A DNA stretch of 57,439 nucleotides, taken from Candidatus Gemmiger stercoravium (GTDB lineage: Bacteria > Bacillota > Clostridia > Oscillospirales > Ruminococcaceae). The notes below the pieces were generated by a model, which ran no database searches, had not been told where the DNA came from, and worked only from the letters and a program-made list of their open reading frames with translations. The DNA lies in contig DWWE01000032.1 of assembly GCA_019119835.1 (NCBI GenBank), forward strand, positions 1 to 57,439, given 5' to 3'. Shown piece after piece: positions 1 through 57,439 of this stretch (positions are counted from its first letter, which is position 1; each line of letters begins with the position of its first letter). The position numbers and the translations under genes were made by a program.

Positions 1-150
1 GGTGTGCAGGGGGTGGCCGTCGGCATAAAAGCCTTCGCCCTGGTGTTTGACCGCCTTGATGCAGGAGGCGCTGACCCCCTGGGTGCGCAGAAAGACACCC
101 AGGCGGCTGCCTTCCGCGGACGGCGGCACAGTAAACGACAGCGTCGTCAC
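1..150 (-). CDS. RluA-family pseudouridine synthase, N-terminal part (cut by window edge)
   Basis: The first 50 codons of a minus-strand gene that continues past the left edge of the window. The start is a GTG at 148-150 preceded by a strong AAAGGGGAG ribosome site. The residues (LSFTVPPSAEGSRLGVFLR, then a VSASCIKAVKHQGEGFYADG stretch) match the start of RluA-type 23S rRNA/tRNA pseudouridine synthases, where an S4-like RNA-binding domain precedes the catalytic domain. The catalytic Asp region is outside the window, so which RluA-type enzyme it is cannot be said. It is read away from rnpB and has its own promoter at 188-216. Confidence 0.6.
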   Translation of the reverse strand, partial: MTTLSFTVPPSAEGSRLGVFLRTQGVSASCIKAVKHQGEGFYADGHPLHT

Positions 151-187
151 CCGCGGTCTCCCCTTTCCCCACACTTATACGGTTGCA

Positions 188-216
188 ATTATATCACATA
201 GGGCCCACAGTTGCAA
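188..216 (-). promoter_or_regulatory. Sigma-A-type promoter of the RluA-family gene
   Basis: On the minus strand TTGCAA (211-216) and TATAAT (188-193) are separated by exactly 17 bp. The site sits about 40 bp upstream of the GTG start at 150 and is divergent from the rnpB promoter. Confidence 0.7.
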
Positions 217-221
217 ACCGC

Positions 222-250
222 TTGCCAAAATTTCATAGATGTGGTATAAA
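222..250 (+). promoter_or_regulatory. Sigma-A-type promoter of rnpB
   Basis: TTGCCA (222-227), a 17-bp spacer and TATAAA (245-250). The predicted transcript start falls within a few bases of the 5' strand of helix P1 of RNase P RNA. Confidence 0.75.
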
Positions 251-254
251 ATAG

Positions 255-638
255 AAGAACGAGTGGAACATACGGCGGCGGGGCAGCGTCCGGCGACGGG
301 CCTGTCCTGAGGAAAGTCCGGGCTTCACAGAGGCATGGCAACTGCTAACGGCAGCCGGGGGTGACCCCAGGGAAAGTGCAACAGAAATAGACCGCCGCCC
401 CACGGGGCGGTAAGGATGGAAAGGCGAGGTAAGAGCTCACCAGCGCACTGGCGACTTTGCGGCTATGTAAACCCTGTCAGAAGCAACATCCGTATGGGAC
501 ATTATGTGGAAGCCTCGCACGTCCCGGAGATGGCATGTCACAAAACCCCCGCGGTTTTTGTGCGGAGCCTTGCGGCAACGCAAGGTCAAGATAGATCGTC
601 GTTTAATACAGAACCCGGCTTACGGTCCAGTCGTTCTT
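255..638 (+). ncRNA. rnpB: RNase P RNA (type A)
   Basis: Catalytic RNA subunit of RNase P, which matures tRNA 5' ends. Hallmark conserved segments are present in order: GAGGAAAGTCCGGGC near 309-323, the AGAAATAGACCGCC segment near 383-396, the AAGGATGGAAAGGCGAGGTA stretch near 411-430, and ATAGATCGTCG...ACAGAACCCGGCTTA near 590-622. The ends were set by the P1 helix: AAGAACGA at 255-262 pairs with TCGTTCTT at 631-638. Length is about 384 nt, normal for the bacterial RNA. A strong terminator follows at 650-685. Confidence 0.95.
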
Positions 639-649
639 CTTCACCATAC

Positions 650-685
650 AAAAAGCCCAGCGCCAAAGCGCTGGGCTTTTTGTTG
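650..685. terminator. Bidirectional intrinsic terminator between rnpB and bofA
   Basis: AAAAAGCCCAGCG, a short loop, CGCTGGGCTTTTTG: a perfect GC stem flanked by an A-run and a T-run, so it can end rnpB from the left and the bofA operon from the right. Confidence 0.9.
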
Positions 686-700
686 TGTCTGCGGCATCCG

Positions 701-961
701 TCAGACCGAAAACAGCAGCTGCAGCACCAGCAGGGCGATCACCCCCGGCAGGCCCAGCACCGCGGCAAAAAAGCCGGTCATGCCGTTCAGCGGCAGTCGG
801 ATTCCCGTCATGGGGGCCAGCAGGGCAACGGCCGAAAGCCCCGCCATACCGCACAAAGCGCCGGCAGCCACTGCCAGGACCGGGTGGCGCTGCCGGGACG
901 CGCCATGCGCCACTGCCAGAAGCCCCAACACGCCGGCCCCCAACACCACGGGCGGCATCAT
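701..961 (-). CDS. bofA: BofA family protein (pro-sigma-K processing inhibitor-like)
   Basis: An 86-residue hydrophobic protein. The start was set at the ATG at 959-961 because GGGGAGG lies 6 nt upstream; a longer frame would run back into yaaL. N-terminal membrane helices are followed by the family motif (MTGIRLPLNGMTGF, then AAVLGLPGVIALLVLQLLF). In B. subtilis BofA holds the SpoIVFB protease inactive in the outer forespore membrane until late sporulation; that role is family knowledge. The start overlaps the yaaL stop by 4 nt, so the pair is translationally coupled, as in the B. subtilis yaaL-bofA arrangement. It is the last gene of the long minus-strand block, just after spoIVA. Confidence 0.8.
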   Translation of the reverse strand: MMPPVVLGAGVLGLLAVAHGASRQRHPVLAVAAGALCGMAGLSAVALLAPMTGIRLPLNGMTGFFAAVLGLPGVIALLVLQLLFSV

Positions 962-1188
962 CGGCGGCCTCCCCGCAGTTCCCGCAGCAGCGCACGGCAC
1001 CGGCATTCCAGCGCCGCGTGTTCATAGATCAGCTGTTCGATCACGAACCGGTCCTGCGCCATCTGGAAGGCTTTCTCGTTGGCCTGCAGGGCGCGGTAGG
1101 TCCGGTGGAGCGCCTCGGTCGTCTCGTGCTGTTCCCGGCGCAGCTTTTGCTGCTGCCGCAGGCGCATCAGGGCTCGGGAGCCTTGCAT
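958..1188 (-). CDS. yaaL: YaaL / DUF2508 family protein
   Basis: A 76-residue, charged, predicted all-helical protein with a run rich in Gln, Arg and Glu at residues 10-40, then the DUF2508 signature (AFQMAQDRFVIEQLIYEH around residues 40-58). The function is unknown in any organism. The pairing with bofA is a conserved Bacillota arrangement and supports both calls. The start ATG follows an AGGACAGG ribosome site. Its distance from the spoIVA stop is 15 nt, so it is very probably co-transcribed. Confidence 0.75.
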   Translation of the reverse strand: MQGSRALMRLRQQQKLRREQHETTEALHRTYRALQANEKAFQMAQDRFVIEQLIYEHAALECRCRALLRELRGGRR

Positions 1189-1203
1189 CCTGTCCTACCC
1201 CCT

Positions 1204-2676
1204 TCACAGCAAAATGCAGATCAGGCCGTCGCAGCCCTCATTGATGACCCGCTCCAGCGTCGTCTGCAGCCGGGCGCGGGCGCTTTGGGGCATGTGCAGC
1301 AGTTTTGCCTGCAGCCCTTCATTGACCAGCTCGTTCAGGCTCTTGCCGAAGATGTTGGTGCTCCAGAGTTTCCCCGGGTCTCCCTCAAAATCTTTCAGCA
1401 AGTTGCGGATCAGTTCTTCCCCCTGTTCCTCGCTGCCGACCGTGGGGGAAAGTTCGGTGTGGATGGTCGCCCGCATGATGTGCAGCGACGGCGCACTGGC
1501 CGACAGCCTCACCCCGTATTGCCCGCCCTGCCGGACGATCTCGGGTTCTTCCAGCTTCAGTTCCTCCAGCCCCGGCATGACGATGCCATACCCCGTGGCT
1601 TCCACCTGGGCCAGCGCCCCCTGCAGTTTCTCATAGGCCCGTTTGGCCTTGGCCAGCTCCACAACGCAGGGCAGCAGACTCGCTTCATCCACAATGGCAA
1701 GGCCGGTCTTCTCCCCCAGGATCTTGTAGAAGATGTCCGGCGCCATGGTGAGTTTCAGCCGCACGCTGCCGCTGGCCAGGTCCATGCCGGTCAGTGCGGC
1801 CGCCGTGATGTAGTCGCAGTCGATCTGCAGGTTGCGGCGCGCCTCCCCCATCTTGTGTACGGTACCGGCATATTCCAGCAGCGCCTCGTACAGACTGCTC
1901 TGCAGCCAGTGTCCCGGTTCCAGCATCGTGACCCAGGACGGCATCGACACCGCGATCTCCCGCACCGGGAACTCATACAGCAGTTTTTGCATGATCTCAT
2001 CCATCTGTTCCGCCGTTGCCTCCACACAGTTGAGCGGCACCACCGTTCGCCCGTACATCTCCTCCATCGAGGCCGCCAGGGCCCGGCTGCTCTCGCTGGC
2101 CGGGTCCACGCAGTTGAGCAGGATCAGGTACGGCTTGCCGATCTGCTCCAGCTCGGCGATGATCCGGCGCTCCGCCTGCAGGTAGGCGTCCCGCGGCAGG
2201 TCTGCGACGGACCCGTCGGTGGTGACCACCAGCCCGATGGTCGCATGTTCCCGGATGACCCGGGTGGTGCCGGTTTCGGCTGCCAGGTCAAAGGGGATGG
2301 CCTTGTCGTACCAGGGGCTTTTGACCAGCCGTGGTGCGCCGTCCTCCTCATGGCCGAGCGCCCCCTCCACCATATAGCCGACACAGTCGATGATCCGGGC
2401 GCGGAAACTGCCGCCGCCTGACAATTGGATCTCCACCGCCTGCTCGGGGATGAATTTGGGCTCGGTGGTCATGATGGTCCGCCCGGCAGCGGACTGGGGC
2501 AACTCGTCCAGCGCCCGGGTGCGCTGCGCTTCGTTCTGGATGTGGGGCAGCAGCAGCTGTTCGGCAAAGCGCTTGATAAAGCTGCTCTTTCCGCTGCGCA
2601 CCGGTCCCACCACGCCGATGTAGATATCGCCCCCCGTACGCCTGGCAATCGTCTGGTAAAGCTGTTCCTGGGTCAT
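1204..2676 (-). CDS. spoIVA: Stage IV sporulation protein A (spore coat morphogenetic ATPase)
   Basis: A 490-residue protein, the expected length for SpoIVA. The N-terminal P-loop GVVGPVRSGKSSFIKRF (about residues 21-37) is the family's Walker A and is followed by switch-like regions and the long middle and C-terminal domains; the extreme C-terminus ends in the hydrophobic CILL typical of the family. SpoIVA hydrolyses ATP to polymerise irreversibly on the forespore surface, forming the platform for the coat, anchored by SpoVM. In this window spoVM, sipL and spoIVA lie in a row, so the whole foundation layer is encoded together. The start has GGAGGGCGAGG upstream. It overlaps no neighbour; 18 nt separate it from sipL. 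Confidence 0.97.
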   Translation of the reverse strand: MTQEQLYQTIARRTGGDIYIGVVGPVRSGKSSFIKRFAEQLLLPHIQNEAQRTRALDELPQSAAGRTIMTTEPKFIPEQAVEIQLSGGGSFRARIIDCVGYMVEGALGHEEDGAPRLVKSPWYDKAIPFDLAAETGTTRVIREHATIGLVVTTDGSVADLPRDAYLQAERRIIAELEQIGKPYLILLNCVDPASESSRALAASMEEMYGRTVVPLNCVEATAEQMDEIMQKLLYEFPVREIAVSMPSWVTMLEPGHWLQSSLYEALLEYAGTVHKMGEARRNLQIDCDYITAAALTGMDLASGSVRLKLTMAPDIFYKILGEKTGLAIVDEASLLPCVVELAKAKRAYEKLQGALAQVEATGYGIVMPGLEELKLEEPEIVRQGGQYGVRLSASAPSLHIMRATIHTELSPTVGSEEQGEELIRNLLKDFEGDPGKLWSTNIFGKSLNELVNEGLQAKLLHMPQSARARLQTTLERVINEGCDGLICILL

Positions 2677-2694
2677 CTGCCTCGCCCTCCTCTC

Positions 2695-4251
2695 TCACAG
2701 CGCCGCCGGAACCAGAAGGCAGGCCGTCTCGACCGTCGCCTGCGGCGGTTCCCCTTCGGGACCGGTCTCCAGTTTGTTGGCCGCCACAATATCCCGGCTT
2801 TTGGCATGGTAGCGTTTGGCAATGTCAAAAATCCGCTCGCCCTTCTCCGCATAATACAGGTACAGCGCCGGGCCGTCGGCCTTGTCGGCAAATTCTTCTC
2901 CCAGTTCCACCGACTCCACCGCCTGCAGGGTCTGCACCGCCAGCAGGATGCCGTGCAAATTCAGGTCCACCTCCACCCGCAGCCGGGTACCGGTGCGGCT
3001 GGATACCACCCGGGCCGCCGCCGCGCCCCCCTGCAGCAGATAATCGCCCGGCACGCCGGGGTAAGTTTCCGGCAGCTGCCAGGTAAAGTCCCGGTCATAA
3101 CAGACCATCTCGCCCCTGGCGTCGGTACAGAAGACATGCGCGGTGCCCCGGCCGGTCAGACGCACCGCCGGCGCCTCGGCGTCCTCCACCGCCTCCATCT
3201 GGATGGCCCCCGGCGTGACAAAGCAGCCCCGCACCGACAGTTCCGCTTCCGGCAGATCATCCTCCGCCACCGCCGTGACCGTCTTTTCCAGCGCGGCGCA
3301 CCGCTGCAGGAATTTGCAGGCCACGGTGGAGATCGTCGTCTCGCAGAGGGTCGAATAGGCATCCACCACCAGCGACTCCTTCACCGCCCGCCAGCATTCG
3401 GCATGCAGCTTCCACTGGATCGTCAGGGCGGGTTCCCTGCCCTCCTTCTCCGGGGCGGTCAGCGCGACCGAGAGCACCTCCCCCCAGCAGACCCCCTCAT
3501 CCCCTTCCGCAGCTCCTTCCAGCTCCATGCTCTGCTGGACCGTCCACTCCTTCTGGCGGGTCATCAGTTCCTCCTCGCCATGGGGACGCCACACGGCCTC
3601 CATGCGCAGCAGCCCCTGGCAGCTGACCTGCCCGGCCTGTACCGTCACGCTTTGGGGCACAAAGCAGCCGTCAATGTCCAGAATCGCCTCTCCCTCCCCA
3701 GGCAGCGGGAGGGTGGTCTCGGCGGTGAAGATCTTTTCCGCCGCGGCGGCGCACACCACGCCGGTCTGGGGCGTAACGCGCTGTTCGATGCCGCAGTCCT
3801 CCATCGAGCTGGGCAGCTGTCTTTCCTCGATCGAGAAGGCCGCCAGACTCAGCGTGTAGGCGCCCCGCAGGTCCACCCGGTGTTCGCTCACGGCCCGGCA
3901 GTTGCAGTATTCCACTTCGCCCCAAAGCTGGGCGGGCCCGGGCAGGTAGCGGCCTTCGGGCAGTTCGACGGTCTTTTCAAAGGGGTATTTCTGCTCGGTA
4001 CGCCACAGCTTAGCGCCCCCTTCGTCCGACTGGTAATATACCGTGCAGCGCAGATACCCCTCCCCGTGCCAGCGGCAGCCGGCCAGATCGTTGTGCAGGA
4101 TCACCGGCCGGATCAGACACTTGACGATCTTGAACACCGCCGGCAGATAATCCGGGATCAGCAGCTCGGTCTCCACCGGCAGTTCCAGCCTTGTCTCCCA
4201 CCGCCCGCCATAGGTGGTCATGGTGCTGTGCAACACCTTCAGTTCCATCAT
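2695..4251 (-). CDS. sipL: SipL-like spore coat assembly protein (DUF3794/SPOCS repeats plus LysM)
   Basis: A 518-residue protein. The start was placed at the first of two tandem ATGs (4249-4251) because GGGAGG lies 6 nt upstream; an upstream ATG at 4272 has no ribosome site. Repeated beta-rich DUF3794 (SPOCS) modules fill roughly residues 1-440, and a C-terminal LysM module (LYYAEKGERIFDIAKRYH..SRDIVAANKL) closes the protein. SipL of Clostridioides difficile binds SpoIVA through its LysM domain and is needed for coat attachment; it is the clostridial counterpart of SpoVID. Its position directly upstream of spoIVA fits that partnership. The exact number of SPOCS repeats cannot be fixed by eye. 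Confidence 0.85.
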   Translation of the reverse strand: MMELKVLHSTMTTYGGRWETRLELPVETELLIPDYLPAVFKIVKCLIRPVILHNDLAGCRWHGEGYLRCTVYYQSDEGGAKLWRTEQKYPFEKTVELPEGRYLPGPAQLWGEVEYCNCRAVSEHRVDLRGAYTLSLAAFSIEERQLPSSMEDCGIEQRVTPQTGVVCAAAAEKIFTAETTLPLPGEGEAILDIDGCFVPQSVTVQAGQVSCQGLLRMEAVWRPHGEEELMTRQKEWTVQQSMELEGAAEGDEGVCWGEVLSVALTAPEKEGREPALTIQWKLHAECWRAVKESLVVDAYSTLCETTISTVACKFLQRCAALEKTVTAVAEDDLPEAELSVRGCFVTPGAIQMEAVEDAEAPAVRLTGRGTAHVFCTDARGEMVCYDRDFTWQLPETYPGVPGDYLLQGGAAAARVVSSRTGTRLRVEVDLNLHGILLAVQTLQAVESVELGEEFADKADGPALYLYYAEKGERIFDIAKRYHAKSRDIVAANKLETGPEGEPPQATVETACLLVPAAL

Positions 4252-4373
4252 GCAAATCCTCCCTTGTGCCATGTACAGGCTTTGGCCTGTTTTCGTTGCA
4301 TCTATATGCGGGGAGGCAATAAAATAGGCATCCGATCCCGGATGCCTGCAAACTTTCTGGGTTGTGTCCGTTC

Positions 4374-4413
4374 AAAAACGCCCCTGCCCGCCGCAGCCAT
4401 GCGGCAGTCAGGG
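4374..4413 (-). terminator. Intrinsic terminator just after spoVM
   Basis: On the minus strand CCCCTGACTGCCGC, a short loop, GCGGCGGGCAGGGG is followed by CGTTTTTG. It starts 8 nt past the spoVM stop, so the upstream operon probably ends here at least part of the time, with sipL starting its own transcript downstream. Confidence 0.7.
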
Positions 4414-4421
4414 GTGCATCT

Positions 4422-4490
4422 TCATACCTTAAAGATCGTGCGCAGCAGCCAACGCAGCGCAACCGGACACTTGACGATCACAATTCGCAT
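4422..4490 (-). CDS. spoVM: Stage V sporulation protein M (22-residue membrane-curvature peptide)
   Basis: A 22-codon gene, below the length cut-off of most gene finders. The ATG at 4488-4490 follows an AAAAGGGAGGTGCCGCT ribosome site. The peptide begins MRIVIVKCPVALRW. Aligned without gaps to B. subtilis SpoVM it shares Met1, Lys7, Pro9, Leu12 and Arg17, and Pro9 is the residue needed for correct localisation there. It ends after residue 22, lacking the charged tail of the 26-residue B. subtilis peptide. SpoVM is an amphipathic helix that lies in the convex forespore membrane and recruits SpoIVA. Context is decisive: thiN is upstream, as in B. subtilis, and sipL-spoIVA are downstream. Confidence 0.9.
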   Translation of the reverse strand: MRIVIVKCPVALRWLLRTIFKV

Positions 4491-4570
4491 AGCGGCACCT
4501 CCCTTTTCCGTGAGCTTCGGCTCTCGGTCCGTTCTCGTGCCATACTATGCGGCGGAGGGAAGCATGGTGC

Positions 4571-5239
4571 TCAATCGGCGCGGGACAAAACCACCAGGCC
4601 GTGCCCGGACCGACAGGACAGAACCGCCTGCGGTTCGGTGAACTCATTGCTGACCCCCAGCGGATAATCCGGCGTCAGGGTGGCGTCGGTGAGCGGGTAG
4701 AATACCCCGCGTTCCTGCACGCCGGTCAAAGCGCCGTCCAGCGGGAAGAGCGACAGGTAGGTCCACTCTGCCCGCTCCAGAACCAGCGGCCTGCCCGGGC
4801 AGAGAATGCGCAGTTCGCTGTACGCATCCGCCAGCAGAACTTCGACCCCCTGCTTGGCCAGAAACAGCGCCGTATGCAGGTTGGCGATGGTGTGTTCCAG
4901 CCGTTTGCCGCCCAGCGCCCCCAAAAAGGTCACATGGCGGCAGCCCTGCTGCCAGAGCCAGCGGGCCGCAAAATGGGTATCGGTGTCATCTTTGACATGG
5001 GGCAGCACGATGGTGTGCTCATGCAGGACCGGCGGCTGCGGGGCGGAATCGAAATCCCCCACAATGAGGTCCGGAACCAGACCCAGGCGCTGCACATTGC
5101 GATAGCCGGCGTCACAGGCGACAAGGAAATCGCCCGGCTGCAGATACCGCGCCATCTCCGCCCCGATGGGCACCGCCGAAAAGACGACCGCCCGTGTGGG
5201 AGACGCCCCGCCGGCCGCGCCCTGTTCGGGATGGGTCAT
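4571..5239 (-). CDS. thiN: Thiamine pyrophosphokinase
   Basis: A 222-residue enzyme that transfers pyrophosphate from ATP to thiamine, making thiamine diphosphate. The N-terminal ATP-binding half contains the family DAGYRNVQRLGLVPDLIVGD and FDS segment, followed by KDDTDTHFA and the GALGGKRLEHTIAN motif; the C-terminal half is the beta-rich thiamine-binding domain. The start used (ATG at 5237-5239) forms an ATGA overlap with the rsgA stop and has AGGAGTGGGAG just upstream; an ATG three codons earlier is less well placed. The gene sits between rsgA and spoVM as in B. subtilis, except that rpe, normally between rsgA and thiN, is missing. Confidence 0.93.
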   Translation of the reverse strand: MTHPEQGAAGGASPTRAVVFSAVPIGAEMARYLQPGDFLVACDAGYRNVQRLGLVPDLIVGDFDSAPQPPVLHEHTIVLPHVKDDTDTHFAARWLWQQGCRHVTFLGALGGKRLEHTIANLHTALFLAKQGVEVLLADAYSELRILCPGRPLVLERAEWTYLSLFPLDGALTGVQERGVFYPLTDATLTPDYPLGVSNEFTEPQAVLSCRSGHGLVVLSRAD

Positions 5240-6099
5240 CGCTCCCACTCCTTTCGCTGGCTGGCTTCCTCATACATAGCCAGGTAGCTTTCGTAGCGGC
5301 TGGACGAGATCTCCCCCGCCTGCAGGGCGGCGCGGACCGCACAGCCGGTCTCGCTGCGGTGGGAGCAGCCGGTAAACCGGCACCGCCCGAAATAGGGCGC
5401 GAACTCCGGGAAGGCGTGCTGCAGTTCCTCCTTGGGGATATAGGCCAGCTTCTGCGCTTCCAGGCTGGCAAAGCCGGGGGTGTCGGCAATGCGGCCGCCG
5501 CAGCTTTCAAAGATCTCCACCTCGCGGGTGGTATGGCGCCCGCGGCCCAGCTTCTGGCTGATGTCGCCGGTCTGGCGGTGCAGGTCCGGGTCCAGCGCGT
5601 TGAGCAGGGTCGATTTGCCCACCCCCGAATTGCCGCAGAAAGCACACAGCCTGCCCTGGATCCGCTCGCGCAGGGCATCGAGCCCTTCCCCTGTGGCGTG
5701 GTGGAGGAGGATGACCGGGATGCCGCTTTTCTCATAGGCGGCCAGCAGCTGGTCAGCCGCTGCCAGGTCCGACTTGGTGATGACCAGAACAGGTTGGACA
5801 TCCTTATAGACGGCCGCCGCGGTCAGTTCATCCAGTATACGGGTGCTGGGCACCGGCTGGGTCGTGCTGGCCACGATGAACAGCACATCCAGGTTGGCGA
5901 TGGGCGGCCGCACGAACACATTCTTGCGGGGGGCGATCTCGTCGATCATGTTGCCCTCGGCGTTCAGGGTCACAACGTCCCCGGCCACCGGCGTAATGCC
6001 CCGCTTGCGGAAGATCCCGCGGGCACGGCATTCCTGCAGGCCGGTTTCGGTGCGGACATAATAGAAACCACCCACGCCCTTTGCGATGTAACCGGTCAT
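5236..6099 (-). CDS. rsgA: Ribosome small subunit-dependent GTPase A
   Basis: A 287-residue circularly permuted GTPase that helps late 30S subunit maturation. An N-terminal OB fold (residues 1-70) is followed by TKSDLA (G4), then GNSGVGKSTLLN (G1, the P-loop) and DTPGF (G3), the permuted order typical of RsgA/YloQ. The C-terminal zinc-binding region shows CRFTGCSHRSETGC. Four-base ATGA overlaps with prkC upstream and thiN downstream indicate translational coupling. In B. subtilis this GTPase (CpgA) is phosphorylated by PrkC, which fits the direct linkage seen here. Confidence 0.95.
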   Translation of the reverse strand: MTGYIAKGVGGFYYVRTETGLQECRARGIFRKRGITPVAGDVVTLNAEGNMIDEIAPRKNVFVRPPIANLDVLFIVASTTQPVPSTRILDELTAAAVYKDVQPVLVITKSDLAAADQLLAAYEKSGIPVILLHHATGEGLDALRERIQGRLCAFCGNSGVGKSTLLNALDPDLHRQTGDISQKLGRGRHTTREVEIFESCGGRIADTPGFASLEAQKLAYIPKEELQHAFPEFAPYFGRCRFTGCSHRSETGCAVRAALQAGEISSSRYESYLAMYEEASQRKEWER

Positions 6100-8003
6100 C
6101 CGGTGTACACGCTTCCGTCGTCGTTGTGGGTGACGCCGTCGCCGGTCAGATACCGGCGCACCCAGTTGCCGCTGCCCTCCGGCACTTCATCATACCATTC
6201 CTGAATGATGGTGTTGGGATCGCCGTTGGGCTCGGCCGGGGCGGGGGTCGCCACCACCTCGGGCACACCGGTGGACACATACAGCACCACGACGCTGTAC
6301 AGCGAAACCGTATCACCCGCCGAGGGGTTCTGTTCAATGATTGTACCGGCCGGCTGATCACTGTTGACCTCCCGAACGGCGGGCACCAGGTTGGCCGTGT
6401 TGATGGCGTTGCGGGCATCCGTTTCGTCCAGCCCCTCCACCGAAGGCACGCTGGCCGTCGTCACACGGGTGGGCTTAGCCACATACAACACCACGGTGGA
6501 GCCGCCCTCCACCGAGCTGCCGGCGGCCGGCTCGGTACGGATGACCGTTCCCTCCGCCACGCTGTCGTTGGTTTCCCGGCGGGTGGTCACCGACACACCC
6601 AGGTCCACCAGCGTCTGCTTGGCGGTATCCTTGTCATAGCCGCCCACATCAGGCAGTGTGATGATCTCGGTGCCACGGCTGACCTTCAGGGTGATCTTCT
6701 GTTTTTCCTTCACGGTGCGGCCCGCCGCCGGGGACTGCTGAAAAATCGTCCCGGCCGGGTAGCTGGAATTGTATTCGTACACGAACTCGGGGGTCAGCAG
6801 CGCGAAATAGTCCGATGCGCGGAACTCATCCTCGGTCTGGTCGACAAAGTCGATGAGCTGCACGTTGTCCCGGTTGGAGAACAACGGGTTGGTGGAGTTG
6901 GTGAAGATCAGGTACACCAGGATGGTGGCACCGATGATGAAGGCCACCGCCATACCGAAGAAAATCGGCAGGACAGAAAAGTGCTTCTCTTTTACCGGTT
7001 TGCGGGCTGCCGTCTTTTTCACATTTTTTCCTTTCCCGGTCATCGTGTCGGTCCGCCGCGCCTGCTGGGTGCTGATGCCGCTCTTGGTGCCGGACCGACC
7101 GCCGGACACCACCTTGTTGATGGTTTTGCTGGGGGCGTCCTGGGTGTTGTATTCATATTCAAAGCGGATGCTGGGGTTCTGCTTGAACGCCTGAATGGCC
7201 TGCAGCATCTCGGCCGCGCTCTGATAGCGGTCATCCGGGTCCTTTTCCATCGCCTTTTCGGTGATCTGGCGCAGACCTTCCGGCACATTGGGCGCCACCT
7301 GGGCCAGCGGCTTCGGCTTTTCCGAGATCTGCATGATGGCGATGGACACCGTGCCGCTGCCGTCAAAGGGCAGATGGCCGGAAAGCATCTCGTACATCAT
7401 AACGCCCACCGAGTAGATGTCGGTACGCCCGTCGGTGTGGTCGCCCTTGGCCTGCTCGGGGCTGATATAGTGGACCGAACCGATCGCCTTGTCGCTGACG
7501 GTCTGGCTCTGCGCGCGGGAGAAGCGGGCGATGCCGAAGTCCATCATCTTGATGGAACCGTCCGCCTGCAGCATGATGTTCTGGGGCTTGACATCCCGGT
7601 GGACGATGCCCTTGGAGTGGGCGTGTTCCAGCGCCCCCAGCACCTGGGTGGCAAAGTGGATGACCTCTTTCCAGGTCAGGGCGCCGCCCCGCTGTTTCAG
7701 ATATTCTTTGAGGGTGATGCCGTCGATGTATTCCATCACGATATACTGCAGCTGGTCGGTCACCGAGACATCGTACACCTTGACGATGTTGGGATGATCC
7801 AGGATCGAGATGGCCTTCGATTCATTTTTGAAACGGCGGACCAGCTCCTCGTTGTCAAGGAATTCTTCCTTGAGGACCTTCACCGCAATGGCGTTGCCGG
7901 TGCGCACGTCACGGCCTTTGTAGACATTGGCCATGCCGCCCACGCCGAGCAGACTTTCAATCAGATAGCGGCCGTCCAGCTTTCTGCCAATCAGGTTATC
8001 CAT
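6096..8003 (-). CDS. prkC: PASTA-domain serine/threonine protein kinase (Stk1/PrkC type)
   Basis: A 635-residue membrane kinase. The cytoplasmic kinase domain has the glycine loop GVGGMANV (about 20-27), catalytic Lys42 in AVKVLK, HRDVKPQN (135-142) and DFGIAR (155-160). A basic linker leads to one transmembrane helix (VLPIFFGMAVAFIIGATILVYLIF, written here as its core near residue 350), then three extracellular PASTA repeats that in relatives bind muropeptides or lipid II, and an Asn/Pro-containing tail. In spore formers such kinases also sense muropeptides to trigger germination. The start overlaps the end of prpC, its phosphatase partner, by 8 nt. Confidence 0.95.
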   Translation of the reverse strand: MDNLIGRKLDGRYLIESLLGVGGMANVYKGRDVRTGNAIAVKVLKEEFLDNEELVRRFKNESKAISILDHPNIVKVYDVSVTDQLQYIVMEYIDGITLKEYLKQRGGALTWKEVIHFATQVLGALEHAHSKGIVHRDVKPQNIMLQADGSIKMMDFGIARFSRAQSQTVSDKAIGSVHYISPEQAKGDHTDGRTDIYSVGVMMYEMLSGHLPFDGSGTVSIAIMQISEKPKPLAQVAPNVPEGLRQITEKAMEKDPDDRYQSAAEMLQAIQAFKQNPSIRFEYEYNTQDAPSKTINKVVSGGRSGTKSGISTQQARRTDTMTGKGKNVKKTAARKPVKEKHFSVLPIFFGMAVAFIIGATILVYLIFTNSTNPLFSNRDNVQLIDFVDQTEDEFRASDYFALLTPEFVYEYNSSYPAGTIFQQSPAAGRTVKEKQKITLKVSRGTEIITLPDVGGYDKDTAKQTLVDLGVSVTTRRETNDSVAEGTVIRTEPAAGSSVEGGSTVVLYVAKPTRVTTASVPSVEGLDETDARNAINTANLVPAVREVNSDQPAGTIIEQNPSAGDTVSLYSVVVLYVSTGVPEVVATPAPAEPNGDPNTIIQEWYDEVPEGSGNWVRRYLTGDGVTHNDDGSVYTG

Positions 8004-8757
8004 TTGTGTCCTCCCTTACTTGATCGGTACTTTCCACGCCCAACAGCAGTACGGTGATGTTGTCCTGGCCGCCGCCGCGCAGCGCACAGTCGATCAGGAT
8101 CCGAGGCGCGTCAAAAAATGCAGTTTCCTGCAGGATCAAAGCAATTTCGCCATCCGGGACCATGTTGGTCAAACCGTCGGTACACAGTAGAAGAATATCC
8201 CCGGGTTCCACCTTGCAGCGGTTGTACTCCGGCACAATGCTGGCCGAGACCCCCAACGCCCTGGTGATCAGGTTTTTCTGGGGGTGAAGGGCTGCCTGGG
8301 CGCGGGTGATCTGCCCGCTGTCCACCAGCTGCTGTACCATGGAATGGTCCCGGGTGAGCTGCTGGATCTCGCCGCGGCGCCACAGATACGCCCGGGAGTC
8401 ACCGGCATGGACCACATGGGCCATATCGCCAAAGACATACGCACAGACGCCGGTGGTTCCCATCCCCAGCATCTCCGGGTCGGAGGTAGCCCGCTCATAC
8501 ACGGCGCGGTTGGTCAGGTCGAACCCATGCAGAATGAACTGCTTTTCTTCCCCATGGCGCAACGTGTGGAGCTGGCGGTCAAAATACTGCAGCATACTGG
8601 CCGTGGCGATGGAGGAGGCCACGCGGCCGCCGCGGACCCCGCCCATGCCGTCGCACACGACACCCCAGCCGGAGCCGTCCGTCAGCTGCCGGGCGCAAAA
8701 ATTGTCCTGGTTTTCCTGACGGCAGCTGCCTATATCGGTTTGCCCTGCGATCTTCAT
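7996..8757 (-). CDS. prpC: PP2C-family protein phosphatase (partner of PrkC)
   Basis: A 253-residue metal-dependent Ser/Thr phosphatase of the PPM/PP2C family. Metal-binding motifs are visible: the TDIGSCRQENQDNF start, VCDGMGG (about residues 36-42), the HAGDSRAYL block, LLLCTDGLTNMV, and GGGQDNITVLL near the end. It reverses PrkC phosphorylation; the gene pair is nearly always adjacent in Bacillota and here overlaps by 8 nt. The ATG follows AAAGGAA about 12 nt upstream, slightly far. Confidence 0.93.
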   Translation of the reverse strand: MKIAGQTDIGSCRQENQDNFCARQLTDGSGWGVVCDGMGGVRGGRVASSIATASMLQYFDRQLHTLRHGEEKQFILHGFDLTNRAVYERATSDPEMLGMGTTGVCAYVFGDMAHVVHAGDSRAYLWRRGEIQQLTRDHSMVQQLVDSGQITRAQAALHPQKNLITRALGVSASIVPEYNRCKVEPGDILLLCTDGLTNMVPDGEIALILQETAFFDAPRILIDCALRGGGQDNITVLLLGVESTDQVREDTNG

Positions 8758-8764
8758 CGGAAGG

Positions 8765-9844
8765 TCAGTTCCTTTCTTTTGGTTTTTGGCCTGTTTGCCG
8801 GCCGCGGGTCACCTCGGCGTCCTCGCGCCGCAGCTGCCCGCAGGCTGCGCTGATGTCCGCCCCCAGCCGGCGGCGGACCGTTGCGTTGACCCCAAGGTCT
8901 TCCAGCATCTGCCGGAAACGGCGGACGTTCTCCTCATCCGTGGCAGAGTACGGGCTGCCGTCCACCGGGTTTATGGGGATCAGGTTCACATGGGCGCCCA
9001 TACCGCGGATCAGCCCGGCCAGCTTTCTGGCCATGGCCGGCGAATCGTTGACGCCCCGCACCATCGAATATTCAAAGCTGATACGCCGCCCGGTGGTCTT
9101 CTGGTACCGGCGGCAGGCCGGGATCAGCACCTCCAGCGGGTAGGCATCGTTGACCGGCATCATACTGCTGCGCACCGCGTTGTCCGGCGCGTGCAGCGAT
9201 ACCGACAGGGTAAGCTGCAGCTTCCGCTGTGCCAGTTCGTCGATCTTGGGCACCAGGCCGCAGGTGGACAGGCTGATGTTGCGCATCCCGATGTTGAGCC
9301 CTTCCGGGCAGGAGATCAGGTTGAGGAATTCCATCACGTTGTCAAAGTTGTGCAGCGGCTCCCCAATGCCCATCAAAACAATGTGGGAGACCCGCTCCCC
9401 GGTATCCCGCTGGGCCGTGTAGACCTCAGCCGCGATCTCCCCGGGGGTCAGGTCGCGCACGCGGCCCGCCTGCGTCGAAGCGCAAAACCGGCACCCCATC
9501 GCGCAGCCCACCTGGGTGGACACGCAGACGCTGTTGCCGTAATGGTAGCGCATCAGAACCGTTTCGATGCAGTTTCCGTCCGCCAGTTCCAGCAGGTACT
9601 TGATCGTCCCGTCCTTGGACTGCTGCTTGCGCCGAATCTTCGGCACCGCCAGCGAGGCGGACGCCTGCAGCGTCTGGAGCAGTGCTTTGGGCTGATCGGT
9701 CATGGCGCCCAGATCGGTGATGAGTTTTTGATGGATCCACTTGAAGATCTGTTTGGCCCGGAACGCCGGCTGCCCCATTTCGGTGAGATAACGGGTCAGT
9801 TCCGGCAATGTCATGTCGGTCAGGCAGGTGGTTTGCGGTCCCAT
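8765..9844 (-). CDS. rlmN: 23S rRNA/tRNA adenine-C2 methyltransferase RlmN
   Basis: A 359-residue radical SAM enzyme that methylates A2503 of 23S rRNA and A37 of some tRNAs. The cluster motif CAMGCRFC (Cys-x3-Cys-x2-Cys) followed by ASTQAG is present in the middle, GEPLHNFDNV is the SAM-binding GEP block, and the two mechanism cysteines are seen in STCG and AACGQL near the C-terminus. The length is usual. AAGAGGTG lies 8 nt before the ATG. It follows rsmB after a 77-nt gap and leads into prpC. Confidence 0.95.
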   Translation of the reverse strand: MGPQTTCLTDMTLPELTRYLTEMGQPAFRAKQIFKWIHQKLITDLGAMTDQPKALLQTLQASASLAVPKIRRKQQSKDGTIKYLLELADGNCIETVLMRYHYGNSVCVSTQVGCAMGCRFCASTQAGRVRDLTPGEIAAEVYTAQRDTGERVSHIVLMGIGEPLHNFDNVMEFLNLISCPEGLNIGMRNISLSTCGLVPKIDELAQRKLQLTLSVSLHAPDNAVRSSMMPVNDAYPLEVLIPACRRYQKTTGRRISFEYSMVRGVNDSPAMARKLAGLIRGMGAHVNLIPINPVDGSPYSATDEENVRRFRQMLEDLGVNATVRRRLGADISAACGQLRREDAEVTRGRQTGQKPKERN

Positions 9845-9921
9845 CCAAAATTCACCTCTTCTTACTATACCACAAAAAACAGGATTTTGGGTTGCAAATT
9901 GGTAAAGAAAGCATGTAAAAT

Positions 9922-11250
9922 TTACGAAAAGCTGCGGTCCGATCGGGTCAGCACCGCCACAAAGAAGCCGTCCGTCCCGGTTTTATGGGGCAGGAACAGT
10001 GTGCCCCATTCGCCGCAATCGGCGCCCGGCAGCGGCGGGTGGGCCGGCTGCAGCCGGAAGTCCGGGTTTTTCGCAAGGAAATCCTGAATATTCCCTTCGT
10101 TCTCATTGCGGTTGATCGTACAGGTGGAGTAGACCAGCCGCCCGCCCGGCGCCAGATACCCCGCCGCCGTTTGCAGGATCCTGCGCTGCAGCGCGCAGAG
10201 TTCGTCTAGGCCGTCCAGGTCCTTGTACCGGATATCCGGCTTTTTGCCGATCACGCCGAGCCCCGAGCAGGGCACGTCGCACAAAATGCGGTCGAAGGGC
10301 TGCGCCCGGAACGCGGGAACCTCCACCGAGGCATCCCCGCAGAAGGTGTGGGCGCACCGGACGCCGCCCCGCTCCAGCGCCTGCCGCAGCAGCGGCAGCC
10401 GGGCCGAAACGGCCTCCCCGGCCCACAGTTCGCCCTGATCCTGCATGGCCTGCGCCAGCGTCAGGGTTTTGCCGCCCGGCGCCGCGCACAGGTCCAGCAC
10501 CCTCATGCCGGGGCGGGCCTCAACGCAGTCCGCCGCGTACTGACTCGTGAGCCCCTGTACATGGAAATCCCCCTGGCGAAAGGCCCGGGTAGCGGCCGGG
10601 GAGCCCGGAAACTCCACCTGCAGACAGTTGTCCCAGGGGCCCAGGGCGGTCCGGCAGCCTTCCTGCGCCAGCCGGTCGGCCAGCTCTGCGGTGGTGGTGC
10701 GCAGCGTGTTGACCCGCACCCAGGTGGGCTGCTGTCGATGGAAGGCTGCCGCGATATCCTCCGCCTGCGCCCCGTACTGTTCCTCCAGCAAGGAAGCCAC
10801 CGGCTCCGACAAACTGTAATAGGTCACCAGCCGGCTGTGCCGGTCGGGGAAGGTCTCCCCTGTCGGCTGCAGGGCTGCGGCGCGGCGCAGCACCGCATTG
10901 ACCATGCCGGCGGCGCTGCTTTTGCCAAAGGCTCGGGTGAGCTTGACCGATTCATTGACGGCGGCCGGCAGCGGCACCGCCATACAGGCTGCCTGTGCCA
11001 GACCGGCCCGCAGAATGGCCCGGACCGGTGCGTCCAGCCGGGTCAGCGGCTTTTTCACAAACTGCTGCAGCATCCAGTCCAGCCGGTTCCTGTATTCCAG
11101 CACGGTATAGAAGATCCGTGCGGCAAAAGCGGCGTCCCGGGCGGCCAGCGGCGGGGTGCAGCGGCGCAGTTCGCCGTCCAGCACAAGGTTTGCATAGCCG
11201 GCCTCTTCCTGGCGCAGCAACGCCTTGACTGCCAGGTACCGGGCCGTCAC
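9922..11250 (-). CDS. rsmB: 16S rRNA cytosine-C5 methyltransferase RsmB
   Basis: A 442-residue protein: an N-terminal NusB-like helical RNA-binding domain (residues 1-140), then a Rossmann methyltransferase domain with DLCAAPGGKTLTLAQ as the SAM-binding motif, the conserved DVPCSGLG block and the catalytic YSTCTINRNENE block. It methylates C967 of 16S rRNA in characterised relatives. The GTG start shares a GTGA overlap with the fmt stop, so translation is coupled. The order def-fmt-rsmB-rlmN is the classical Bacillota one. Confidence 0.94.
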   Translation of the reverse strand: MTARYLAVKALLRQEEAGYANLVLDGELRRCTPPLAARDAAFAARIFYTVLEYRNRLDWMLQQFVKKPLTRLDAPVRAILRAGLAQAACMAVPLPAAVNESVKLTRAFGKSSAAGMVNAVLRRAAALQPTGETFPDRHSRLVTYYSLSEPVASLLEEQYGAQAEDIAAAFHRQQPTWVRVNTLRTTTAELADRLAQEGCRTALGPWDNCLQVEFPGSPAATRAFRQGDFHVQGLTSQYAADCVEARPGMRVLDLCAAPGGKTLTLAQAMQDQGELWAGEAVSARLPLLRQALERGGVRCAHTFCGDASVEVPAFRAQPFDRILCDVPCSGLGVIGKKPDIRYKDLDGLDELCALQRRILQTAAGYLAPGGRLVYSTCTINRNENEGNIQDFLAKNPDFRLQPAHPPLPGADCGEWGTLFLPHKTGTDGFFVAVLTRSDRSFS

Positions 11251-12167
11251 AGCGAATCCCCCGTATGCAGCCGCCGCCCGGCTGCCCAGGCGGTGCCCGC
11301 CATGGGGCGGCCGCCTTCCGGCGTGACGGTCAGCAGCTGCAAAGCCCCCCGGGCGCAGGCGATCGTCAGCGGTTTCAGCGCCAGCACCGTGCCGGGCGCT
11401 GCCCGCTGCGGATTTTCGGCCAGGCGGCTTTCCAGCACCTTGATCTTTTTGCCGTCCAGCTCAAAAAACGCCACGGGCCAGGGGTTCATGCCCCGCACCC
11501 AGTTGTGCAGATGTTCGGCCGGCTCCGCAAAGGTGAACCGGGCCATCTCCTTAGTCAGCGGCGGGGCCTTGGTGGCCTTGGCCTCGTCCTGGGGGCGCGG
11601 GGTCAGGCGGCCGGCAGCCAGATCCTCCACAGCACGCACCAGCGTTTCGGCCCCCACCGCGCTGACCTGGTCAAACAGTTCCCCGCTGGTGGTTTCCGGG
11701 CCGATCTCCACCGGCTCCACCATCAGGATATCGCCGGTATCGCAGCCCTCATCCAGCTGCATGATGGTCACGCCGGTTCTGGTATCGCCGTTGAGCACCG
11801 CCCACTGGATCGGGGCCGAGCCGCGGTACTTGGGCAGCAGCGACACATGCAGGTTGATGCACCCCAGCGGCGCAATGTGCAGCAGTTCCGGCGGCAGGAT
11901 GCGGCCATAGGCCACCACGACCACCAGATCGGGCTGCAGGGCGCGGAACACCTTTTCCGCCTCCCCATCCCGCAGCGTGGCCGGCTGCCAGACCGGGATG
12001 CCATGCTCCACCGCCAGTTTCTTGACCGGCGGCGCCGTCAGCACCTGCTTGCGGCCCACCGGCTTGTCGGCACGGGTAAACACCCCCACGACCGTGTGCC
12101 CGGCTTCCAGCAGGGCAACCAGGCTCCGGGCGGCAATATCCGGGGTCCCCATAAACAGAATCCGCAT
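11247..12167 (-). CDS. fmt: Methionyl-tRNA formyltransferase
   Basis: A 306-residue enzyme that formylates initiator Met-tRNA. The start was set at the ATG of RILFMGTPDIAA because AAAAAGGAGAG lies 6 nt upstream; the frame is open further up but without support. It has the N-terminal formyl-THF domain with INLHVSLLPKYRGSAPIQW (the catalytic Asn-His and the SLLPxYRG loop) and GVTIMQLDEGCDTGDIL, then a C-terminal OB-like tRNA-binding domain. It lies 38 nt downstream of def, its functional partner in N-terminal Met processing. Confidence 0.95.
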   Translation of the reverse strand: MRILFMGTPDIAARSLVALLEAGHTVVGVFTRADKPVGRKQVLTAPPVKKLAVEHGIPVWQPATLRDGEAEKVFRALQPDLVVVVAYGRILPPELLHIAPLGCINLHVSLLPKYRGSAPIQWAVLNGDTRTGVTIMQLDEGCDTGDILMVEPVEIGPETTSGELFDQVSAVGAETLVRAVEDLAAGRLTPRPQDEAKATKAPPLTKEMARFTFAEPAEHLHNWVRGMNPWPVAFFELDGKKIKVLESRLAENPQRAAPGTVLALKPLTIACARGALQLLTVTPEGGRPMAGTAWAAGRRLHTGDSL

Positions 12168-12205
12168 CTGCACTCTCCTTTTTGCGCCGTCCGTCAGGGC
12201 GGCTC

Positions 12206-12715
12206 TCACTCCTCGTCCGGGTAATCGGTCTCATAGAAATGGGTGGCCAGGTCCATAATGGTGATCCCGTCCAGATGATTGGTCTCGTGCTGGATGCAGC
12301 GGGCAAACATGTCGTCCGCTTCCAGCTCAAACCATTCGCCGTGGCGGTCCTGGGCGCGCACCTTCACATGCTTGGAGCGACTGATGGCGCCGTTGTGCCC
12401 CGGGAAGGAAAGGCAGCCTTCGTACAGTTCCACCTTCTCCTCACTGAATTCGAGGATCTCGGGGTTGATGAACTCCACCATCGGGAATTCGTACCCTTCC
12501 GGCAGCGGGTCAGGGGCGTTCCGGTCGTCCACCGCCACAAACAGGCGGCGCATGACCCCCACCTGCGGGCCGGCCAGGCCCAGCCCGTCCGCATCTACCA
12601 GCGTTTCCTTCATATCGTCCAGCAAAGTGGCCAGACGGTCGTCAAACTTCACAACAGGGCGGCAGACCTTTTTCAGAATCGGGTCCCCGTCCTTCACGAT
12701 CTCGCGCAGTGCCAT
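12206..12715 (-). CDS. def: Peptide deformylase
   Basis: A 169-residue metalloenzyme removing the N-formyl group from nascent chains. The three motifs are present: GLGLAGPQVG (motif 1), EGCLS (motif 2, with the metal-binding Cys) and HETNHLDG (motif 3). Motif 3 normally reads HExDH; here the residue before the second His is Asn, but both His ligands and the catalytic Glu remain. The start ATG at 12713-12715 has AAGGAGGAAAA upstream. The next gene, fmt, adds the formyl group that this enzyme removes. Confidence 0.93.
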   Translation of the reverse strand: MALREIVKDGDPILKKVCRPVVKFDDRLATLLDDMKETLVDADGLGLAGPQVGVMRRLFVAVDDRNAPDPLPEGYEFPMVEFINPEILEFSEEKVELYEGCLSFPGHNGAISRSKHVKVRAQDRHGEWFELEADDMFARCIQHETNHLDGITIMDLATHFYETDYPDEE

Positions 12716-12776
12716 ATCGGTTTTCCTCCTTGCAATCAAACCTTGTATCGTTGCGGGGAATCGCTTCCCCGGTTGT

Positions 12777-15038
12777 TCACATATCTCCGTCCGAATTGAA
12801 ATCGATCGCCACCGACGCCCTGGCCGGCAGCTTCTGTTCTCCGTACTCCTCAAGGGTCTGCCGCATCAGGGCGCGGAATGCCGCGTCGTTGCGGCATTTG
12901 AGGGTCAGTTTGTAGCGGTATTTGCCGTTGAGCATCGCAATGTTCATCGGGGTCGGGCCCAGCACGCGCAGCGGCAGCCGGGGCTGCCGGGCCGCCTGTT
13001 CTGCGAGGATGCTGCCGAACCGGTGCGCCGCCGCAAACACGGCGCCGTCCTGGCTGCCGCTGAACCCTACCACGCAGAAGGCGCAGTAGGGCGGGTACAG
13101 GCACAGCTTGCGGAAGGCGATTTCCTCCTGATAGAAGGCTTCGTAATCCTGGCCGGCCGCCAGCTGCAGTACCGGATGTTCCGGCACCGCCGTCTGGATC
13201 AGGGCGCGGCCGGGCAGTTCCGCACGGCCGCCCCGCCCCACCACCTGGGTGATCAGGCTGAAGGTGTTTTCGTAGGAGCGGAACCCCTGCCCGAACAGCA
13301 TGGAGTCGATCCCCAGCACCCCCACCAGCGTGACCTTTTCAAAGTCCAGCCCCTTGGCCACCATCTGGGTCCCCAGCAGGATGTCATATTCCTGCCGGGC
13401 AAACCGGGTGAACATCCGCTCATGGGCGTTTTTCTGCATGGTGGAGTCCTGGTCCATCCGCAGGATCCGGGCGCCGGGCAGCGCCGCGGCGAGTTCCTCC
13501 TCCACCCGCTGAGTCCCGAACCCGCTGTACAGCAGTTTGCCGCCGCAGGACGGGCACAGGCCGGGCACAGGCTGGAGCTGATGCCCGCAGTGGTGGCACA
13601 GCAGCATCTGCCGGTTTTTGTGGTATACCAGCGGAACGCTGCAGTTGGGACATTTGAGCACCTCGCCACAGTCCGAGCAGATGGCCACCGTATTGTAGCC
13701 ACGGCGGTTCAGGAGCAGGATGCTCTGCTCCCCCCGCTGCAGGTTTTCGGCCAGTTCCGAAATCAGGCGGGCGCTGAGTTCCCGCGGGTTGCCGGCGGCC
13801 AGTTCCGCCCGCATGTCCACGAATTCCACCGTGGGCAGCGGCCGGCCGCCATAACGCTCCCGCAGCGTCACCAGCCGGATGCGGCCGCTCCGGGCGGCAA
13901 ACATCGTCTCGGTGCGTGGGGTCGCCGAGGCAAAAACCAGCAGCGCCTTTTCCGCCGCCACCCGCTTTTTGGCCACATCATGGGCCGAGTAGCGCGGCGC
14001 TGACTCGCTTTGGTAGGTGTGCTCCTGCTCTTCGTCCAGAATGATCAGGCCGATGTTGGACAGTGGCGCAAAAATCGCACTGCGTGTGCCCACAACAATG
14101 TCGGCCTCGCCCCGCTGGATCATCCGCCATTGCAGCAGGCGTTCGGTGTTGTTGAGAGCCGAATGCTGTACCGCCAGCCGGTTGCCGAACAGAGCCTTGA
14201 GACGGCGGATCATTTGGGGGGTCAGGCCGATCTCCGGGACCAGGACCAGTGCCTTGCGGCCCATGGCCAGCGTCTTTTCAATCAGCTTGACGAAGACCGA
14301 TGTCTTGCCGCTGCCGGTCACCCCGTACAGCAGCGCCGCCCGGGGTTCACCCGAAAGCAGGTCGGCTTCCAGCTGATCGCAGGCCGCCTGCTGCTCGGCG
14401 GAAAGTTCCACCGGCCGCGGCTCATAGGGGATCTGCGAAAACAGGTCCAGCGACTTGTATCGCTCGCTGACCCGCAGCACCCCTTTGGCGCAAAGCGCAT
14501 CCAGCGTAGTCCTGGAGACTCCCTGCTGTTCCAGCTCATGCTGGGTCATCGACTCGTTTTGCTGCAGCAGCTCAACGGCCATGCGCTGGCGGGGCCCCGG
14601 TTTCGGTTTTTCGGCCAGCGCCCCCACCAGATGATACACTCGCTCCGTCGGCCGCGCCAGCCGGCTTTTCACCACCGGCCTGCCGTCCTCCACGCCGGGG
14701 CAGTACTGGGCCCCGTAGGGGATGACCGCCTTGACCGCCTCGTACCAGGTGCAGAAATAGCGTTCCCGCAAAAAGCGGACCAGCGAGAGCAGGTCCGGCG
14801 TCAGGCGGGCATCCTCCGGCGCGGCGTCCAGCAGGGTCTTCAGGCGGGTTGGCGGGTCGCTTTCCTGCGTGAGTTCCAGCACCACCGCCATCCGGGGCCG
14901 GTTGCCCCGGCCGAACGGCACAAGGACGATGCCGCCCGGCCACAGCCGCCCGGCCAGCTCCCCGGGGACCAGGTAAGAATAGAGTTTGTCAAAGTGGATG
15001 GTGGCGTCATTCACCGCCACCTTGGCAATCGTAGCCAA
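12777..15038 (-). CDS. priA: Primosomal protein N' (replication restart helicase)
   Basis: A 753-residue helicase that reloads the replisome at stalled forks. An N-terminal DNA-binding domain is followed by the helicase core with GVTGSGKTSVF (Walker A), ILDEEQEHTY (Walker B/DEAH-like box) and VGTRSAIFAP. A zinc-binding insert shows CSDCGEVLKCPNC and CHHCG...CPSCGG, eight cysteines as expected. The start is a TTG at 15036-15038 with GGGGGCAGG upstream. It directly follows gmk; the rpoZ and coaBC genes found between gmk and priA in B. subtilis are absent. Confidence 0.95.
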   Translation of the reverse strand: MATIAKVAVNDATIHFDKLYSYLVPGELAGRLWPGGIVLVPFGRGNRPRMAVVLELTQESDPPTRLKTLLDAAPEDARLTPDLLSLVRFLRERYFCTWYEAVKAVIPYGAQYCPGVEDGRPVVKSRLARPTERVYHLVGALAEKPKPGPRQRMAVELLQQNESMTQHELEQQGVSRTTLDALCAKGVLRVSERYKSLDLFSQIPYEPRPVELSAEQQAACDQLEADLLSGEPRAALLYGVTGSGKTSVFVKLIEKTLAMGRKALVLVPEIGLTPQMIRRLKALFGNRLAVQHSALNNTERLLQWRMIQRGEADIVVGTRSAIFAPLSNIGLIILDEEQEHTYQSESAPRYSAHDVAKKRVAAEKALLVFASATPRTETMFAARSGRIRLVTLRERYGGRPLPTVEFVDMRAELAAGNPRELSARLISELAENLQRGEQSILLLNRRGYNTVAICSDCGEVLKCPNCSVPLVYHKNRQMLLCHHCGHQLQPVPGLCPSCGGKLLYSGFGTQRVEEELAAALPGARILRMDQDSTMQKNAHERMFTRFARQEYDILLGTQMVAKGLDFEKVTLVGVLGIDSMLFGQGFRSYENTFSLITQVVGRGGRAELPGRALIQTAVPEHPVLQLAAGQDYEAFYQEEIAFRKLCLYPPYCAFCVVGFSGSQDGAVFAAAHRFGSILAEQAARQPRLPLRVLGPTPMNIAMLNGKYRYKLTLKCRNDAAFRALMRQTLEEYGEQKLPARASVAIDFNSDGDM

Positions 15039-15062
15039 CGAGCCGCCTGCCCCCTTTCAGCC

Positions 15063-15635
15063 TTACTCCGGCTGGGCCAGGCGATTCTGGATGATGGAGA
15101 AGATCCGGTCGGCGCAGTCCTCCACCACATCGTTCACCACATGCTCGTCGTAATCCGCCGAGCGGGCGATCTCGGTCTCGGCGCGGCGCAGCCGCTTTTG
15201 GATGGTCGCCTCGTCCTCGCTGCCGCGCACCCGCAGACGGCGTTCCAGTTCTTCCATGTTGGGCGGAAGCACAAAGATGGTGGTGGCACCGGGGTACAGC
15301 TTTTTGATGTTGCCGGCCCCTTCCACCTCGATGACCAGGATCACCGGCTGCTTGGCCTGCATGTGGCGCTCCACCTCCGAGCGGAGGGTCCCGTAATAAT
15401 TGTCGCAATAGCAGGTATATTCCACAATGCCGCCGGCGTCCAGAGACTGCTTGAACTGGTCGGGGGTGAGGAAGTGATAGCTCACCCCGTCGATCTCCCC
15501 TTCCCGCATAGCACGGGTCGTTGCCGAGACCGTCTTCTTGATGTCCTTATGGTCGCCGAGCAGCCGGGACACCACCGTGTCCTTGCCCGTGCCCGAAGGC
15601 CCGGAGACCACAAACAGGTATTTTTCGCCTTTCAT
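15063..15635 (-). CDS. gmk: Guanylate kinase
   Basis: A 190-residue enzyme converting GMP to GDP with ATP. The P-loop SGPSGTGKDT is at residues 11-20, SATTRAMREGEIDGVSYHF at about 38-55 is the GMP-binding stretch, and VIEVEGAGNIKK (101-112) follows. The start ATG at 15633-15635 was chosen because an upstream extension would run through remA. It lies between remA and priA, in the usual yicC-remA-gmk order. Confidence 0.96.
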   Translation of the reverse strand: MKGEKYLFVVSGPSGTGKDTVVSRLLGDHKDIKKTVSATTRAMREGEIDGVSYHFLTPDQFKQSLDAGGIVEYTCYCDNYYGTLRSEVERHMQAKQPVILVIEVEGAGNIKKLYPGATTIFVLPPNMEELERRLRVRGSEDEATIQKRLRRAETEIARSADYDEHVVNDVVEDCADRIFSIIQNRLAQPE

Positions 15636-15670
15636 ACAGTTACATCCCCCAAATTCCTTGATACCATCGT

Positions 15671-15937
15671 TTATCCTTCCGAATCCGCCGGCGTTTTTTC
15701 TTCCTCCGCCTCTACGCGGCCCAGAATCTTTTCGGGTGCAAAGGCGGAGAGCACGACATGGTCCGAATCCATAATCAGCACCGCCTGGGTCCGGCGCCCG
15801 TAGGTGGCGTCGATCACCGCGCCCCGTTCCCGCGCTTCCTGGATGATCCGCTTGATCGGCGCTGATTCCGGGCTGACTGCCGCCACCATGCGGTCCGCAT
15901 TGACCAGGTTGCCAAATCCAATATTGATCAGCTGCAT
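15671..15937 (-). CDS. remA: RemA/DUF370 family DNA-binding regulator
   Basis: An 88-residue protein beginning [19 protein letters not shown], the signature of the RemA family (formerly DUF370); conserved [24 protein letters not shown] follows. In B. subtilis RemA activates biofilm-matrix and osmoprotection genes by forming DNA-wrapping oligomers. What it controls here is unknown. The ATG at 15935-15937 has GTGAGGCGG upstream; a GTG four codons earlier is possible. It follows yicC after 8 nt, as in most Clostridia. Confidence 0.92.
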
Positions 15938-15945
15938 CGTCCGCC

Positions 15946-16824
15946 TCACTCAATGTTCTGGATCTGTTCCCGGATCTTTTCGATCTCGGACTTCAGTTCC
16001 ACGACCAGCCGGGTCAGCGCGGCGTCCTGACATTTGGAGCCGATGGTGTTGGCCTCCCGGTTCAACTCCTGGGTAAGAAAGTCCAGCTTGCGGCCGATGG
16101 GCTCATCCAGCGTCAGGATCTGCCGGTACTGCGCCACATGGCTGTGCAGACGCACCGTTTCCTCATCAATCGCCGTCTTGTCGGCAAACAGGGCCGCCTC
16201 GGTGAGCACACGCGATTCCTCGATGTTGCGGTCCGCCAGCAGCTCCTGCAGGCGGGCGTACAATCGCTGGGTATAGGCCTGCACCCGGCCGGCGCTCCCC
16301 TGTTCGATCTGCCGCACCAGTTCCTCCACCGTCAGCAGACGGGCTTCCACATCCGCCCGGAGTTTTTCGCCTTCGGCGGCGCGCATCTGCAAAAACGCCG
16401 TCACCGCCTGACCGGCCACCGCCTGCACATCGGCCCACAGGGCGTCCGGGTCCGCCGGGGCCGCGCTCTGGGTCAGCACATCCGGGAAGCGGGTCAGCGC
16501 CGTCACGGTGATGTCGTTGCGGATGTCCAGCCGCTCGGCCAGGCTGGACAGCGCCCGGCAGTAGCTCTCGGCCAGCCCCCAGTTGATCTGGACCACCGCG
16601 TCCGCAGCCGAAACATTCTGGATGCTCAGGCTCAGTTCCACCTTGCCGCGGTGTACCTGCTCGGCCACCAGCCGTTTGAGCGGGTCTTCCAAAAAGGCGC
16701 AGGTCCGCGGCACACGGCAGGAATATTCAAAATAGCGGGAATTGACACTGCGCAGTTCCACCGCAATATCACGGCCGTTGCGGACTTCCTCCGCACGGCC
16801 GTACCCAGTCATACTCAAAACCAT
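15946..16824 (-). CDS. yicC: YicC/YloC-family endoribonuclease
   Basis: A 292-residue protein starting [13 protein letters not shown], a near-invariant family start. The N-terminal domain contains [11 protein letters not shown], and the C-terminal DUF1732 region ends [32 protein letters not shown], also diagnostic. Relatives are hexameric endoribonucleases that act on small RNAs. It heads the long minus-strand block, with a good promoter (16875-16903) 50 bp upstream. Confidence 0.94.
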
Positions 16825-16874
16825 TGTTCTTTCCTCACGCGAATTGTATCAGGTTGCGGACGGGTATTCAATTT

Positions 16875-16903
16875 ATTATACTATCCAGCCAAAGGTTTTG
16901 CAA
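16875..16903 (-). promoter_or_regulatory. Sigma-A-type promoter of the yicC-to-spoVM block
   Basis: On the minus strand TTGCAA (16898-16903), a 17-bp spacer and TATAAT (16875-16880), 50 bp before yicC. It overlaps the T-run side of the next operon's terminator. Confidence 0.75.
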
Positions 16904-16905
16904 GA

Positions 16906-16945
16906 CAAAAAGCCTTCGCAGCCATAAGACTGCGAAGGCTTTGTA
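16906..16945 (-). terminator. Intrinsic terminator of the carboxyltransferase operon
   Basis: On the minus strand GCCTTCGCAG, a loop, CTGCGAAGGC, then TTTTTGTCTTG. It lies just after the oxaloacetate-decarboxylase-alpha-like gene. Confidence 0.88.
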
Positions 16946-16954
16946 CCGATCACA

Positions 16955-18358
16955 TCAGACCGGGTGAGACTTGCTGGCGTAGTCCGCGTGCTGGGCATCC
17001 ACACCCTGCAGGCGGGCATTGCGCTTTTCGAAGAACTTGGGCGCCACCTGGGGGAACATCGCGTAGGTCAGCACGTCCTCCTCCTGGATCGCGTACTTGG
17101 CCGCTTCCGCCTTCATCTTGTCCACCTCGGGCTCCAGCAGGTCGGCTGGGCGGCAGGTGATGGGCTCTTCACCCTTGAGGATCTTCTGGGTGAATTCCGG
17201 CTTGATGGGCGCCGGGGTCTTGCCGTAGTCGCCATGGACCAGGCCCTTGAACTCCTTGGTGACCATCTTGTAGCGTTCGCCCATGATGACGTTGAAGACC
17301 GCCTGGGTCCCGACGATCTGGCTGGTCGGGGTGACCAGCGGCGGGTAACCGGCGTCCTCACGCACACGCGGGATCTCCTTGAGCACTTCGTCCAGCTGGT
17401 CTTCCTTGCCGGCGTCCTTCAGCTGCTTGATCATGTTGGACAGCATGCCACCGGGCACCTGGTACAGCAGCGTGTTGGCATCAACACCCAGAACCTTGGG
17501 GTTGATCTGGCCGTTGGCAATGTACTTTTCACGCAGCTTGGCAAAGTGGGCGCGCACCACGTTCAGCTTGGCCAGGTCCAGCCCGGTGTCATAGTCGGTA
17601 CCCTGCAGGGCGGCGACCAGGCTTTCGGTGGGCATGTGGGAGGTACCCAGGGCCAGCGGGCTCATGGCGGTATCCACGATGTCCGCGCCGGCTTCGATGC
17701 CCTTCAGGATGGACATGGAGGCCAGGCCGGCGGTGTAATGGCTGTGAATGTCGATGGGAATATCGACCGCATCCTTCAGCGCCTTGACCAGGTCGTAGCA
17801 GGTATAGGGCTTGAGCAGGCCGGCCATGTCCTTAATGCAGATCGAATCCGCGCCCATCTCCTCCAGCTGCTTGGCATACTCCACAAAATATTCGTTGGTA
17901 TGCACAGGGCTCAGGGTGTAGCTGATGCAGGCCTGCACATGGGCCTTTTCCTTGCGGGCCGCCTTGATGGCGGTCTGCAGGTTGCGGGGGTCGTTGAGGG
18001 CGTCGAAAATACGCAGGATGTCGATGCCGTTGGCGACCGACTTCTGAACAAAATACTCCACCGCGTCGTCGGCATAGTGGCGGTAGCCCAGCATGTTCTG
18101 GCCGCGGAACAGCATCTGCAGCTTGGTGTTGGGCATCTCGCGGCGCAGGGTGCGCAGGCGTTCCCACGGGTCTTCATCCAGGAAACGAATGCAGGAGTCG
18201 AAGGTGGCGCCGCCCCAGCACTCAACGGAGAAATAACCGACCTCGTCCATCGTTTTCAGGATCGGCAGCATTTCATCAATGGTCATGCGGGTGGCCAGAA
18301 GGGACTGGTGTGCATCGCGCAAAACGACCTCAGTGATCTTAATGGGTTTCTTAGCCAA
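16955..18358 (-). CDS. Oxaloacetate decarboxylase alpha / pyruvate carboxylase subunit B-like carboxyltransferase
   Basis: A 467-residue protein made of an HMGL-like TIM barrel plus the PYC/OADA conserved domain, without a biotinyl domain of its own. It begins IKITEVVLRDAHQSLLATRM, the family start with the catalytic RDAHQS; SICIKDMAGLLKPYTC holds the carboxylated Lys region and PIDIHSHYTAG the zinc-binding His-x-His. This subunit moves CO2 between oxaloacetate/pyruvate and biotin. The start is TTG at 18358 behind GAGGTGAA. It is last in an operon with a separate biotin carrier and a CoA-type carboxyltransferase, the set found in transcarboxylases (5S-like subunit). No membrane beta subunit is present nearby. 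Confidence 0.88.
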   Translation of the reverse strand: MAKKPIKITEVVLRDAHQSLLATRMTIDEMLPILKTMDEVGYFSVECWGGATFDSCIRFLDEDPWERLRTLRREMPNTKLQMLFRGQNMLGYRHYADDAVEYFVQKSVANGIDILRIFDALNDPRNLQTAIKAARKEKAHVQACISYTLSPVHTNEYFVEYAKQLEEMGADSICIKDMAGLLKPYTCYDLVKALKDAVDIPIDIHSHYTAGLASMSILKGIEAGADIVDTAMSPLALGTSHMPTESLVAALQGTDYDTGLDLAKLNVVRAHFAKLREKYIANGQINPKVLGVDANTLLYQVPGGMLSNMIKQLKDAGKEDQLDEVLKEIPRVREDAGYPPLVTPTSQIVGTQAVFNVIMGERYKMVTKEFKGLVHGDYGKTPAPIKPEFTQKILKGEEPITCRPADLLEPEVDKMKAEAAKYAIQEEDVLTYAMFPQVAPKFFEKRNARLQGVDAQHADYASKSHPV

Positions 18359-18403
18359 TCTTATTCACCTCGTTTTCATACTCTGAACTTTGCACAGCGC
18401 CAA

Positions 18404-18793
18404 TCAGTTCAGGCTGCACAGCAGATCGCCGGAGCCAACGGTATCGCCCTTGGCCACATTCACACTGGCGATCGTGCCGTCCTGCGGGGCCGAGATCTCA
18501 TTTTCCATCTTCATGGCTTCCAGGACCACCAGCGTATCGCCGGCCTTCACGGAATCGCCGGGCTTGACACGGACATCCAGGATGTTGCCGGGCATCGGGG
18601 CGTTGACCGCCACAGCGCCGGCGGCGCCGCCGGGGGCGGCAGCCGGGGCAGGCGCAGCGGCGGGAGCAGCCGGGGCGGGCGCAGCGGCCGCAGGCGCCGG
18701 GGCCGGGGTCTTGGGGGCGACAGCGCCGCCCGCGGTCTCTTCAACGGTGACATCGTAAGCAACGCCGTTTACAGTCACGGTAAGATGTTTCAT
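18404..18793 (-). CDS. Biotin carboxyl carrier protein with Ala/Pro linker
   Basis: A 129-residue carrier. A short N-terminal beta segment (KHLTVTVNGVAYDVTVEE), a flexible Ala/Pro linker (about residues 25-60), and a C-terminal biotinyl domain whose EAMKMEN motif places the biotinylated Lys at about residue 95. It shuttles CO2 between the two carboxyltransferases encoded on either side. The ATG is preceded by GGAGG. Equivalent to the 1.3S subunit of Propionibacterium transcarboxylase or the gamma/C subunit of decarboxylases. Confidence 0.93.
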   Translation of the reverse strand: MKHLTVTVNGVAYDVTVEETAGGAVAPKTPAPAPAAAAPAPAAPAAAPAPAAAPGGAAGAVAVNAPMPGNILDVRVKPGDSVKAGDTLVVLEAMKMENEISAPQDGTIASVNVAKGDTVGSGDLLCSLN

Positions 18794-18829
18794 GGGAAGG
18801 TCCTCCTTATATCAAATACAACAGGTTTT

Positions 18830-20152
18830 TTACAGGGTGATGTTGCCGTGCTTCTTCGCCAGGCGCACAGCCCGCTTGCTGGCCAGCATGTCCAGCGCCT
18901 GCACAACAGCCGTGCGCACTTCCGCCGGTTTGACAGCCGCATCGGCCGCGCCGCCGGCCACCGCGGCGCTGGCGCCGGCCACCTTTTCGCGGTATTCGGC
19001 CGCCTTGGCCTTGGTCGCTTCCTGGATGTTGTCCGAAGCGTCGATCTCATCTTTATACAGGACGCTGACCGCCGCTTCCGGCGCCAGCGGCGCAATGGTG
19101 CAGCCTTCCACCGCCACGCGCCAGTCGGCCGACGCCGCAAAGACCGTGTAGACAGGGCCGACCGCCTCGCCGGCCAGCACCGCCACCTTCACCGTGGTGG
19201 CTTCGGCGTAAACGCCCGCCAGACGGGCCGCCTGCCGGATACCGCCCGCCATGTCGTCGCCTTCGCTGCGGACAAAGCCGGTGGTGTTCACGATGGTCAG
19301 GACCGGGATGCTGTAGGCATCGCACAGCCGGATGAACCGGGCCGCCTTGGCCGCGCAGTGATGGTTCATCGAACCGGCGCCGGTGGCCACAATGCCGACG
19401 GTGGTGCCGCCGGCCGTGGCCAGCGCCGTATATACGGCCTTGCCGTAGCCGCCGTACAGTTCGATCACGCTGTCGGCATCCGCCAGAGCCGCAGCCGCAG
19501 CCTTGGGGTCGTACTTGGCCAGATTCAGCACAGAGGAGGGCGCCGCAAAGTCAAAGACAGCCGGGCCCGCCAGGTTGTTCGAAGGCATCAGGCCGGCGAT
19601 GCGGGCCGCCTTGGCCGCCGCGTCCGCAGCGTCCTTGGCCACGATGGCCGCCACGCCCGCACGGGCCGCAAACGCGGAACCGCCGGCTTTTTCCACCTTG
19701 TCCTCGCTGTTGAAGGGGGCGTTGAGGAAGAGTTCGCCCTCTTCGCTCATGATGCACACGTCGGCAGCGGCGGCCTGCACGGCAGCCGAGCCGGCGCAGG
19801 TGCCAACGACCACTGCGATCTGCGGCACAACGCCCGAGATCCGGGCGATCTCAGCCATCAGGCGGGAATTCGCATTCAGCAGTGCAAGGCCGCCTTCCAG
19901 GCAGGCGCCGTTGGAGTTGTAGAACGTGACGACCGGCGCCCCGGTCTGGGCAGCCATTGCCAGGACACGGATATTCTTTTCGATATCATTGACGTCCAGG
20001 GGCTGACCGTTCTGGAACACGACATACACGCTCTGACCATTGGCGCAGCCGTAAGCAGCGCTGACCGGGCCGTCTGTGTACAGTGCGGTATAGGTCCCAT
20101 CATCAAAGAATGCGGCAAGAGTTTCCGTCTTGCCAGGTTTTGTTGCAGCCAT
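18830..20152 (-). CDS. Acyl-CoA carboxyltransferase subunit (methylmalonyl/propionyl-CoA type, short and divergent)
   Basis: A 440-residue crotonase-fold carboxyltransferase with the two-domain architecture of methylmalonyl-CoA decarboxylase alpha / propionyl-CoA carboxylase beta. Recognisable blocks are GTCAGSAAVQAAAADVCIMSEE in the N half, and AAKAARFIRLCDAYSIPVLTIVNTTGF plus APEAAVSVLYKDEI in the C half. It is shorter than the usual 500-520 residues: the N-terminal domain is trimmed and several conserved Gly-rich motifs are altered, so the acyl-CoA it uses is uncertain. The start (ATG at 20150-20152) has ACAGGAGGTC upstream. First gene of the operon. Confidence 0.82.
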   Translation of the reverse strand: MAATKPGKTETLAAFFDDGTYTALYTDGPVSAAYGCANGQSVYVVFQNGQPLDVNDIEKNIRVLAMAAQTGAPVVTFYNSNGACLEGGLALLNANSRLMAEIARISGVVPQIAVVVGTCAGSAAVQAAAADVCIMSEEGELFLNAPFNSEDKVEKAGGSAFAARAGVAAIVAKDAADAAAKAARIAGLMPSNNLAGPAVFDFAAPSSVLNLAKYDPKAAAAALADADSVIELYGGYGKAVYTALATAGGTTVGIVATGAGSMNHHCAAKAARFIRLCDAYSIPVLTIVNTTGFVRSEGDDMAGGIRQAARLAGVYAEATTVKVAVLAGEAVGPVYTVFAASADWRVAVEGCTIAPLAPEAAVSVLYKDEIDASDNIQEATKAKAAEYREKVAGASAAVAGGAADAAVKPAEVRTAVVQALDMLASKRAVRLAKKHGNITL

Positions 20153-20226
20153 GTACTGACCTCCTGTTTCAGTTGGAATGCGAAGTGAAGGCAGGCGAAC
20201 CCGTCTCACAATGCCATACTAGGTTG

Positions 20227-20255
20227 ATTATACTACTTTCTCAGCTCAGGCACAA
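20227..20255 (-). promoter_or_regulatory. Sigma-A-type promoter of the carboxyltransferase operon
   Basis: Minus strand TTGTGC (20250-20255), 17 bp, TATAAT (20227-20232) with a TAG extension before the -10. About 75 bp upstream of the first gene. Confidence 0.75.
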
Positions 20256-20285
20256 GTGGATTTTGTGCAGAAAGCGGGAATTTAG

Positions 20286-21080
20286 TCAGGATTTTTCCAC
20301 ATTTGTCCCCTGTGGTCCCTCTGGCGGGCGCGCGCCGGGCTTGCCGCCGGATTTCAGCGCCGCGTTGCGCAGCGCCGTCACTTCCGAGCGCTTGAGTTCA
20401 CGCCATTCGCCGGGCGGCAGCATCCCCAGTTTGACGGGGCCTTCCGCGCTGCGCTTGAGGCGGATCACCTCCAGCCCCACGGCTTCGCACATGCGGCGGA
20501 TCTGCCGGTTGCGTCCTTCGTGCAGGGTGATTTCCAGCACCGTGCGGCCCGGCTCGTCGCTGGCCACATGGATCACCGCCGGCGCCGTTTTGACCCCATC
20601 GTCCAGCACCACGCCGCTGGCGAGCTTCACGATCTGCTCCTCGGTGGCGTGGGGGCGCACCGTGACCCGGTACAGCTTGCTCACCCCGCCGGAGGGGTGC
20701 ATGAGCAGGTTGGCGAAGGCGCCGTCGTCGGTCATCAGCAGCAGGCCCTCGCTGTCCTTGTCCAGCCGGCCCACCGGGTAGACACGGCGCCCCACCCCCT
20801 TGACCAGATCCATCACCGTCTTGCGGCCCCGCTCGTCCGACGCCGTCGTGATGTAACCGCGGGGTTTGTGGAGCATCAGATAGATGTATTTCCGCTTGCG
20901 CACGATCCGCATGTTCTTGCCGTCGATGGAAACCTTGTCATAGTCCGGGTCCATCTTGTCCCCCAGTGTGACCGGGTGGCCGTTGACCTTCACCCGTCCC
21001 TCCTCGATCAGGCGCTCCGCCGCACGGCGGGAACAGATCCCCTGGTCGGACAGTACTTTCTGTATCCGTTGTTCTGCCAT
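20286..21080 (-). CDS. rluB: 23S rRNA pseudouridine synthase of the RluB/RsuA family
   Basis: A 264-residue enzyme. The N-terminal S4 domain (RIQKVLSDQGICSRRAAERLIEEG...KVNG) is followed by the catalytic domain with YPVGRLDKDSEGLLLMTDDG, where the Asp of GRLDKD is the nucleophile; HEGRNRQIRRMCEAVGLEV is also diagnostic. In Bacillota this protein usually modifies U2633 or a nearby site of 23S rRNA and lies next to scpAB and ytfJ, as here. The ATG at 21078-21080 follows AAAGGAAAC. The C-terminal 30 residues are basic and disordered-looking. Confidence 0.92.
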   Translation of the reverse strand: MAEQRIQKVLSDQGICSRRAAERLIEEGRVKVNGHPVTLGDKMDPDYDKVSIDGKNMRIVRKRKYIYLMLHKPRGYITTASDERGRKTVMDLVKGVGRRVYPVGRLDKDSEGLLLMTDDGAFANLLMHPSGGVSKLYRVTVRPHATEEQIVKLASGVVLDDGVKTAPAVIHVASDEPGRTVLEITLHEGRNRQIRRMCEAVGLEVIRLKRSAEGPVKLGMLPPGEWRELKRSEVTALRNAALKSGGKPGARPPEGPQGTNVEKS

Positions 21081-21098
21081 TCTTCGTTTCCTTTCAAA

Positions 21099-21131
21099 AA
21101 GGCGCAAAGGGCCAGAGCCGCCTTGCGCCAC
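21099..21131 (-). terminator. Terminator or attenuator between ytfJ and rluB
   Basis: Minus strand GGCGCAAGG, GC-rich loop, CTTTGCGCC, then TTTTTGAAAGG. The T-run merges with the rluB ribosome site, so it may only partly stop transcription from ytfJ. Confidence 0.65.
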
Positions 21132-21140
21132 CGTTTTTAC

Positions 21141-21596
21141 TTATTTGCCGGCCTGGTCGGCGGCGGCATCCGCTTTTTCCGCCGCCTCAAATGCCTCTTT
21201 GGCCGCTTCCTTGGCTGTCTCGCGGCTCGGTTTGCCGCGGCCCAGCATCGCGGACAGCTTGTCCACCAGTTCCGGCAGCGCACTGATCGCGTTGTCGATG
21301 GTGCCCGCATGTTCCATCAGCTGCATGGTGCGCACGCCGGACGGCGAGATGACCAGGAAGGCCACCGGCGAAATGGAGATGCCGGCGCCGGAACCGCCCC
21401 CGAACATCTCCTTGCTGGCCTTGGCCCCCACGTCCGACCCGCCGGACGCAAACCCGAAGGTCACCCGGGACACCGGGATGATCGTGGTATCGGCATCCAC
21501 CTTGATCGGGTCCCCGATGATGGTGGAGGAATCCACCATATCCCGTACCTTGTCCATCGTAATCCCCATCATGCCCTGCAGCGGATGTTCTGCCAT
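21141..21596 (-). CDS. ytfJ: Sporulation protein YtfJ / GerW family
   Basis: A 151-residue protein with the family block VGDPIKVDADTTIIPVSRVTFGFASGG read here as IGDPIKVD...FGFA, a Gly-rich segment EMFGGGSGAGISISPVAFLVI, and a C-terminal Lys/Ala/Glu helix. GerW is a forespore-expressed protein needed for L-alanine germination in B. subtilis. The start has TAAGGAGGTAATTATC upstream. The genes scpA-scpB-DUF2953-ytfJ-rluB form a standard clostridial run. Confidence 0.92.
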   Translation of the reverse strand: MAEHPLQGMMGITMDKVRDMVDSSTIIGDPIKVDADTTIIPVSRVTFGFASGGSDVGAKASKEMFGGGSGAGISISPVAFLVISPSGVRTMQLMEHAGTIDNAISALPELVDKLSAMLGRGKPSRETAKEAAKEAFEAAEKADAAADQAGK

Positions 21597-21626
21597 GATA
21601 ATTACCTCCTTATGTCCAGTTGCACA

Positions 21627-22457
21627 TCAAGCGCCGAGTTGTCTCAGCATGGTATGCAGCGGAATCTCGCCGGTCTTTTCATCCTTGCGCATCAGCGTCC
21701 GGACAACCAATAACATTATATACATTCTGGAAAGGATTTGGCAAGATATGCTGCGCTTTTCTTTTTGTTCCCCGGTGAAATCCGGTTCCAGGCGGAGCAG
21801 ATCCGACTGGATGGTCAGATGGTCCCGCGCCACCGCCAGGGCGGTGTTGCAGGCAGCCATGTACGCCCCGTAGGAGATGGCGGTGTCGGCCGCATCCGCC
21901 CCGGTGACAGTCCAGAAAACCTTCAGATGGCACACACGCACCCGGCGCAGCCATTTGGCCCGCTGGGGCCACAGCGCCCCGGCCAGTGTCCGCCCGGCGG
22001 CCAGCAAACCGCCCCAGTCCGGCTGCCCGCCCTCCGGTGTTCCGGCCGCGGCGGGGTCCGGTCGGGCCTGCGGTGTCTGGCCGTCCGCCTTTGGCGGCTG
22101 GGGTGTTCCCGCCGGCGGCGTTTGGGGTCTCTCGGGTTCCCGGGACGGCTGCGCCGGTCGGTCTGCCCGGGGAGCCGGAGCTTCCGGCGGCTGTTTTGGT
22201 TTGCGTTTCGGTCTGCGCTTGGCTTTCCCGGTGGCGGCCGAAGGGGTGTCCGGCCCGGCCGGCTGGTCCGGGAACGGATACAGCGGGAACCGAAGCGGCC
22301 CTGCCTTTGCCTGCCAGACGGCCCCTTCTTTGGCCGACCAGCGGATGTCCAGCCCCACAGGCAGCAGCAGGATGCCGGCAACTGCCAGAAGCAGGAGCCC
22401 CAACACGATACCGAGAATCCGCAAAGCCAGCAGCACCCCGCCCAACACGGCGGTCAC
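21627..22457 (-). CDS. DUF2953 domain-containing membrane-anchored protein
   Basis: A 276-residue protein with one N-terminal membrane helix (LALRILGIVLGLLLLAVAGI), a WSAKEGAVWQAKAGPLRFPLYP segment, a long low-complexity linker rich in Pro, Lys, Arg and Ala (about residues 70-150), then a globular DUF2953 part (YGAYMAACNTALAVARDHL). Genes of this family lie between scpB and ytfJ in many spore formers and are suspected to act in sporulation; the function is not established. The GTG start forms a GTGA overlap with the scpB stop. Confidence 0.78.
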   Translation of the reverse strand: MTAVLGGVLLALRILGIVLGLLLLAVAGILLLPVGLDIRWSAKEGAVWQAKAGPLRFPLYPFPDQPAGPDTPSAATGKAKRRPKRKPKQPPEAPAPRADRPAQPSREPERPQTPPAGTPQPPKADGQTPQARPDPAAAGTPEGGQPDWGGLLAAGRTLAGALWPQRAKWLRRVRVCHLKVFWTVTGADAADTAISYGAYMAACNTALAVARDHLTIQSDLLRLEPDFTGEQKEKRSISCQILSRMYIMLLVVRTLMRKDEKTGEIPLHTMLRQLGA

Positions 22458-23044
22458 AGGGTTTCCTCCATCGCCATCTGCCGGGGCAGCGCTTCCTCCC
22501 CGTCGTCCGCCGGTCCCGGGTTCGGTTCCCCCTCTTCATGCAGCGGCGGCAGATCCGCCAGACTGGCCAGGCCGAACACCCGCAGGAAGGTATCCGTCAC
22601 CCGGAAAGCCACCGGCTTTCCGGGCAGGTCCAGCCGCCCGGCCTCCTCGATCAGCCCCCGTTCCAGCAACTTGCTGACGGTGGAGGAGGAATCCACCCCG
22701 CGAACCTGCTCGATAAAGCTGCGGGAGACCGGCTGGTTGTAGGCGATGACCGCCAGGACCTCCAGCGCGGCCGGGGAAAGCGGCGCATTGTGGCGGGTAT
22801 CCAGCACCCGCTTGACCATCTCTCCATAATAAGGGCGGGTGGCCATCTGCCAGCGGCCGCCGTCAAACTGCAGCAGCATCAGGCCGCTTTCCCGCGTATC
22901 ATACTCGGCCTGCAGCGTGCGCAGCAGCTCTTCCGCCTGCGCCGGGTCGATGCGCATGGCCTCCGCCAGTCGGGCCGCCTCCACCGGTTCGGCGTTGGCA
23001 AACAGCATCGCCTCCAGCGCACCCAGCTTCTGTTGCTCATTCAT
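22454..23044 (-). CDS. scpB: Segregation and condensation protein B
   Basis: A 196-residue kleisin-associated winged-helix protein of the SMC-ScpAB condensin. Family blocks: LEAMLFANAEPVEAARLAEA near the start, LSPAALEVLAVIAYNQPVSRSFIEQVRGVDSSSTVSKLLERGLI in the middle, and YRVTD-like AFRVTDTFLRVFGL near the end, with an acidic tail. The ATG at 23042-23044 lies inside the end of scpA (8-nt overlap), as expected for coupled synthesis. Confidence 0.95.
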   Translation of the reverse strand: MNEQQKLGALEAMLFANAEPVEAARLAEAMRIDPAQAEELLRTLQAEYDTRESGLMLLQFDGGRWQMATRPYYGEMVKRVLDTRHNAPLSPAALEVLAVIAYNQPVSRSFIEQVRGVDSSSTVSKLLERGLIEEAGRLDLPGKPVAFRVTDTFLRVFGLASLADLPPLHEEGEPNPGPADDGEEALPRQMAMEETL

Positions 23045-23774
23045 GGGTCGTTTCCCCTTTTCTCTCGGTTGTTGCGCGGCGTCTGCGGCGGTCCATCTCC
23101 AGCCCGCCGTCATCCCGGATCCTCACCCGCCCGGCGCGGATCAGCTCCAGCAGTGCTAGAAAGGTGGCCACATTGGTGCTGCGGCTCTCCTCCCGGCTGA
23201 ACAGCTGCCCCATCCGGCGCAGCGTGCCCTGCAAAAGTCCCCGCAGCATGTGGGCGACCCGGCTGGTGACCGATACGAAAGGCGCCGTCACCAGGGGTTC
23301 AAAGCGCTGCTGGGTGGGTTTTCTCCGCCGCAGGCTGCGCCCCATCAGGCTGAACCATGCCTGGACCAGCCGGTCCGGGTCCTGCGGACGGGTGTACTCT
23401 GCCGGGCCTTCCAGCGGCATAGGGCTGCGCACCGCCGTATACAGGTCCCGCGCACGGCTGCCCAGCTCGGCGGCCACCCGCTTGCAGCTACTGTACTCGA
23501 TCAGCCGTCCGGTCAGTTCCGCCTTCATGCGCTCGGCCTCCGGGCTGCGGGGCAGCAGCAGCGCACTTTTCATCTGCACCAGATGAGCCGCCATATCAAT
23601 GAACTCGCTGGATACCTCCATGCGGTCCTGCAGCGAGGCGATCGCCGCCGTGTACTGGTCGATGAGCTCCATGATGTTGATGTCACAGAGATTCATCTTG
23701 TTTTTTCCGACCAGATAGAGCAGCAGGTCCAGCGGCCCCTCAAAATCCTCTATGTGAAAGGTCAATACTTCCAT
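23037..23774 (-). CDS. scpA: Segregation and condensation protein A
   Basis: A 245-residue kleisin that bridges SMC heads. It begins EVLTFHIEDFEGPLDLLLYLVGKNKMNL, the invariant family start; the following helices bind SMC, and the C-terminal winged helix contains TFLALLELIRAGRVRI. The ATG at 23772-23774 was used; a TTG four codons earlier is also possible. It begins 15 nt after the peptidase gene upstream. Confidence 0.95.
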   Translation of the reverse strand: MEVLTFHIEDFEGPLDLLLYLVGKNKMNLCDINIMELIDQYTAAIASLQDRMEVSSEFIDMAAHLVQMKSALLLPRSPEAERMKAELTGRLIEYSSCKRVAAELGSRARDLYTAVRSPMPLEGPAEYTRPQDPDRLVQAWFSLMGRSLRRRKPTQQRFEPLVTAPFVSVTSRVAHMLRGLLQGTLRRMGQLFSREESRSTNVATFLALLELIRAGRVRIRDDGGLEMDRRRRRATTERKGETTHE

Positions 23775-23789
23775 ACGTTCGATCAATCG

Positions 23790-24443
23790 TTACCCCAACC
23801 ATCCATCAACAAAACCGGTGGCCAGATCCATCCCGCGCCACACGGCATTCACGCAGAACGAAAGCGGCCCGTCCAGAAAGCCGAACAGCACAAGCAGCAG
23901 CACCGCCGCCATGATATACCGCTCATAGCGCATCGCCTGAAAATACAGCCGCTGCGGCAGGAACAGGAGGAAGATCCTGCTGCCGTCAAAAGGCGGGATG
24001 GGCAGCAGGTTGAAAACCGCCAGGCTGATGTTCAGCGAGATCAGAATGCTCAAAAAGTCCAGCAGAACGGCGGCCGCCGCCCCGTGGGACCCATAATACA
24101 GCAACTTATAAAGAAGGAGGCAGACATAGGCCAGCAGCAGGTTGGCCGCCGGGCCGGCTGCCGCCGAAATGGCCATGCCGGCTTTCGGGTTGCGGAACCG
24201 GCGCACATCGATCCCCACCGGTCTGGCCCAGCCCACGCCGCCCAGAATCATGCACAATGTGCCCATCCAGTCAAAATGACGCATCGGATTCAGCGACAGG
24301 CGGCCGGCATTTTTGGCGGTGGGGTCCCCCAGCCGCCAGCTGACCAGCGCATGGGCGGCCTCATGAAAAGGGATGACCAGCAACACTGCGGCAGCGCGCA
24401 GCAAAAAGGTATACAGGGCATACGGGCCAAGCAGGCCATTCAT
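23790..24443 (-). CDS. Site-2 protease (M50) family membrane peptidase
   Basis: A 217-residue polytopic membrane protein. The zinc motif HEAAH lies in the first membrane helix region (about residues 27-31), LNPMRHFDWMGT follows, and the third metal ligand region is the NLLPIPPFDGSRI block (about residue 150), the family's NxxPxxPxDG motif. It is the short rhomboid-free S2P type without a PDZ domain, commonly found just before scpA in Clostridia. The substrate is unknown. A good promoter precedes it, so it heads this operon. Confidence 0.9.
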   Translation of the reverse strand: MNGLLGPYALYTFLLRAAAVLLVIPFHEAAHALVSWRLGDPTAKNAGRLSLNPMRHFDWMGTLCMILGGVGWARPVGIDVRRFRNPKAGMAISAAAGPAANLLLAYVCLLLYKLLYYGSHGAAAAVLLDFLSILISLNISLAVFNLLPIPPFDGSRIFLLFLPQRLYFQAMRYERYIMAAVLLLVLFGFLDGPLSFCVNAVWRGMDLATGFVDGWLG

Positions 24444-24478
24444 GGCAGTTCCTCAAATCTTCTGTAAAGTCTGTGCCT

Positions 24479-24507
24479 ATTATACTGTATTCAACGGCCC
24501 AAGACAA
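24479..24507 (-). promoter_or_regulatory. Sigma-A-type promoter of the M50-scpA-scpB-DUF2953-ytfJ operon
   Basis: Minus strand TTGTCT (24502-24507), 17 bp, TATAAT (24479-24484), 36 bp before the ATG. Confidence 0.75.
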
Positions 24508-24580
24508 GTGGTTTTGCCCCGGCACCCCGGGCAGGCCGGGACCGCGGGGAAGATTTTTTTCAAAGTTCTTGAAAAAATGC

Positions 24581-24609
24581 TTGCTTTTTTCGTTCAGATT
24601 TGCTATGAT
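24581..24609 (+). promoter_or_regulatory. Sigma-A-type promoter of rpmB
   Basis: TTGCTT (24581-24586), 17 bp, TATGAT (24604-24609), 30 bp before the rpmB ATG. Confidence 0.75.
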
Positions 24610-24639
24610 AGTACAGCTACGTAAAAGGAGGTGCAAGCT

Positions 24640-24828
24640 ATGGCCAAATGTGCATGCTGTGGCAAGGGTGTTGCGTTCGGCATCAAGGTATCCCACTCCC
24701 ACCGTCGGAGCAATCGTACCTGGAGCCCCAACGTGAAGCGCGTAAAAGCTGTCGTGGATGGGTCCCCGAAGTATATCTACGCCTGCACCCGCTGCCTGCG
24801 TTCGGGCAAGGTCACCCGCGCAGTCTGA
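24640..24828 (+). CDS. rpmB: 50S ribosomal protein L28
   Basis: A 62-residue ribosomal protein of the large subunit. It starts MAKCACCGKGVAFGIKVSHS, with the RRSNRTWSPNVKRV core. Two CxxC pairs (CACC near residue 4 and CTRC near residue 50) make this the zinc-binding form. AAAAGGAGGTG precedes the ATG. It stands alone, with its own promoter and terminator. In B. subtilis rpmB lies next to spoVM; here the two are 20 kb apart. Confidence 0.97.
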   Translation: MAKCACCGKGVAFGIKVSHSHRRSNRTWSPNVKRVKAVVDGSPKYIYACTRCLRSGKVTRAV

Positions 24829-24847
24829 GTATGTCCTGATCAAAATT

Positions 24848-24875
24848 GCCGGTCACTGCTGTGGCCGGCTTTTTC
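24848..24875 (+). terminator. Intrinsic terminator of rpmB
   Basis: GCCGGTCAC, TGCT loop, GTGGCCGGC, then TTTTTC, 20 nt after the rpmB stop. Confidence 0.85.
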
Positions 24876-24902
24876 TGATTCATTGCAAGGAGGATGTTTC
24901 CG

Positions 24903-25076
24903 ATGCTGCCCAACGATCCCATGATCCTGTTAAGCTATGTCAACACCAAGCTGCGGGACCGCGACGCCAGCCTGGACCAGTTCTGCGACCGGGAAGGCGC
25001 CGAGGAAGCGGCCCTGTGCGCCAAACTGGCCGAGATCGGGTTTGTGTACAACCCCCAGCGCAATCAGTTTGTGTAA
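24903..25076 (+). CDS. DUF4250 domain-containing small protein
   Basis: A 57-residue protein beginning MLPNDPMILLSYVNTKLRD and ending YNPQRNQFV, the shape of the DUF4250 family: a small acidic helical protein with a helix-turn-helix-like middle (SLDQFCDREGAEEAALCAKL). Its function is unknown. The second ATG (24903) was chosen because AAGGAGG then sits 9 nt upstream; the ATG at 24894 directly abuts the ribosome site. Confidence 0.8.
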   Translation: MLPNDPMILLSYVNTKLRDRDASLDQFCDREGAEEAALCAKLAEIGFVYNPQRNQFV

Positions 25077-25079
25077 TCG

Positions 25080-25121
25080 CCCCGGCGCGGTCTTTTGTGC
25101 GCAAGACCGCCCGGGTTTTGT
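25080..25121 (+). terminator. Intrinsic terminator after the DUF4250 gene
   Basis: CCCGGCGCGGTCTT, a short loop, AAGACCGCCCGGG, then TTTTG. It ends about 20 nt before the start of the ATP-grasp gene. Confidence 0.8.
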
Positions 25122-25142
25122 TATAGTAAGGAGGAAGGCCCC

Positions 25143-26336
25143 GTGAATTTTGTGTTCATCTCACCCCATTTTCCCAAGACCTACTGGAATTTCTGCGACC
25201 GGCTCAAGCGCAACGGTGCCAATGTGCTGGGCATCGGCGACGCGCCCTATGAGGAGATTCCCGAAGGGCTGAAGCGCTCCCTGACGGAATACTACCGTGT
25301 GGACACCATGGAAAACTACGACGCCATGGTCCGGGCGATGGGGTATTTTACCTTCCGGTACGGCAAGATCGACTGGGTCGAGAGCAACAACGAGTACTGG
25401 CTGGAACAGGACGCTGCGCTGCGCACCGATTTCAACATCAATACCGGCGCCAAGCGCGACTTCATTGACCGGATCAAGCTGAAAAGCCGCATGAAGGAAA
25501 GCTACCGCGCCGCCGGGGTGCCTGTGGCGCGCCATCACATGGTCACTACGCTGGAAGCGGCGCTGCCCTTTCTTGACCAGGTGGGGTACCCGGTCATCGT
25601 CAAGCCGGACAATGGCTGCGGGGCCGAAGCCACCTACAAACTGAGCAGCCGCGCCGAGCTGGAGCAGTTTTACCGCACCAAGCCGCCGGTCCCCTATATC
25701 ATGGAAGAGTACATCACCGGCACCATCGTCAGCTTTGACGGCGTGGCCGACAGCCACTGCGTGCCGCTGTTTTACACCAGCAACTACTTTCCCACCCCGA
25801 TTATGGACATCGTCAACACAAACGGAGACCTGTCCTACTGGACCCAGAAGCAAGTGCCGGAGGACCTGCGCGACGTGGGGTTCCGCACCATCCGGGCCTT
25901 CGGCGCGAAGAGCCGGTTTTTCCACTGCGAGTTTTTCCGTCTGACCCAGGACAAGCCGGGGCTTGGCCGGGTCGGCGACTATGTGGCGCTGGAGGTGAAC
26001 ATGCGCCCGGCCGGCGGCTACACCCCCGACATGATCAATTTTGCCAACAGCGTGGACTGCTACCAGATCTGGGCCGACATGGTCTGCTATGACGAACTGC
26101 GCAGCCAGCGCCTGGACCTGCCCCACTATTACTGTGTGTACGCCGGCCGCCGGGACGGCAAAGCCTACGCCCACAGCCATGAGGAGATCCTGGCAGCTTA
26201 CGGCAGCCGGATGAAGATGTGCGACCGGATCCCCGATGCGCTGGCGCTGGACCTGGGCAACCAGATGTATGTGATCAACGCCGACACCGAGGAGGAACGG
26301 GACGCCTTTATCCGGTATGTCCAGGCCCTTGCCTGA
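25143..26336 (+). CDS. ATP-grasp domain protein of unknown substrate
   Basis: A 397-residue protein. An N-terminal Rossmann-like pre-ATP-grasp part (NFVFISPHFPKTYWNFCDRL) leads to a central ATP-grasp fold: KRDFIDRIKLKSRMKESYRAAGVPVARH, then YPVIVKPDNGCGAEATYKL (phosphate-binding loop) and YIMEEYITG, and EVNMRPAGGYTPDMINFA, which holds the metal-binding Glu/Asn pair. The fold joins a carboxylate to an amine or thiol using ATP; the partner is not predictable here. The start is GTG at 25143 with AAGGAGGAAGG upstream. No biosynthetic neighbours were seen, so it is probably a stand-alone gene. Confidence 0.8.
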   Translation: MNFVFISPHFPKTYWNFCDRLKRNGANVLGIGDAPYEEIPEGLKRSLTEYYRVDTMENYDAMVRAMGYFTFRYGKIDWVESNNEYWLEQDAALRTDFNINTGAKRDFIDRIKLKSRMKESYRAAGVPVARHHMVTTLEAALPFLDQVGYPVIVKPDNGCGAEATYKLSSRAELEQFYRTKPPVPYIMEEYITGTIVSFDGVADSHCVPLFYTSNYFPTPIMDIVNTNGDLSYWTQKQVPEDLRDVGFRTIRAFGAKSRFFHCEFFRLTQDKPGLGRVGDYVALEVNMRPAGGYTPDMINFANSVDCYQIWADMVCYDELRSQRLDLPHYYCVYAGRRDGKAYAHSHEEILAAYGSRMKMCDRIPDALALDLGNQMYVINADTEEERDAFIRYVQALA

Positions 26337-26337
26337 T

Positions 26338-26372
26338 GCCGGCCCGCCGGGTGCGGGCCGGCGGATTCTTTG
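26338..26372 (+). terminator. Probable terminator after the ATP-grasp gene
   Basis: GCCGGCCCGC, CGGGT loop, GCGGGCCGGC, followed by GGATTCTTTG; the stem is perfect but the T-run is weak. Confidence 0.6.
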
Positions 26373-26404
26373 CCGCAGAGGGGGAAAAATTCCTGTTTCC
26401 CCTG

Positions 26405-26434
26405 TTTACAGCGGCAAGGGAATAGGTGTACAAT
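26405..26434 (+). promoter_or_regulatory. Promoter of the GDSL lipoprotein gene
   Basis: TTTACA (26405-26410), 18 bp, TACAAT (26429-26434), about 70 bp before the ATG. Confidence 0.6.
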
Positions 26435-26505
26435 ACAAAATATTGATTTGATTTCCCTGACCCTGCCCTTTCAGCCATTCCCGATGCAAGAGGAGGAACC
26501 GGAAA

Positions 26506-28236
26506 ATGAGAGATCTGTACCGCCTGCTGGCCGGTTTCTGTGCCGCGGCGCTCTGCTTGGCCCTGGTCGGATGCCAGAACAAGCAGGACAGCATTGAGAT
26601 CCCGACATCGGACCCCGCCACCGCCGAGACGGCCGCAACGCCGGAGCAAGCTGCCCCGGCCACCAGCGCCCTGCCGGTTGGCACCGATGCCACCGTTTTG
26701 CCCCAAACCCCCGACGCCGGGCGCAGCTATGTGGATGAGACGCTGTTCATCGGCGACTCCAACACGGCCCGCTACATGATGTACGCCGACGAGACCGGCA
26801 CCGCCTTCACCTCGCTGAAAAACAACATCGGCGTGGTCAGTATGGGGGCCGGCGCGATCACCACCCTGAAATGTGAGCAGTTCAAGGGCGACAGCCAGAT
26901 GTATACCATCCCTGACGCCGTTGCCAAGCTCAAGCCGAAACGAATCATCATCTGTTTCGGCACCAACAATCTGGGCGGGTCATCCACCGATGCCACCGGC
27001 TTCATCAGCACCTACGAAAAAGGGCTCAAAGCCATCGTGGAAGCCTGGCCCTATGCAGACCTGATCGTCAGCGCGATCCCGCCGCTGGACAAGCAGCGGG
27101 AAAACACCAACCTGACCATGACCCAAGTGGACGCCTACAACGCCGCTTTGGTGGAGATGTGCGAGGCCAACGGGTACAAGTTCCTCAATTCGGCAGAAGT
27201 GCTGCGGGACGACGCCACCGGCTGGGCCAAGAAGGATTACACCCTGTCCGACGGCGTCCACCTGAGCAAAACGGCCGTGACCGCCTACTTTGAGTATGTG
27301 CGCACCCACGCCTACCAGACCGAGGACCGCCGCCCGCAGCCGCTGGGCACCATCCCCGAGCCGGACGGCGTACCGCTGGGGCTGATCTCCTCCGACCCGA
27401 TCGCCGTGCGCGGCGCCAAGGTCCCGGTGGAGTTTGTCTCGGCCGGCGGCGGCTCGATCAGCGGTTCCACCAGCCAGCTGGTCAAGAAGGGCGGCACCTG
27501 CTCCACCGTGACCGCCGTGCCGGAAAGCGGCTGGAAGTTTGACCACTGGTCCGCTTCCATCGGGTCTGCCGGCGGCAGCGCCAGCCTGACCTTCACCGTT
27601 CCCACCAACGCCGACGCCGGCGGCGTGGTCATCACGGCGCACTTTACGCCGGATGCCCATGACCACGATTTTGTCGAGGTAGAGGGCAGCAAGACCGCCC
27701 CCGGCTGCGAGACCAAGGGCTTTGTGAAGGAAGCCTGCTCCATCTGCGGCGAGGTGCGGGAGCGGGAACTGGATGCGCTGGGTCATGATTGGGACGGCGG
27801 CGCCGTGACCAAGGAGGCTGCCCCCGGCGTGGCCGGTGAAAAGACCTTTACCTGCAAACGGTGCGGCACCACGAGGACGGAAAGCATTGCGGCGCTGGCG
27901 GTGACCCCGCCGCCCACCGCCGCCCCCACTCCGGTTCCGGCCACACCGGCGCCGCAGCCTACTGCTTCACCTGTCCCGATACCGGATCCCACATCACCAC
28001 CTACCCCTGTTCCCACGCCTGCTCCCACGCCTGTTCCCACGCCCGAGCCAACACCCGAACCGACGCCGGCGCCTACTCCTGCTCCTACACCTACACCTAC
28101 CCCTCCTACACCGACCGAACCGACGTCAGAGCCACCTTCTGAACCAGTGTCATCCCTCGAGGTGGAACAACAAGTTTCTGCAACAGATTTGTCTACGCTG
28201 CTGGACACACCAGGTGAGAGCGTTCCGTACGAATGA
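26506..28236 (+). CDS. SGNH/GDSL-hydrolase lipoprotein with a Pro/Thr-rich tail
   Basis: A 576-residue exported protein. A signal peptide ends in the lipobox LALVGC with the lipid-modified Cys at about residue 23. A spacer leads to an SGNH hydrolase domain: FIGDSNTARYM (nucleophile Ser), GTNNLGG (block III) and SDGVHLS (catalytic Asp/His), residues about 80-265. A bacterial-repeat-like beta domain follows (WKFDHWSASIG, TAHFTP), then CSICG and CKRCG motifs about 45 residues apart that could bind zinc, then about 90 residues of PTPxP repeats, and a short acidic end with no LPxTG signal. It probably acts on acyl groups of wall polymers or glycans. The tail is out of character with the rest in base composition (more A/T, CCT/ACA codons). 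Confidence 0.8.
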   Translation: MRDLYRLLAGFCAAALCLALVGCQNKQDSIEIPTSDPATAETAATPEQAAPATSALPVGTDATVLPQTPDAGRSYVDETLFIGDSNTARYMMYADETGTAFTSLKNNIGVVSMGAGAITTLKCEQFKGDSQMYTIPDAVAKLKPKRIIICFGTNNLGGSSTDATGFISTYEKGLKAIVEAWPYADLIVSAIPPLDKQRENTNLTMTQVDAYNAALVEMCEANGYKFLNSAEVLRDDATGWAKKDYTLSDGVHLSKTAVTAYFEYVRTHAYQTEDRRPQPLGTIPEPDGVPLGLISSDPIAVRGAKVPVEFVSAGGGSISGSTSQLVKKGGTCSTVTAVPESGWKFDHWSASIGSAGGSASLTFTVPTNADAGGVVITAHFTPDAHDHDFVEVEGSKTAPGCETKGFVKEACSICGEVRERELDALGHDWDGGAVTKEAAPGVAGEKTFTCKRCGTTRTESIAALAVTPPPTAAPTPVPATPAPQPTASPVPIPDPTSPPTPVPTPAPTPVPTPEPTPEPTPAPTPAPTPTPTPPTPTEPTSEPPSEPVSSLEVEQQVSATDLSTLLDTPGESVPYE

Positions 28237-28261
28237 TTGCGACAATCATGGGTTCACCATG
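28233..28261. promoter_or_regulatory. Two adjoining palindromes between the lipoprotein and ABC exporter genes
   Basis: ATGATTG-CGA-CAATCAT (28233-28249) overlaps the stop codon of the upstream gene and runs into CATGG-GTTCA-CCATG (28247-28261). Neither has a T-run, so they look more like protein-binding sites than terminators. No matching regulator was identified. Confidence 0.4.
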
Positions 28262-28299
28262 AATCTCTGTTAACCCTGCACTCCAAAAAATATTCCAAC

Positions 28300-28332
28300 A
28301 CCTTCCCCCGCCTTTGGCGAGGGAAGGCGTTT
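28300..28332 (+). terminator. Hairpin upstream of the ABC exporter gene
   Basis: CCTTCCCCCGCC, TTT loop, GGCGAGGGAAGG, followed by CGTTTCC. The stem is strong but the tail is weak; it may end the lipoprotein transcript. Confidence 0.55.
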
Positions 28333-28351
28333 CCATGAGGAGGAAAATTAC

Positions 28352-30121
28352 ATGACCAGCCAATCCGCCGGGCAGAAGCCCGCCCAGCTGCGCCGTTTTC
28401 TGCCGTACCTGCTGAAGTATAAGCGAATCCTGATCTTTGATTTGTTCTGCGCGGCGCTGACCACCATCTGCGACATTGTTCTGCCTTCCATCATGCGCTA
28501 TCTGACCAACGCCGCCACCGATCCCGCCGTCGTGCTGACCACCGGCATCGTGGTCCGGCTGGCGCTGCTGTACCTGGTGCTGCGCCTGGTGGACGGCGCC
28601 GCCAGCTATTATATGTCCGGCACCGGCCACATCATGGGCGTTTATATCGAGACCGATATGCGCCGGGACGCTTTCGCCCACCTGCAGCGGCTGAGCCATA
28701 CCTACTATTCCAACACCAAGGTCGGGCAGATCATGGGCCGGATCACCAACGACCTGTTTGATGTGACCGAGTTTGCCCACCACTGCCCCGAAGAATTCTT
28801 CATCGCCGCCATCAAGATCGTGGCTTCCTTCATCATCCTGTGCGGCGCCAGCATCCCGCTGACCCTGATCGTGTTCGCCTGTGTGCCGCTGATGATGGTC
28901 GTATCCGTGCGGCTGAACCTGAAGCTGAGGGCGGCGTTCCGCAAACAGCGGTTCCAGATCGGCGAGCTGAACGCCTCCATTGAGGACAGCCTGCTGGGGC
29001 AGCGGGTGGTCAAGGCTTTTGCGGCGGAAAAGCAGGAAAACGAAAAGTTCGAGGTGGGCAACCAGACCTTCCAGACCATCAAGAAAAAGACCTATCACGC
29101 CATGGCCGCCTTCAACACCTCCACCCGCCTGTTCGACGGGCTGATGTACCTGGTGGTCATCATTGCAGGCGGTCTGTTTTTGGTGTACGACCGCATCAAC
29201 GCCGGCGATCTGGTGGCCTATGTGCTGTATGTCTCCACCCTGATCGCCACCATCCGCCGCATTGTGGAGTTCGCCGAGCAGTTCCAGCGCGGCGTGACCG
29301 GCATCGAGCGGTTCTTTGAGATCATGGACACCCCGGTGGAGATCACCGACGCCCCCGACGCCAGGGACCTGACGGTCAGCCGGGGCGGCATCGAGTTCCG
29401 GGACGTGAGTTTCGAGTATCCCGACGACCACAACAAGGTGCTGCGCCATGTGGACCTGACCATCCACCCGGGCGAAAGCCTGGCGCTGGTGGGACCTTCC
29501 GGCGGCGGCAAAACCACCCTTTGCAACCTGATCCCCCGCTTTTATGATGTGACCAGCGGCCAGATCCTGATCGACGGGCAGGATGTGCGCAAGGTCACCC
29601 TGAAAAGTCTGCGGCAGGCCATCGGTGTGGTGCAGCAGGATGTCTACCTGTTCAGCGGCACGGTGGCTGAAAACATCGCCTACGGCAAGCCCGGCGCCAC
29701 CCAGGACGAGATCGTGGCCGCGGCCAAACTGGCCGGCGCTGACGGCTTTATCCGGGAGCTGAAGGACGGATACGATACCTATGTGGGTGAGCGGGGCGTC
29801 AAGCTTTCCGGCGGCCAGAAACAGCGCATCTCCATCGCCCGGGTCTTTTTGAAGAACCCGCCCATCCTGCTGCTGGATGAAGCCACCAGCGCCCTGGACA
29901 ACGAAAGCGAGATCCTGGTCGGGCAAAGTCTGGACGCTTTGGCCAAAGGCCGCACCACGCTGACCATCGCCCACCGGCTGACCACCATCAAAAACGCCGA
30001 CCGCATCCTGGTTCTGGGCCGGGACGGCATTGAGGAGGAAGGCACCCACGAGGAACTGCTCGCCCGCAAGGGGATCTACTATCGGCTGTGGAATGGTCTG
30101 CTCAGCGGCCAGACTCTGTAA
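28352..30121 (+). CDS. ABC exporter, fused permease and ATPase (MsbA-like half transporter)
   Basis: A 589-residue half transporter: a six-helix ABC transmembrane domain (about residues 1-310) and a C-terminal nucleotide-binding domain with GPSGGGKTTL (Walker A), VVQQDVYLFSG (Q loop), KLSGGQKQRI (signature), ILLLDEATSALD (Walker B) and AHRLTT (H loop). All catalytic residues are intact, so it should work as a homodimer. The export substrate (lipid, drug or peptide) cannot be told from sequence; no peptidase domain is fused. AGGAGGAAAA precedes the ATG. It is a single-gene unit between hairpins. Confidence 0.92.
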   Translation: MTSQSAGQKPAQLRRFLPYLLKYKRILIFDLFCAALTTICDIVLPSIMRYLTNAATDPAVVLTTGIVVRLALLYLVLRLVDGAASYYMSGTGHIMGVYIETDMRRDAFAHLQRLSHTYYSNTKVGQIMGRITNDLFDVTEFAHHCPEEFFIAAIKIVASFIILCGASIPLTLIVFACVPLMMVVSVRLNLKLRAAFRKQRFQIGELNASIEDSLLGQRVVKAFAAEKQENEKFEVGNQTFQTIKKKTYHAMAAFNTSTRLFDGLMYLVVIIAGGLFLVYDRINAGDLVAYVLYVSTLIATIRRIVEFAEQFQRGVTGIERFFEIMDTPVEITDAPDARDLTVSRGGIEFRDVSFEYPDDHNKVLRHVDLTIHPGESLALVGPSGGGKTTLCNLIPRFYDVTSGQILIDGQDVRKVTLKSLRQAIGVVQQDVYLFSGTVAENIAYGKPGATQDEIVAAAKLAGADGFIRELKDGYDTYVGERGVKLSGGQKQRISIARVFLKNPPILLLDEATSALDNESEILVGQSLDALAKGRTTLTIAHRLTTIKNADRILVLGRDGIEEEGTHEELLARKGIYYRLWNGLLSGQTL

Positions 30122-30198
30122 TGCCCGCCTTTTTGCACAAATCCGGGGTCGCTTTTTCGTGCGCTTCTACAAATGTTTCGAATTGTTTCGCTATTGTC

Positions 30199-30227
30199 TT
30201 GTTTTTTTCGCCCGACCTGTGTATGAT
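30199..30227 (+). promoter_or_regulatory. Sigma-A-type promoter of malQ
   Basis: TTGTTT (30199-30204), 17 bp, TATGAT (30222-30227), 45 bp before the GTG start. Confidence 0.7.
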
Positions 30228-30272
30228 GGAAACAGCTTCTTAATTTCCTTGTTTTGAAAGGCGGGATCACTT

Positions 30273-31763
30273 GTGAATCGTTCCAGCGGTATCTTGCTGC
30301 ATCTGTCCAGTCTGCCCTCCCCCCACGGGATCGGCACCATGGGGCAGGCGGCACGCGATTTTGTGGATTTTCTGGCCAGGGCCGGGCAGAAATACTGGCA
30401 GATCCTGCCGATCTGCCCCACCAGCTACGGCGACAGCCCGTATCAGTCCTTCTCCACCTTTGCAGGCAACCCGTATTTCATTGATCTGGATCTTCTGGCC
30501 GCAGACGGCCTGCTTCTGCCGGCGGAGTATGAGGGCATCGACTGGGGCGGCAGCCCGGAATGTGTCGATTTCGGCCGTATGTACGAACTGCGCTACCCCA
30601 TCCTGCACAAAGCCTGCCAGCGTCTGCTGGACGCCCCGCCGGCCGACTATGCGGATTTTTGCCGGGAAAACGCCTTCTGGCTGCCGGATTATGCCCTGTT
30701 CATGGCCTTGAAGGACGCGCACCAGGGCGCCGCCTGGAGCGAGTGGGAGCCGGAACTGATCCACCGGGACCCGGAGGCACTGGCCCAGGCCCGCCTCCTC
30801 CACGCCCGGGAGATCGACTTCTGGCAGGCTGTGCAGTATCTGTTCTTCCGGCAATGGAAGGAGCTGAAAGCATACGCCAACCGCAGCGGCATTGAGATCA
30901 TCGGGGATCTGCCGATCTATGTGGCGGCCGACAGTGTGGATGTGTGGGGCTGCCCCGAGGAGTTCCAGCTGGATGAGAACCTTGTTCCCACCGAGGTGGC
31001 CGGCTGCCCGCCGGACGGCTTTTCTGCCACCGGCCAGCTTTGGGGCAACCCGCTGTACAACTGGGAGGAAATGAAGAAGAACGGGTATGCCTGGTGGATC
31101 CGGCGTATCCGCCACATGTGCAGCATCTATGATGTGGTGCGCATCGACCATTTCCGCGGATTTGCCGGGTACTACGCCATCCCCTTCGGCAGTGCCGACG
31201 CCTGCGGCGGACGCTGGCGGACCGGCCCCGGCATCGACCTGTTCCGCACCATCGAGAAGGAGCTGGGCCGGCAGAACATCATTGCCGAAGACCTGGGGTT
31301 CCTGACCCAGGATGTGTACGATCTGCTGGCCGCAACCGGCTACCCGGGCATGAAGGTGATGGAATTCGCCTTTGACAGCCGGGACGGCGGCAACTACCTG
31401 CCCCACGACTATCCGCGCAGCTGCATCGCCTACACCGGCACCCATGACAACGAGCCGGTCAACGGCTGGTTTGAGACGGCCAACCCCGAGGACGCCGCCC
31501 GCGCTGTGGATTACCTCAAGCTGACCCGGCGGGAGGGCTACAACTGGGGGATGCTGCGGGGCATCTGGTCCAGTGTGGCCGACCTGGCCATCGTGCAGGC
31601 GCAGGACATTCTGGGGCTGGGGCACGAAGCCCGCATGAATACCCCCTCCACCCTGGGCGGCAACTGGTGCTGGCGCGCCAAGCCCGGCGCCTTCAGCCCC
31701 CAGCTGGCCAAAAAGCTGCGCCATGTCACCGAGATCTACGGGCGCACCCCCTTTGAAGACTGA
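30273..31763 (+). CDS. malQ: 4-alpha-glucanotransferase (amylomaltase, GH77)
   Basis: A 496-residue GH77 enzyme that moves maltosyl/maltooligosyl units between alpha-1,4-glucans, used in maltodextrin or glycogen metabolism. Family landmarks: the RSSGILLHLSSLPSPHGIG start, QILPICPTSYGDSPYQSFS, GDLPIYVAADSVDVW, YDVVRIDHFRGF (with the nucleophile Asp), ENIIAEDLG-like NIIAEDLGFL (acid/base Glu) and YTGTHDNEPV. The start is GTG at 30273, with AAGGCGGG upstream. It is followed after 3 nt by a GNAT gene, so the two are likely co-transcribed. Confidence 0.95.
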   Translation: MNRSSGILLHLSSLPSPHGIGTMGQAARDFVDFLARAGQKYWQILPICPTSYGDSPYQSFSTFAGNPYFIDLDLLAADGLLLPAEYEGIDWGGSPECVDFGRMYELRYPILHKACQRLLDAPPADYADFCRENAFWLPDYALFMALKDAHQGAAWSEWEPELIHRDPEALAQARLLHAREIDFWQAVQYLFFRQWKELKAYANRSGIEIIGDLPIYVAADSVDVWGCPEEFQLDENLVPTEVAGCPPDGFSATGQLWGNPLYNWEEMKKNGYAWWIRRIRHMCSIYDVVRIDHFRGFAGYYAIPFGSADACGGRWRTGPGIDLFRTIEKELGRQNIIAEDLGFLTQDVYDLLAATGYPGMKVMEFAFDSRDGGNYLPHDYPRSCIAYTGTHDNEPVNGWFETANPEDAARAVDYLKLTRREGYNWGMLRGIWSSVADLAIVQAQDILGLGHEARMNTPSTLGGNWCWRAKPGAFSPQLAKKLRHVTEIYGRTPFED

Positions 31764-31766
31764 ACC

Positions 31767-32288
31767 ATGTTGAATCGAGATTCTCTGCCGGCGGCGTCCC
31801 GCCCCTCTATACGCCGCGCCGGTGCAGAGGAACTCCTGCGCCTGTGGCGCGGCCGCAGCGGCGGGAACACCCCGCCCACGGCTGTCTTTTTTGCCGATCA
31901 CATCCGGCATGAAAACGCGGAGTTCTGGGCGCTGGAGCGCAGCGGTGAGCTGATTGGCGAGCTGTATGTTTTCAAGTCGCTGCCGGACCGGGATTTTGCG
32001 GACGGCCGCACAAAAGCCTATCTTTGCGCGTTTCTTGTGCGGGAAGCCGACCGGGGCAAAGGGCTGGGCAGCCAACTGCTGTCGGCTGTCCTGACCCGGC
32101 TGAAAGCGGACGGGTTCCGGTATGCCACCATCGGGGTGGAAAAGGGGGACGAGGCCAATCTTCGGCTGTATCGCCGGCACGGCTTTTCCGTAACGATCAA
32201 GGAGTGCCGCCTGGACCCCTGCTTTATGGACGAGGAGATGCGCCCCCGGGCTTGTCCCTGCTTTCTGCTGCTGTCCAAAACGCTGTAA
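31767..32288 (+). CDS. GNAT-family N-acetyltransferase
   Basis: A 173-residue acyl-CoA-dependent transferase. The central beta-strands (LIGELYVFKSLPD...AYLCAFLVREADRGKGLGSQLL) include motif A (RGKGLG) for CoA binding, and a late block EANLRLYRRHGF is motif B. The substrate is unknown. An N-terminal 20-residue extension looks disordered. It starts 4 nt after malQ with only a weak ribosome site, so translation probably depends on malQ. Confidence 0.8.
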   Translation: MLNRDSLPAASRPSIRRAGAEELLRLWRGRSGGNTPPTAVFFADHIRHENAEFWALERSGELIGELYVFKSLPDRDFADGRTKAYLCAFLVREADRGKGLGSQLLSAVLTRLKADGFRYATIGVEKGDEANLRLYRRHGFSVTIKECRLDPCFMDEEMRPRACPCFLLLSKTL

Positions 32289-32364
32289 TGCCGGCCCCGC
32301 CGGCAAAAAGGACGGACACGCCGGCGGGTTTGTCCCGACGCTTTGTGCCCGGGCGCCAGACAAC

Positions 32365-32426
32365 CGAAAACAGGTCCCTGACCGCGCCATGATCAGTTCA
32401 CGGCGCAGGTCGGGGACCTGTTTTGT
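32365..32426. terminator. Bidirectional terminator between GNAT and spoVB-type genes
   Basis: AAAACAGGTCCCTGACCGCGCC, a 13-nt loop, GGCGCAGGTCGGGGACCTGTTTTG. The near-perfect 18-bp stem has an A-run on one side and a T-run on the other, serving the two convergent genes. Confidence 0.88.
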
Positions 32427-32498
32427 ATACTGCGGCAGGAGCGCGGCGGGTCATTGGCGGCCCGGCAGCGTCACGCTCCGCACCCGGGGCCGCCGATT

Positions 32499-34037
32499 TT
32501 ACGGGGTTCTGACCGGACCTGTGCCGGTATGGCGGTGCCGAACCTGACGGACCAGATCGCGGTTTTTGACAAAGAGGAAGACCGCCGGCACCCCGGCTCC
32601 GGCCCCAAACACGGCCAGCTGGGCCACAAGCCCCGCCATGCCCGACGAGACCACCTGCCGTGTCGCCAATGTTGCCAGGGCACCCAGCCCCGCCACCGCC
32701 GCCGGCACCAGCAGCCAGGCCCCCGGCCGGGGGCGCATCCGGGTGCAGCGCAGCATCCGGGCTGTGTTGAGCAGGCAGGTCATCAGGTTGGAAATCGCCA
32801 TCATCCCCAAAAAGCCCAGGGCCCCGTACCGCGGCACCAACAGCACCGCCGCCAGGATCCGCACGCCGGAATCCAGCACCGCATACCGGAAGGTGGCCAG
32901 CTGTTCCCCCAACCCTTTCAGGATGCCGTCCACCATGCTTTCCAGGTACATAAACGGCGCCACCCAGCCCAGCAGGGAGACATACAGCCCGACCGCTTCC
33001 TCCCGGTAGACAAGGGTGGCCAGCGGTTCGCCGAAAAGGATCAGCCCGGCCCCGGCCACCGCGGAAAAAAGCCCCGCCGTGCGCATGGTGGTGTCGATCA
33101 GGCGCGCCTCGGCCGTCTTGTCCTTGCGGGTATGGGCGCGGGTGATCTCCGGCATCAGGAGTCCCGACATGGCCGACAGCACCGAAAACGGGAAGAAGAT
33201 CAGCGGCAGCGCCATCCCCTTCAATGCCCCGTACTGGGCCACGGCTTCGCCCCTTTGCCCAAGGTGGAGGGTCAGGCACATCGGGATCAGGCTGCTTTCC
33301 ACCGCCTGCAGGATGCTGACCAGCAGCCGGTTGCCGCCCACCGGCAGCGCGATCGCCCACAATTCCCGCCGGGCAAACCCCTGTACCGGGTCGGACGGCC
33401 GCGGCCGGAACGCCGGTTCCCGCCCGGCAAAGCAGGCCATCAGCAGGCAGGAACAGGCTTCGCTGACCGTGTTGCCGATGAGGACTGCCGCACAGGCGTA
33501 TCCGGCCCCCCAGCCGGCCAGCAGCGCAAGGGCCATCGCCGCCACCAGCATCCGCACCGCCTGCTCCGCCAGCTGCGCCAGGATGTTCGGCCCCACCCGC
33601 CGCCTGGCCAGGAAGCACCCCCGCAGTGCCCCCGCCACCGCCAGGAAAGGCAGGCTGGGCGCCAGGACCCGCAGCCCCAGTTCGGCGCGCATGTCGTGCA
33701 GCGCCCAGCGGGCAACGACCGGGGCCAAGGCAAACTGGGCCAGCATCGCCGCCGTTCCCAGGCAGGCTGCCGCCCCCACCAGCCCCCACAGGGTTTGGGC
33801 CATCCCCCGGCCGCGGGCCAGGCTTTGGGCCGCCAGCCGGGTGGACGCCACATTGATGCCGGCGGACGAAAGAGCGATGAACACCCCGTACACCGCCAGG
33901 ATCAGCTGGTACAGCCCCATCCCCTCGCTGCCCAGATACCCCGCAATGTACACGCGGAAGGCCATTCCCAGCAGCCGCAGGACAAACCCGCCCGCCGTGA
34001 GCAGCACCGCGTTTTTCAGATACAGCTTGAACCGCAT
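32499..34037 (-). CDS. Polysaccharide-type flippase, SpoVB-like (MOP superfamily)
   Basis: A 512-residue protein with about 14 predicted membrane helices, the length of B. subtilis SpoVB. It starts RFKLYLKNAVLLTAGGFVLRLLGMAFRVYIAG and carries the ARPG/GLY-type motif GLYQLILAVYGVFIALSSAGI. Relatives move lipid-linked precursors across the membrane; SpoVB is needed for spore cortex. In this organism it may be SpoVB itself or another lipid II/polysaccharide flippase; the context (proS) does not decide. The start ATG (34035-34037) has GGGGAGAGAGGGGG upstream. Confidence 0.78.
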   Translation of the reverse strand: MRFKLYLKNAVLLTAGGFVLRLLGMAFRVYIAGYLGSEGMGLYQLILAVYGVFIALSSAGINVASTRLAAQSLARGRGMAQTLWGLVGAAACLGTAAMLAQFALAPVVARWALHDMRAELGLRVLAPSLPFLAVAGALRGCFLARRRVGPNILAQLAEQAVRMLVAAMALALLAGWGAGYACAAVLIGNTVSEACSCLLMACFAGREPAFRPRPSDPVQGFARRELWAIALPVGGNRLLVSILQAVESSLIPMCLTLHLGQRGEAVAQYGALKGMALPLIFFPFSVLSAMSGLLMPEITRAHTRKDKTAEARLIDTTMRTAGLFSAVAGAGLILFGEPLATLVYREEAVGLYVSLLGWVAPFMYLESMVDGILKGLGEQLATFRYAVLDSGVRILAAVLLVPRYGALGFLGMMAISNLMTCLLNTARMLRCTRMRPRPGAWLLVPAAVAGLGALATLATRQVVSSGMAGLVAQLAVFGAGAGVPAVFLFVKNRDLVRQVRHRHTGTGPVRTP

Positions 34038-34095
34038 GGCCGCGCCCCCTCTCTCCCCTGCCAACCTATGCGGCGGCCCGGGCGGGTATGCGGCT

Positions 34096-35814
34096 TTACG
34101 CCTGCGCTTCGGCCAGCGCCCCGCACAGGGCGTCCGCCGCGGTGGCCCGCGGCAGTGTGCGGGAAACGCTGCCGTCGCGTGCAGTGAGCTCGACACAGTC
34201 CTGCCGGAGATTGCGCGGACTGACGACCAGGCGGAAGGGCGCACCGATCAGGTCGGCATCCGCGAACATGACGCCGGGGCTGACCCGCCGGTCGTCATAG
34301 AGCACCTCCACCCCGCGGCGCTGCAGTTCGTCATACAGTGCGTCGGCACAGCGGCGTACCTCCGGGTCATCTGCCCGCACCGCGCACAGCTGGACCTGCC
34401 AGGGCGCCACCGTCAGCGGCCAGACGGGGCCATGCTCGTCGTGGTGTGCTTCACAGATCGCAGCGGCCAGCCGCCCGACGCCGATGCCGTAGCAGCCCAT
34501 CAGCGGAAAGCGGGTCTGCCCGTCCCGGTCCAGGTAGGTCATCCCCATGGAATCGGTGTACTTGGTCCCCAGCTGAAAGATGTTTCCCACCTCGATGCCC
34601 CGGCGCAGTGTCAGCCCGGGCCGGCCGCAGCAGGGGCAGAGTCCGCCGGGCGCCGCCTTGGCGAAATCCCGGTATTCGGCGGACGGCAGGTCGCGGTTCA
34701 TATCCAGCCCGACAAGGTGGTATCCCGGCCGGTTGGCACCGCAGACAAGGCCGCTGCGCCCGGCCAGGGAGCGGTCAAACAGCAGCACCCGGTCGGGGCG
34801 CGGCGGCAGCCCCACCGGCCCGATGGACCCGGGATACAGCCCGCAGTCCTCCTCCAGCACGGCGGGGCGGACGCCGCATTGCAGAAAGCGGGTCAGCTTT
34901 GTCTCGTTCACATCCAGATCCCCCCGCAGGAAAAGCAGCACCAGCCGGCCGTCGTCCTCCCGTCGATAAGCGACCGCCTTGCAGGTGTCGGCCGGGTCAC
35001 ACGGCAGGAAGCGGCAGAGCTCCTCAATGGTATGGACTCCGGGGGTCGCCACCTCGGCCTGCGGAGCATCCGCCCCGCGGGGCACGGCGGGAAGGCGGCA
35101 TTCGGCTGCTTCCAGGTTGGCACGGTAGCCGCAATGCGGGCAGATGGCGATGGTATCCTCCCCGATGTCCGTCAGCAGCATGAATTCGTGAGAGACCCGG
35201 CCGCCCATCATGCCGGCGTCCGAAGCCACCGCAACGACCTGCGGCAGCCCCACCCGCGCAAAGATCCGCTGGTAGGCACGGCGGCAGTCCTCATAGAAGG
35301 CATCCAGATCCGCCTGGCTGGTGTGGAAGGAGTAGGCGTCCTTCATCGTGAATTCCCGCACCCGGATCAGCCCGGCCCGCGGGCGGGCTTCGTCGCGGAA
35401 CTTGGTCTGGATCTGATAGATCATGAACGGGTAGCGGGTATAGCTGCGCCCGTATTCCCGCACCAGCTGGACTGCCGCCTCCTCATGGGTCATCCCCAGC
35501 ACCAGGTCGTTGCCGCCCCGGTCCTTGAAGCGGACCAGTTCCGGTCCAATGCTGTCGTACCGGCCGGAAGCCTGCCAGAGCGAGGCCGGCATGACCACCG
35601 GCAGCTGTACCTCCTGGCCGCCCAGGGCGTCCATCTCTTCCCGCAGGATCTGCTCGATCTTGCGCAGGACCCGGACCAGCGGCGGAAAGGCCGAGAATAC
35701 GCCGTTCATCACCTGCCGGCTGTATCCGCCGCGCACCATCAGGGCATGGCTGTCCACCACACAGTCGGCCGGGCGCTCCCGAAATCGCAGCCCGACCAGA
35801 TGTTCCATCTTCAT
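34096..35814 (-). CDS. proS: Prolyl-tRNA synthetase (bacterial type with editing insert)
   Basis: A 572-residue class II synthetase, the full bacterial ProS length. Motif 2 is seen as FRDEARPRAGLIRVREFTMKDAYSF, preceded by MTHEEAA; a YbaK-like editing insertion lies at about residues 220-400 (GDLDVNETKL); motif 3 is GCYGIGVGRLAAA, and the C-terminal anticodon-binding domain follows (VAPWQVQLCAVRADDPEV). It charges tRNA-Pro. The start (ATG 35812-35814) has AAAAAAGGAGGAAA upstream. Expression is under a proline T-box riboswitch directly upstream. Confidence 0.96.
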   Translation of the reverse strand: MKMEHLVGLRFRERPADCVVDSHALMVRGGYSRQVMNGVFSAFPPLVRVLRKIEQILREEMDALGGQEVQLPVVMPASLWQASGRYDSIGPELVRFKDRGGNDLVLGMTHEEAAVQLVREYGRSYTRYPFMIYQIQTKFRDEARPRAGLIRVREFTMKDAYSFHTSQADLDAFYEDCRRAYQRIFARVGLPQVVAVASDAGMMGGRVSHEFMLLTDIGEDTIAICPHCGYRANLEAAECRLPAVPRGADAPQAEVATPGVHTIEELCRFLPCDPADTCKAVAYRREDDGRLVLLFLRGDLDVNETKLTRFLQCGVRPAVLEEDCGLYPGSIGPVGLPPRPDRVLLFDRSLAGRSGLVCGANRPGYHLVGLDMNRDLPSAEYRDFAKAAPGGLCPCCGRPGLTLRRGIEVGNIFQLGTKYTDSMGMTYLDRDGQTRFPLMGCYGIGVGRLAAAICEAHHDEHGPVWPLTVAPWQVQLCAVRADDPEVRRCADALYDELQRRGVEVLYDDRRVSPGVMFADADLIGAPFRLVVSPRNLRQDCVELTARDGSVSRTLPRATAADALCGALAEAQA

Positions 35815-35836
35815 GGTTTCCTCCTTTTTTGCAAAT

Positions 35837-36120
35837 AAAAAAGCCCCAAACCGACCCGCCTTGGATCGGTTTAGGGCGAACTGCATCAGTCCGTGGTACC
35901 ACCTAAATTTGGAATGTTCCACACTCACAGAATACGGGAGCCTGCGCTCCGATATCCCGCCCCTGTAACGGGAGGCCCCCGGCGGCGTTTCACGGCCCGG
36001 CCGTTTCACGCGCAGCTCAAAGACGGGTTCGGCACCCCGGCGGCAGAAAGGCTCGCACCCACCGCCTTTTCTCTGACTGCCCCGGGCCGCTTACTGGTTC
36101 TTTTCACAGCTTTTTGCTTT
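35837..36120 (-). promoter_or_regulatory. T-box riboswitch controlling proS (specifier CCC, proline)
   Basis: In RNA order: AGTAAGC and the CAGAGAAAAGG...GGTGGG elements of stem I, then GAA-CCC-G followed by TTTGAGC, where CCC (36025-36027) is the specifier codon for Pro. Then comes the T-box sequence AGGTGGTACCACGG (35891-35904), which pairs with the acceptor end of uncharged tRNA-Pro, and the terminator CCCTAAACCGATCC...GGTCGGTTTGGGG with a T6 run (35837-35876). Uncharged tRNA-Pro should favour the antiterminator and turn on proS. Confidence 0.93.
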
Positions 36121-36126
36121 TGGGAT

Positions 36127-36155
36127 AGTATAGAGCAAACCGGCCGGCTTGTCAA
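36127..36155 (-). promoter_or_regulatory. Promoter of the T-box/proS transcript
   Basis: Minus strand consensus TTGACA (36150-36155), 17 bp, TATACT (36127-36132). Confidence 0.85.
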
Positions 36156-36160
36156 GGCCC

Positions 36161-36215
36161 GTCCGGGCGGCGTTTCCCCGCTTCGTCCGGGCGGCGTTTC
36201 CCCGCTTCCCGTCCG
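36161..36215 (+). repeat. Tandem repeat, two perfect 24-bp copies plus a partial third
   Basis: The unit GTCCGGGCGGCGTTTCCCCG + CTTC occurs at 36161-36184 and 36185-36208, and GTCCGGG follows again at 36211. It fills the space between the divergent proS promoter and the punA -10 (TATAAT at 36231-36236). Confidence 0.85.
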
Positions 36216-36230
36216 GGGGACATCCATGGT

Positions 36231-36236
36231 ATAATA
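36231..36236 (+). promoter_or_regulatory. Probable -10 box of punA
   Basis: Perfect TATAAT 65 bp before the punA ATG; no good -35 at 16-18 bp, where the tandem repeat lies. Confidence 0.55.
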
Positions 36237-36300
36237 AGGGCGTGAAGAAAACTGTGTGACCGGGCCGCCACAGCCGCCCGGCAGAAAGGATGGTTCCAAG

Positions 36301-37122
36301 ATGACCGAATCCCAAAAAATCCAGGCCGCGGCGGAGTTTCTGCGCAGCCGCCTGCCCGAAGCCCCCGAACTGGCCCTGGTGCTCGGCTCCGGCCTGGGCG
36401 GCCTGGCCGAACAGATCGAAAACGCCGTTTCCATCCCCTACCGGGATGTACCGTACTTCCCGCTGTCCACCGCACCGGGCCACGCCGGGCAGTTTGTGGC
36501 GGGGCGGCTGGCCGGCCGCCCCGTGCTCTGCATGCAGGGGCGGTTCCACTACTATGAGGGCCACGAGATGTCCGCCATTGCGCGGCCGGTCCGGGTGTTC
36601 AAGGCACTTGGCTGCCGGGCGCTGGTGCTGACCAATGCGGCGGGCGGCGTGAACTATGACTTCCAGGTGGGGGATTTCATGCTCATCACCGACCACATCA
36701 ATTTTATGGGCGCCAACCCGCTGCGGGGCGAGAACGAGGAGGCCATCGGCCCGCGTTTCTGCGACATGAGCCGGGTCTATGACACCGGCCTGCAGGAAAT
36801 CGCCCGCCAGGTGGCCGCCGGGCAGGGGCTGAACCTGCAGGAAGGCGTTTACCTGGGGTATATGGGCCCCAGCTATGAGACCCCGGCCGAGATCCGGGCC
36901 TTCCGGACGCTGGGGGCCGACGCCGTGGGGATGAGCACGGTGCCCGAAGCCATCGCCGCCGCCCACTGCGGCCTGCCGGTGCTGGCCATGAGCCTGATCA
37001 CCAACATGGCTGCCGGCATGACCGGCAAACGGCTGTCCGGCGAGGAGGTCATCGAGATCGCCAACCAGCGCGGGCCGGTCTTCCAGAAACTGGTGGCCGA
37101 GATTGTGGCGGCGCTGCCGTAA
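36301..37122 (+). CDS. punA: Purine nucleoside phosphorylase (trimeric class)
   Basis: A 273-residue phosphorylase splitting (deoxy)guanosine and inosine into base and pentose-1-phosphate. Landmarks: LALVLGSGLGGLA (phosphate loop), HAGQFVAGRLAG, GRFHYYEGHEM, LTNAAGGVNYDFQVGDFMLITDHIN (base-binding region with the Glu replaced by GG..), and GYMGPSYETPAEIRAFRTLGADAVGMSTVPE. The ATG at 36301 with AGAAAGGATGG upstream was preferred over a non-ATG start further up. A single-gene unit. Confidence 0.94.
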   Translation: MTESQKIQAAAEFLRSRLPEAPELALVLGSGLGGLAEQIENAVSIPYRDVPYFPLSTAPGHAGQFVAGRLAGRPVLCMQGRFHYYEGHEMSAIARPVRVFKALGCRALVLTNAAGGVNYDFQVGDFMLITDHINFMGANPLRGENEEAIGPRFCDMSRVYDTGLQEIARQVAAGQGLNLQEGVYLGYMGPSYETPAEIRAFRTLGADAVGMSTVPEAIAAAHCGLPVLAMSLITNMAAGMTGKRLSGEEVIEIANQRGPVFQKLVAEIVAALP

Positions 37123-37126
37123 CCCC

Positions 37127-37155
37127 TTGCATTTCCTGTCGGAAACTTGTAAAAT
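37127..37155 (+). promoter_or_regulatory. Promoter of the Mrp-family ATPase gene
   Basis: TTGCAT (37127-37132), 17 bp, TAAAAT (37150-37155), just after the punA stop and about 108 bp before the Mrp start. Confidence 0.65.
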
Positions 37156-37263
37156 TGATGGTATTGGCGGCTGCTGTGCACCGCCCGGCCGGCCCGACCG
37201 CCGGCCGCCAAAAATGCAGAACGCCGGGCCTGGCTGTCCCGGCTCAAAGGAGAGACTGTTTCA

Positions 37264-38097
37264 ATGAGCGAAGAATGCACCCATGACTGCAGCAACTGCA
37301 GCGCCAACTGCTCCAGCCGCAACGCAGCGCCGCAGCATGAACCCCCGCACTCCAAAAGCCACATCAAAAAGGTGATCGGCGTTGTGTCCGGCAAGGGCGG
37401 CGTCGGCAAAAGCATGACCAGCGCCATGCTGGCCGTGGCCATGCGCCGGCTGGGCCACTCCGTCGGCATTCTGGACGCCGACATCACCGGCCCGTCCATC
37501 CCCAAACTGTTCGGCGTTCACGGGCCGGCCACCGGCACCGAGGACGGCATCTACCCCATCCAGAGCCGTACCGGCATCAGCGTCATGAGCATCAACCTCC
37601 TGCTGGAAGATGAGCAGGCCCCGGTTGTCTGGCGCGGCCCGGTCATTGCCGGCGCGGTCAAACAGTTCTGGCAGGAAGTGATCTGGGAAGATGTGGACTT
37701 CCTGTTTGTGGATATGCCCCCGGGCACCGGCGATGTGCCGCTGACCGTTTTCCAGACCCTCCCTGTGGACGGCATCCTCATCGTCTCCAGCCCCCAGGAG
37801 CTGGTCGGCATGATTGTAGGCAAGGCGGTGCAGATGGCCGAGATGATGAAGGTCCCGGTGCTGGGCATTGTGGAAAACATGAGCTATGTGGTCTGCCCCG
37901 ACTGCGGCCGGAAGATCCAGGTGTTTGGCGACAGCCATGTGGAACAGACCGCTGAGCGCTATCACCTGCCGGTGCTGGCCAAAATGCCCATTGACCCCGA
38001 GCTGGCCAAGGAGGCCGACGCCGGCATGATTGAGACCTACGCCGGCGCCTATCTGGACGGCGCCGCCCAGGCGGTGGCCGATCTGCTGAAGAAGTAA
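37264..38097 (+). CDS. Mrp/NBP35 family P-loop ATPase (iron-sulfur carrier)
   Basis: A 277-residue ATPase. The deviant Walker A GVVSGKGGVGKSMTSAMLA (about residues 38-56), DADITGPS and DMPPGTGDVPLTV are the Mrp signatures; CPDCG near residue 215 is the CxxC that binds the shared cluster. The N-terminus has an extra Cys-x3-Cys-x2-Cys-x3-Cys set (ECTHDCSNCSANC) as in NBP35-like proteins, so a second cluster site is possible. Such proteins store and hand on Fe-S clusters. A terminator follows. Confidence 0.9.
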   Translation: MSEECTHDCSNCSANCSSRNAAPQHEPPHSKSHIKKVIGVVSGKGGVGKSMTSAMLAVAMRRLGHSVGILDADITGPSIPKLFGVHGPATGTEDGIYPIQSRTGISVMSINLLLEDEQAPVVWRGPVIAGAVKQFWQEVIWEDVDFLFVDMPPGTGDVPLTVFQTLPVDGILIVSSPQELVGMIVGKAVQMAEMMKVPVLGIVENMSYVVCPDCGRKIQVFGDSHVEQTAERYHLPVLAKMPIDPELAKEADAGMIETYAGAYLDGAAQAVADLLKK

Positions 38098-38127
38098 CAC
38101 GGGCCCACCCCCGCAGATCTCTGCGCT

Positions 38128-38177
38128 CGAACCCGGTCAGGCGACCTGCAGGGCCGCTTGGCCGGGTTCGTGTTTTT
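38128..38177 (+). terminator. Intrinsic terminator after the Mrp gene
   Basis: CGAACCCGG...CCGGGTTCG with a branched GC-rich loop, then TGTTTTTG. Confidence 0.8.
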
Positions 38178-38217
38178 GCCGCCTGCGGCTCGCCCCGCCA
38201 ACCGAAAGGAGACCTTT

Positions 38218-38640
38218 ATGAAAAAGTTTTTCAATGAGTTCAAGGCCTTTGCCCTCAAAGGCAACGTGATGGACCTGGCCGTCGGCGTCATCATCGGCGC
38301 GGCGTTCCAGAACATCGTCACCTCGCTGACCAACGATGTCCTCAACCCGCTGCTGGGCATCGCTTTCAGCACCGACTTCAGCAACGTGGTGCTGCCGCTG
38401 CCCAACAACGCCGACCCGCTGCGCCTGGGCGCCTTTATCTCGGCGGTCCTCAACTTTGTCATCATGGCGTTTGTGCTGTTCTGCATCGTCAAGGCCATGA
38501 ACCACCTGTTGGCGCTGGGCCGCCCCAAAAAGGAGGAAGCCCCCGCCGCCCCCAAAGGCCCCACCCAGGAACAGCTTTTGGCGGACATCCTGACCGAGCT
38601 GCGGGCACAGAACGATCGGGAAGCCGCCCTTACAAAATAA
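38218..38640 (+). CDS. mscL: Large-conductance mechanosensitive channel
   Basis: A 140-residue channel that opens under membrane tension and saves cells from hypo-osmotic shock. It begins KKFFNEFKAFALKGNVMDLAVGVIIGAAF: the amphipathic N-terminal helix and pore-lining TM1. The second helix is AVLNFVIMAFVLFCIVKAM, and the C-terminus has the usual charged helical bundle (QEQLLADILTELRAQN). GAAAGGAGAC precedes the ATG at 38218. Confidence 0.96.
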   Translation: MKKFFNEFKAFALKGNVMDLAVGVIIGAAFQNIVTSLTNDVLNPLLGIAFSTDFSNVVLPLPNNADPLRLGAFISAVLNFVIMAFVLFCIVKAMNHLLALGRPKKEEAPAAPKGPTQEQLLADILTELRAQNDREAALTK

Positions 38641-38716
38641 TATTAAGTATACACTTACATATTTGACTGTTATTCTGTTTTCGTCTTTGCTTTCTTTATT
38701 TTCTTTCGTTTTATCC

Positions 38717-38745
38717 TTGTCAAACGCCCTGCTGTATGGTATAGT
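38717..38745 (+). promoter_or_regulatory. Sigma-A-type promoter of gltBD
   Basis: TTGTCA (38717-38722), 17 bp, TATAGT (38740-38745). It lies in an AT-rich stretch (38641-38720) that contrasts with the surrounding GC-rich DNA. Confidence 0.75.
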
Positions 38746-38757
38746 ACGGGTACGGAC

Positions 38758-38810
38758 AAAGGCGTTCCGCTGTTTGGGTCATTGGGCCCATCAGCGGGGC
38801 GCCTTTATTT
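38758..38810 (+). terminator. Leader hairpin / possible attenuator upstream of gltB
   Basis: AAAGGCGTTCCGCTG pairs with CAGCGGGGCGCCTTT across a 19-nt loop, followed by ATTTG. It starts only a few bases after the predicted transcription start and 70 nt before gltB, so it would sit in the 5' leader. Confidence 0.6.
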
Positions 38811-38878
38811 GTATCCCAACGGTATGGCGCGCCGCTGCGCCCATACTGACGTTGAGGCAGGAAGGAGACCGGGAGAGT

Positions 38879-41800
38879 ATGGAACGTTTTACCGAACGCA
38901 CGGCCCCCGCCGGGTTGTACGACCCGAAATTCGAGCACGACAACTGCGGCATTGGCGCGGTGGTGGACATCAAGGGGCGCAAGTCGCATCAGACCATCGA
39001 CGACGCGCTGAAGATCGTGGAGCACCTGGAGCACCGTGCCGGCAAGGACGCCGAGGGCAAGACCGGCGACGGCGTCGGCATTCTCATGCAGATCAGCCAC
39101 CGCTTTTTTGCCAAAGCCGCCGAGGCGCTGGGCATCGCCCTGGGCGCCGAGCGGGAATACGGCGTGGGGATGTTCTTCTTCCCCCAGGAGGAACTGCTGC
39201 GCAACCAGGCCAAAAAGCTGTTTGAGATCATCTGCCGGAAGGAGGGGCTGCCCTTCCTGGGCTGGCGCGAGGTGCCGGTGTGCCCCGAGATCCTTGGGCA
39301 TACGGCCCGCAGCTGCATGCCCAGCATCTGGCAGGGGTTTGTGGGCAAACCGGCCCGCCTGCAGCCCGGGCTGGCCTTTGACCGGCGGCTGTATGTGGCC
39401 CGCCGGGTGTTTGAGCAGTCCAGCCCCGAAACCTATGTATGCAGCCTGTCCAGCCGGACCATCGTCTACAAAGGCATGTTTCTGGTCAAGGAATTGCGGC
39501 TGTTCTATCCGGACCTGCAGGACGCGGACTATGAGTCGGCCATCGGCATGGTACACAGCCGGTTTTCCACCAACACCGCCCCCAGCTGGAACCGGGCGCA
39601 CCCCAACCGGCTGATTCTGCACAACGGCGAGATCAACACCATCCGCGGCAACGTGGATACCATGCTGGCCCGTGAGGAGACCATCAGCAGCCCCTTTTTG
39701 GAGGCGGACATGGCCAAGGTCCTTCCGGTGGTGAACCAGGGCGGCAGCGACTCGGCCATGCTGGACAACACGCTGGAATTCATGGTGATGAACGGGATGG
39801 ACCTGCCGCTGGCGGTGATGGTGACCATCCCGGAACCCTGGTCCAACAGCCAGAACATGGACCCCAAGAAGAAGGATTTCTACCAGTACTACGCCACCAT
39901 GCTGGAGCCCTGGGACGGCCCGGCCGCCATCCTGTTTTCGGACGGCGACGTGATGGGGGCGGTGCTGGACCGCAACGGGCTGCGCCCCTCCCGCTACTAC
40001 ATCACCCGGGACGGCCGGCTGATCCTTTCCAGCGAGGTGGGGGTGCTGGACATCCCCGCCGAAGAGATCGTCTGCAAGGACCGCCTGCGCCCGGGCAAGA
40101 TGCTGCTGGTGGACACCGTCCGGGGGGAACTGGTGGACGATGAGCGGCTGAAGGCCGCCTATGCCGGCCGCCAGCCCTATGGCGAGTGGCTGGACCGCAA
40201 CCTTGTGAACCTGCGGGATCTCCGGATCCCCAACGAGCAGGTCCCCACCGCCACGCCGGAAGAGCGGGTCCGCCTGCAGAAAGCCTTCGGCTACAGCTAC
40301 GAAGACGTGACCGGCATGATCCTGCCGATGGCCAAAAACGGCAGCGAGCCCGCCGGGGCCATGGGCAACGACACCCCGCTGGCGGTGCTGAGCCACACCC
40401 ATCCCCCGCTGTTCAACTACTTCAAGCAGATGTTCGCCCAGGTGACCAACCCGCCCATCGACGCTTTGCGGGAGAAGGTCATCACCTCCACCACCATCTA
40501 TGTGGGCGCCCAGGGCAATTTGCTGGAAGAGAACAGCGAAAACTGCAAGGTGCTGAAGATCAACAACCCCATCCTGACCGAGACGGACGTGCTCAAACTC
40601 AAGGCCATGAAGGTGCCCGGCTTCCGGGTGCAGACCGTCTCCATCTGCTATTACAAGAACACCGACCTGGAAAAAGCCATCGATCGGCTGTTTGTGGATG
40701 TGGACCGCGCCTACCGGGATGGCGCCAATGTGCTGATCCTCTCGGACCGGGATATTGACGAATACCATGTGGCGATCCCCAGCCTGCTGGCCGTGGGTGC
40801 CGTATCCAAATACCTGGTGCGCACCAAAAAGCGCACCGCCATGGCGCTGATCCTGGAAAGCGGCGAACCCCGCCGGGTCCATGACTTTGCCACCTTGCTG
40901 GGGTACGGCGCCTGCGCCATCAACCCCTACCTGGCCCAGCAGACCATCCACGAACTCATCGAGGAAGGGCTGCTGAACAAGGACTACTACGCCGCCGTGA
41001 CCGACTACAACAAGGCCGTGCTGGCGGGCATCGTCAAAATCGCCTCCAAAATGGGCATTTCGACCATCCAGTCCTACCAGGGCAGCCAGATCTTTGAGGC
41101 GCTGGGCATCAGCCGGCAGGTCGTGGACAAATACTTCACCAACACCGTGACCCGCGTGGGGGGCATCACGCTGCAGGACATCCAGGAGGACATCGAGCAG
41201 CGCCACCGCCAGGCCTACGACCCGTTGGGGCTGGATACCGCGGCCGCCCTGCCCAGCCTGGGCGCCCACAAGTTCCGCAGCGGTCCCCAGGCTGAGCAGC
41301 ACCTGTACAATCCGCTGACCATCCACCTGCTGCAGCAGGCCTGCCAGACCGGCAGCTACGAGACCTTCAAGAAGTACACCGCCGCCATCGACCAGGTGGG
41401 GCCGGACCAGACCCATCTGCGCGACCTGCTGGACTTCAACTACCCGGAGGCCGGCGTGCCGCTGGACGAGGTGGAGAGTGTGGAGTCCATCGTCAAGCGG
41501 TTCAAGACGGCGGCCATGAGCTACGGCGCCCTTTCGGAGGAAGCCCACGAGTGCATGGCCATCGCCATGAACCGGCTGGGCGGCAAGAGCAACACCGGCG
41601 AAGGAGGCGAGGCCGCCGACCGCTACGGGACCGAGCGCAATTCGGCCATCAAGCAGGTGGCTTCGGCCCGGTTCGGCGTGACCAGCCAGTATCTGGTCTC
41701 CGCCAGCGAGATCCAGATCAAGATGGCCCAGGGCGCCAAGCCCGGCGAGGGCGGGCAGCTGCCCGGCGCCAAGGTTTACCCCTGGGTGGCCAAGACCCGC

Positions 41801-43429
41801 CACTCCACCACCGGCGTGGGGCTGATCTCTCCCCCGCCCCACCACGACATCTACTCCATCGAGGATCTGGCCCAGCTGATCTATGACCTGAAATGTGCCA
41901 ACCGCAAAGCGGCCATCAATGTCAAGCTGGTCAGCGAGGCCGGGGTCGGCACCATCGCCGCCGGCGTGGCCAAGGCCGGCGCCGAGGTCATCCTGATCTC
42001 CGGCTACGATGGGGGCACCGGCGCCGCGCCGGACAACTCCATCCACAACGCCGGCCTGCCCTGGGAACTGGGGCTGGCGGAAGCGCACCAGTGCCTGATC
42101 CTCAACGGCCTGCGCAGCCGCGTGCGCATCGAGGCGGACAGCAAGCTGATGAGCGGCCGCGACGTGGCCATCGCCGCTTTGCTGGGCGCCGAGGAATTCG
42201 GCTTCGGCACCGGGCCGCTGGTGGTCATGGGCTGTGTGATGATGCGGGTCTGCAACCTGGATACCTGCCCCATGGGCATCTGCACCCAGAACCCCGAACT
42301 GCGCAAGCGCTTTATCGGCAAACCCGAGTATGTGATGAACTTTATGCGGTTCATGGCCCAGGAACTGCGGGAATACATGGCCCGCCTGGGCGTGCGCACG
42401 GTGGAGGAGCTGGTGGGCCGCACCGACCTTCTGCGCGTTCGCCCGGAACCCGCCGGGTCCCGGGCCGGCAAGCTGGACCTGTCCGCCCTGCTGAGCAACC
42501 CGCTGATCGAAAACAACCACGTCCATTTCGACCCGAAGGCCGTCTACGACTTCAAACTGGAGCAGACGCTGGACATGCGGGTGCTGATGAAAAAATTCAA
42601 GAAAAGCTTCGAGGCCGCCCAGCCCAAGCCGGCGCGCATCGAGGTAACGGTCGGCAACACCGACCGGGCGTTCGGCACCATTTTCGGCAGCGAGATCACC
42701 GCCAGGTTCGGCAACACCCTGCCGGACGACACCTTCCATGTGCTCTGCCGCGGATACGGCGGCCAGAGCTTCGGCGCCTTCCTGCCCAAAGGGCTGACCC
42801 TGGAACTGGAGGGCGACTCCAACGACTATCTGGGCAAGGGCCTGTCCGGCGGGCAGCTGGTGGTGTACCCGCCCAAGGCGGTCACCTACGACCGGGGTGA
42901 GAACATCGTCATCGGCAATGTGGCGCTGTACGGCGCCACCGGCGGCAAAGCCTTCATCAACGGCGTGGCCGGCGAACGGTTCTGCGTGCGCAACTCCGGC
43001 GCCACCGCCGTGGTGGAGGGCGTGGGCGACCATGGCTGCGAGTATATGACCGGCGGCACTGTGGTGGTGCTTGGCAAGACCGGCAAAAACTTTGCCGCCG
43101 GCATGAGCGGCGGCATCGCCTATGTGCTGGACGAGGACTGGGATTTCTACCAGCGGGTCAACAAGGACATGGTCAGCCTGGAACCGGTGGAGCACAAATA
43201 CGACGTGGCCCTGCTGAAAGACCTGATCCGCGAACATGTGGAGCGCACCGGCTCGCCACGCGGGCGGCAGATCCTCAACGATTTCGGCGCTTACCTGCCC
43301 AAATTCAAAAAGGTCCTGCCCCACGACTATGACCGGATGCTGCGTCTGATCGCCCAGATGGAAGAGAAGGGCGAAGACAACGAGCAGGCGCAGATCGAAG
43401 CATTCTACGCCATGAAACACGCGAAATAA
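38879..43429 (+). CDS. gltB: Glutamate synthase large subunit
   Basis: A 1516-residue amidotransferase. The N-terminal glutaminase domain becomes active when the pro-peptide is removed before Cys23 (DNCGIG). The central and FMN-binding TIM-barrel domains follow (GGKSNTGEGGEAADRYG; QGAKPGEGGQLPG; LISPPPHHDIYSIEDLAQLI), then the cluster motif CNLDTCPMGICTQ for a 3Fe-4S centre, and the C-terminal beta-helix (GATGGKAFINGVAGERFCVRNSGA). It makes glutamate from glutamine and 2-oxoglutarate with electrons from GltD. The ATG at 38879 has GAAGGAGACC upstream; the frame is open earlier but without support. gltD follows after 14 nt. Confidence 0.97.
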   Translation: MERFTERTAPAGLYDPKFEHDNCGIGAVVDIKGRKSHQTIDDALKIVEHLEHRAGKDAEGKTGDGVGILMQISHRFFAKAAEALGIALGAEREYGVGMFFFPQEELLRNQAKKLFEIICRKEGLPFLGWREVPVCPEILGHTARSCMPSIWQGFVGKPARLQPGLAFDRRLYVARRVFEQSSPETYVCSLSSRTIVYKGMFLVKELRLFYPDLQDADYESAIGMVHSRFSTNTAPSWNRAHPNRLILHNGEINTIRGNVDTMLAREETISSPFLEADMAKVLPVVNQGGSDSAMLDNTLEFMVMNGMDLPLAVMVTIPEPWSNSQNMDPKKKDFYQYYATMLEPWDGPAAILFSDGDVMGAVLDRNGLRPSRYYITRDGRLILSSEVGVLDIPAEEIVCKDRLRPGKMLLVDTVRGELVDDERLKAAYAGRQPYGEWLDRNLVNLRDLRIPNEQVPTATPEERVRLQKAFGYSYEDVTGMILPMAKNGSEPAGAMGNDTPLAVLSHTHPPLFNYFKQMFAQVTNPPIDALREKVITSTTIYVGAQGNLLEENSENCKVLKINNPILTETDVLKLKAMKVPGFRVQTVSICYYKNTDLEKAIDRLFVDVDRAYRDGANVLILSDRDIDEYHVAIPSLLAVGAVSKYLVRTKKRTAMALILESGEPRRVHDFATLLGYGACAINPYLAQQTIHELIEEGLLNKDYYAAVTDYNKAVLAGIVKIASKMGISTIQSYQGSQIFEALGISRQVVDKYFTNTVTRVGGITLQDIQEDIEQRHRQAYDPLGLDTAAALPSLGAHKFRSGPQAEQHLYNPLTIHLLQQACQTGSYETFKKYTAAIDQVGPDQTHLRDLLDFNYPEAGVPLDEVESVESIVKRFKTAAMSYGALSEEAHECMAIAMNRLGGKSNTGEGGEAADRYGTERNSAIKQVASARFGVTSQYLVSASEIQIKMAQGAKPGEGGQLPGAKVYPWVAKTRHSTTGVGLISPPPHHDIYSIEDLAQLIYDLKCANRKAAINVKLVSEAGVGTIAAGVAKAGAEVILISGYDGGTGAAPDNSIHNAGLPWELGLAEAHQCLILNGLRSRVRIEADSKLMSGRDVAIAALLGAEEFGFGTGPLVVMGCVMMRVCNLDTCPMGICTQNPELRKRFIGKPEYVMNFMRFMAQELREYMARLGVRTVEELVGRTDLLRVRPEPAGSRAGKLDLSALLSNPLIENNHVHFDPKAVYDFKLEQTLDMRVLMKKFKKSFEAAQPKPARIEVTVGNTDRAFGTIFGSEITARFGNTLPDDTFHVLCRGYGGQSFGAFLPKGLTLELEGDSNDYLGKGLSGGQLVVYPPKAVTYDRGENIVIGNVALYGATGGKAFINGVAGERFCVRNSGATAVVEGVGDHGCEYMTGGTVVVLGKTGKNFAAGMSGGIAYVLDEDWDFYQRVNKDMVSLEPVEHKYDVALLKDLIREHVERTGSPRGRQILNDFGAYLPKFKKVLPHDYDRMLRLIAQMEEKGEDNEQAQIEAFYAMKHAK

Positions 43430-43443
43430 GGAGGTGGACCAAA

Positions 43444-44925
43444 ATGGGAAAAGTGACCGGATTTATGGAGATCGCCCGGCAGACCGGCACGCAGCGGCCG
43501 CCGGAAGAGCGCATCCGGGATTTTAACGAATTCCACCTGCCGCTGCCGCTGGAAGAACAGCAGGCCCAGGGCGCCCGCTGCATGGACTGCGGCGTGCCTT
43601 TCTGCCAGAGCGGCATGATGATCGGCGGGATGGCCAGCGGCTGCCCGCTGCACAACCTGATTCCCGAATGGAACGACCTGGTGTACCAGCGACGGTGGGA
43701 GCTGGCGCTGCAGCGCCTGATGGCCACCAACCGATTCCCGGAATTCACCAGCCGCGTATGCCCGGCCTTGTGCGAAGCCGCCTGCACCTGCGGCATGGCC
43801 GCCGGGGCGCCGGTGTCCGTGCGGGAAAACGAGCACGCCATCATCGAATACGGCTACGCCAGCGGCGCGATGCGGCCGGTTCCCCCGCCGGTGCGCACCG
43901 GCAAGAAGGTTGCGGTGGTGGGCGCCGGCCCCGCCGGGCTGGCGGCAGCCGACCTGCTGAACCGGCGCGGCCATACCGTGACCGTCTATGACCGGGAAGA
44001 CCGCCCCGGCGGGCTGCTGATGTATGGCATCCCGAATATGAAGCTGGACAAATCGGTCATCGAGCGCCGCATCGCACTGATGGAAGCGGAGGGCATCCGA
44101 TTCGTTCTGGGGGCCGATGTGGGCGGCAGCCTGCCTGCCCGGGAAGTCCTGGAATCAGCCGACGCCGTGGTGCTTTGCTGCGGCGCCAAGCAGCCCCGGG
44201 ACCTGCCGGTTCCCGGGCGGGAAGCCGCAGGGATCCACTTTGCGGTGGATTACCTGACCAGTGTGACCCGCAGTCTGCTGGATTCCCGGTTTGCAGACGG
44301 GCGGGCGATTTCGGCCGCCGGCAAACAGGTGCTGGTGGTGGGCGGCGGCGACACCGGCAACGACTGTGTGGGCACCGCCATCCGCCAGGGCTGCGCCGGT
44401 GTGGTGCAGCTGGAAATGATGCCCTGCCCGCCGCAGACCCGCACCGCAGACAACAGCTGGCCGGAGTGGCCCCGGGTCTGCAAGACCGATTACGGCCAGC
44501 AGGAGGCCATCGCCCTGTTCGGGCAGGACCCCCGGCTGTATCAGACAACCGTCAAGGAATTTCTGTGCCGGGAGGACGGCAGCGTCAGCGGCGCCGTGAT
44601 CGCCCGGCTGGAAAGCCGGGTGGATGAGTCCACCGGCCGCCGGGTCATGGTTCCCACCGGGGAGGAGTTCACGCTGGACTGCGACCTTGTGCTGATCGCC
44701 GCCGGCTTTACCGGCTGCCAGCCCTATGTGGCGGACGCTTTCGGGGTGGAACTGACCGGCCGGGGCACCGTGGCCACCGGCGCGCCCTATACCACCGGCG
44801 TGCCCTCGGTTTTCGCCTGCGGCGATATGCGCCGGGGCCAGAGCCTGGTGGTCTGGGCGCTGCGGGAAGGCCAGGAGGCCGCCGCCGCGGTGGACCGTTA
44901 TCTGATGGGGTACACGAACCTGTAA
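43444..44925 (+). CDS. gltD: Glutamate synthase small subunit
   Basis: A 493-residue flavoprotein that passes electrons from NAD(P)H to GltB. N-terminal cysteines for two 4Fe-4S clusters: CMDCGVPFC...GCPLHN and RVCPALCEAACTCG. FAD-binding GAGPAGLAAADLL at about residues 156-168, and a second dinucleotide fold VVGGGDTGNDC at about 300-310. TTAGFTG-like IAAGFTGCQPY and FACGDMRRGQSLVVWAL close the FAD domain. It overlaps no gene and follows gltB closely, with GGAGG upstream of its ATG. Confidence 0.96.
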   Translation: MGKVTGFMEIARQTGTQRPPEERIRDFNEFHLPLPLEEQQAQGARCMDCGVPFCQSGMMIGGMASGCPLHNLIPEWNDLVYQRRWELALQRLMATNRFPEFTSRVCPALCEAACTCGMAAGAPVSVRENEHAIIEYGYASGAMRPVPPPVRTGKKVAVVGAGPAGLAAADLLNRRGHTVTVYDREDRPGGLLMYGIPNMKLDKSVIERRIALMEAEGIRFVLGADVGGSLPAREVLESADAVVLCCGAKQPRDLPVPGREAAGIHFAVDYLTSVTRSLLDSRFADGRAISAAGKQVLVVGGGDTGNDCVGTAIRQGCAGVVQLEMMPCPPQTRTADNSWPEWPRVCKTDYGQQEAIALFGQDPRLYQTTVKEFLCREDGSVSGAVIARLESRVDESTGRRVMVPTGEEFTLDCDLVLIAAGFTGCQPYVADAFGVELTGRGTVATGAPYTTGVPSVFACGDMRRGQSLVVWALREGQEAAAAVDRYLMGYTNL

Positions 44926-44943
44926 AGCCATCTGCCTTTACAC

Positions 44944-44996
44944 AAGAAGATCCCTGCGCATTCCGCAAAGGAGTGCACAGGGATCTTTCTTTTTGT
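44944..44996. terminator. Bidirectional terminator between gltD and the MATE gene
   Basis: AAGAAGATCCCTG, GC-rich loop, CAGGGATCTTTCTTTTTG: shared by the two convergent genes. Confidence 0.87.
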
Positions 44997-45011
44997 CAGA
45001 AGGTCCGGGAT

Positions 45012-46397
45012 TCAGGCATTGTCCTGCAGGGCCGCCCGTGCTTCCCGGTGGTCCAGCGAACGGAACAGCCGCCGCAGCACCACCACCGCCGCGATGCAGA
45101 GCACTACTTCCGCCACCAGCTGGGCGTAAGCCAGACCGTACAGCGGGAACAGGTAGTTCAGGATGCACAGCGCCGGAATCTCCAGCACGATCTTGCGCAT
45201 GATGGCAAAGATCAGGGCATTTTTGCCGAGCCCACAGGCCTGGAACACCCCCACCGCCAGGAAATCAATGCCGAGGAAGGGCAGCCCCAGGCTGAAGCCC
45301 TGCAAAAAGCGGGTGCCATAGGCGACGATGCTCTCGTTTTCCATAAACATGCTGATGAGCCAGCCGGCCGACTGGTGGCAGAAGATCGCCGCCAGCACCA
45401 TGAAGGCGCCCGAGACCTTGATGCTGAACAGCACCGCCCGGCGCATCCGCTGGCCGTTGCCGCTGGCATAGTTGTACCCCACCAGGGGCTGGACCCCCTG
45501 GGAAAAGCCGGAGGAGATATTCCAGGGCACCTGATAGATCTTTTGGGCGATGCCCATGGCGGCCACCGCATCCGCCCCGAAGGCCGAGGCAAAGTTGTTG
45601 AGCAGGGTCATGCCGGTCACGTTGAGCAGGTTCTGGATGGAGGCAGGAATCCCCACCTGCAGCACCCCCACCACGATGGGGCGGCGGAAGCAGAACTTGC
45701 GCGGGTCGATGCAGACGCTGGTGGTGTGCCGCCGCAGATACAGCAGGACAAAGAAGTACAGGCAGGCCACACAGTTGGACAGGAAGGTGGCGAAGCCGGC
45801 GCCGGCCGCCCCCATCCCAAAGCCCCAGGGCATGATGAAGACCGGATCCAGCACAATGTTCAGCAGACAGCCGCTCATGGTGCCGATGCTGGCGTGCATG
45901 GTGGAGCCTTCGGCCCGCACCAGGTAGGCCATGATGACATTCAGGATCGCCGGCGGCGCCCCGCAGGTCACCGTCCAGAACAGATAGTCAGCCGTCGCCT
46001 GGAAGGTGGTGGCGTCCGCCCCCAGCACGCCGAGCAGCGGCGCGGCAGCCAGGGTATACCCCACCGAAAACAGCACCGCACAGATCAGCGAACAGTAGAA
46101 CCCGAAGGCCGAGCTGCGCGCCACCGTGTCCTGGTCCTTCAGCCCCAGCGCACGGCTCATCATGCTGGAACTGCCGATGCCGAACAGGTTGTTGATGGCG
46201 TTGAAGGCCAGCAGCAGCGGCGCCGCCAGCGCCACGCCGGCGCTTTGGACCGGGTCGTTGAGCATCCCCACAAACAAGGTATCGGCCAGGTTGTACAGCA
46301 CCATCACCAGCGAACTGAGGATGGTGGGCACCGACAAGGTCATCACGGCGCTGGGGACCGGGCGTTCCTCAAACAGGGCGAGACGGGATTGTTCCAT
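45012..46397 (-). CDS. MATE-family efflux transporter
   Basis: A 461-residue protein with about 12 predicted membrane helices in two repeats. It starts with a cytosolic EQSRLALFEERPVPSAVMTLSVPTIL segment; NLADTLFVGMLNDPVQSAGV and the equivalent block in the second half (FGADAVAAMGIAQKIYQVPW) are typical of NorM/DinF-type exporters. It uses Na+ or H+ gradients to expel drugs or metabolites; the substrate is unknown. The ATG at 46395-46397 has AGGTGTAGGAAAA upstream; an ATG six codons earlier has no ribosome site. It has its own promoter. Confidence 0.9.
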   Translation of the reverse strand: MEQSRLALFEERPVPSAVMTLSVPTILSSLVMVLYNLADTLFVGMLNDPVQSAGVALAAPLLLAFNAINNLFGIGSSSMMSRALGLKDQDTVARSSAFGFYCSLICAVLFSVGYTLAAAPLLGVLGADATTFQATADYLFWTVTCGAPPAILNVIMAYLVRAEGSTMHASIGTMSGCLLNIVLDPVFIMPWGFGMGAAGAGFATFLSNCVACLYFFVLLYLRRHTTSVCIDPRKFCFRRPIVVGVLQVGIPASIQNLLNVTGMTLLNNFASAFGADAVAAMGIAQKIYQVPWNISSGFSQGVQPLVGYNYASGNGQRMRRAVLFSIKVSGAFMVLAAIFCHQSAGWLISMFMENESIVAYGTRFLQGFSLGLPFLGIDFLAVGVFQACGLGKNALIFAIMRKIVLEIPALCILNYLFPLYGLAYAQLVAEVVLCIAAVVVLRRLFRSLDHREARAALQDNA

Positions 46398-46501
46398 TTT
46401 TCCTACACCTTCCATACACAGCGCCGTCCTGCGGTCCGCAAAGACCGGCGGGCGGCGCCTGTTCCCGCCGGCAAAAGACCGCAGCGGGGCATATTGATAT
46501 T

Positions 46502-46530
46502 AGCATAGCACGTTATTTTGCGCTTGGCAA
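46502..46530 (-). promoter_or_regulatory. Promoter of the MATE gene
   Basis: Minus strand TTGCCA (46525-46530), 17 bp, TATGCT (46502-46507), about 100 bp before the start. Confidence 0.65.
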
Positions 46531-46593
46531 GGGCGGCGGAAGGTGTATTTTTGCCGGGCGCCGCAGCGGCGTGGCTCCCCGGCCGCCCTGCCT

Positions 46594-49287
46594 TCACAGC
46601 CAGGTGCGGAAGCGGCGCAGGTAGGCCGTTTTGGCCAGGCTCGCCAGCAGGATGTAGCCCGCCACGATGCCGGCCAGGGCGGCGAAGTAGCCCAGCGGCA
46701 GGGCGGTCAGCCCCAGCGCCGGGGCCAGCGGCGTGAAGGGCAGTGCGGTGGCCGCCGCGATGCCGGCCAGCGTCAGCACCGTGACCGGGGCCGAAGCGCG
46801 GCTCTGCACAAAGGGCAGCCGTGCGGTGCGGATCATGTGGATGACCAGCGTCTGGGTCCACATGGAGGCCACGAACCAGCCGGTCTGGAACAGGGCGATG
46901 AAGGCGTCCTGCGCATCAGGGGCCAGCTGCGCCGAAAACAGCCGGCCGCCGGTCGCCGCCGGGCAGAAGACGAAGTACATCACAAGGAAGGTCGCCCCAT
47001 CAAACACCGAACTGACCGGGCCGTTCCACAGCATGAACCGGCCGACGCCCCGGGCGTCCCAGCGGCAGGGCGAACGGAGATACTCCGGGTCCACATGATC
47101 CCAGGAGATGGCCGTGCAGGAAAGGTCGTACATCAGGTTCAGCAGGATCAGCTGCAGCGCCGTCATCGGCAGAAAAGGCAGGAAGGCGCTGGCCGCCAGC
47201 ACCGACAGCATGTTGCCGAAGTTGGAGGAGACGGTCATCTTGATGTACTTCATCATGTTGGCGTAGGTCTTGCGCCCTTCGATCAGGCCGCGCTCCAGCA
47301 CCATCAGATCTTTGTCCAGCAGCACGATGGAGGCGGACTCCTTGGCGATATCCACCGCCGTGTCCACCGAGATGCCCACGTCGGCAGCTTTCAGGGCCGC
47401 CGCATCGTTGATGCCGTCCCCCATGTAGCCGACGCTGTGGCCGTTCTGCTGCAGGGTCTGCAGCACCCGGGCTTTCTGCGCCGGGGAGAGTTTGGCGAAT
47501 ACCGCGACCTGCTCCGCCTGCCGGGCCAGTTCGGCGTCGTCCATCTCTTCCAGGTCCGCGCCCAGCAGGACCCGGTCGGCCGGCAGCCCGACCTGCGCAC
47601 AGATGGCGGCAGTGACCTTTTCGTTGTCGCCGGTCAGCACCTTGACCTGAACGCCGTAGGACTGCAGCGCCCGGATGGCGGCAGCCGCCGTGGGTTTGGG
47701 CGGGTCCAGAAAGGCCAGGAAACCGATGAGCACCATCTCCCGCTCATCCTCCGCCGAGAACTGCCCCACCGGGGCGGGGTCGTTCTTCTGGGCCACCGCA
47801 ATGACCCGCATCCCCTGGGCGTTCAGCCGGTCGGCCCGGGCCAGCACCTGCTCCCGCAGCGCTTCGGTCAGCGGCAGGACCCGGCCGCCCCGCTCCACCC
47901 AGGCGCAGCAGGCCAGCATTTCCTCCACCGCGCCCTTTGTCACCATCTGGGTCTTGCCGGTCGGGCCGCTGACCACCACGCTCATGCGGCGGCGTTCAAA
48001 GTCAAAGGGGACCTCGTCCACCTTGCAGTAGGTCTCGATCAGCCGCCCGGCCCCCTGCTCCCGCTGCTTTTCGATGACGGCCAGGTCGATGAGGTTTTTC
48101 AGCCCGGTCTGAAAATAGCTGTTCAGAAACGCATGGCGCAGCACCCGGTCGTCCGGGTTGCCGTCCACGTCCAGGTGGTATTCCAGCACCACCTTGTCCT
48201 GGGTCAGCGTACCGGTTTTGTCGGTGCAGAGGATGTCGATGGAGCCCAGGTTCTGGATGGCGTTGAGGTTCTTGATGATGACCTTTTTCCGGCTCATGGC
48301 CAGCGCGCCTTTGGCCAGCGAGGTGGTGACGATCATCGGCAGCATTTCGGGCGTCAGCCCCACGGCCACCGAGATGGCAAACAGCACCGCCTGCATCCAG
48401 TTGCCCTTGGTGAACCCGTTGAGCAGCAGGACCAGCGGCACCATGGCCGCCATAAAGCGGATCAGCAGCCGGGATACCGCCCCCATCCCCTTTTCGAAGG
48501 CAGTTTTGGGGGGCTTTTCCTCCAGCGTTCCGGCCATGCCGCCCAGCATGGTATCGCCGCCCACCGCGACCACCACGGCCCGGGCGCTGCCGCTGATCAC
48601 ATTGCTGCCCTGAAAGGCCAGGCAGGGCAGCTCGGTAAGCGGAGCGCTGGCGTCTGCCGCTTCGGCGGCGGACTTTTCCACCGGCTCGCTCTCCCCGGTC
48701 AGAGCCGACTGGCTGATGAACAGGTCCTTGGCGTTCAGGATGCGCAGATCCGCCGGGATCATATCCCCCGCCGCCAGATGGACGATGTCCCCCACGACCA
48801 GTTCTTCCATCGGGCGTTCCTGCTTCACGCCCCCGCGCTCCACACAGGCGGTCGTGTGGATCATGGCGGTGAGCTTGTCGGCCACGCTGCCGCTGCGGGT
48901 CTCCTGCACGAAGCGCAGTGCGCCCGACACCGCCACCATCACCCCGATGATACCCACCGTCATAAAGTTTTTCTCCCCGGGTTCCGCCAGCAGGATGTCG
49001 GTGACCACCGATACCGCCGCCAACAGCAGCAAAACCAGCGAGAAGGGATCGGCAAAGGCTTCCAGCAGCCGCCGGGCTGCCGGCTTGCGCTTGGTGTGTA
49101 CGATCCGGTTGGCGCCGCAGCGTTCCCGGGCGGCTTCGGCCTGCGCCTCGCTCAGCCCCGCAGGGGTGCTGTGCAGCCGGGCCAGCAGCCGGTCTTCCCG
49201 GTCGGCGGCCGCACGGCGCAGACCGGCCTGCACCGCACGGATTTTGGCGGGACGGTTGCCCGCACGGTTTTTGTTGAACATCTTCAT
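46594..49287 (-). CDS. mgtA: Magnesium-transporting P-type ATPase (MgtA, P3B)
   Basis: An 897-residue ion pump importing Mg2+ under limitation. It has a cytosolic N-terminal extension, an actuator domain with [11 protein letters not shown] (TGES), the phosphorylation motif [13 protein letters not shown], the nucleotide domain with [20 protein letters not shown] and [20 protein letters not shown], and ten predicted membrane helices; [17 protein letters not shown] is the MgtA-type ion-site segment. The start ATG (49285-49287) has GGGAGGTACAGAC upstream. A long leader (49288-49893) with an M-box riboswitch controls it. Confidence 0.96.
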
Positions 49288-49356
49288 GTCTGTACCTCCC
49301 ATCAGGTCTGTGATGAATGGGAAAAGGTACAGTGCCTGCGGCAGACCGGCCCCGCC

Positions 49357-49482
49357 CTAGGCGCCGCAGCGGATGCGGGCCCCGGGGGCCGCCCCGTCCG
49401 GTGCCGGACGTTCCGTTTTGCTCCGGTCTGCCAAAAATAGGTCCGAACATCGGCCGGCACTGTTCCTGGTTCCCGCGTCCAT
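49357..49482 (-). CDS. Possible second leader ORF of mgtA (41 codons)
   Basis: ATG at 49480-49482 preceded by GCGAGGTGAACAAC, ending in TAG at 49357. It encodes 41 residues starting MDAGTRNSAGRCSDLFLADR, rich in Arg, Gly and Asp, with no hydrophobic segment and no resemblance I recognise. It lies between the second hairpin and mgtA in the same transcript. It may be a regulatory leader ORF or a chance frame; the ribosome site is its main support. Confidence 0.3.
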   Translation of the reverse strand: MDAGTRNSAGRCSDLFLADRSKTERPAPDGAAPGARIRCGA

Positions 49483-49525
49483 GTTGTTCACCTCGCTTTA
49501 CACAAAAAATCCCGACATACAAACA

Positions 49526-49564
49526 GCGCCCGCGTTCTGCATCCAAGTGGCAAAACGCGGGCGC
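49526..49564 (-). terminator. Second terminator-like hairpin in the mgtA leader
   Basis: Minus strand GCGCCCGCGTTTTGC, a loop, GCAGAACGCGGGCGC, then TGTTTGTATG and, 10 nt later, a T6 run. It follows leader ORF 1 by about 20 nt. Confidence 0.6.
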
Positions 49565-49583
49565 CGGGCACAGCAAACAAAGG

Positions 49584-49658
49584 TTACGGGCGCAGGCGCC
49601 CGGACCTTGTGCAAGCTATGCAGCTGTTTCGTTTTGCCCTACTTCGGCATATCTCCAT
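49584..49658 (-). CDS. Putative mgtA leader peptide (24 codons)
   Basis: ATG at 49656-49658 behind a strong AAGGAAGGTGAGG site, stop TAA at 49584-49586. The 24 residues begin MEICRSRAKRNSC and end SGRLRP; six are Arg and three Cys. The last eight codons form a hairpin (GGGCGC/GCGCCC, 49588-49601). It sits after the M-box terminator and before a second terminator-like hairpin, a leader-peptide position. Proline-rich MgtL in Salmonella mgtA shows that such peptides exist for this gene; this one is not similar in sequence, so the role is inferred. Confidence 0.5.
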   Translation of the reverse strand: MEICRSRAKRNSCIACTRSGRLRP

Positions 49659-49693
49659 GGCGCCTCACCTTCCTTTCCGATCTCATTTTCTCC

Positions 49694-49727
49694 AAACAAA
49701 AAGCCCGCCTGACAGGCAGGCGGGCGC
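49694..49727 (-). terminator. Expression-platform terminator of the M-box riboswitch
   Basis: Minus strand GCCCGCCTG, ACAGG-type loop, CAGGCGGGC, then TTTTTGTTTGG. Confidence 0.9.
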
Positions 49728-49739
49728 AAAACATGGATG

Positions 49740-49887
49740 GAGTGTTCGCCTGAGCTTTAACTCTGCAGGGCGTTGCAGCTGCGTTAGGGTGCGCCTTGGT
49801 TTCGACGCATCCTGTTCACCAGCGCATGGTGTCTCCACCATTTTGCGGCAGCAGCCCATATCCCTGCAGGAGCCTTACCTATCAAAC
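49740..49887 (-). promoter_or_regulatory. M-box (ykoK) magnesium riboswitch
   Basis: In RNA order the conserved ATAGGTAAGGCTCCTGCAGG start, GGATATGGGCTGCTGCCG, AAAATGGTGGAGACACCATG, a hairpin-rich middle, and the closing ACGCAGCTGCAACGCCCTGC and AGAGTTAAAGCTCAGG segments; GCTCCTGCAGGG and CCCTGCAGAG form the basal helix. M-box aptamers fold on Mg2+ and stop transcription of Mg2+ uptake genes, which fits mgtA downstream. Confidence 0.93.
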
Positions 49888-49893
49888 AAGTAT

Positions 49894-49922
49894 ACAATAC
49901 CATGGAATCCCTCGCCTGTCAA
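49894..49922 (-). promoter_or_regulatory. Promoter of the M-box/mgtA transcript
   Basis: Minus strand TTGACA (49917-49922), 17 bp, TATTGT (49894-49899), placing the transcript start right at the M-box. Confidence 0.8.
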
Positions 49923-50060
49923 CCCCCGCCTTGATTTTTCGGGGGCCGGCCGCCTTCCCTGTCGGTTGTTTTGTCCATATCGCAAGCCGGCTTTCCCGCC
50001 GTGGCCGGGGGCTTGGGGCCGGTCAAAACTCTCCCTTTCACGTCTTTGCCCGCCGGGCGG

Positions 50061-50101
50061 AAAGTGTCCGTTTTTGCGACACTTTGGGGAAATTGTCCCA
50101 A
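50061..50101. promoter_or_regulatory. Candidate operators upstream of the first TetR-family gene
   Basis: Two adjacent inverted repeats: AAAGTGTC-9 nt-GACACTTT (50061-50085) and TTGGGGAAATTGTCCCAA (50084-50101). The second contains GGGACAATTTCCC on the minus strand, nearly the same as GGGACAATTCCC at 51992-52003 in the radical SAM intergenic region. Confidence 0.5.
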
Positions 50102-50131
50102 AAAATTCATTCCGGCCCGCCGCCCGCCCCG

Positions 50132-50160
50132 GTGACACCCCCCGGTGAGCGTGCTACAAT
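50132..50160 (+). promoter_or_regulatory. Promoter of the first TetR-family gene
   Basis: GTGACA (50132-50137), 17 bp, TACAAT (50155-50160), about 50 bp before the GTG start. Confidence 0.55.
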
Positions 50161-50212
50161 AAAGAGGTGAAAGCCCTGTGGAACGGCGCACGGCAGAGGG
50201 GAGGCGTACCGC

Positions 50213-50773
50213 GTGGCGGATTCCAACATCACCAAACGGGCATTGGCGACAGCGCTCAAAGACCTGCTGGCCGACCGTCCGTTTTCAAAGATCAGCGTGG
50301 GAGATATCTGCGAAGCCTGCGGCATGAGCCGCAAGAGTTTCTACTACCATTTCCAGGATAAATACGAGTTGCTGAACTGGATCTTTTTTACCGAATTTGT
50401 GTCCCGCATCCGCACCGGCGAGGAGGAGAACGCCTGGATGCTGATGGCCGCGCTCTGCGATTACTTTTATGAAAACCGCGGCTTTTACCGCCGCGCCTTC
50501 GAGGTGGAGGGGCAGAATTCCTTCTGCGAGTATTTCCGCGAGATCCTGGGGGTGCTGCTGCAAAGTGAGATGGAGATGATCTTTGGCAGTGAGGAGGACA
50601 TTGCCTTCTGTACGGATTTTTACCTGGACGCCCTGACCAGCTCGGTCCGCCGTTGGCTGAAAGCCCGGGAACCGGTCTCCGCCGCGGTGTATGTGCGGCA
50701 GCTGCGCCGCTGCATCATGGCGGTGTCCCGCCGGGTGCTGGACAAATACCAGCAGGACGCGGACGGCGAATGA
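50213..50773 (+). CDS. TetR/AcrR-family regulator (DhaS-like)
   Basis: A 186-residue protein. The N-terminal TetR helix-turn-helix is clear: TKRALATALKDLLADRPFSKISVGDICEACGMSRKSFYYHFQDKYELL (shown here by its ends; residues 8-55). The C-terminal ligand domain is of the type found in DhaS-like regulators. GTG start at 50213 behind GGGGAGG. Inverted repeats sit upstream of its own promoter, and one of these is shared with the radical SAM pair next door, so it may control them; the inducer is unknown. Confidence 0.88.
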   Translation: MADSNITKRALATALKDLLADRPFSKISVGDICEACGMSRKSFYYHFQDKYELLNWIFFTEFVSRIRTGEEENAWMLMAALCDYFYENRGFYRRAFEVEGQNSFCEYFREILGVLLQSEMEMIFGSEEDIAFCTDFYLDALTSSVRRWLKAREPVSAAVYVRQLRRCIMAVSRRVLDKYQQDADGE

Positions 50774-50823
50774 ATTCCTGTGCCCTTCCTTCGGCCCGCC
50801 CTGCAAAACAAGACCAAAATATT

Positions 50824-50866
50824 CCGCCCTGCCGGCGCTGAGGCCGAGCAGGGCGGTTTTGATTTG
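50824..50866. terminator. Bidirectional terminator between tetR and the radical SAM-like gene
   Basis: AAAATATTCCGCCCTGC...GCAGGGCGGTTTTGATTT: a strong stem flanked by A-run and T-run for the convergent genes. Confidence 0.8.
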
Positions 50867-50879
50867 TCGGTTGGGGCAG

Positions 50880-51899
50880 TCACAGCCGGCAGGCCGGCCG
50901 GGCGCGCTGCAGGATCTCCCCCAGGCCGGCGCAGAACAGGTTGCAGCCCGGGTCCCCGGCCCGGGCAGACGCCCCCCGCAGCGAACCGCTGCCGTCAAAG
51001 GCAGCCGGCTGCGGGGCTCCCTCGCCGCCGATCGACCGGGTGATGAAGGCCACGTCCCGCCGCAGGTCCACCGGCACCACCGGGCAGGTCTGGCAGGCGC
51101 GCAGCCGGCATATATACTGATACAGGGCGTCCGCCTCGGCAGGCGGGCAATCCTCCGCCGCTTCCAGAAAGAGGAACAGTGGATGCTGTTCCGCCAGGGC
51201 GGAAAGCCAGCCGCCGGCCAGGACCGGCGCCGCCCGGTGGCAGGTGCTGTACACCGCATAGGGGAACCGGGCACGGCGCAGACGCCGGCAGGCGGCCGGA
51301 ACTCCGGCCGGCGCCGCCTCTGCCCGGACAGCCACCAGCACATTGGGGGCGCCGGCCAGCGCCTGCAGCGCCGTTTCGGTGATGGCAGGGGGATCCAGCA
51401 GCAGCACAAAAGCGCCGTTCTCCACCACAGGGGGCAGCGCCAGCACGGCCGCCGGGTCCCCCTGAGGCCGCAGCAGAAAGGTGTGGATGCCAAGCGCGGC
51501 CGCCTCCCGCAGCAGCGCCGGGTAGCGGACGGCGCCGCCGGGGATGCTGCTGTCCACCGACAGGTCCAGCGCCCAGGGCACCGGGTCCCGGCCGGCGCGG
51601 CCGCGGGCCCGCTGGGCCCCTTTTGCGCAGCTCTCGTAACCAAGATTCACCCCGAACTGCAGCAGCCGTTCATGGTCCACATGGGCCAGGGCATCCCGCG
51701 CCAGAGCATAGTAAGCGCTGTCCGGTTTTCGGAGCATCCGCTGCACGGTGGTCAGCAGCTGCCGCTGGACCGGCCCCCGGGTAAGCGCCAGCCCCATATC
51801 CACAAGGTTGCGGGTGGCCCGGTCGGGCGCATGGATCCCCCGATCCAGGGCCCGGCGCACCGTGGCTTCGATCAGCCGGCGGGACAGATCCTTTTGCAT
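50880..51899 (-). CDS. Radical SAM-like protein lacking the cluster cysteines (pseudo-enzyme paralog)
   Basis: A 339-residue protein with no obvious family motif. By eye it aligns along nearly its whole length with the intact radical SAM protein encoded divergently: an N-terminal helical domain of the same size, VPWALDLSVDSS (107-118) against VPWAILLDPTSA, QGDP (146-149) against GGEP, a GAFVLLL...ITETALQAL block against CEFLCFTNGTLIDEAFCREML, FPYAVYSTC against LPFGVSTC. The Cys-x3-Cys-x2-Cys motif is missing: its place holds SSIPGGA. It does keep other cysteines (251, 264, 269, 272, 319, 323). It therefore should not cleave SAM; a partner, chaperone or regulatory role is inferred. The ATG at 51897-51899 has AGAAAGGAGG upstream. 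Confidence 0.65.
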   Translation of the reverse strand: MQKDLSRRLIEATVRRALDRGIHAPDRATRNLVDMGLALTRGPVQRQLLTTVQRMLRKPDSAYYALARDALAHVDHERLLQFGVNLGYESCAKGAQRARGRAGRDPVPWALDLSVDSSIPGGAVRYPALLREAAALGIHTFLLRPQGDPAAVLALPPVVENGAFVLLLDPPAITETALQALAGAPNVLVAVRAEAAPAGVPAACRRLRRARFPYAVYSTCHRAAPVLAGGWLSALAEQHPLFLFLEAAEDCPPAEADALYQYICRLRACQTCPVVPVDLRRDVAFITRSIGGEGAPQPAAFDGSGSLRGASARAGDPGCNLFCAGLGEILQRARPACRL

Positions 51900-51991
51900 G
51901 GCGGCGCCTCCTTTCTGCCGGGATTCCCGCCGGGAAAGGCGGGTGCGCTTTCTTTCAGTCTTACCATAACGCAACCGCCGCCGAAAGAAAA

Positions 51992-52045
51992 GGGACAATT
52001 CCCGCCGTATGTCCCAAAAGAGAACGGTTCGCAGCCGCTGTCCCA
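51992..52045. promoter_or_regulatory. Candidate operator cluster between the divergent radical SAM genes
   Basis: GGGACAATTCCC (51992-52003), then TGTCCCAAAAG (52010-52020), which pairs as an inverted repeat with the first GGGACA, then TGTCCCA again (52039-52045). The same GGGACAATT motif appears upstream of the nearby tetR gene. Confidence 0.45.
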
Positions 52046-52175
52046 TTTTTGCCCAACCGGCGTTTGCTGCCCCATGACGGGGACGGCCCGCCGTATTAGG
52101 ATGAAGCTGTGAGGCCCGAACGGCCTCGCAGCGGTTCTATACCGTGCAGATCAGAAGAAGCGAGGGAACCTGAAT

Positions 52176-53528
52176 ATGGGAATTACCGACAAAGTTAAAA
52201 ACGCGGCGCTGGCCGCTGTGATCAACCAGGGACTTGCCTATCTGGAAAAGGACCCGGAGCAGAACATCCCGAAACTGATGGCCCTGGTGGATAAGGTCGT
52301 GCCGGCAGACTGGTACACCGCCCAGCGCAAGGCCTTCCGCACCGCCATTGCCGAGAAAAACAACTGGTACCAGCTTATGATGCGTGCCTATCAGCTGGAC
52401 CCCGGCGTGCGGCGGACCTTCTTCCAGAATTTCATCATCAACGCCAGCCTGCAGGGCAGCGCCACGCAGGATGAGATCTCGGCCAAAGAGAACTGCAATG
52501 TGCCCTGGGCCATCCTGCTGGACCCCACCAGCGCCTGCAACATGCACTGCACCGGCTGCTGGGCAGCCGAATACGGCAACCGGCTGAACCTGAGCTACGA
52601 GGACCTGGATTCCATCGTGAGCCAGGGCAAACAGCTCGGCACTTATATGTATATCTTCACCGGCGGCGAGCCGCTGGTGCGCAAGGCGGACATCCTGAAG
52701 CTCTGCGAAGCCCATCCCGACTGCGAATTTCTCTGCTTTACCAATGGGACCCTAATCGACGAGGCGTTCTGCCGGGAGATGCTGCGGGTCAAGAACTTCG
52801 TGCCGGCCATCAGCCTGGAAGGCTTTGAGGAAGCCAACGACGGCCGCCGGGGCGAGGGCGACTATGCCAAGGTGATGGCGGCCATGAAGCTGCTCCGGGA
52901 GAACCGGCTGCCCTTCGGCGTGTCCACCTGCTACACCAGCGCCAACTGCGCCGATGTGAGCAGCGAAGCCTATTTTGACGACATCATCGAAGCCGGCGCC
53001 TTCTTCGTCTGGTTCTTCCACTACATGCCGGTGGGCTCGGGTGCCGTCCCCGCCCTGCTGCCCAGCCCCGAACAGCGGACCGAGATGTACCGGCGCATCC
53101 GCGCTTTCCGCCAGAGCAAGCCGATCTTCTCCATCGACTTCCAGAACGACGCCGAGTATGTGGGCGGCTGCATTGCCGGCGGCCGACGCTACCTGCATAT
53201 CAACGCCCGGGGCGATGTGGAGCCCTGCGTCTTCATCCACTATTCCAATGTGAACATCCATCAGTCCACCCTGCTGGACGCCCTGAAGAGCCCGCTGTTC
53301 ATGGCCTATCACGACGGCCAGCCCTTCAACCAGAACATGCTGCGTCCCTGCCCGATGCTGGAAAATCCCGAACGGCTGCGCGAGATGGTCCGGCAGACCG
53401 GCGCCCGCTCCACCGACTATGAATCGCCGGAGGATGTGGAGGTTCTCTGCGACCGCACCACCCCTTATGCGGCGGCCTGGCAGCCCACCGCCGACCGGCT
53501 CTGGGCGGAAAGCGGCAAGAAGGCGTGA
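52176..53528 (+). CDS. Radical SAM protein
   Basis: A 450-residue enzyme. A helical N-terminal domain (residues 1-100) precedes the radical SAM barrel with the cluster motif CNMHCTGC at 121-128 (Cys-x3-Cys-x2-Cys), the GGEP block at 163-166, and SLEGFEEANDGRRG. The C-terminal part carries further cysteines (GGCIAGGRRYLHINARGDVEPC, about 330-351, and LRPCPML near 392), the pattern of SPASM/twitch auxiliary-cluster domains seen in peptide- and carbohydrate-modifying enzymes. No peptide precursor gene was found nearby. GAAGCGAGGG lies upstream of the ATG. Divergent from its apparent cluster-less paralog. Confidence 0.88.
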   Translation: MGITDKVKNAALAAVINQGLAYLEKDPEQNIPKLMALVDKVVPADWYTAQRKAFRTAIAEKNNWYQLMMRAYQLDPGVRRTFFQNFIINASLQGSATQDEISAKENCNVPWAILLDPTSACNMHCTGCWAAEYGNRLNLSYEDLDSIVSQGKQLGTYMYIFTGGEPLVRKADILKLCEAHPDCEFLCFTNGTLIDEAFCREMLRVKNFVPAISLEGFEEANDGRRGEGDYAKVMAAMKLLRENRLPFGVSTCYTSANCADVSSEAYFDDIIEAGAFFVWFFHYMPVGSGAVPALLPSPEQRTEMYRRIRAFRQSKPIFSIDFQNDAEYVGGCIAGGRRYLHINARGDVEPCVFIHYSNVNIHQSTLLDALKSPLFMAYHDGQPFNQNMLRPCPMLENPERLREMVRQTGARSTDYESPEDVEVLCDRTTPYAAAWQPTADRLWAESGKKA

Positions 53529-53537
53529 CCCACGCCG

Positions 53538-53567
53538 CAGAGCCCGGCAATTTCCGCCGGGTTTCTG
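53538..53567 (+). terminator. Probable terminator after the radical SAM gene
   Basis: GCAGAGCCCGGC, AATTTCC loop, GCCGGGTTTCTGC shortly after the stop; modest T-run. Confidence 0.55.
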
Positions 53568-53619
53568 CAGCAAGGGAAGGCCGGCGCCATCGCCCGCACA
53601 GGACCTGAACCGGCAAGAG

Positions 53620-53668
53620 GAATCGGCCCCCGAGGAAAGCTTCTTTGGCTTCCTTCGGGGGCCGATTC
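53620..53668. terminator. Long GC-rich hairpin between convergent genes
   Basis: GAATCGGCCCCCGA pairs perfectly with TCGGGGGCCGATTC across a 21-nt loop that itself can pair (GGAAAGC/GCTTCC). No strong T-run on either side, so termination is likely but not certain. Confidence 0.5.
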
Positions 53669-53785
53669 TCTGTCTGTGCGGGCGGGAAGGGCGGTTTTGC
53701 AGCGTCTCTCCCCAGGCGTGTTCCGCCGGGCTGCGTGCCGCACTCTCCCCCTGCCCGGGCCTGCCGCCGCGGGTTCCGGCCTGTG

Positions 53786-54415
53786 TCAGTCGGGCTGCCG
53801 GGCAACGCCAAACAGCGTCAGGTTCAAAAGTTCTTCCGCCACCTGGAACAGCGAATGGACATCCTGGACCGGCGTTCCGGTTTCCGCCCGATACTGGGCG
53901 GCCAGCTGCCAAAAGTAGGTGTTGACGCATTCCAGGTACCGGGTGACCTTTTCGCCGCTCAGCCCCGGCCGCAGCGTCATCCGTGCGGCGATCGCATGAA
54001 AAAAGCGCTGGTTGACCTCGTACAGCGGCCTGTGCAGCGTATGGATCGCCTCGGCCAGCTGCCGGGGCGGGCGGAGCAAGGCGGTCTCAAAGATCAGTTT
54101 CTGCTGCGGGTTGCGCTGGAAATAGTCCTCCCGCAGCAGGCAGAAATCCCGGACCGCATACAGGGTCTCTTCCTCCGCCAAAGACGGAGCCCGGGATTCG
54201 ATCTCCTTTTGCAGCTGCGAGAAGATGGTCCCCACACAAAGCAAAAACAGCTCATCCTTGTTGGAATAGTAGTGGTACATCATCCCCTTGGAGATGCCGT
54301 GCCGTGCGCAGATGTTTTCCATCGAAACTGCATCGTATCCACGGGTGCCGAACTCTTCCATGGCCGCCCGCAGAATCTCACGCCGGCTGCGTTCCTGCCT
54401 TTCCTTTTGTGTCAT
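53786..54415 (-). CDS. TetR/AcrR-family regulator
   Basis: A 209-residue repressor. The TetR helix-turn-helix is plain: RREILRAAMEEFGTRGYDAVSMENICARHGISKGMMYHYYSNKDELF (residues 10-56, given by its core). The C-terminal domain is all helical, of the type that binds small hydrophobic inducers. ATG at 54413-54415, with GGAGGGAGG about 12 nt upstream. Two operator-like repeats (54565-54617) flank the promoter of the transcript that carries it, arguing for autoregulation. A 54-codon ORF overlaps its start by 38 nt. Confidence 0.9.
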   Translation of the reverse strand: MTQKERQERSRREILRAAMEEFGTRGYDAVSMENICARHGISKGMMYHYYSNKDELFLLCVGTIFSQLQKEIESRAPSLAEEETLYAVRDFCLLREDYFQRNPQQKLIFETALLRPPRQLAEAIHTLHRPLYEVNQRFFHAIAARMTLRPGLSGEKVTRYLECVNTYFWQLAAQYRAETGTPVQDVHSLFQVAEELLNLTLFGVARQPD

Positions 54416-54542
54416 GGTGGATGCTGCCTCCCTCCGCCTGGTGCAATTCACCGGCCCATTCAAAGCCCTTCTTGGCCATAAACACCGCAATGATCTCATT
54501 GATCACCGCCGCGGCTGCGATGGTCCCCTGGTAGACAGTCAT
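54378..54542 (-). CDS. Small hydrophobic protein co-transcribed with the TetR gene (54 residues)
   Basis: ATG at 54540-54542 behind a very good TTAAGGAGGGAC site; begins MTVYQGTIAAAAVINEIIAV and contains one predicted membrane helix (about residues 5-22), then a polar tail. It is the first ORF after the operator-flanked promoter and overlaps the tetR start in another frame, so it may be needed for tetR translation or be the regulated product. I do not recognise the family. The MTVY start recalls some small holin-like toxins, but the rest does not match. Confidence 0.5.
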   Translation of the reverse strand: MTVYQGTIAAAAVINEIIAVFMAKKGFEWAGELHQAEGGSIHHDTKGKAGTQPA

Positions 54543-54564
54543 AGAAGGGTCCCTCCTTAATTTA

Positions 54565-54617
54565 TAGACGGTTTCGTCTACATGCTTGATTATAGCACTT
54601 ATAGACGAATCCGTCTG
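54565..54617 (-). promoter_or_regulatory. Twin TetR operators around a promoter
   Basis: TAGACGGTTTCGTCTA (54565-54580, perfect arms TAGACG/CGTCTA) and TAGACGAATCCGTCTG (54602-54617, one mismatch) lie 37 bp apart centre to centre. A TATAAT -10 for the minus strand (54589-54594) lies between them. The repressor encoded downstream is the obvious ligand. Confidence 0.78.
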
Positions 54618-54714
54618 TAAACTAACTGTGAACATTTTTCCGTCCCCCGCCGCCTTTCCCATTCTTTGCAGGGATTTTACAGGAACATGGTGGCAGGCCG
54701 GTTCATCCTGCGCC

Positions 54715-54720
54715 TATAAT
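54715..54720 (+). promoter_or_regulatory. -10 box of the membrane-protein gene
   Basis: Perfect TATAAT; the best -35 candidate is a weak TGGCAG 18 bp upstream. The predicted start of RNA is about 54727. Confidence 0.55.
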
Positions 54721-54752
54721 GGCATAGAGTATACAAGAAAGAGGGGATTCTT

Positions 54753-55346
54753 ACGAAGGCCGAAACGATTGAAGCAAAGCGCGCCGACCGGGTGCTGGTC
54801 GGTCTGGCCCTGCTTGGCCTGGTCCTGTGGTTCGTCTGCGGGGCGCTCGTTCTCTTTGTGGACAGTGCTGTTCTCTCGCTGGGGCTGGTCGGTTTTGTGC
54901 AGGGGGTCCTGCGTCAGCTGCTCGGCGCCGGCTTGGCCCTGCTGGCCGTGGGGATCTGTCTGCACTTCCTGCGCAAGCCGGGCGCCACCGGCAAGAGGGT
55001 GCTGGCCTGTGCCGCCGTGATCTGCGTTCTGCTTGCCTTTTCTGTCGCCTGTCTGTGCAGCCTGGTGCTCGACCTGCCTTATCTTCACCAGCCGGCCGTC
55101 GCCCGTTTGGATCAGCTGCGCTTTGAGCAGGATGTGGTAAACGACGGCGGCTCCCGCTACTCCCTGGAGGGCGTCACCCCCGACGGGACCGTCTTGTCCT
55201 TCCCGGTCTCCCGCCGCGTCTTTCACAGCGGGCTGGATGCGGTTGGAAGCGGGCGGGAGCTGCAGGCGGAAATCACCTATCTGCCCCACACCGACGTTCT
55301 CCTCTCCCTGGACTACTTGACGCCGAAAGGGAGTGCTTCCCGATGA
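54753..55346 (+). CDS. Uncharacterised membrane protein, apparent ACG start
   Basis: About 197 residues: three predicted membrane helices in the N-terminal half (VLVGLALLGLVLWFVCGALV; LRQLLGAGLALLAVGICLHF; VLACAAVICVLLAFSVACLC) and a C-terminal beta-rich domain outside or inside the membrane (RYSLEGVTPDGTVLSFPVSR). No ATG, GTG or TTG follows the AAAGAGGGG ribosome site at proper distance; an in-frame ACG at 54753 does, 6 nt after it. The first standard start, GTG at 54792, has no ribosome site. The family is unknown to me. The stop overlaps the start of the next, tiny gene. Confidence 0.6.
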   Translation, partial: TKAETIEAKRADRVLVGLALLGLVLWFVCGALVLFVDSAVLSLGLVGFVQGVLRQLLGAGLALLAVGICLHFLRKPGATGKRVLACAAVICVLLAFSVACLCSLVLDLPYLHQPAVARLDQLRFEQDVVNDGGSRYSLEGVTPDGTVLSFPVSRRVFHSGLDAVGSGRELQAEITYLPHTDVLLSLDYLTPKGSASR

Positions 55347-55432
55347 TCGCTGACTTTGTCGGGGCGGCCCTCCCGTGGGTGCTGATCGGCCTGGCCATCA
55401 TCGCCATTGTCTGTTCGAATCGGAAAAAGTGA
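55343..55432 (+). CDS. 29-residue membrane peptide
   Basis: ATG overlapping the upstream stop as ATGA; begins MIADFVGAALPWVLIGLAII and ends with a basic NRKK tail: one membrane helix with positive-inside charge. Coupled translation with the preceding membrane-protein gene suggests a small subunit of the same complex. The function is unknown. A terminator follows at 55478. Confidence 0.6.
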   Translation: MIADFVGAALPWVLIGLAIIAIVCSNRKK

Positions 55433-55477
55433 GCGGCGGGATGTTCCGCCGTCCGGTCTATCCGCCGCCTACATCAC

Positions 55478-55512
55478 AAAGCGCACAGCCCTGCATTGGC
55501 TGTGCGCTTTTC
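55478..55512. terminator. Bidirectional terminator
   Basis: AAAGCGCACAGCC, CTGCATT loop, GGCTGTGCGCTTTT; shared by the 29-residue peptide gene and the alkyltransferase-like gene that ends at 55512. Confidence 0.87.
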
Positions 55513-56027
55513 TATTGCCCGTCGCCTGCCGAGCCCGGGGCATCCAGCCGGTCCAGATCGGCCAGCGCCTTTTCGTAGTCCTTCACATAGTACCTGAGGG
55601 TTTTGCGCCCCCTGGCAAGGACGGTGTGGCCTTCGGATTCCAGCCGCGCCTTCTGGGTTTCGACCCCGCCCGGATATTTTGCGTTGAGTTCCCCGTTGGC
55701 TTTCAGCGTCCGCCAGTAGGGTGTTTTCTCGGTGTCCCGCTGTTCGCTCGCCCAGGCGGCGATGGACACAAAGATCCCCGCCGTGATGGGCTCGGTAAAG
55801 TCGGCCTGGTTCTGCCGTGCGAAGTGCGCCCGTATGGCGCCGACCGTGGTCAATTGGCCCCGGGGGATCCGCTTCATGACCCTGTCGTAGTCCAGCGGCG
55901 GTGCAAAGTACATCCTGTCCCCGCCGTACTTTTCTATGCTCTTTCTGTCTGTGATGACCTGCATCTTCGGCATATCCTTGCTGTTGTGCAGCATGGCATT
56001 AAAATCTTTCCGTTCTTCGTGTGCCAA
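55512..56027 (-). CDS. MGMT-like (alkyltransferase-like) DNA-binding protein
   Basis: A 171-residue protein carrying the C-terminal DNA-binding fold of O6-methylguanine methyltransferases: RIPRGQLTTVGAIRAHFARQ is the helix-turn-helix block, PITAGIFVSIAAW follows, and TPYWRTLKANGELNAKYPGG replaces the usual PCHRV segment. The reactive Cys is missing (Trp in that region), as in alkyltransferase-like proteins that flag alkylated guanine for repair. The start is TTG at 56027, with AGGAGG 8 nt upstream; a GTG three codons earlier would fall too close to it. It has its own promoter. Confidence 0.8.
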   Translation of the reverse strand: MAHEERKDFNAMLHNSKDMPKMQVITDRKSIEKYGGDRMYFAPPLDYDRVMKRIPRGQLTTVGAIRAHFARQNQADFTEPITAGIFVSIAAWASEQRDTEKTPYWRTLKANGELNAKYPGGVETQKARLESEGHTVLARGRKTLRYYVKDYEKALADLDRLDAPGSAGDGQ

Positions 56028-56047
56028 CGCGATCACCTCCTGTCTCT

Positions 56048-56075
56048 ATTATACCGGATCCTTTGGTTCCTGCAA
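56048..56075 (-). promoter_or_regulatory. Promoter of the MGMT-like gene
   Basis: Minus strand TTGCAG (56070-56075), 16 bp, TATAAT (56048-56053). Confidence 0.7.
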
Positions 56076-56205
56076 TGAGAGACTTACAGTTTTTTTGCGC
56101 GGCCATGAAGTGGATAACAGTTTGGATCCTACGGGGTGCGGCGATTCGTTTTCGCAAAATCGCCCGGATCTCTGCCGGCTGTCCGACAGACCTTTCCCCC
56201 TTTCC

Positions 56206-56781
56206 TTACCGGTCGCCTGGCGAATTTGAAGGCAGGAATCGGATCCGGTCCCTTTTGGTGGGGACCCCGTCACGCACGGTCACCCAGTTTCCGTCACGAA
56301 ACACTTCATATCTTTCAAACGCACAGGGCAAACCGCGTGCAGACGCCAAGTCGCACCGGTCCATAAGCTGAAAATGCAGGTGCGGGGCAAAAGAATTGCC
56401 GGAATGTCCGATCCGCCCGATTCGTTCCCCCTTGGTCACACTTTGCCCGGCCGCTACTTGTACAGAGCCGGTCTGAAGGTGAACAAGCGCCGCATAGACC
56501 CCTTCTGCGCACTGGATGATAACGAAATTACCCGCCACCGCTTGCACGTCATCCTTGTCCGGGTCAAAATGGCGGGCATTTTGATAGGCATTCGCCAGAT
56601 CTCCAAGCAGATTGGTCCGCGGTCGTTCCGGGTAGCCGTCCCTGGCTTCAACGACAACGCCGTTGCAGGGGGCATATACTTCCTGTCCCCAGCAATAATA
56701 TCGGGCCAGTGAAACGCCCCGCAGAAGGTATTCCAGAAGACCTGCCTGATAAGCGGGATACCCTTTTCGATTCCAGTCCAC
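56206..56781 (-). CDS. M23-family peptidase domain protein, start lost or truncated
   Basis: The frame from GTG 56781 gives 191 residues containing CWGQEVYAPCNGVVVEARDGYPE and the zinc-binding HSGNSFAPHLHFQLMD (HLHF), the core of LytM/M23 peptidases, and a tail ending RDGVPTKRDRIRFLP. The same frame stays open upstream to 56955 and clearly continues the family (GEWYAPNTPG, IPSHGTNRLGSRYAYDFIQV), including the other two metal ligands (His of SHGT, Asp of YAYDF). No ATG, GTG or TTG exists in that upstream part before a TAG at 56956-56958. So the native N-terminus has been lost, and a protein from GTG 56781 would lack half of the metal site. Probably a recent pseudogene. Confidence 0.65.
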   Translation of the reverse strand: MDWNRKGYPAYQAGLLEYLLRGVSLARYYCWGQEVYAPCNGVVVEARDGYPERPRTNLLGDLANAYQNARHFDPDKDDVQAVAGNFVIIQCAEGVYAALVHLQTGSVQVAAGQSVTKGERIGRIGHSGNSFAPHLHFQLMDRCDLASARGLPCAFERYEVFRDGNWVTVRDGVPTKRDRIRFLPSNSPGDR

Positions 56782-56955
56782 CTGGATAAAATCGTAGGCA
56801 TACCGCGAGCCCAGCCTATTGGTGCCATGGCTAGGAATTTTGGACCCTGGCGTATTGGGGGCATACCATTCCCCCCGCAGTGGTTGGCGTGCTTGGGTGG
56901 TGACATTTATCTCAGCGAGGCAAGGCCCTTGCCCGCACGAGGAATCTCCCGCGCC
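56782..56955 (-). pseudogene. Upstream part of the M23 peptidase frame without a start codon
   Basis: Fifty-eight in-frame sense codons directly upstream of GTG 56781, with family-like content from about 56895 downwards (INVTTQARQPLRGEW onwards). The portion 56896-56955 does not look like protein-coding family sequence and begins at the edge of a palindromic cluster, so the gene seems to have been joined here by recombination. Confidence 0.5.
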
Positions 56956-57056
56956 CTAACAACGCCCCGCAGGGGCGTTGTTGCCGCCCGGGACGATGAC
57001 CGGGCGGCGCGGGCTGTTCGATTCCCGTACGGGTCACCGACGCCCTGGGCGTCCTT
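56948..57056. repeat. Cluster of perfect hairpins next to a tRNA-derived fragment
   Basis: AACAACGCCCC-GCA-GGGGCGTTGTT (56958-56982), GCCGCCCGG-8 nt-CCGGGCGGC (56983-57008) and GACGCC-CTG-GGCGTC (57042-57056). An outer pairing CCCGCGCC (56948-56955) with GGCGCGGG (57006-57013) could enclose the first two. No gene is seen here. Confidence 0.75.
57019..57041 (+). repeat. Inverted copy of the tRNA-Glu 3' end
   Basis: TTCGATTCCCGTACGGGTCACC on the plus strand is identical to the T-loop to CCA-end region of the tRNA-Glu gene encoded on the minus strand at 57111-57185 (inverted, about 70 bp away). The rest of a tRNA is absent on this strand. Confidence 0.8.
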
Positions 57057-57069
57057 GTACGCTATACAA

Positions 57070-57108
57070 TAGAAAAAGCACCTGCCACATTTGAGCAGGT
57101 GCTTTTTG
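57070..57108 (-). terminator. Terminator after tRNA-Glu
   Basis: Minus strand AGCACCTGC, loop TCAAATGTG, GCAGGTGCT, then TTTTCTATTG; it ends the 5S-tRNA transcript. Confidence 0.88.
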
Positions 57109-57110
57109 TC

Positions 57111-57185
57111 TGGTGACCCGTACGGGAATCGAACCCATGTTAACGGCGTGAGAGGCCGCTGTCTTAACCGCTTGACCAACGGGCC
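57111..57185 (-). tRNA. tRNA-Glu (CTC)
   Basis: A complete cloverleaf on the minus strand: acceptor GGCCCGT/ACGGGTC with an encoded CCA, D arm GGTCAAGCGGTTAAGAC, anticodon stem GCGGC/GCCGT with loop CTCTCAC (anticodon CTC), and T arm ATGGG-TTCGATT-CCCGT. It lies directly after 5S rRNA, as often in Clostridia. Confidence 0.95.
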
Positions 57186-57196
57186 ATATAAAGAGA

Positions 57197-57313
<117 letters not shown>

Positions 57314-57439
57314 CGTCCGGAATATATCAATCAGCTTGCGCTGTTGTCTTTCCCGGACGTCTCTCTATTTTGTTTTAGAAGGACGTGCCTTCAGAACTGA
57401 ATAATACCTGCTTTGCAATCAGAGTACAAGTGCTTTCTT
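57314..57439 (-). other. 23S-5S intergenic spacer of an rRNA operon
   Basis: AT-rich sequence upstream of 5S on the minus strand, containing CAGTTCTGAAGGCACGTCC and GAGAGACGTCCGGGAAAGAC segments but no recognisable 23S 3' end. It is most likely the spacer between 23S (outside the window) and 5S, with processing-stem sequence; no gene seen. Confidence 0.65.

Follow-up and report, generated by a model that had tools for sequence, protein, structure and literature searches.

A radical SAM pseudoenzyme linked to a DhaS-type TetR regulator gene and an operator-like palindrome in Clostridia

Here we show that one gene of a divergent pair in the window (the whole 57,439-nucleotide stretch of DNA that was analyzed) encodes a genuine pseudoenzyme belonging to the radical SAM superfamily, in which the fold is kept and both the SAM- and cluster-binding site and the C-terminal cysteines are lost. 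This paralogue is linked more often to a gene for a DhaS-type TetR regulator than to the active enzyme, a pattern that suggests that a dead enzyme has taken on a role in controlling genes instead of a chemical one. By analogy, we tentatively propose that the pseudoenzyme acts as a non-catalytic co-regulator or sensor in a small TetR regulon. The broader idea, that a radical SAM fold stripped of its iron–sulfur sites was recruited across Clostridia as a sensor or co-regulator subunit of DhaS-type TetR proteins, is possible and slightly less probable; if true, a relative of an enzyme reports the state of a pathway to a promoter. The features of the locus are as follows.

46594..49302, minus strand: cation-transporting P-type ATPase gene, which may belong to the TetR regulon
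50077..50098: second operator-like site, CGACA-N12-TGTCC (one mismatch), upstream of the TetR gene
50213..50773, plus strand: TetR regulator gene, DhaS type (TetR_N and TetR_C_8), convergent with the pseudo-radical-SAM gene
50880..51899, minus strand: pseudo-radical-SAM protein gene (339-residue product; helical N-terminal domain, (beta/alpha)6 partial barrel and C-terminal scaffold remnant, without cluster cysteines)
51900..52175: divergent control region (276 bp) common to the pseudo-radical-SAM gene and the enzyme gene
51993..52014: operator-like palindrome GGACA-N12-TGTCC (exact match)
52176..53528, plus strand: radical SAM enzyme gene (450-residue product; CX3CX2C and C-terminal cysteines C332, C351 and C392)

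The first-pass annotation had described a head-to-head gene pair with a common 276-bp control region, which is present at 51900–52175, and had proposed that the minus-strand product is a cluster-less paralogue of the enzyme; the TetR gene and the operator are absent from its account. Profile–profile comparison confirmed significant full-length homology between the paralogue and the neighboring enzyme (E = 1e-38 over 332 columns). An AlphaFold model of the paralogue, a prediction the annotation had called for, adopts a radical SAM fold (pTM 0.88) with radical SAM enzymes as its best structural matches, and both profiles and fold comparison place the homology across the barrel. The missing cysteine motif also proved consistent among relatives: not one of the three CX3CX2C cysteines was found in any of 114 distinct paralogues, whereas all three were present in 59/59 linked enzymes. 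In the L118 paralogue, a CX3CX2C string occurs ~240 residues from the start, away from the cluster site, and was rejected as a cluster motif. The SAM-binding GGEP motif occurs in all 59 enzymes and in 0/114 paralogues, either at the aligned position or anywhere else in the row. Enzyme residues C332, C351 and C392, read here from sequence as probable auxiliary, twitch/SPASM-like cluster cysteines, are conserved in 59/59 linked enzymes and kept in 0, 1 and 0 of the 114 paralogues, respectively. Mean pairwise identity was 0.47 in the N-terminal domain vs 0.29 in the barrel for the paralogue, and 0.45 vs 0.70 for the enzyme, a shift in where constraint lies from one protein to the other.

No Pfam or NCBIfam model, TIGR04347 included, matched the paralogue family (profiles A1 and A3) at E ≤ 0.01, yet a pattern scan of 84,980 genomes with the broader alignment A3 returned 160 relatives, 80 of which were examined. 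These 80 and 46 further loci made a set of 126, with a paralogue longer than 240 residues in 125; removal of 11 duplicates left the 114 distinct loci. Decay into a pseudogene, or an artefact of gene prediction, is a very improbable account of the gene. One broken homologue was seen (L189, split into two ORFs and left out of the set), and head-on BLASTP of the two window proteins gave E = 0.003, which is weak alone, the question being settled by the profiles. However, the predicted fold is confident, and dN/dS was 0.078–0.209 in every one of the 63 close relative pairs kept from 64 filtered ones (the pairs are non-independent and include the same-genome record pairs L101/L125 and L100/L131), the purifying selection for which the annotation had suggested a check; these values describe the family, as the gene in the window lacks a relative close enough for a dN/dS value. 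Furthermore, all 18 paralogue matches in 35 genomes of the window's genus are free of internal stops. Because the paralogue recurs across Clostridia with low dN/dS, it is no decaying copy confined to a single genome.

The window TetR carries the Pfam TetR_C_8 domain, and its best PDB sequence matches were 4mk6 (6.8e-19) and 2iu5, DhaS (6.7e-15). TetR genes of the DhaS type, each scoring at least 204 bits, lay within 3 kb of the paralogue in 78 of the 114 loci and were downstream of it on the opposite strand in 77 of these 78; the remaining 36 loci, some at contig ends, had no TetR within 3 kb. The enzyme, by comparison, was within 3 kb in 56 loci and within 6 kb in 59. TetR occurred without the enzyme in 28 loci, and the enzyme without TetR in 9. 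In a sample of 297 genomes of the family, 31 carry the paralogue, and counts (uncorrected for kinship, like all others here) gave TetR in 25/31 and the enzyme in 18/31 (TetR only in 12, enzyme only in 5). Seven carriers without an adjoining TetR have one on another contig (G140, G254, G176, G298, G245, G069 and G097), and 5 of 30 TetR genomes lack the paralogue. For this table, A3 matches of 123–144 bits that score far higher as enzyme were excluded (G180, G267, G042, G114, G203, G317 and the second match of G160), and G008 and G010 (A1 and A3) and G097 (A1 only, 88.6 bits) were counted as carriers.

Co-occurrence was tested on 2 × 2 tables compiled by hand from genome lists. The resulting odds ratios, 217 for TetR and 22 for the enzyme, are biased towards TetR because the TetR profile A4 (cut-off 1e-45) was built only from paralogue-adjoining TetRs, unlike the enzyme profile A2 (cut-off 1e-100), which draws on enzymes with and without the paralogue, and because the cut-offs differ; therefore, only the carrier-side counts offer a fair comparison of TetR and enzyme. 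Mirror-tree analysis of 50 loci gave partial rank correlations of 0.62 for paralogue and TetR given the enzyme and 0.36 for paralogue and enzyme given TetR, with TetR preferred in only 89% of bootstraps. The paralogue and enzyme tree contained 60/114 paralogues (similarity filter, maximum 60) and 22/59 enzymes, and the TetR tree included seven TetR-like neighbors chosen by eye from nine enzyme-only loci of the genus (L038–L046). Short-type paralogues of the genus (L021, L023–L035) are accompanied by another TetR group, and the exact operator-like site is present, anywhere in the locus, only in L032 and L033 among them.

With at most one mismatch and within 300 bp upstream, GGACA-N12-TGTCC was found before 59 of 110 paralogues (those of the 114 loci with enough upstream sequence), 42 of 59 enzymes and 33 of 78 TetR genes, compared to 1.3, 0.3 and 0.3, respectively, in shuffled sequence; control spacings of 10, 11, 13 and 14 gave 0–7 sites. 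Because the control region is common to both genes in divergent loci, one site there is counted for both paralogue and enzyme. From these sites and their linkage, we infer that the window TetR binds GGACA-N12-TGTCC. No site with ≤ 1 mismatch lies in the window between the P-type ATPase start and the site at 50077. Elsewhere, four pattern matches within long ORFs (L203, L204, L206 and L218) were set aside as chance, and another (L211) precedes an apparent ABC-transporter reading frame. Thirty DhaK loci of the family, taken with 1.5-kb flanks, had no DhaS-type TetR and a single exact site (L238, without TetR), and four plasmid-borne loci of related TetRs had no operator site. TetR genomes without the paralogue exist, and there the operator can lie between TetR and the ATPase gene, as in L263; thus, TetR can act without the paralogue.

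The first-pass annotation had suggested a heterodimer, a chaperone or a regulator. Among these options the evidence leans, without proof, to regulation, given the TetR linkage and the operator. It is unlikely that the dead paralogue forms a prozyme-like heterodimer with the enzyme or serves as its chaperone, binding and activating it or presenting substrate. Full-length homology would fit such a role, as would the presence of the enzyme in 16/16 paralogue genomes of the window's genus and the gene order: the expected conserved pair is often head-to-head, with 38 of the 59 enzyme-linked loci divergent and 18 on the same strand, as in Catenibacillus scindens (L190), where the two genes are 28 bp apart. 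The pairing is not obligatory, however, as 12 of 32 tested carriers, and 10 of 25 near-complete ones (≥ 90% complete, ≤ 5% contaminated), lack such an enzyme at E ≤ 1e-60. The test covered 32 of 44 carriers (every one of the 28 from other genera plus 4 of the 16 from the window's genus), and the other 12 have the enzyme. Constant co-occurrence with an active enzyme, as expected of an obligate heterodimer, was therefore not observed. The paralogue is also missing from nine genomes of the genus and from 16 of 34 family genomes that have the enzyme. In Anaerofilum sp. An201 (L101/L125), an open paralogue is adjoined only by a metK relic and an N-terminal stub of the enzyme (identified by eye), with an enzyme copy elsewhere in the genome (G167:C1).

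Because the paralogue sits behind the operator, it may be a mere target gene. It is conceivable, and more probable than the heterodimer, although we would not expect it, that the pseudoenzyme is simply one target of the TetR regulon: TetR itself would sense the signal, and the pseudoenzyme would bind or carry a lipid, peptide or intermediate without catalysis, as part of an envelope or membrane response that also involves the phospholipase, ATPase or MMPL transporter. Neighboring genes are consistent with such a role. A patatin-like phospholipase gene lies within 3 kb of the paralogue in 13/114 loci, always on the same strand and with a 4-nt ORF overlap in L095 and L144, and other loci have MMPL transporter or P-type ATPase genes. 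Exporters of the MMPL/RND kind stand beside TetR in L118 and L163, and three of four related plasmid TetR loci examined (11 matches) have an adjoining P-type ATPase, oleate hydratase or MMPL gene. The P-type ATPase family is found near TetR in many other loci, and the window's ATPase may therefore belong to the TetR regulon as well. A role as target does not by itself explain why carriers retain TetR more often than the enzyme, or the mirror-tree result, yet a regulator and its target could also give both patterns.

In the co-regulator reading that we prefer, the GGACA-N12-TGTCC operator and the DhaS-type TetR would mark a small local regulon with the paralogue as a member. The better conserved N-terminal helical domain of the paralogue may contact TetR or a common partner, and its fast-diverging barrel may bind a ligand related to the substrate or product of the enzyme. 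The complex would then set transcription of the enzyme and the paralogue and, in relatives, could also control the cation ATPase, the patatin-like phospholipase or the MMPL transporter. Together with the operator, the linked phospholipase, cation ATPase, MMPL transporter and SAM synthetase genes offer a handle on the substrate of this radical SAM enzyme of gut Clostridia.

Among solved structures, the radical SAM/SPASM maturases of peptides and cofactors (SkfB, SuiB, anSME and PqqE) are closest both to the enzyme, judged by sequence, and to the paralogue, judged by fold. The paralogue differs from them in having no cluster-binding cysteines, and an unsystematic look identified no precursor-peptide gene. 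NCBIfam TIGR04347 (pseudo-SAM) is, judging by its name, a relative of radical SAM proteins that likewise lacks their characteristic site, but no A1 or A3 member matches this model at the threshold given above. Pseudoenzymes with regulatory roles are familiar from several fold families; at the level of titles and listings, literature searches returned no described radical SAM example acting in transcription, and those on a lipid role, DhaQ/DhaS and pseudo-SAM did not return the present system. The trypanosome AdoMetDC prozyme, according to PMC5201418, is a catalytically dead paralogue whose pair with its partner forms the enzyme. In it, as in other dead-paralogue activators, such a paralogue appears to be retained alongside an active enzyme, whereas here the paralogue occurs also without the enzyme. 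FarR–FarE of Staphylococcus aureus appears similar at the level of the TetR family, in that a TetR regulator adjoins an exporter, as in L118 and L163. FarE is an exporter of the MMPL/RND kind, and we know of no dead enzyme partner in that system. A term search of the FarR–FarE paper gave no mention of operator, palindrome or DhaS (PMC10019231). The DhaQ–DhaS system of Lactococcus lactis, the precedent for the co-regulator reading, has, like the loci described here, a DhaS-type TetR_C_8 regulator adjoining a dead enzyme paralogue. There, DhaQ is an inactive paralogue of DhaK and acts together with DhaS, and the DhaS operator would be GGACACAT-N6-ATTTGTCC. If this site is right, GGACA/TGTCC half-sites would stand 12 bases apart in both systems, but the dead partner has a radical SAM fold here and is a dihydroxyacetone kinase there.

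The window's divergent pair consists of a radical SAM enzyme and a paralogue without its cluster motif, and 276 bp separate the two start codons, as the first-pass annotation had described for these head-to-head genes and their shared control region.

50880–51899, minus strand: paralogue ORF, 339 aa (ORF call)
52176–53528, plus strand: radical SAM enzyme ORF, 450 aa (Pfam Radical_SAM)

The enzyme matched Radical_SAM at 7e-17, with a SPASM match slightly below the cut-off, and its closest solved relatives by sequence were SkfB, anSME, and SuiB. The window's paralogue matched no family in Pfam or NCBIfam; its relatives gave just three stray one-member matches (E 0.02–0.09), and the broader set of relatives gave none in NCBIfam at 0.01. 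When 114 paralogues were aligned with 59 linked enzymes, the loop bearing the three CX3CX2C cysteines was missing from 114/114 paralogues and present in 59/59 enzymes; the loss first noticed in the window is consistent across homologues. GGEP was found in 0/114 paralogues compared to 59/59 enzymes, and C252, C332, C351, and C392, each present in 59/59 enzymes, were kept in 1, 0, 1, and 0 of the 114 paralogues, respectively. Enzyme W64 (58/59) was Tyr in 113/114 paralogues, and N85 (110/114), G94 (114/114), and W111 (108/114) were retained. Mean pairwise identities, from 600 random pairs per group, were 0.47 for the N-terminal domain and 0.29 for the barrel of the paralogue, compared to 0.45 and 0.70 for the enzyme; the constraint pattern of the paralogue is inverted relative to that of the enzyme. 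In an unrooted tree of 60 paralogue and 22 enzyme rows, built by a quick method, a single branch (SH-aLRT 100) parted the groups.

The paralogue is a structurally plausible pseudo-radical-SAM protein under selection. The purifying selection that the first-pass annotation had proposed to look for was seen in all 63 kept pairs (dN/dS 0.078–0.209), none of which contains the window's own gene, as its closest relative is only 48% identical. Where both were computable, paralogue values were similar to those of a neighboring DhaS-type TetR regulator and higher than those of the enzyme. A scan of 84,980 species genomes gave 160 paralogue relatives, and among the best 80 of these, most titles named Lachnospiraceae, Oscillospiraceae, or unclassified Clostridia. 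The sole broken homologue noticed lies in two ORFs (locus L189, 550–1587). Another genome of the window's genus, G006, holds three paralogue copies (L019, L020, and L021), of which two belong to the window type and one to a short type; at one of these loci a patatin gene separates the paralogue from the enzyme.

We annotated 126 loci (46 + 80), of which 114 were distinct once filtered. The TetR gene lay within 3 kb of the paralogue in 78/114 loci, scoring at least 204 bits in each, and was tail-to-tail with it in 77 of these 78. The enzyme lay within 3 kb in 56/114 loci and within 6 kb in 59/114 (38 divergent upstream, 18 on the same strand, and 3 downstream on the opposite strand); 28 loci had TetR but no enzyme, and 9 had the enzyme but no TetR. 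A patatin-like phospholipase was found within 3 kb in 13/114 loci, always on the same strand, and the overlaps at L095 and L144 suggest, from gene layout, translational coupling with the paralogue. SAM synthetase genes lay immediately downstream of the enzyme (L098, and L048 and L061–L063, which have no paralogue), ~1.5 kb downstream on the same strand (L161, L183), or upstream on the opposite strand (L141, L145). Such adjoining genes are consistent with an active SAM-using enzyme, and at L098 and L061 MetK looks like a private SAM supply.

L095 4777–6746 and L144 4987–6860: patatin-like phospholipase ORF overlapping the end of the paralogue ORF by 4 nt
L098 3057–5615 and L061 1486–4001: MetK gene that follows the enzyme gene directly or overlaps its end

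A P-type ATPase exceeding 40 bits against the profile of the window's ATPase was present at 26/80 named loci, although several lower-scoring matches are probably other P-type ATPases. At L118, L122, L163, and L265, the DhaS-type TetR, the paralogue, or both have an MMPL-type transporter as a neighbor, an arrangement that recalls fatty-acid efflux by FarR-FarE. Together, the phospholipase, transporter, and ATPase neighbors point to a possible cell envelope context.

The window's TetR has TetR_N and TetR_C_8 domains, and its top PDB sequence matches were 4mk6 (6.8e-19), which is a probable regulator of dihydroxyacetone kinase, and DhaS 2iu5 (6.7e-15). Downstream of the enzyme lies another TetR-family gene (53786–54499, minus strand), which matched TetR_N and did not match TetR_C_8. 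The paralogue gene often stands behind a palindrome, GGACA-N12-TGTCC, common to the enzyme and TetR genes.

51993–52014: palindrome GGACAATTCCCGCCGTATGTCC, in the control region shared by paralogue and enzyme
50077–50098: one-mismatch site, upstream of the TetR gene

The window by itself would not prove enrichment of this putative operator, because 2/100 shuffles reach the 5 sites observed with ≤1 mismatch (1.6 expected). Across loci, enrichment was strong: exact sites, sought from 350 bp upstream to 60 bases into the gene, were found for 41/110 paralogues, 29/59 enzymes, and 25/78 TetRs (0.0, 0.05, and 0.0, respectively, in 20 dinucleotide shuffles), and sites with ≤1 mismatch within 300 bp for 59, 42, and 33 (1.3, 0.3, and 0.3 in simple shuffles), counts that are non-independent because divergent loci count one site for both genes and the loci are related. 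Other spacings from 4 to 20 matched solely at 11 (1 paralogue) and 19 (5 paralogues, 2 enzymes). Before paralogues, 41/42 sites were 76–143 bp ahead of the start, and the palindrome is flanked by T-rich sequence on both sides. The extended pattern is rare genome-wide, with 0–4 matches per genome in eight genomes (0–1 for a reversed control), a palindromic site scoring twice, and 4/5 sites examined outside the module fell within long ORFs. A palindromic TTGGACA...TGTCCC at L211 1503 (G006:C83:4058-4083) precedes an ABC-transporter ATPase-like reading frame, a possible extra regulon member. A second exact site in the window (32314–32335), apparently intergenic and past an acetyltransferase-like reading frame, is either chance or a further target.

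We compared TetR and the enzyme as companions of the paralogue in 297 sampled family genomes, of which 31 had the paralogue, 30 TetR (profile A4, E ≤ 1e-45), and 34 the enzyme (profile A2, E ≤ 1e-100). Paralogue and TetR occurred as both 25, paralogue alone 6, TetR alone 5, and neither 261 (odds ratio 217, Fisher p 6e-26), and paralogue and enzyme as 18, 13, 16, and 250 (odds ratio 22, p 7e-12); both tests ignore kinship, and the contest is unfair, as A4 was built solely from paralogue-linked TetRs, A2 from enzymes with and without a paralogue, and the cut-offs differ. Carrier-side counts are not affected in the same way: TetR is retained by more of the 31 carriers (25, 12 of them with TetR only) than the enzyme (18, 5 with enzyme only). 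Where TetR did not adjoin the paralogue, it was on another contig in seven genomes. Across 50 loci with all three genes, mirror-tree partial rank correlations were 0.62 for paralogue–TetR given enzyme (bootstrap 0.41–0.76), 0.36 for paralogue–enzyme given TetR (0.21–0.53), and 0.37 for TetR–enzyme given paralogue; over 300 bootstraps the first was larger than the second 89% of the time. In a TetR tree built by a quick method, with long-branch warnings, TetRs from loci with and without the enzyme were intermixed, and 6/7 TetRs of enzyme-without-paralogue loci formed one far clade, the seventh (L046) being a long branch of unsure placement. In Anaerofilum sp. An201 (L101 = L125), the paralogue and TetR reading frames are open, and the enzyme's place holds a short ORF that by eye starts like the enzyme's N-terminus and then gives way to a relic of SAM synthetase (E 2e-15). 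Another site in this genome does carry a copy of the enzyme (G167:C1).

Among the heterodimer, chaperone, and regulator roles first proposed for the paralogue, the regulator ranks highest, and we tentatively favor a co-regulator of TetR by analogy with DhaQ. TetR would bind the palindromic site and the paralogue would modulate TetR, its N-terminal domain holding the partner and its barrel adapting to a ligand; the inverted constraint pattern is consistent with this division. The paralogue may instead be merely a target gene, because TetR and the operator exist without it (TetR in 5/30 genomes; operator still seen at L263), and an effector or carrier role is less likely than that of a co-regulator. 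That the paralogue binds the enzyme is improbable. Within the genus, the enzyme accompanied the paralogue in 16/16 genomes (thresholds 1e-3 and 1e-30; 9 further genomes had the enzyme alone), which in this group agrees with the conserved pair that the first-pass annotation had proposed to survey and counts against the co-regulator. Beyond the genus this companionship fails: the 32 carriers tested were every one of the 28 known from outside the genus plus 4/16 from inside it, and the enzyme was absent at E ≤ 1e-60 from 12 of the 32, 10 of these being among the 25 near-complete carriers.

DhaS and DhaQ are named as transcription factors of a DhaKLM operon in PMC10746215, and in a table of PMC12647141 DhaS 2IU5 appears as an activator of dihydroxyacetone kinase. 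Of four related plasmid TetR loci, three adjoin a P-type ATPase, oleate hydratase, or MMPL transporter and one adjoins none; the operator was found at 0/4. One of them, L252 on the Lacticaseibacillus paracasei plasmid pAO44 (typed conjugative), has a cation P-type ATPase upstream of a DhaS-type TetR on the opposite strand, the same gene kinds as beside the window's paralogue, but the operator is missing. Regulatory dead paralogues are a known kind, and the literature searched, which covered few subscription journals, showed none with a radical SAM fold and such an operator and neighborhood. The DhaS operator is reportedly GGACACAT-N6-ATTTGTCC, whose half-sites and spacing would equal those of GGACA-N12-TGTCC.
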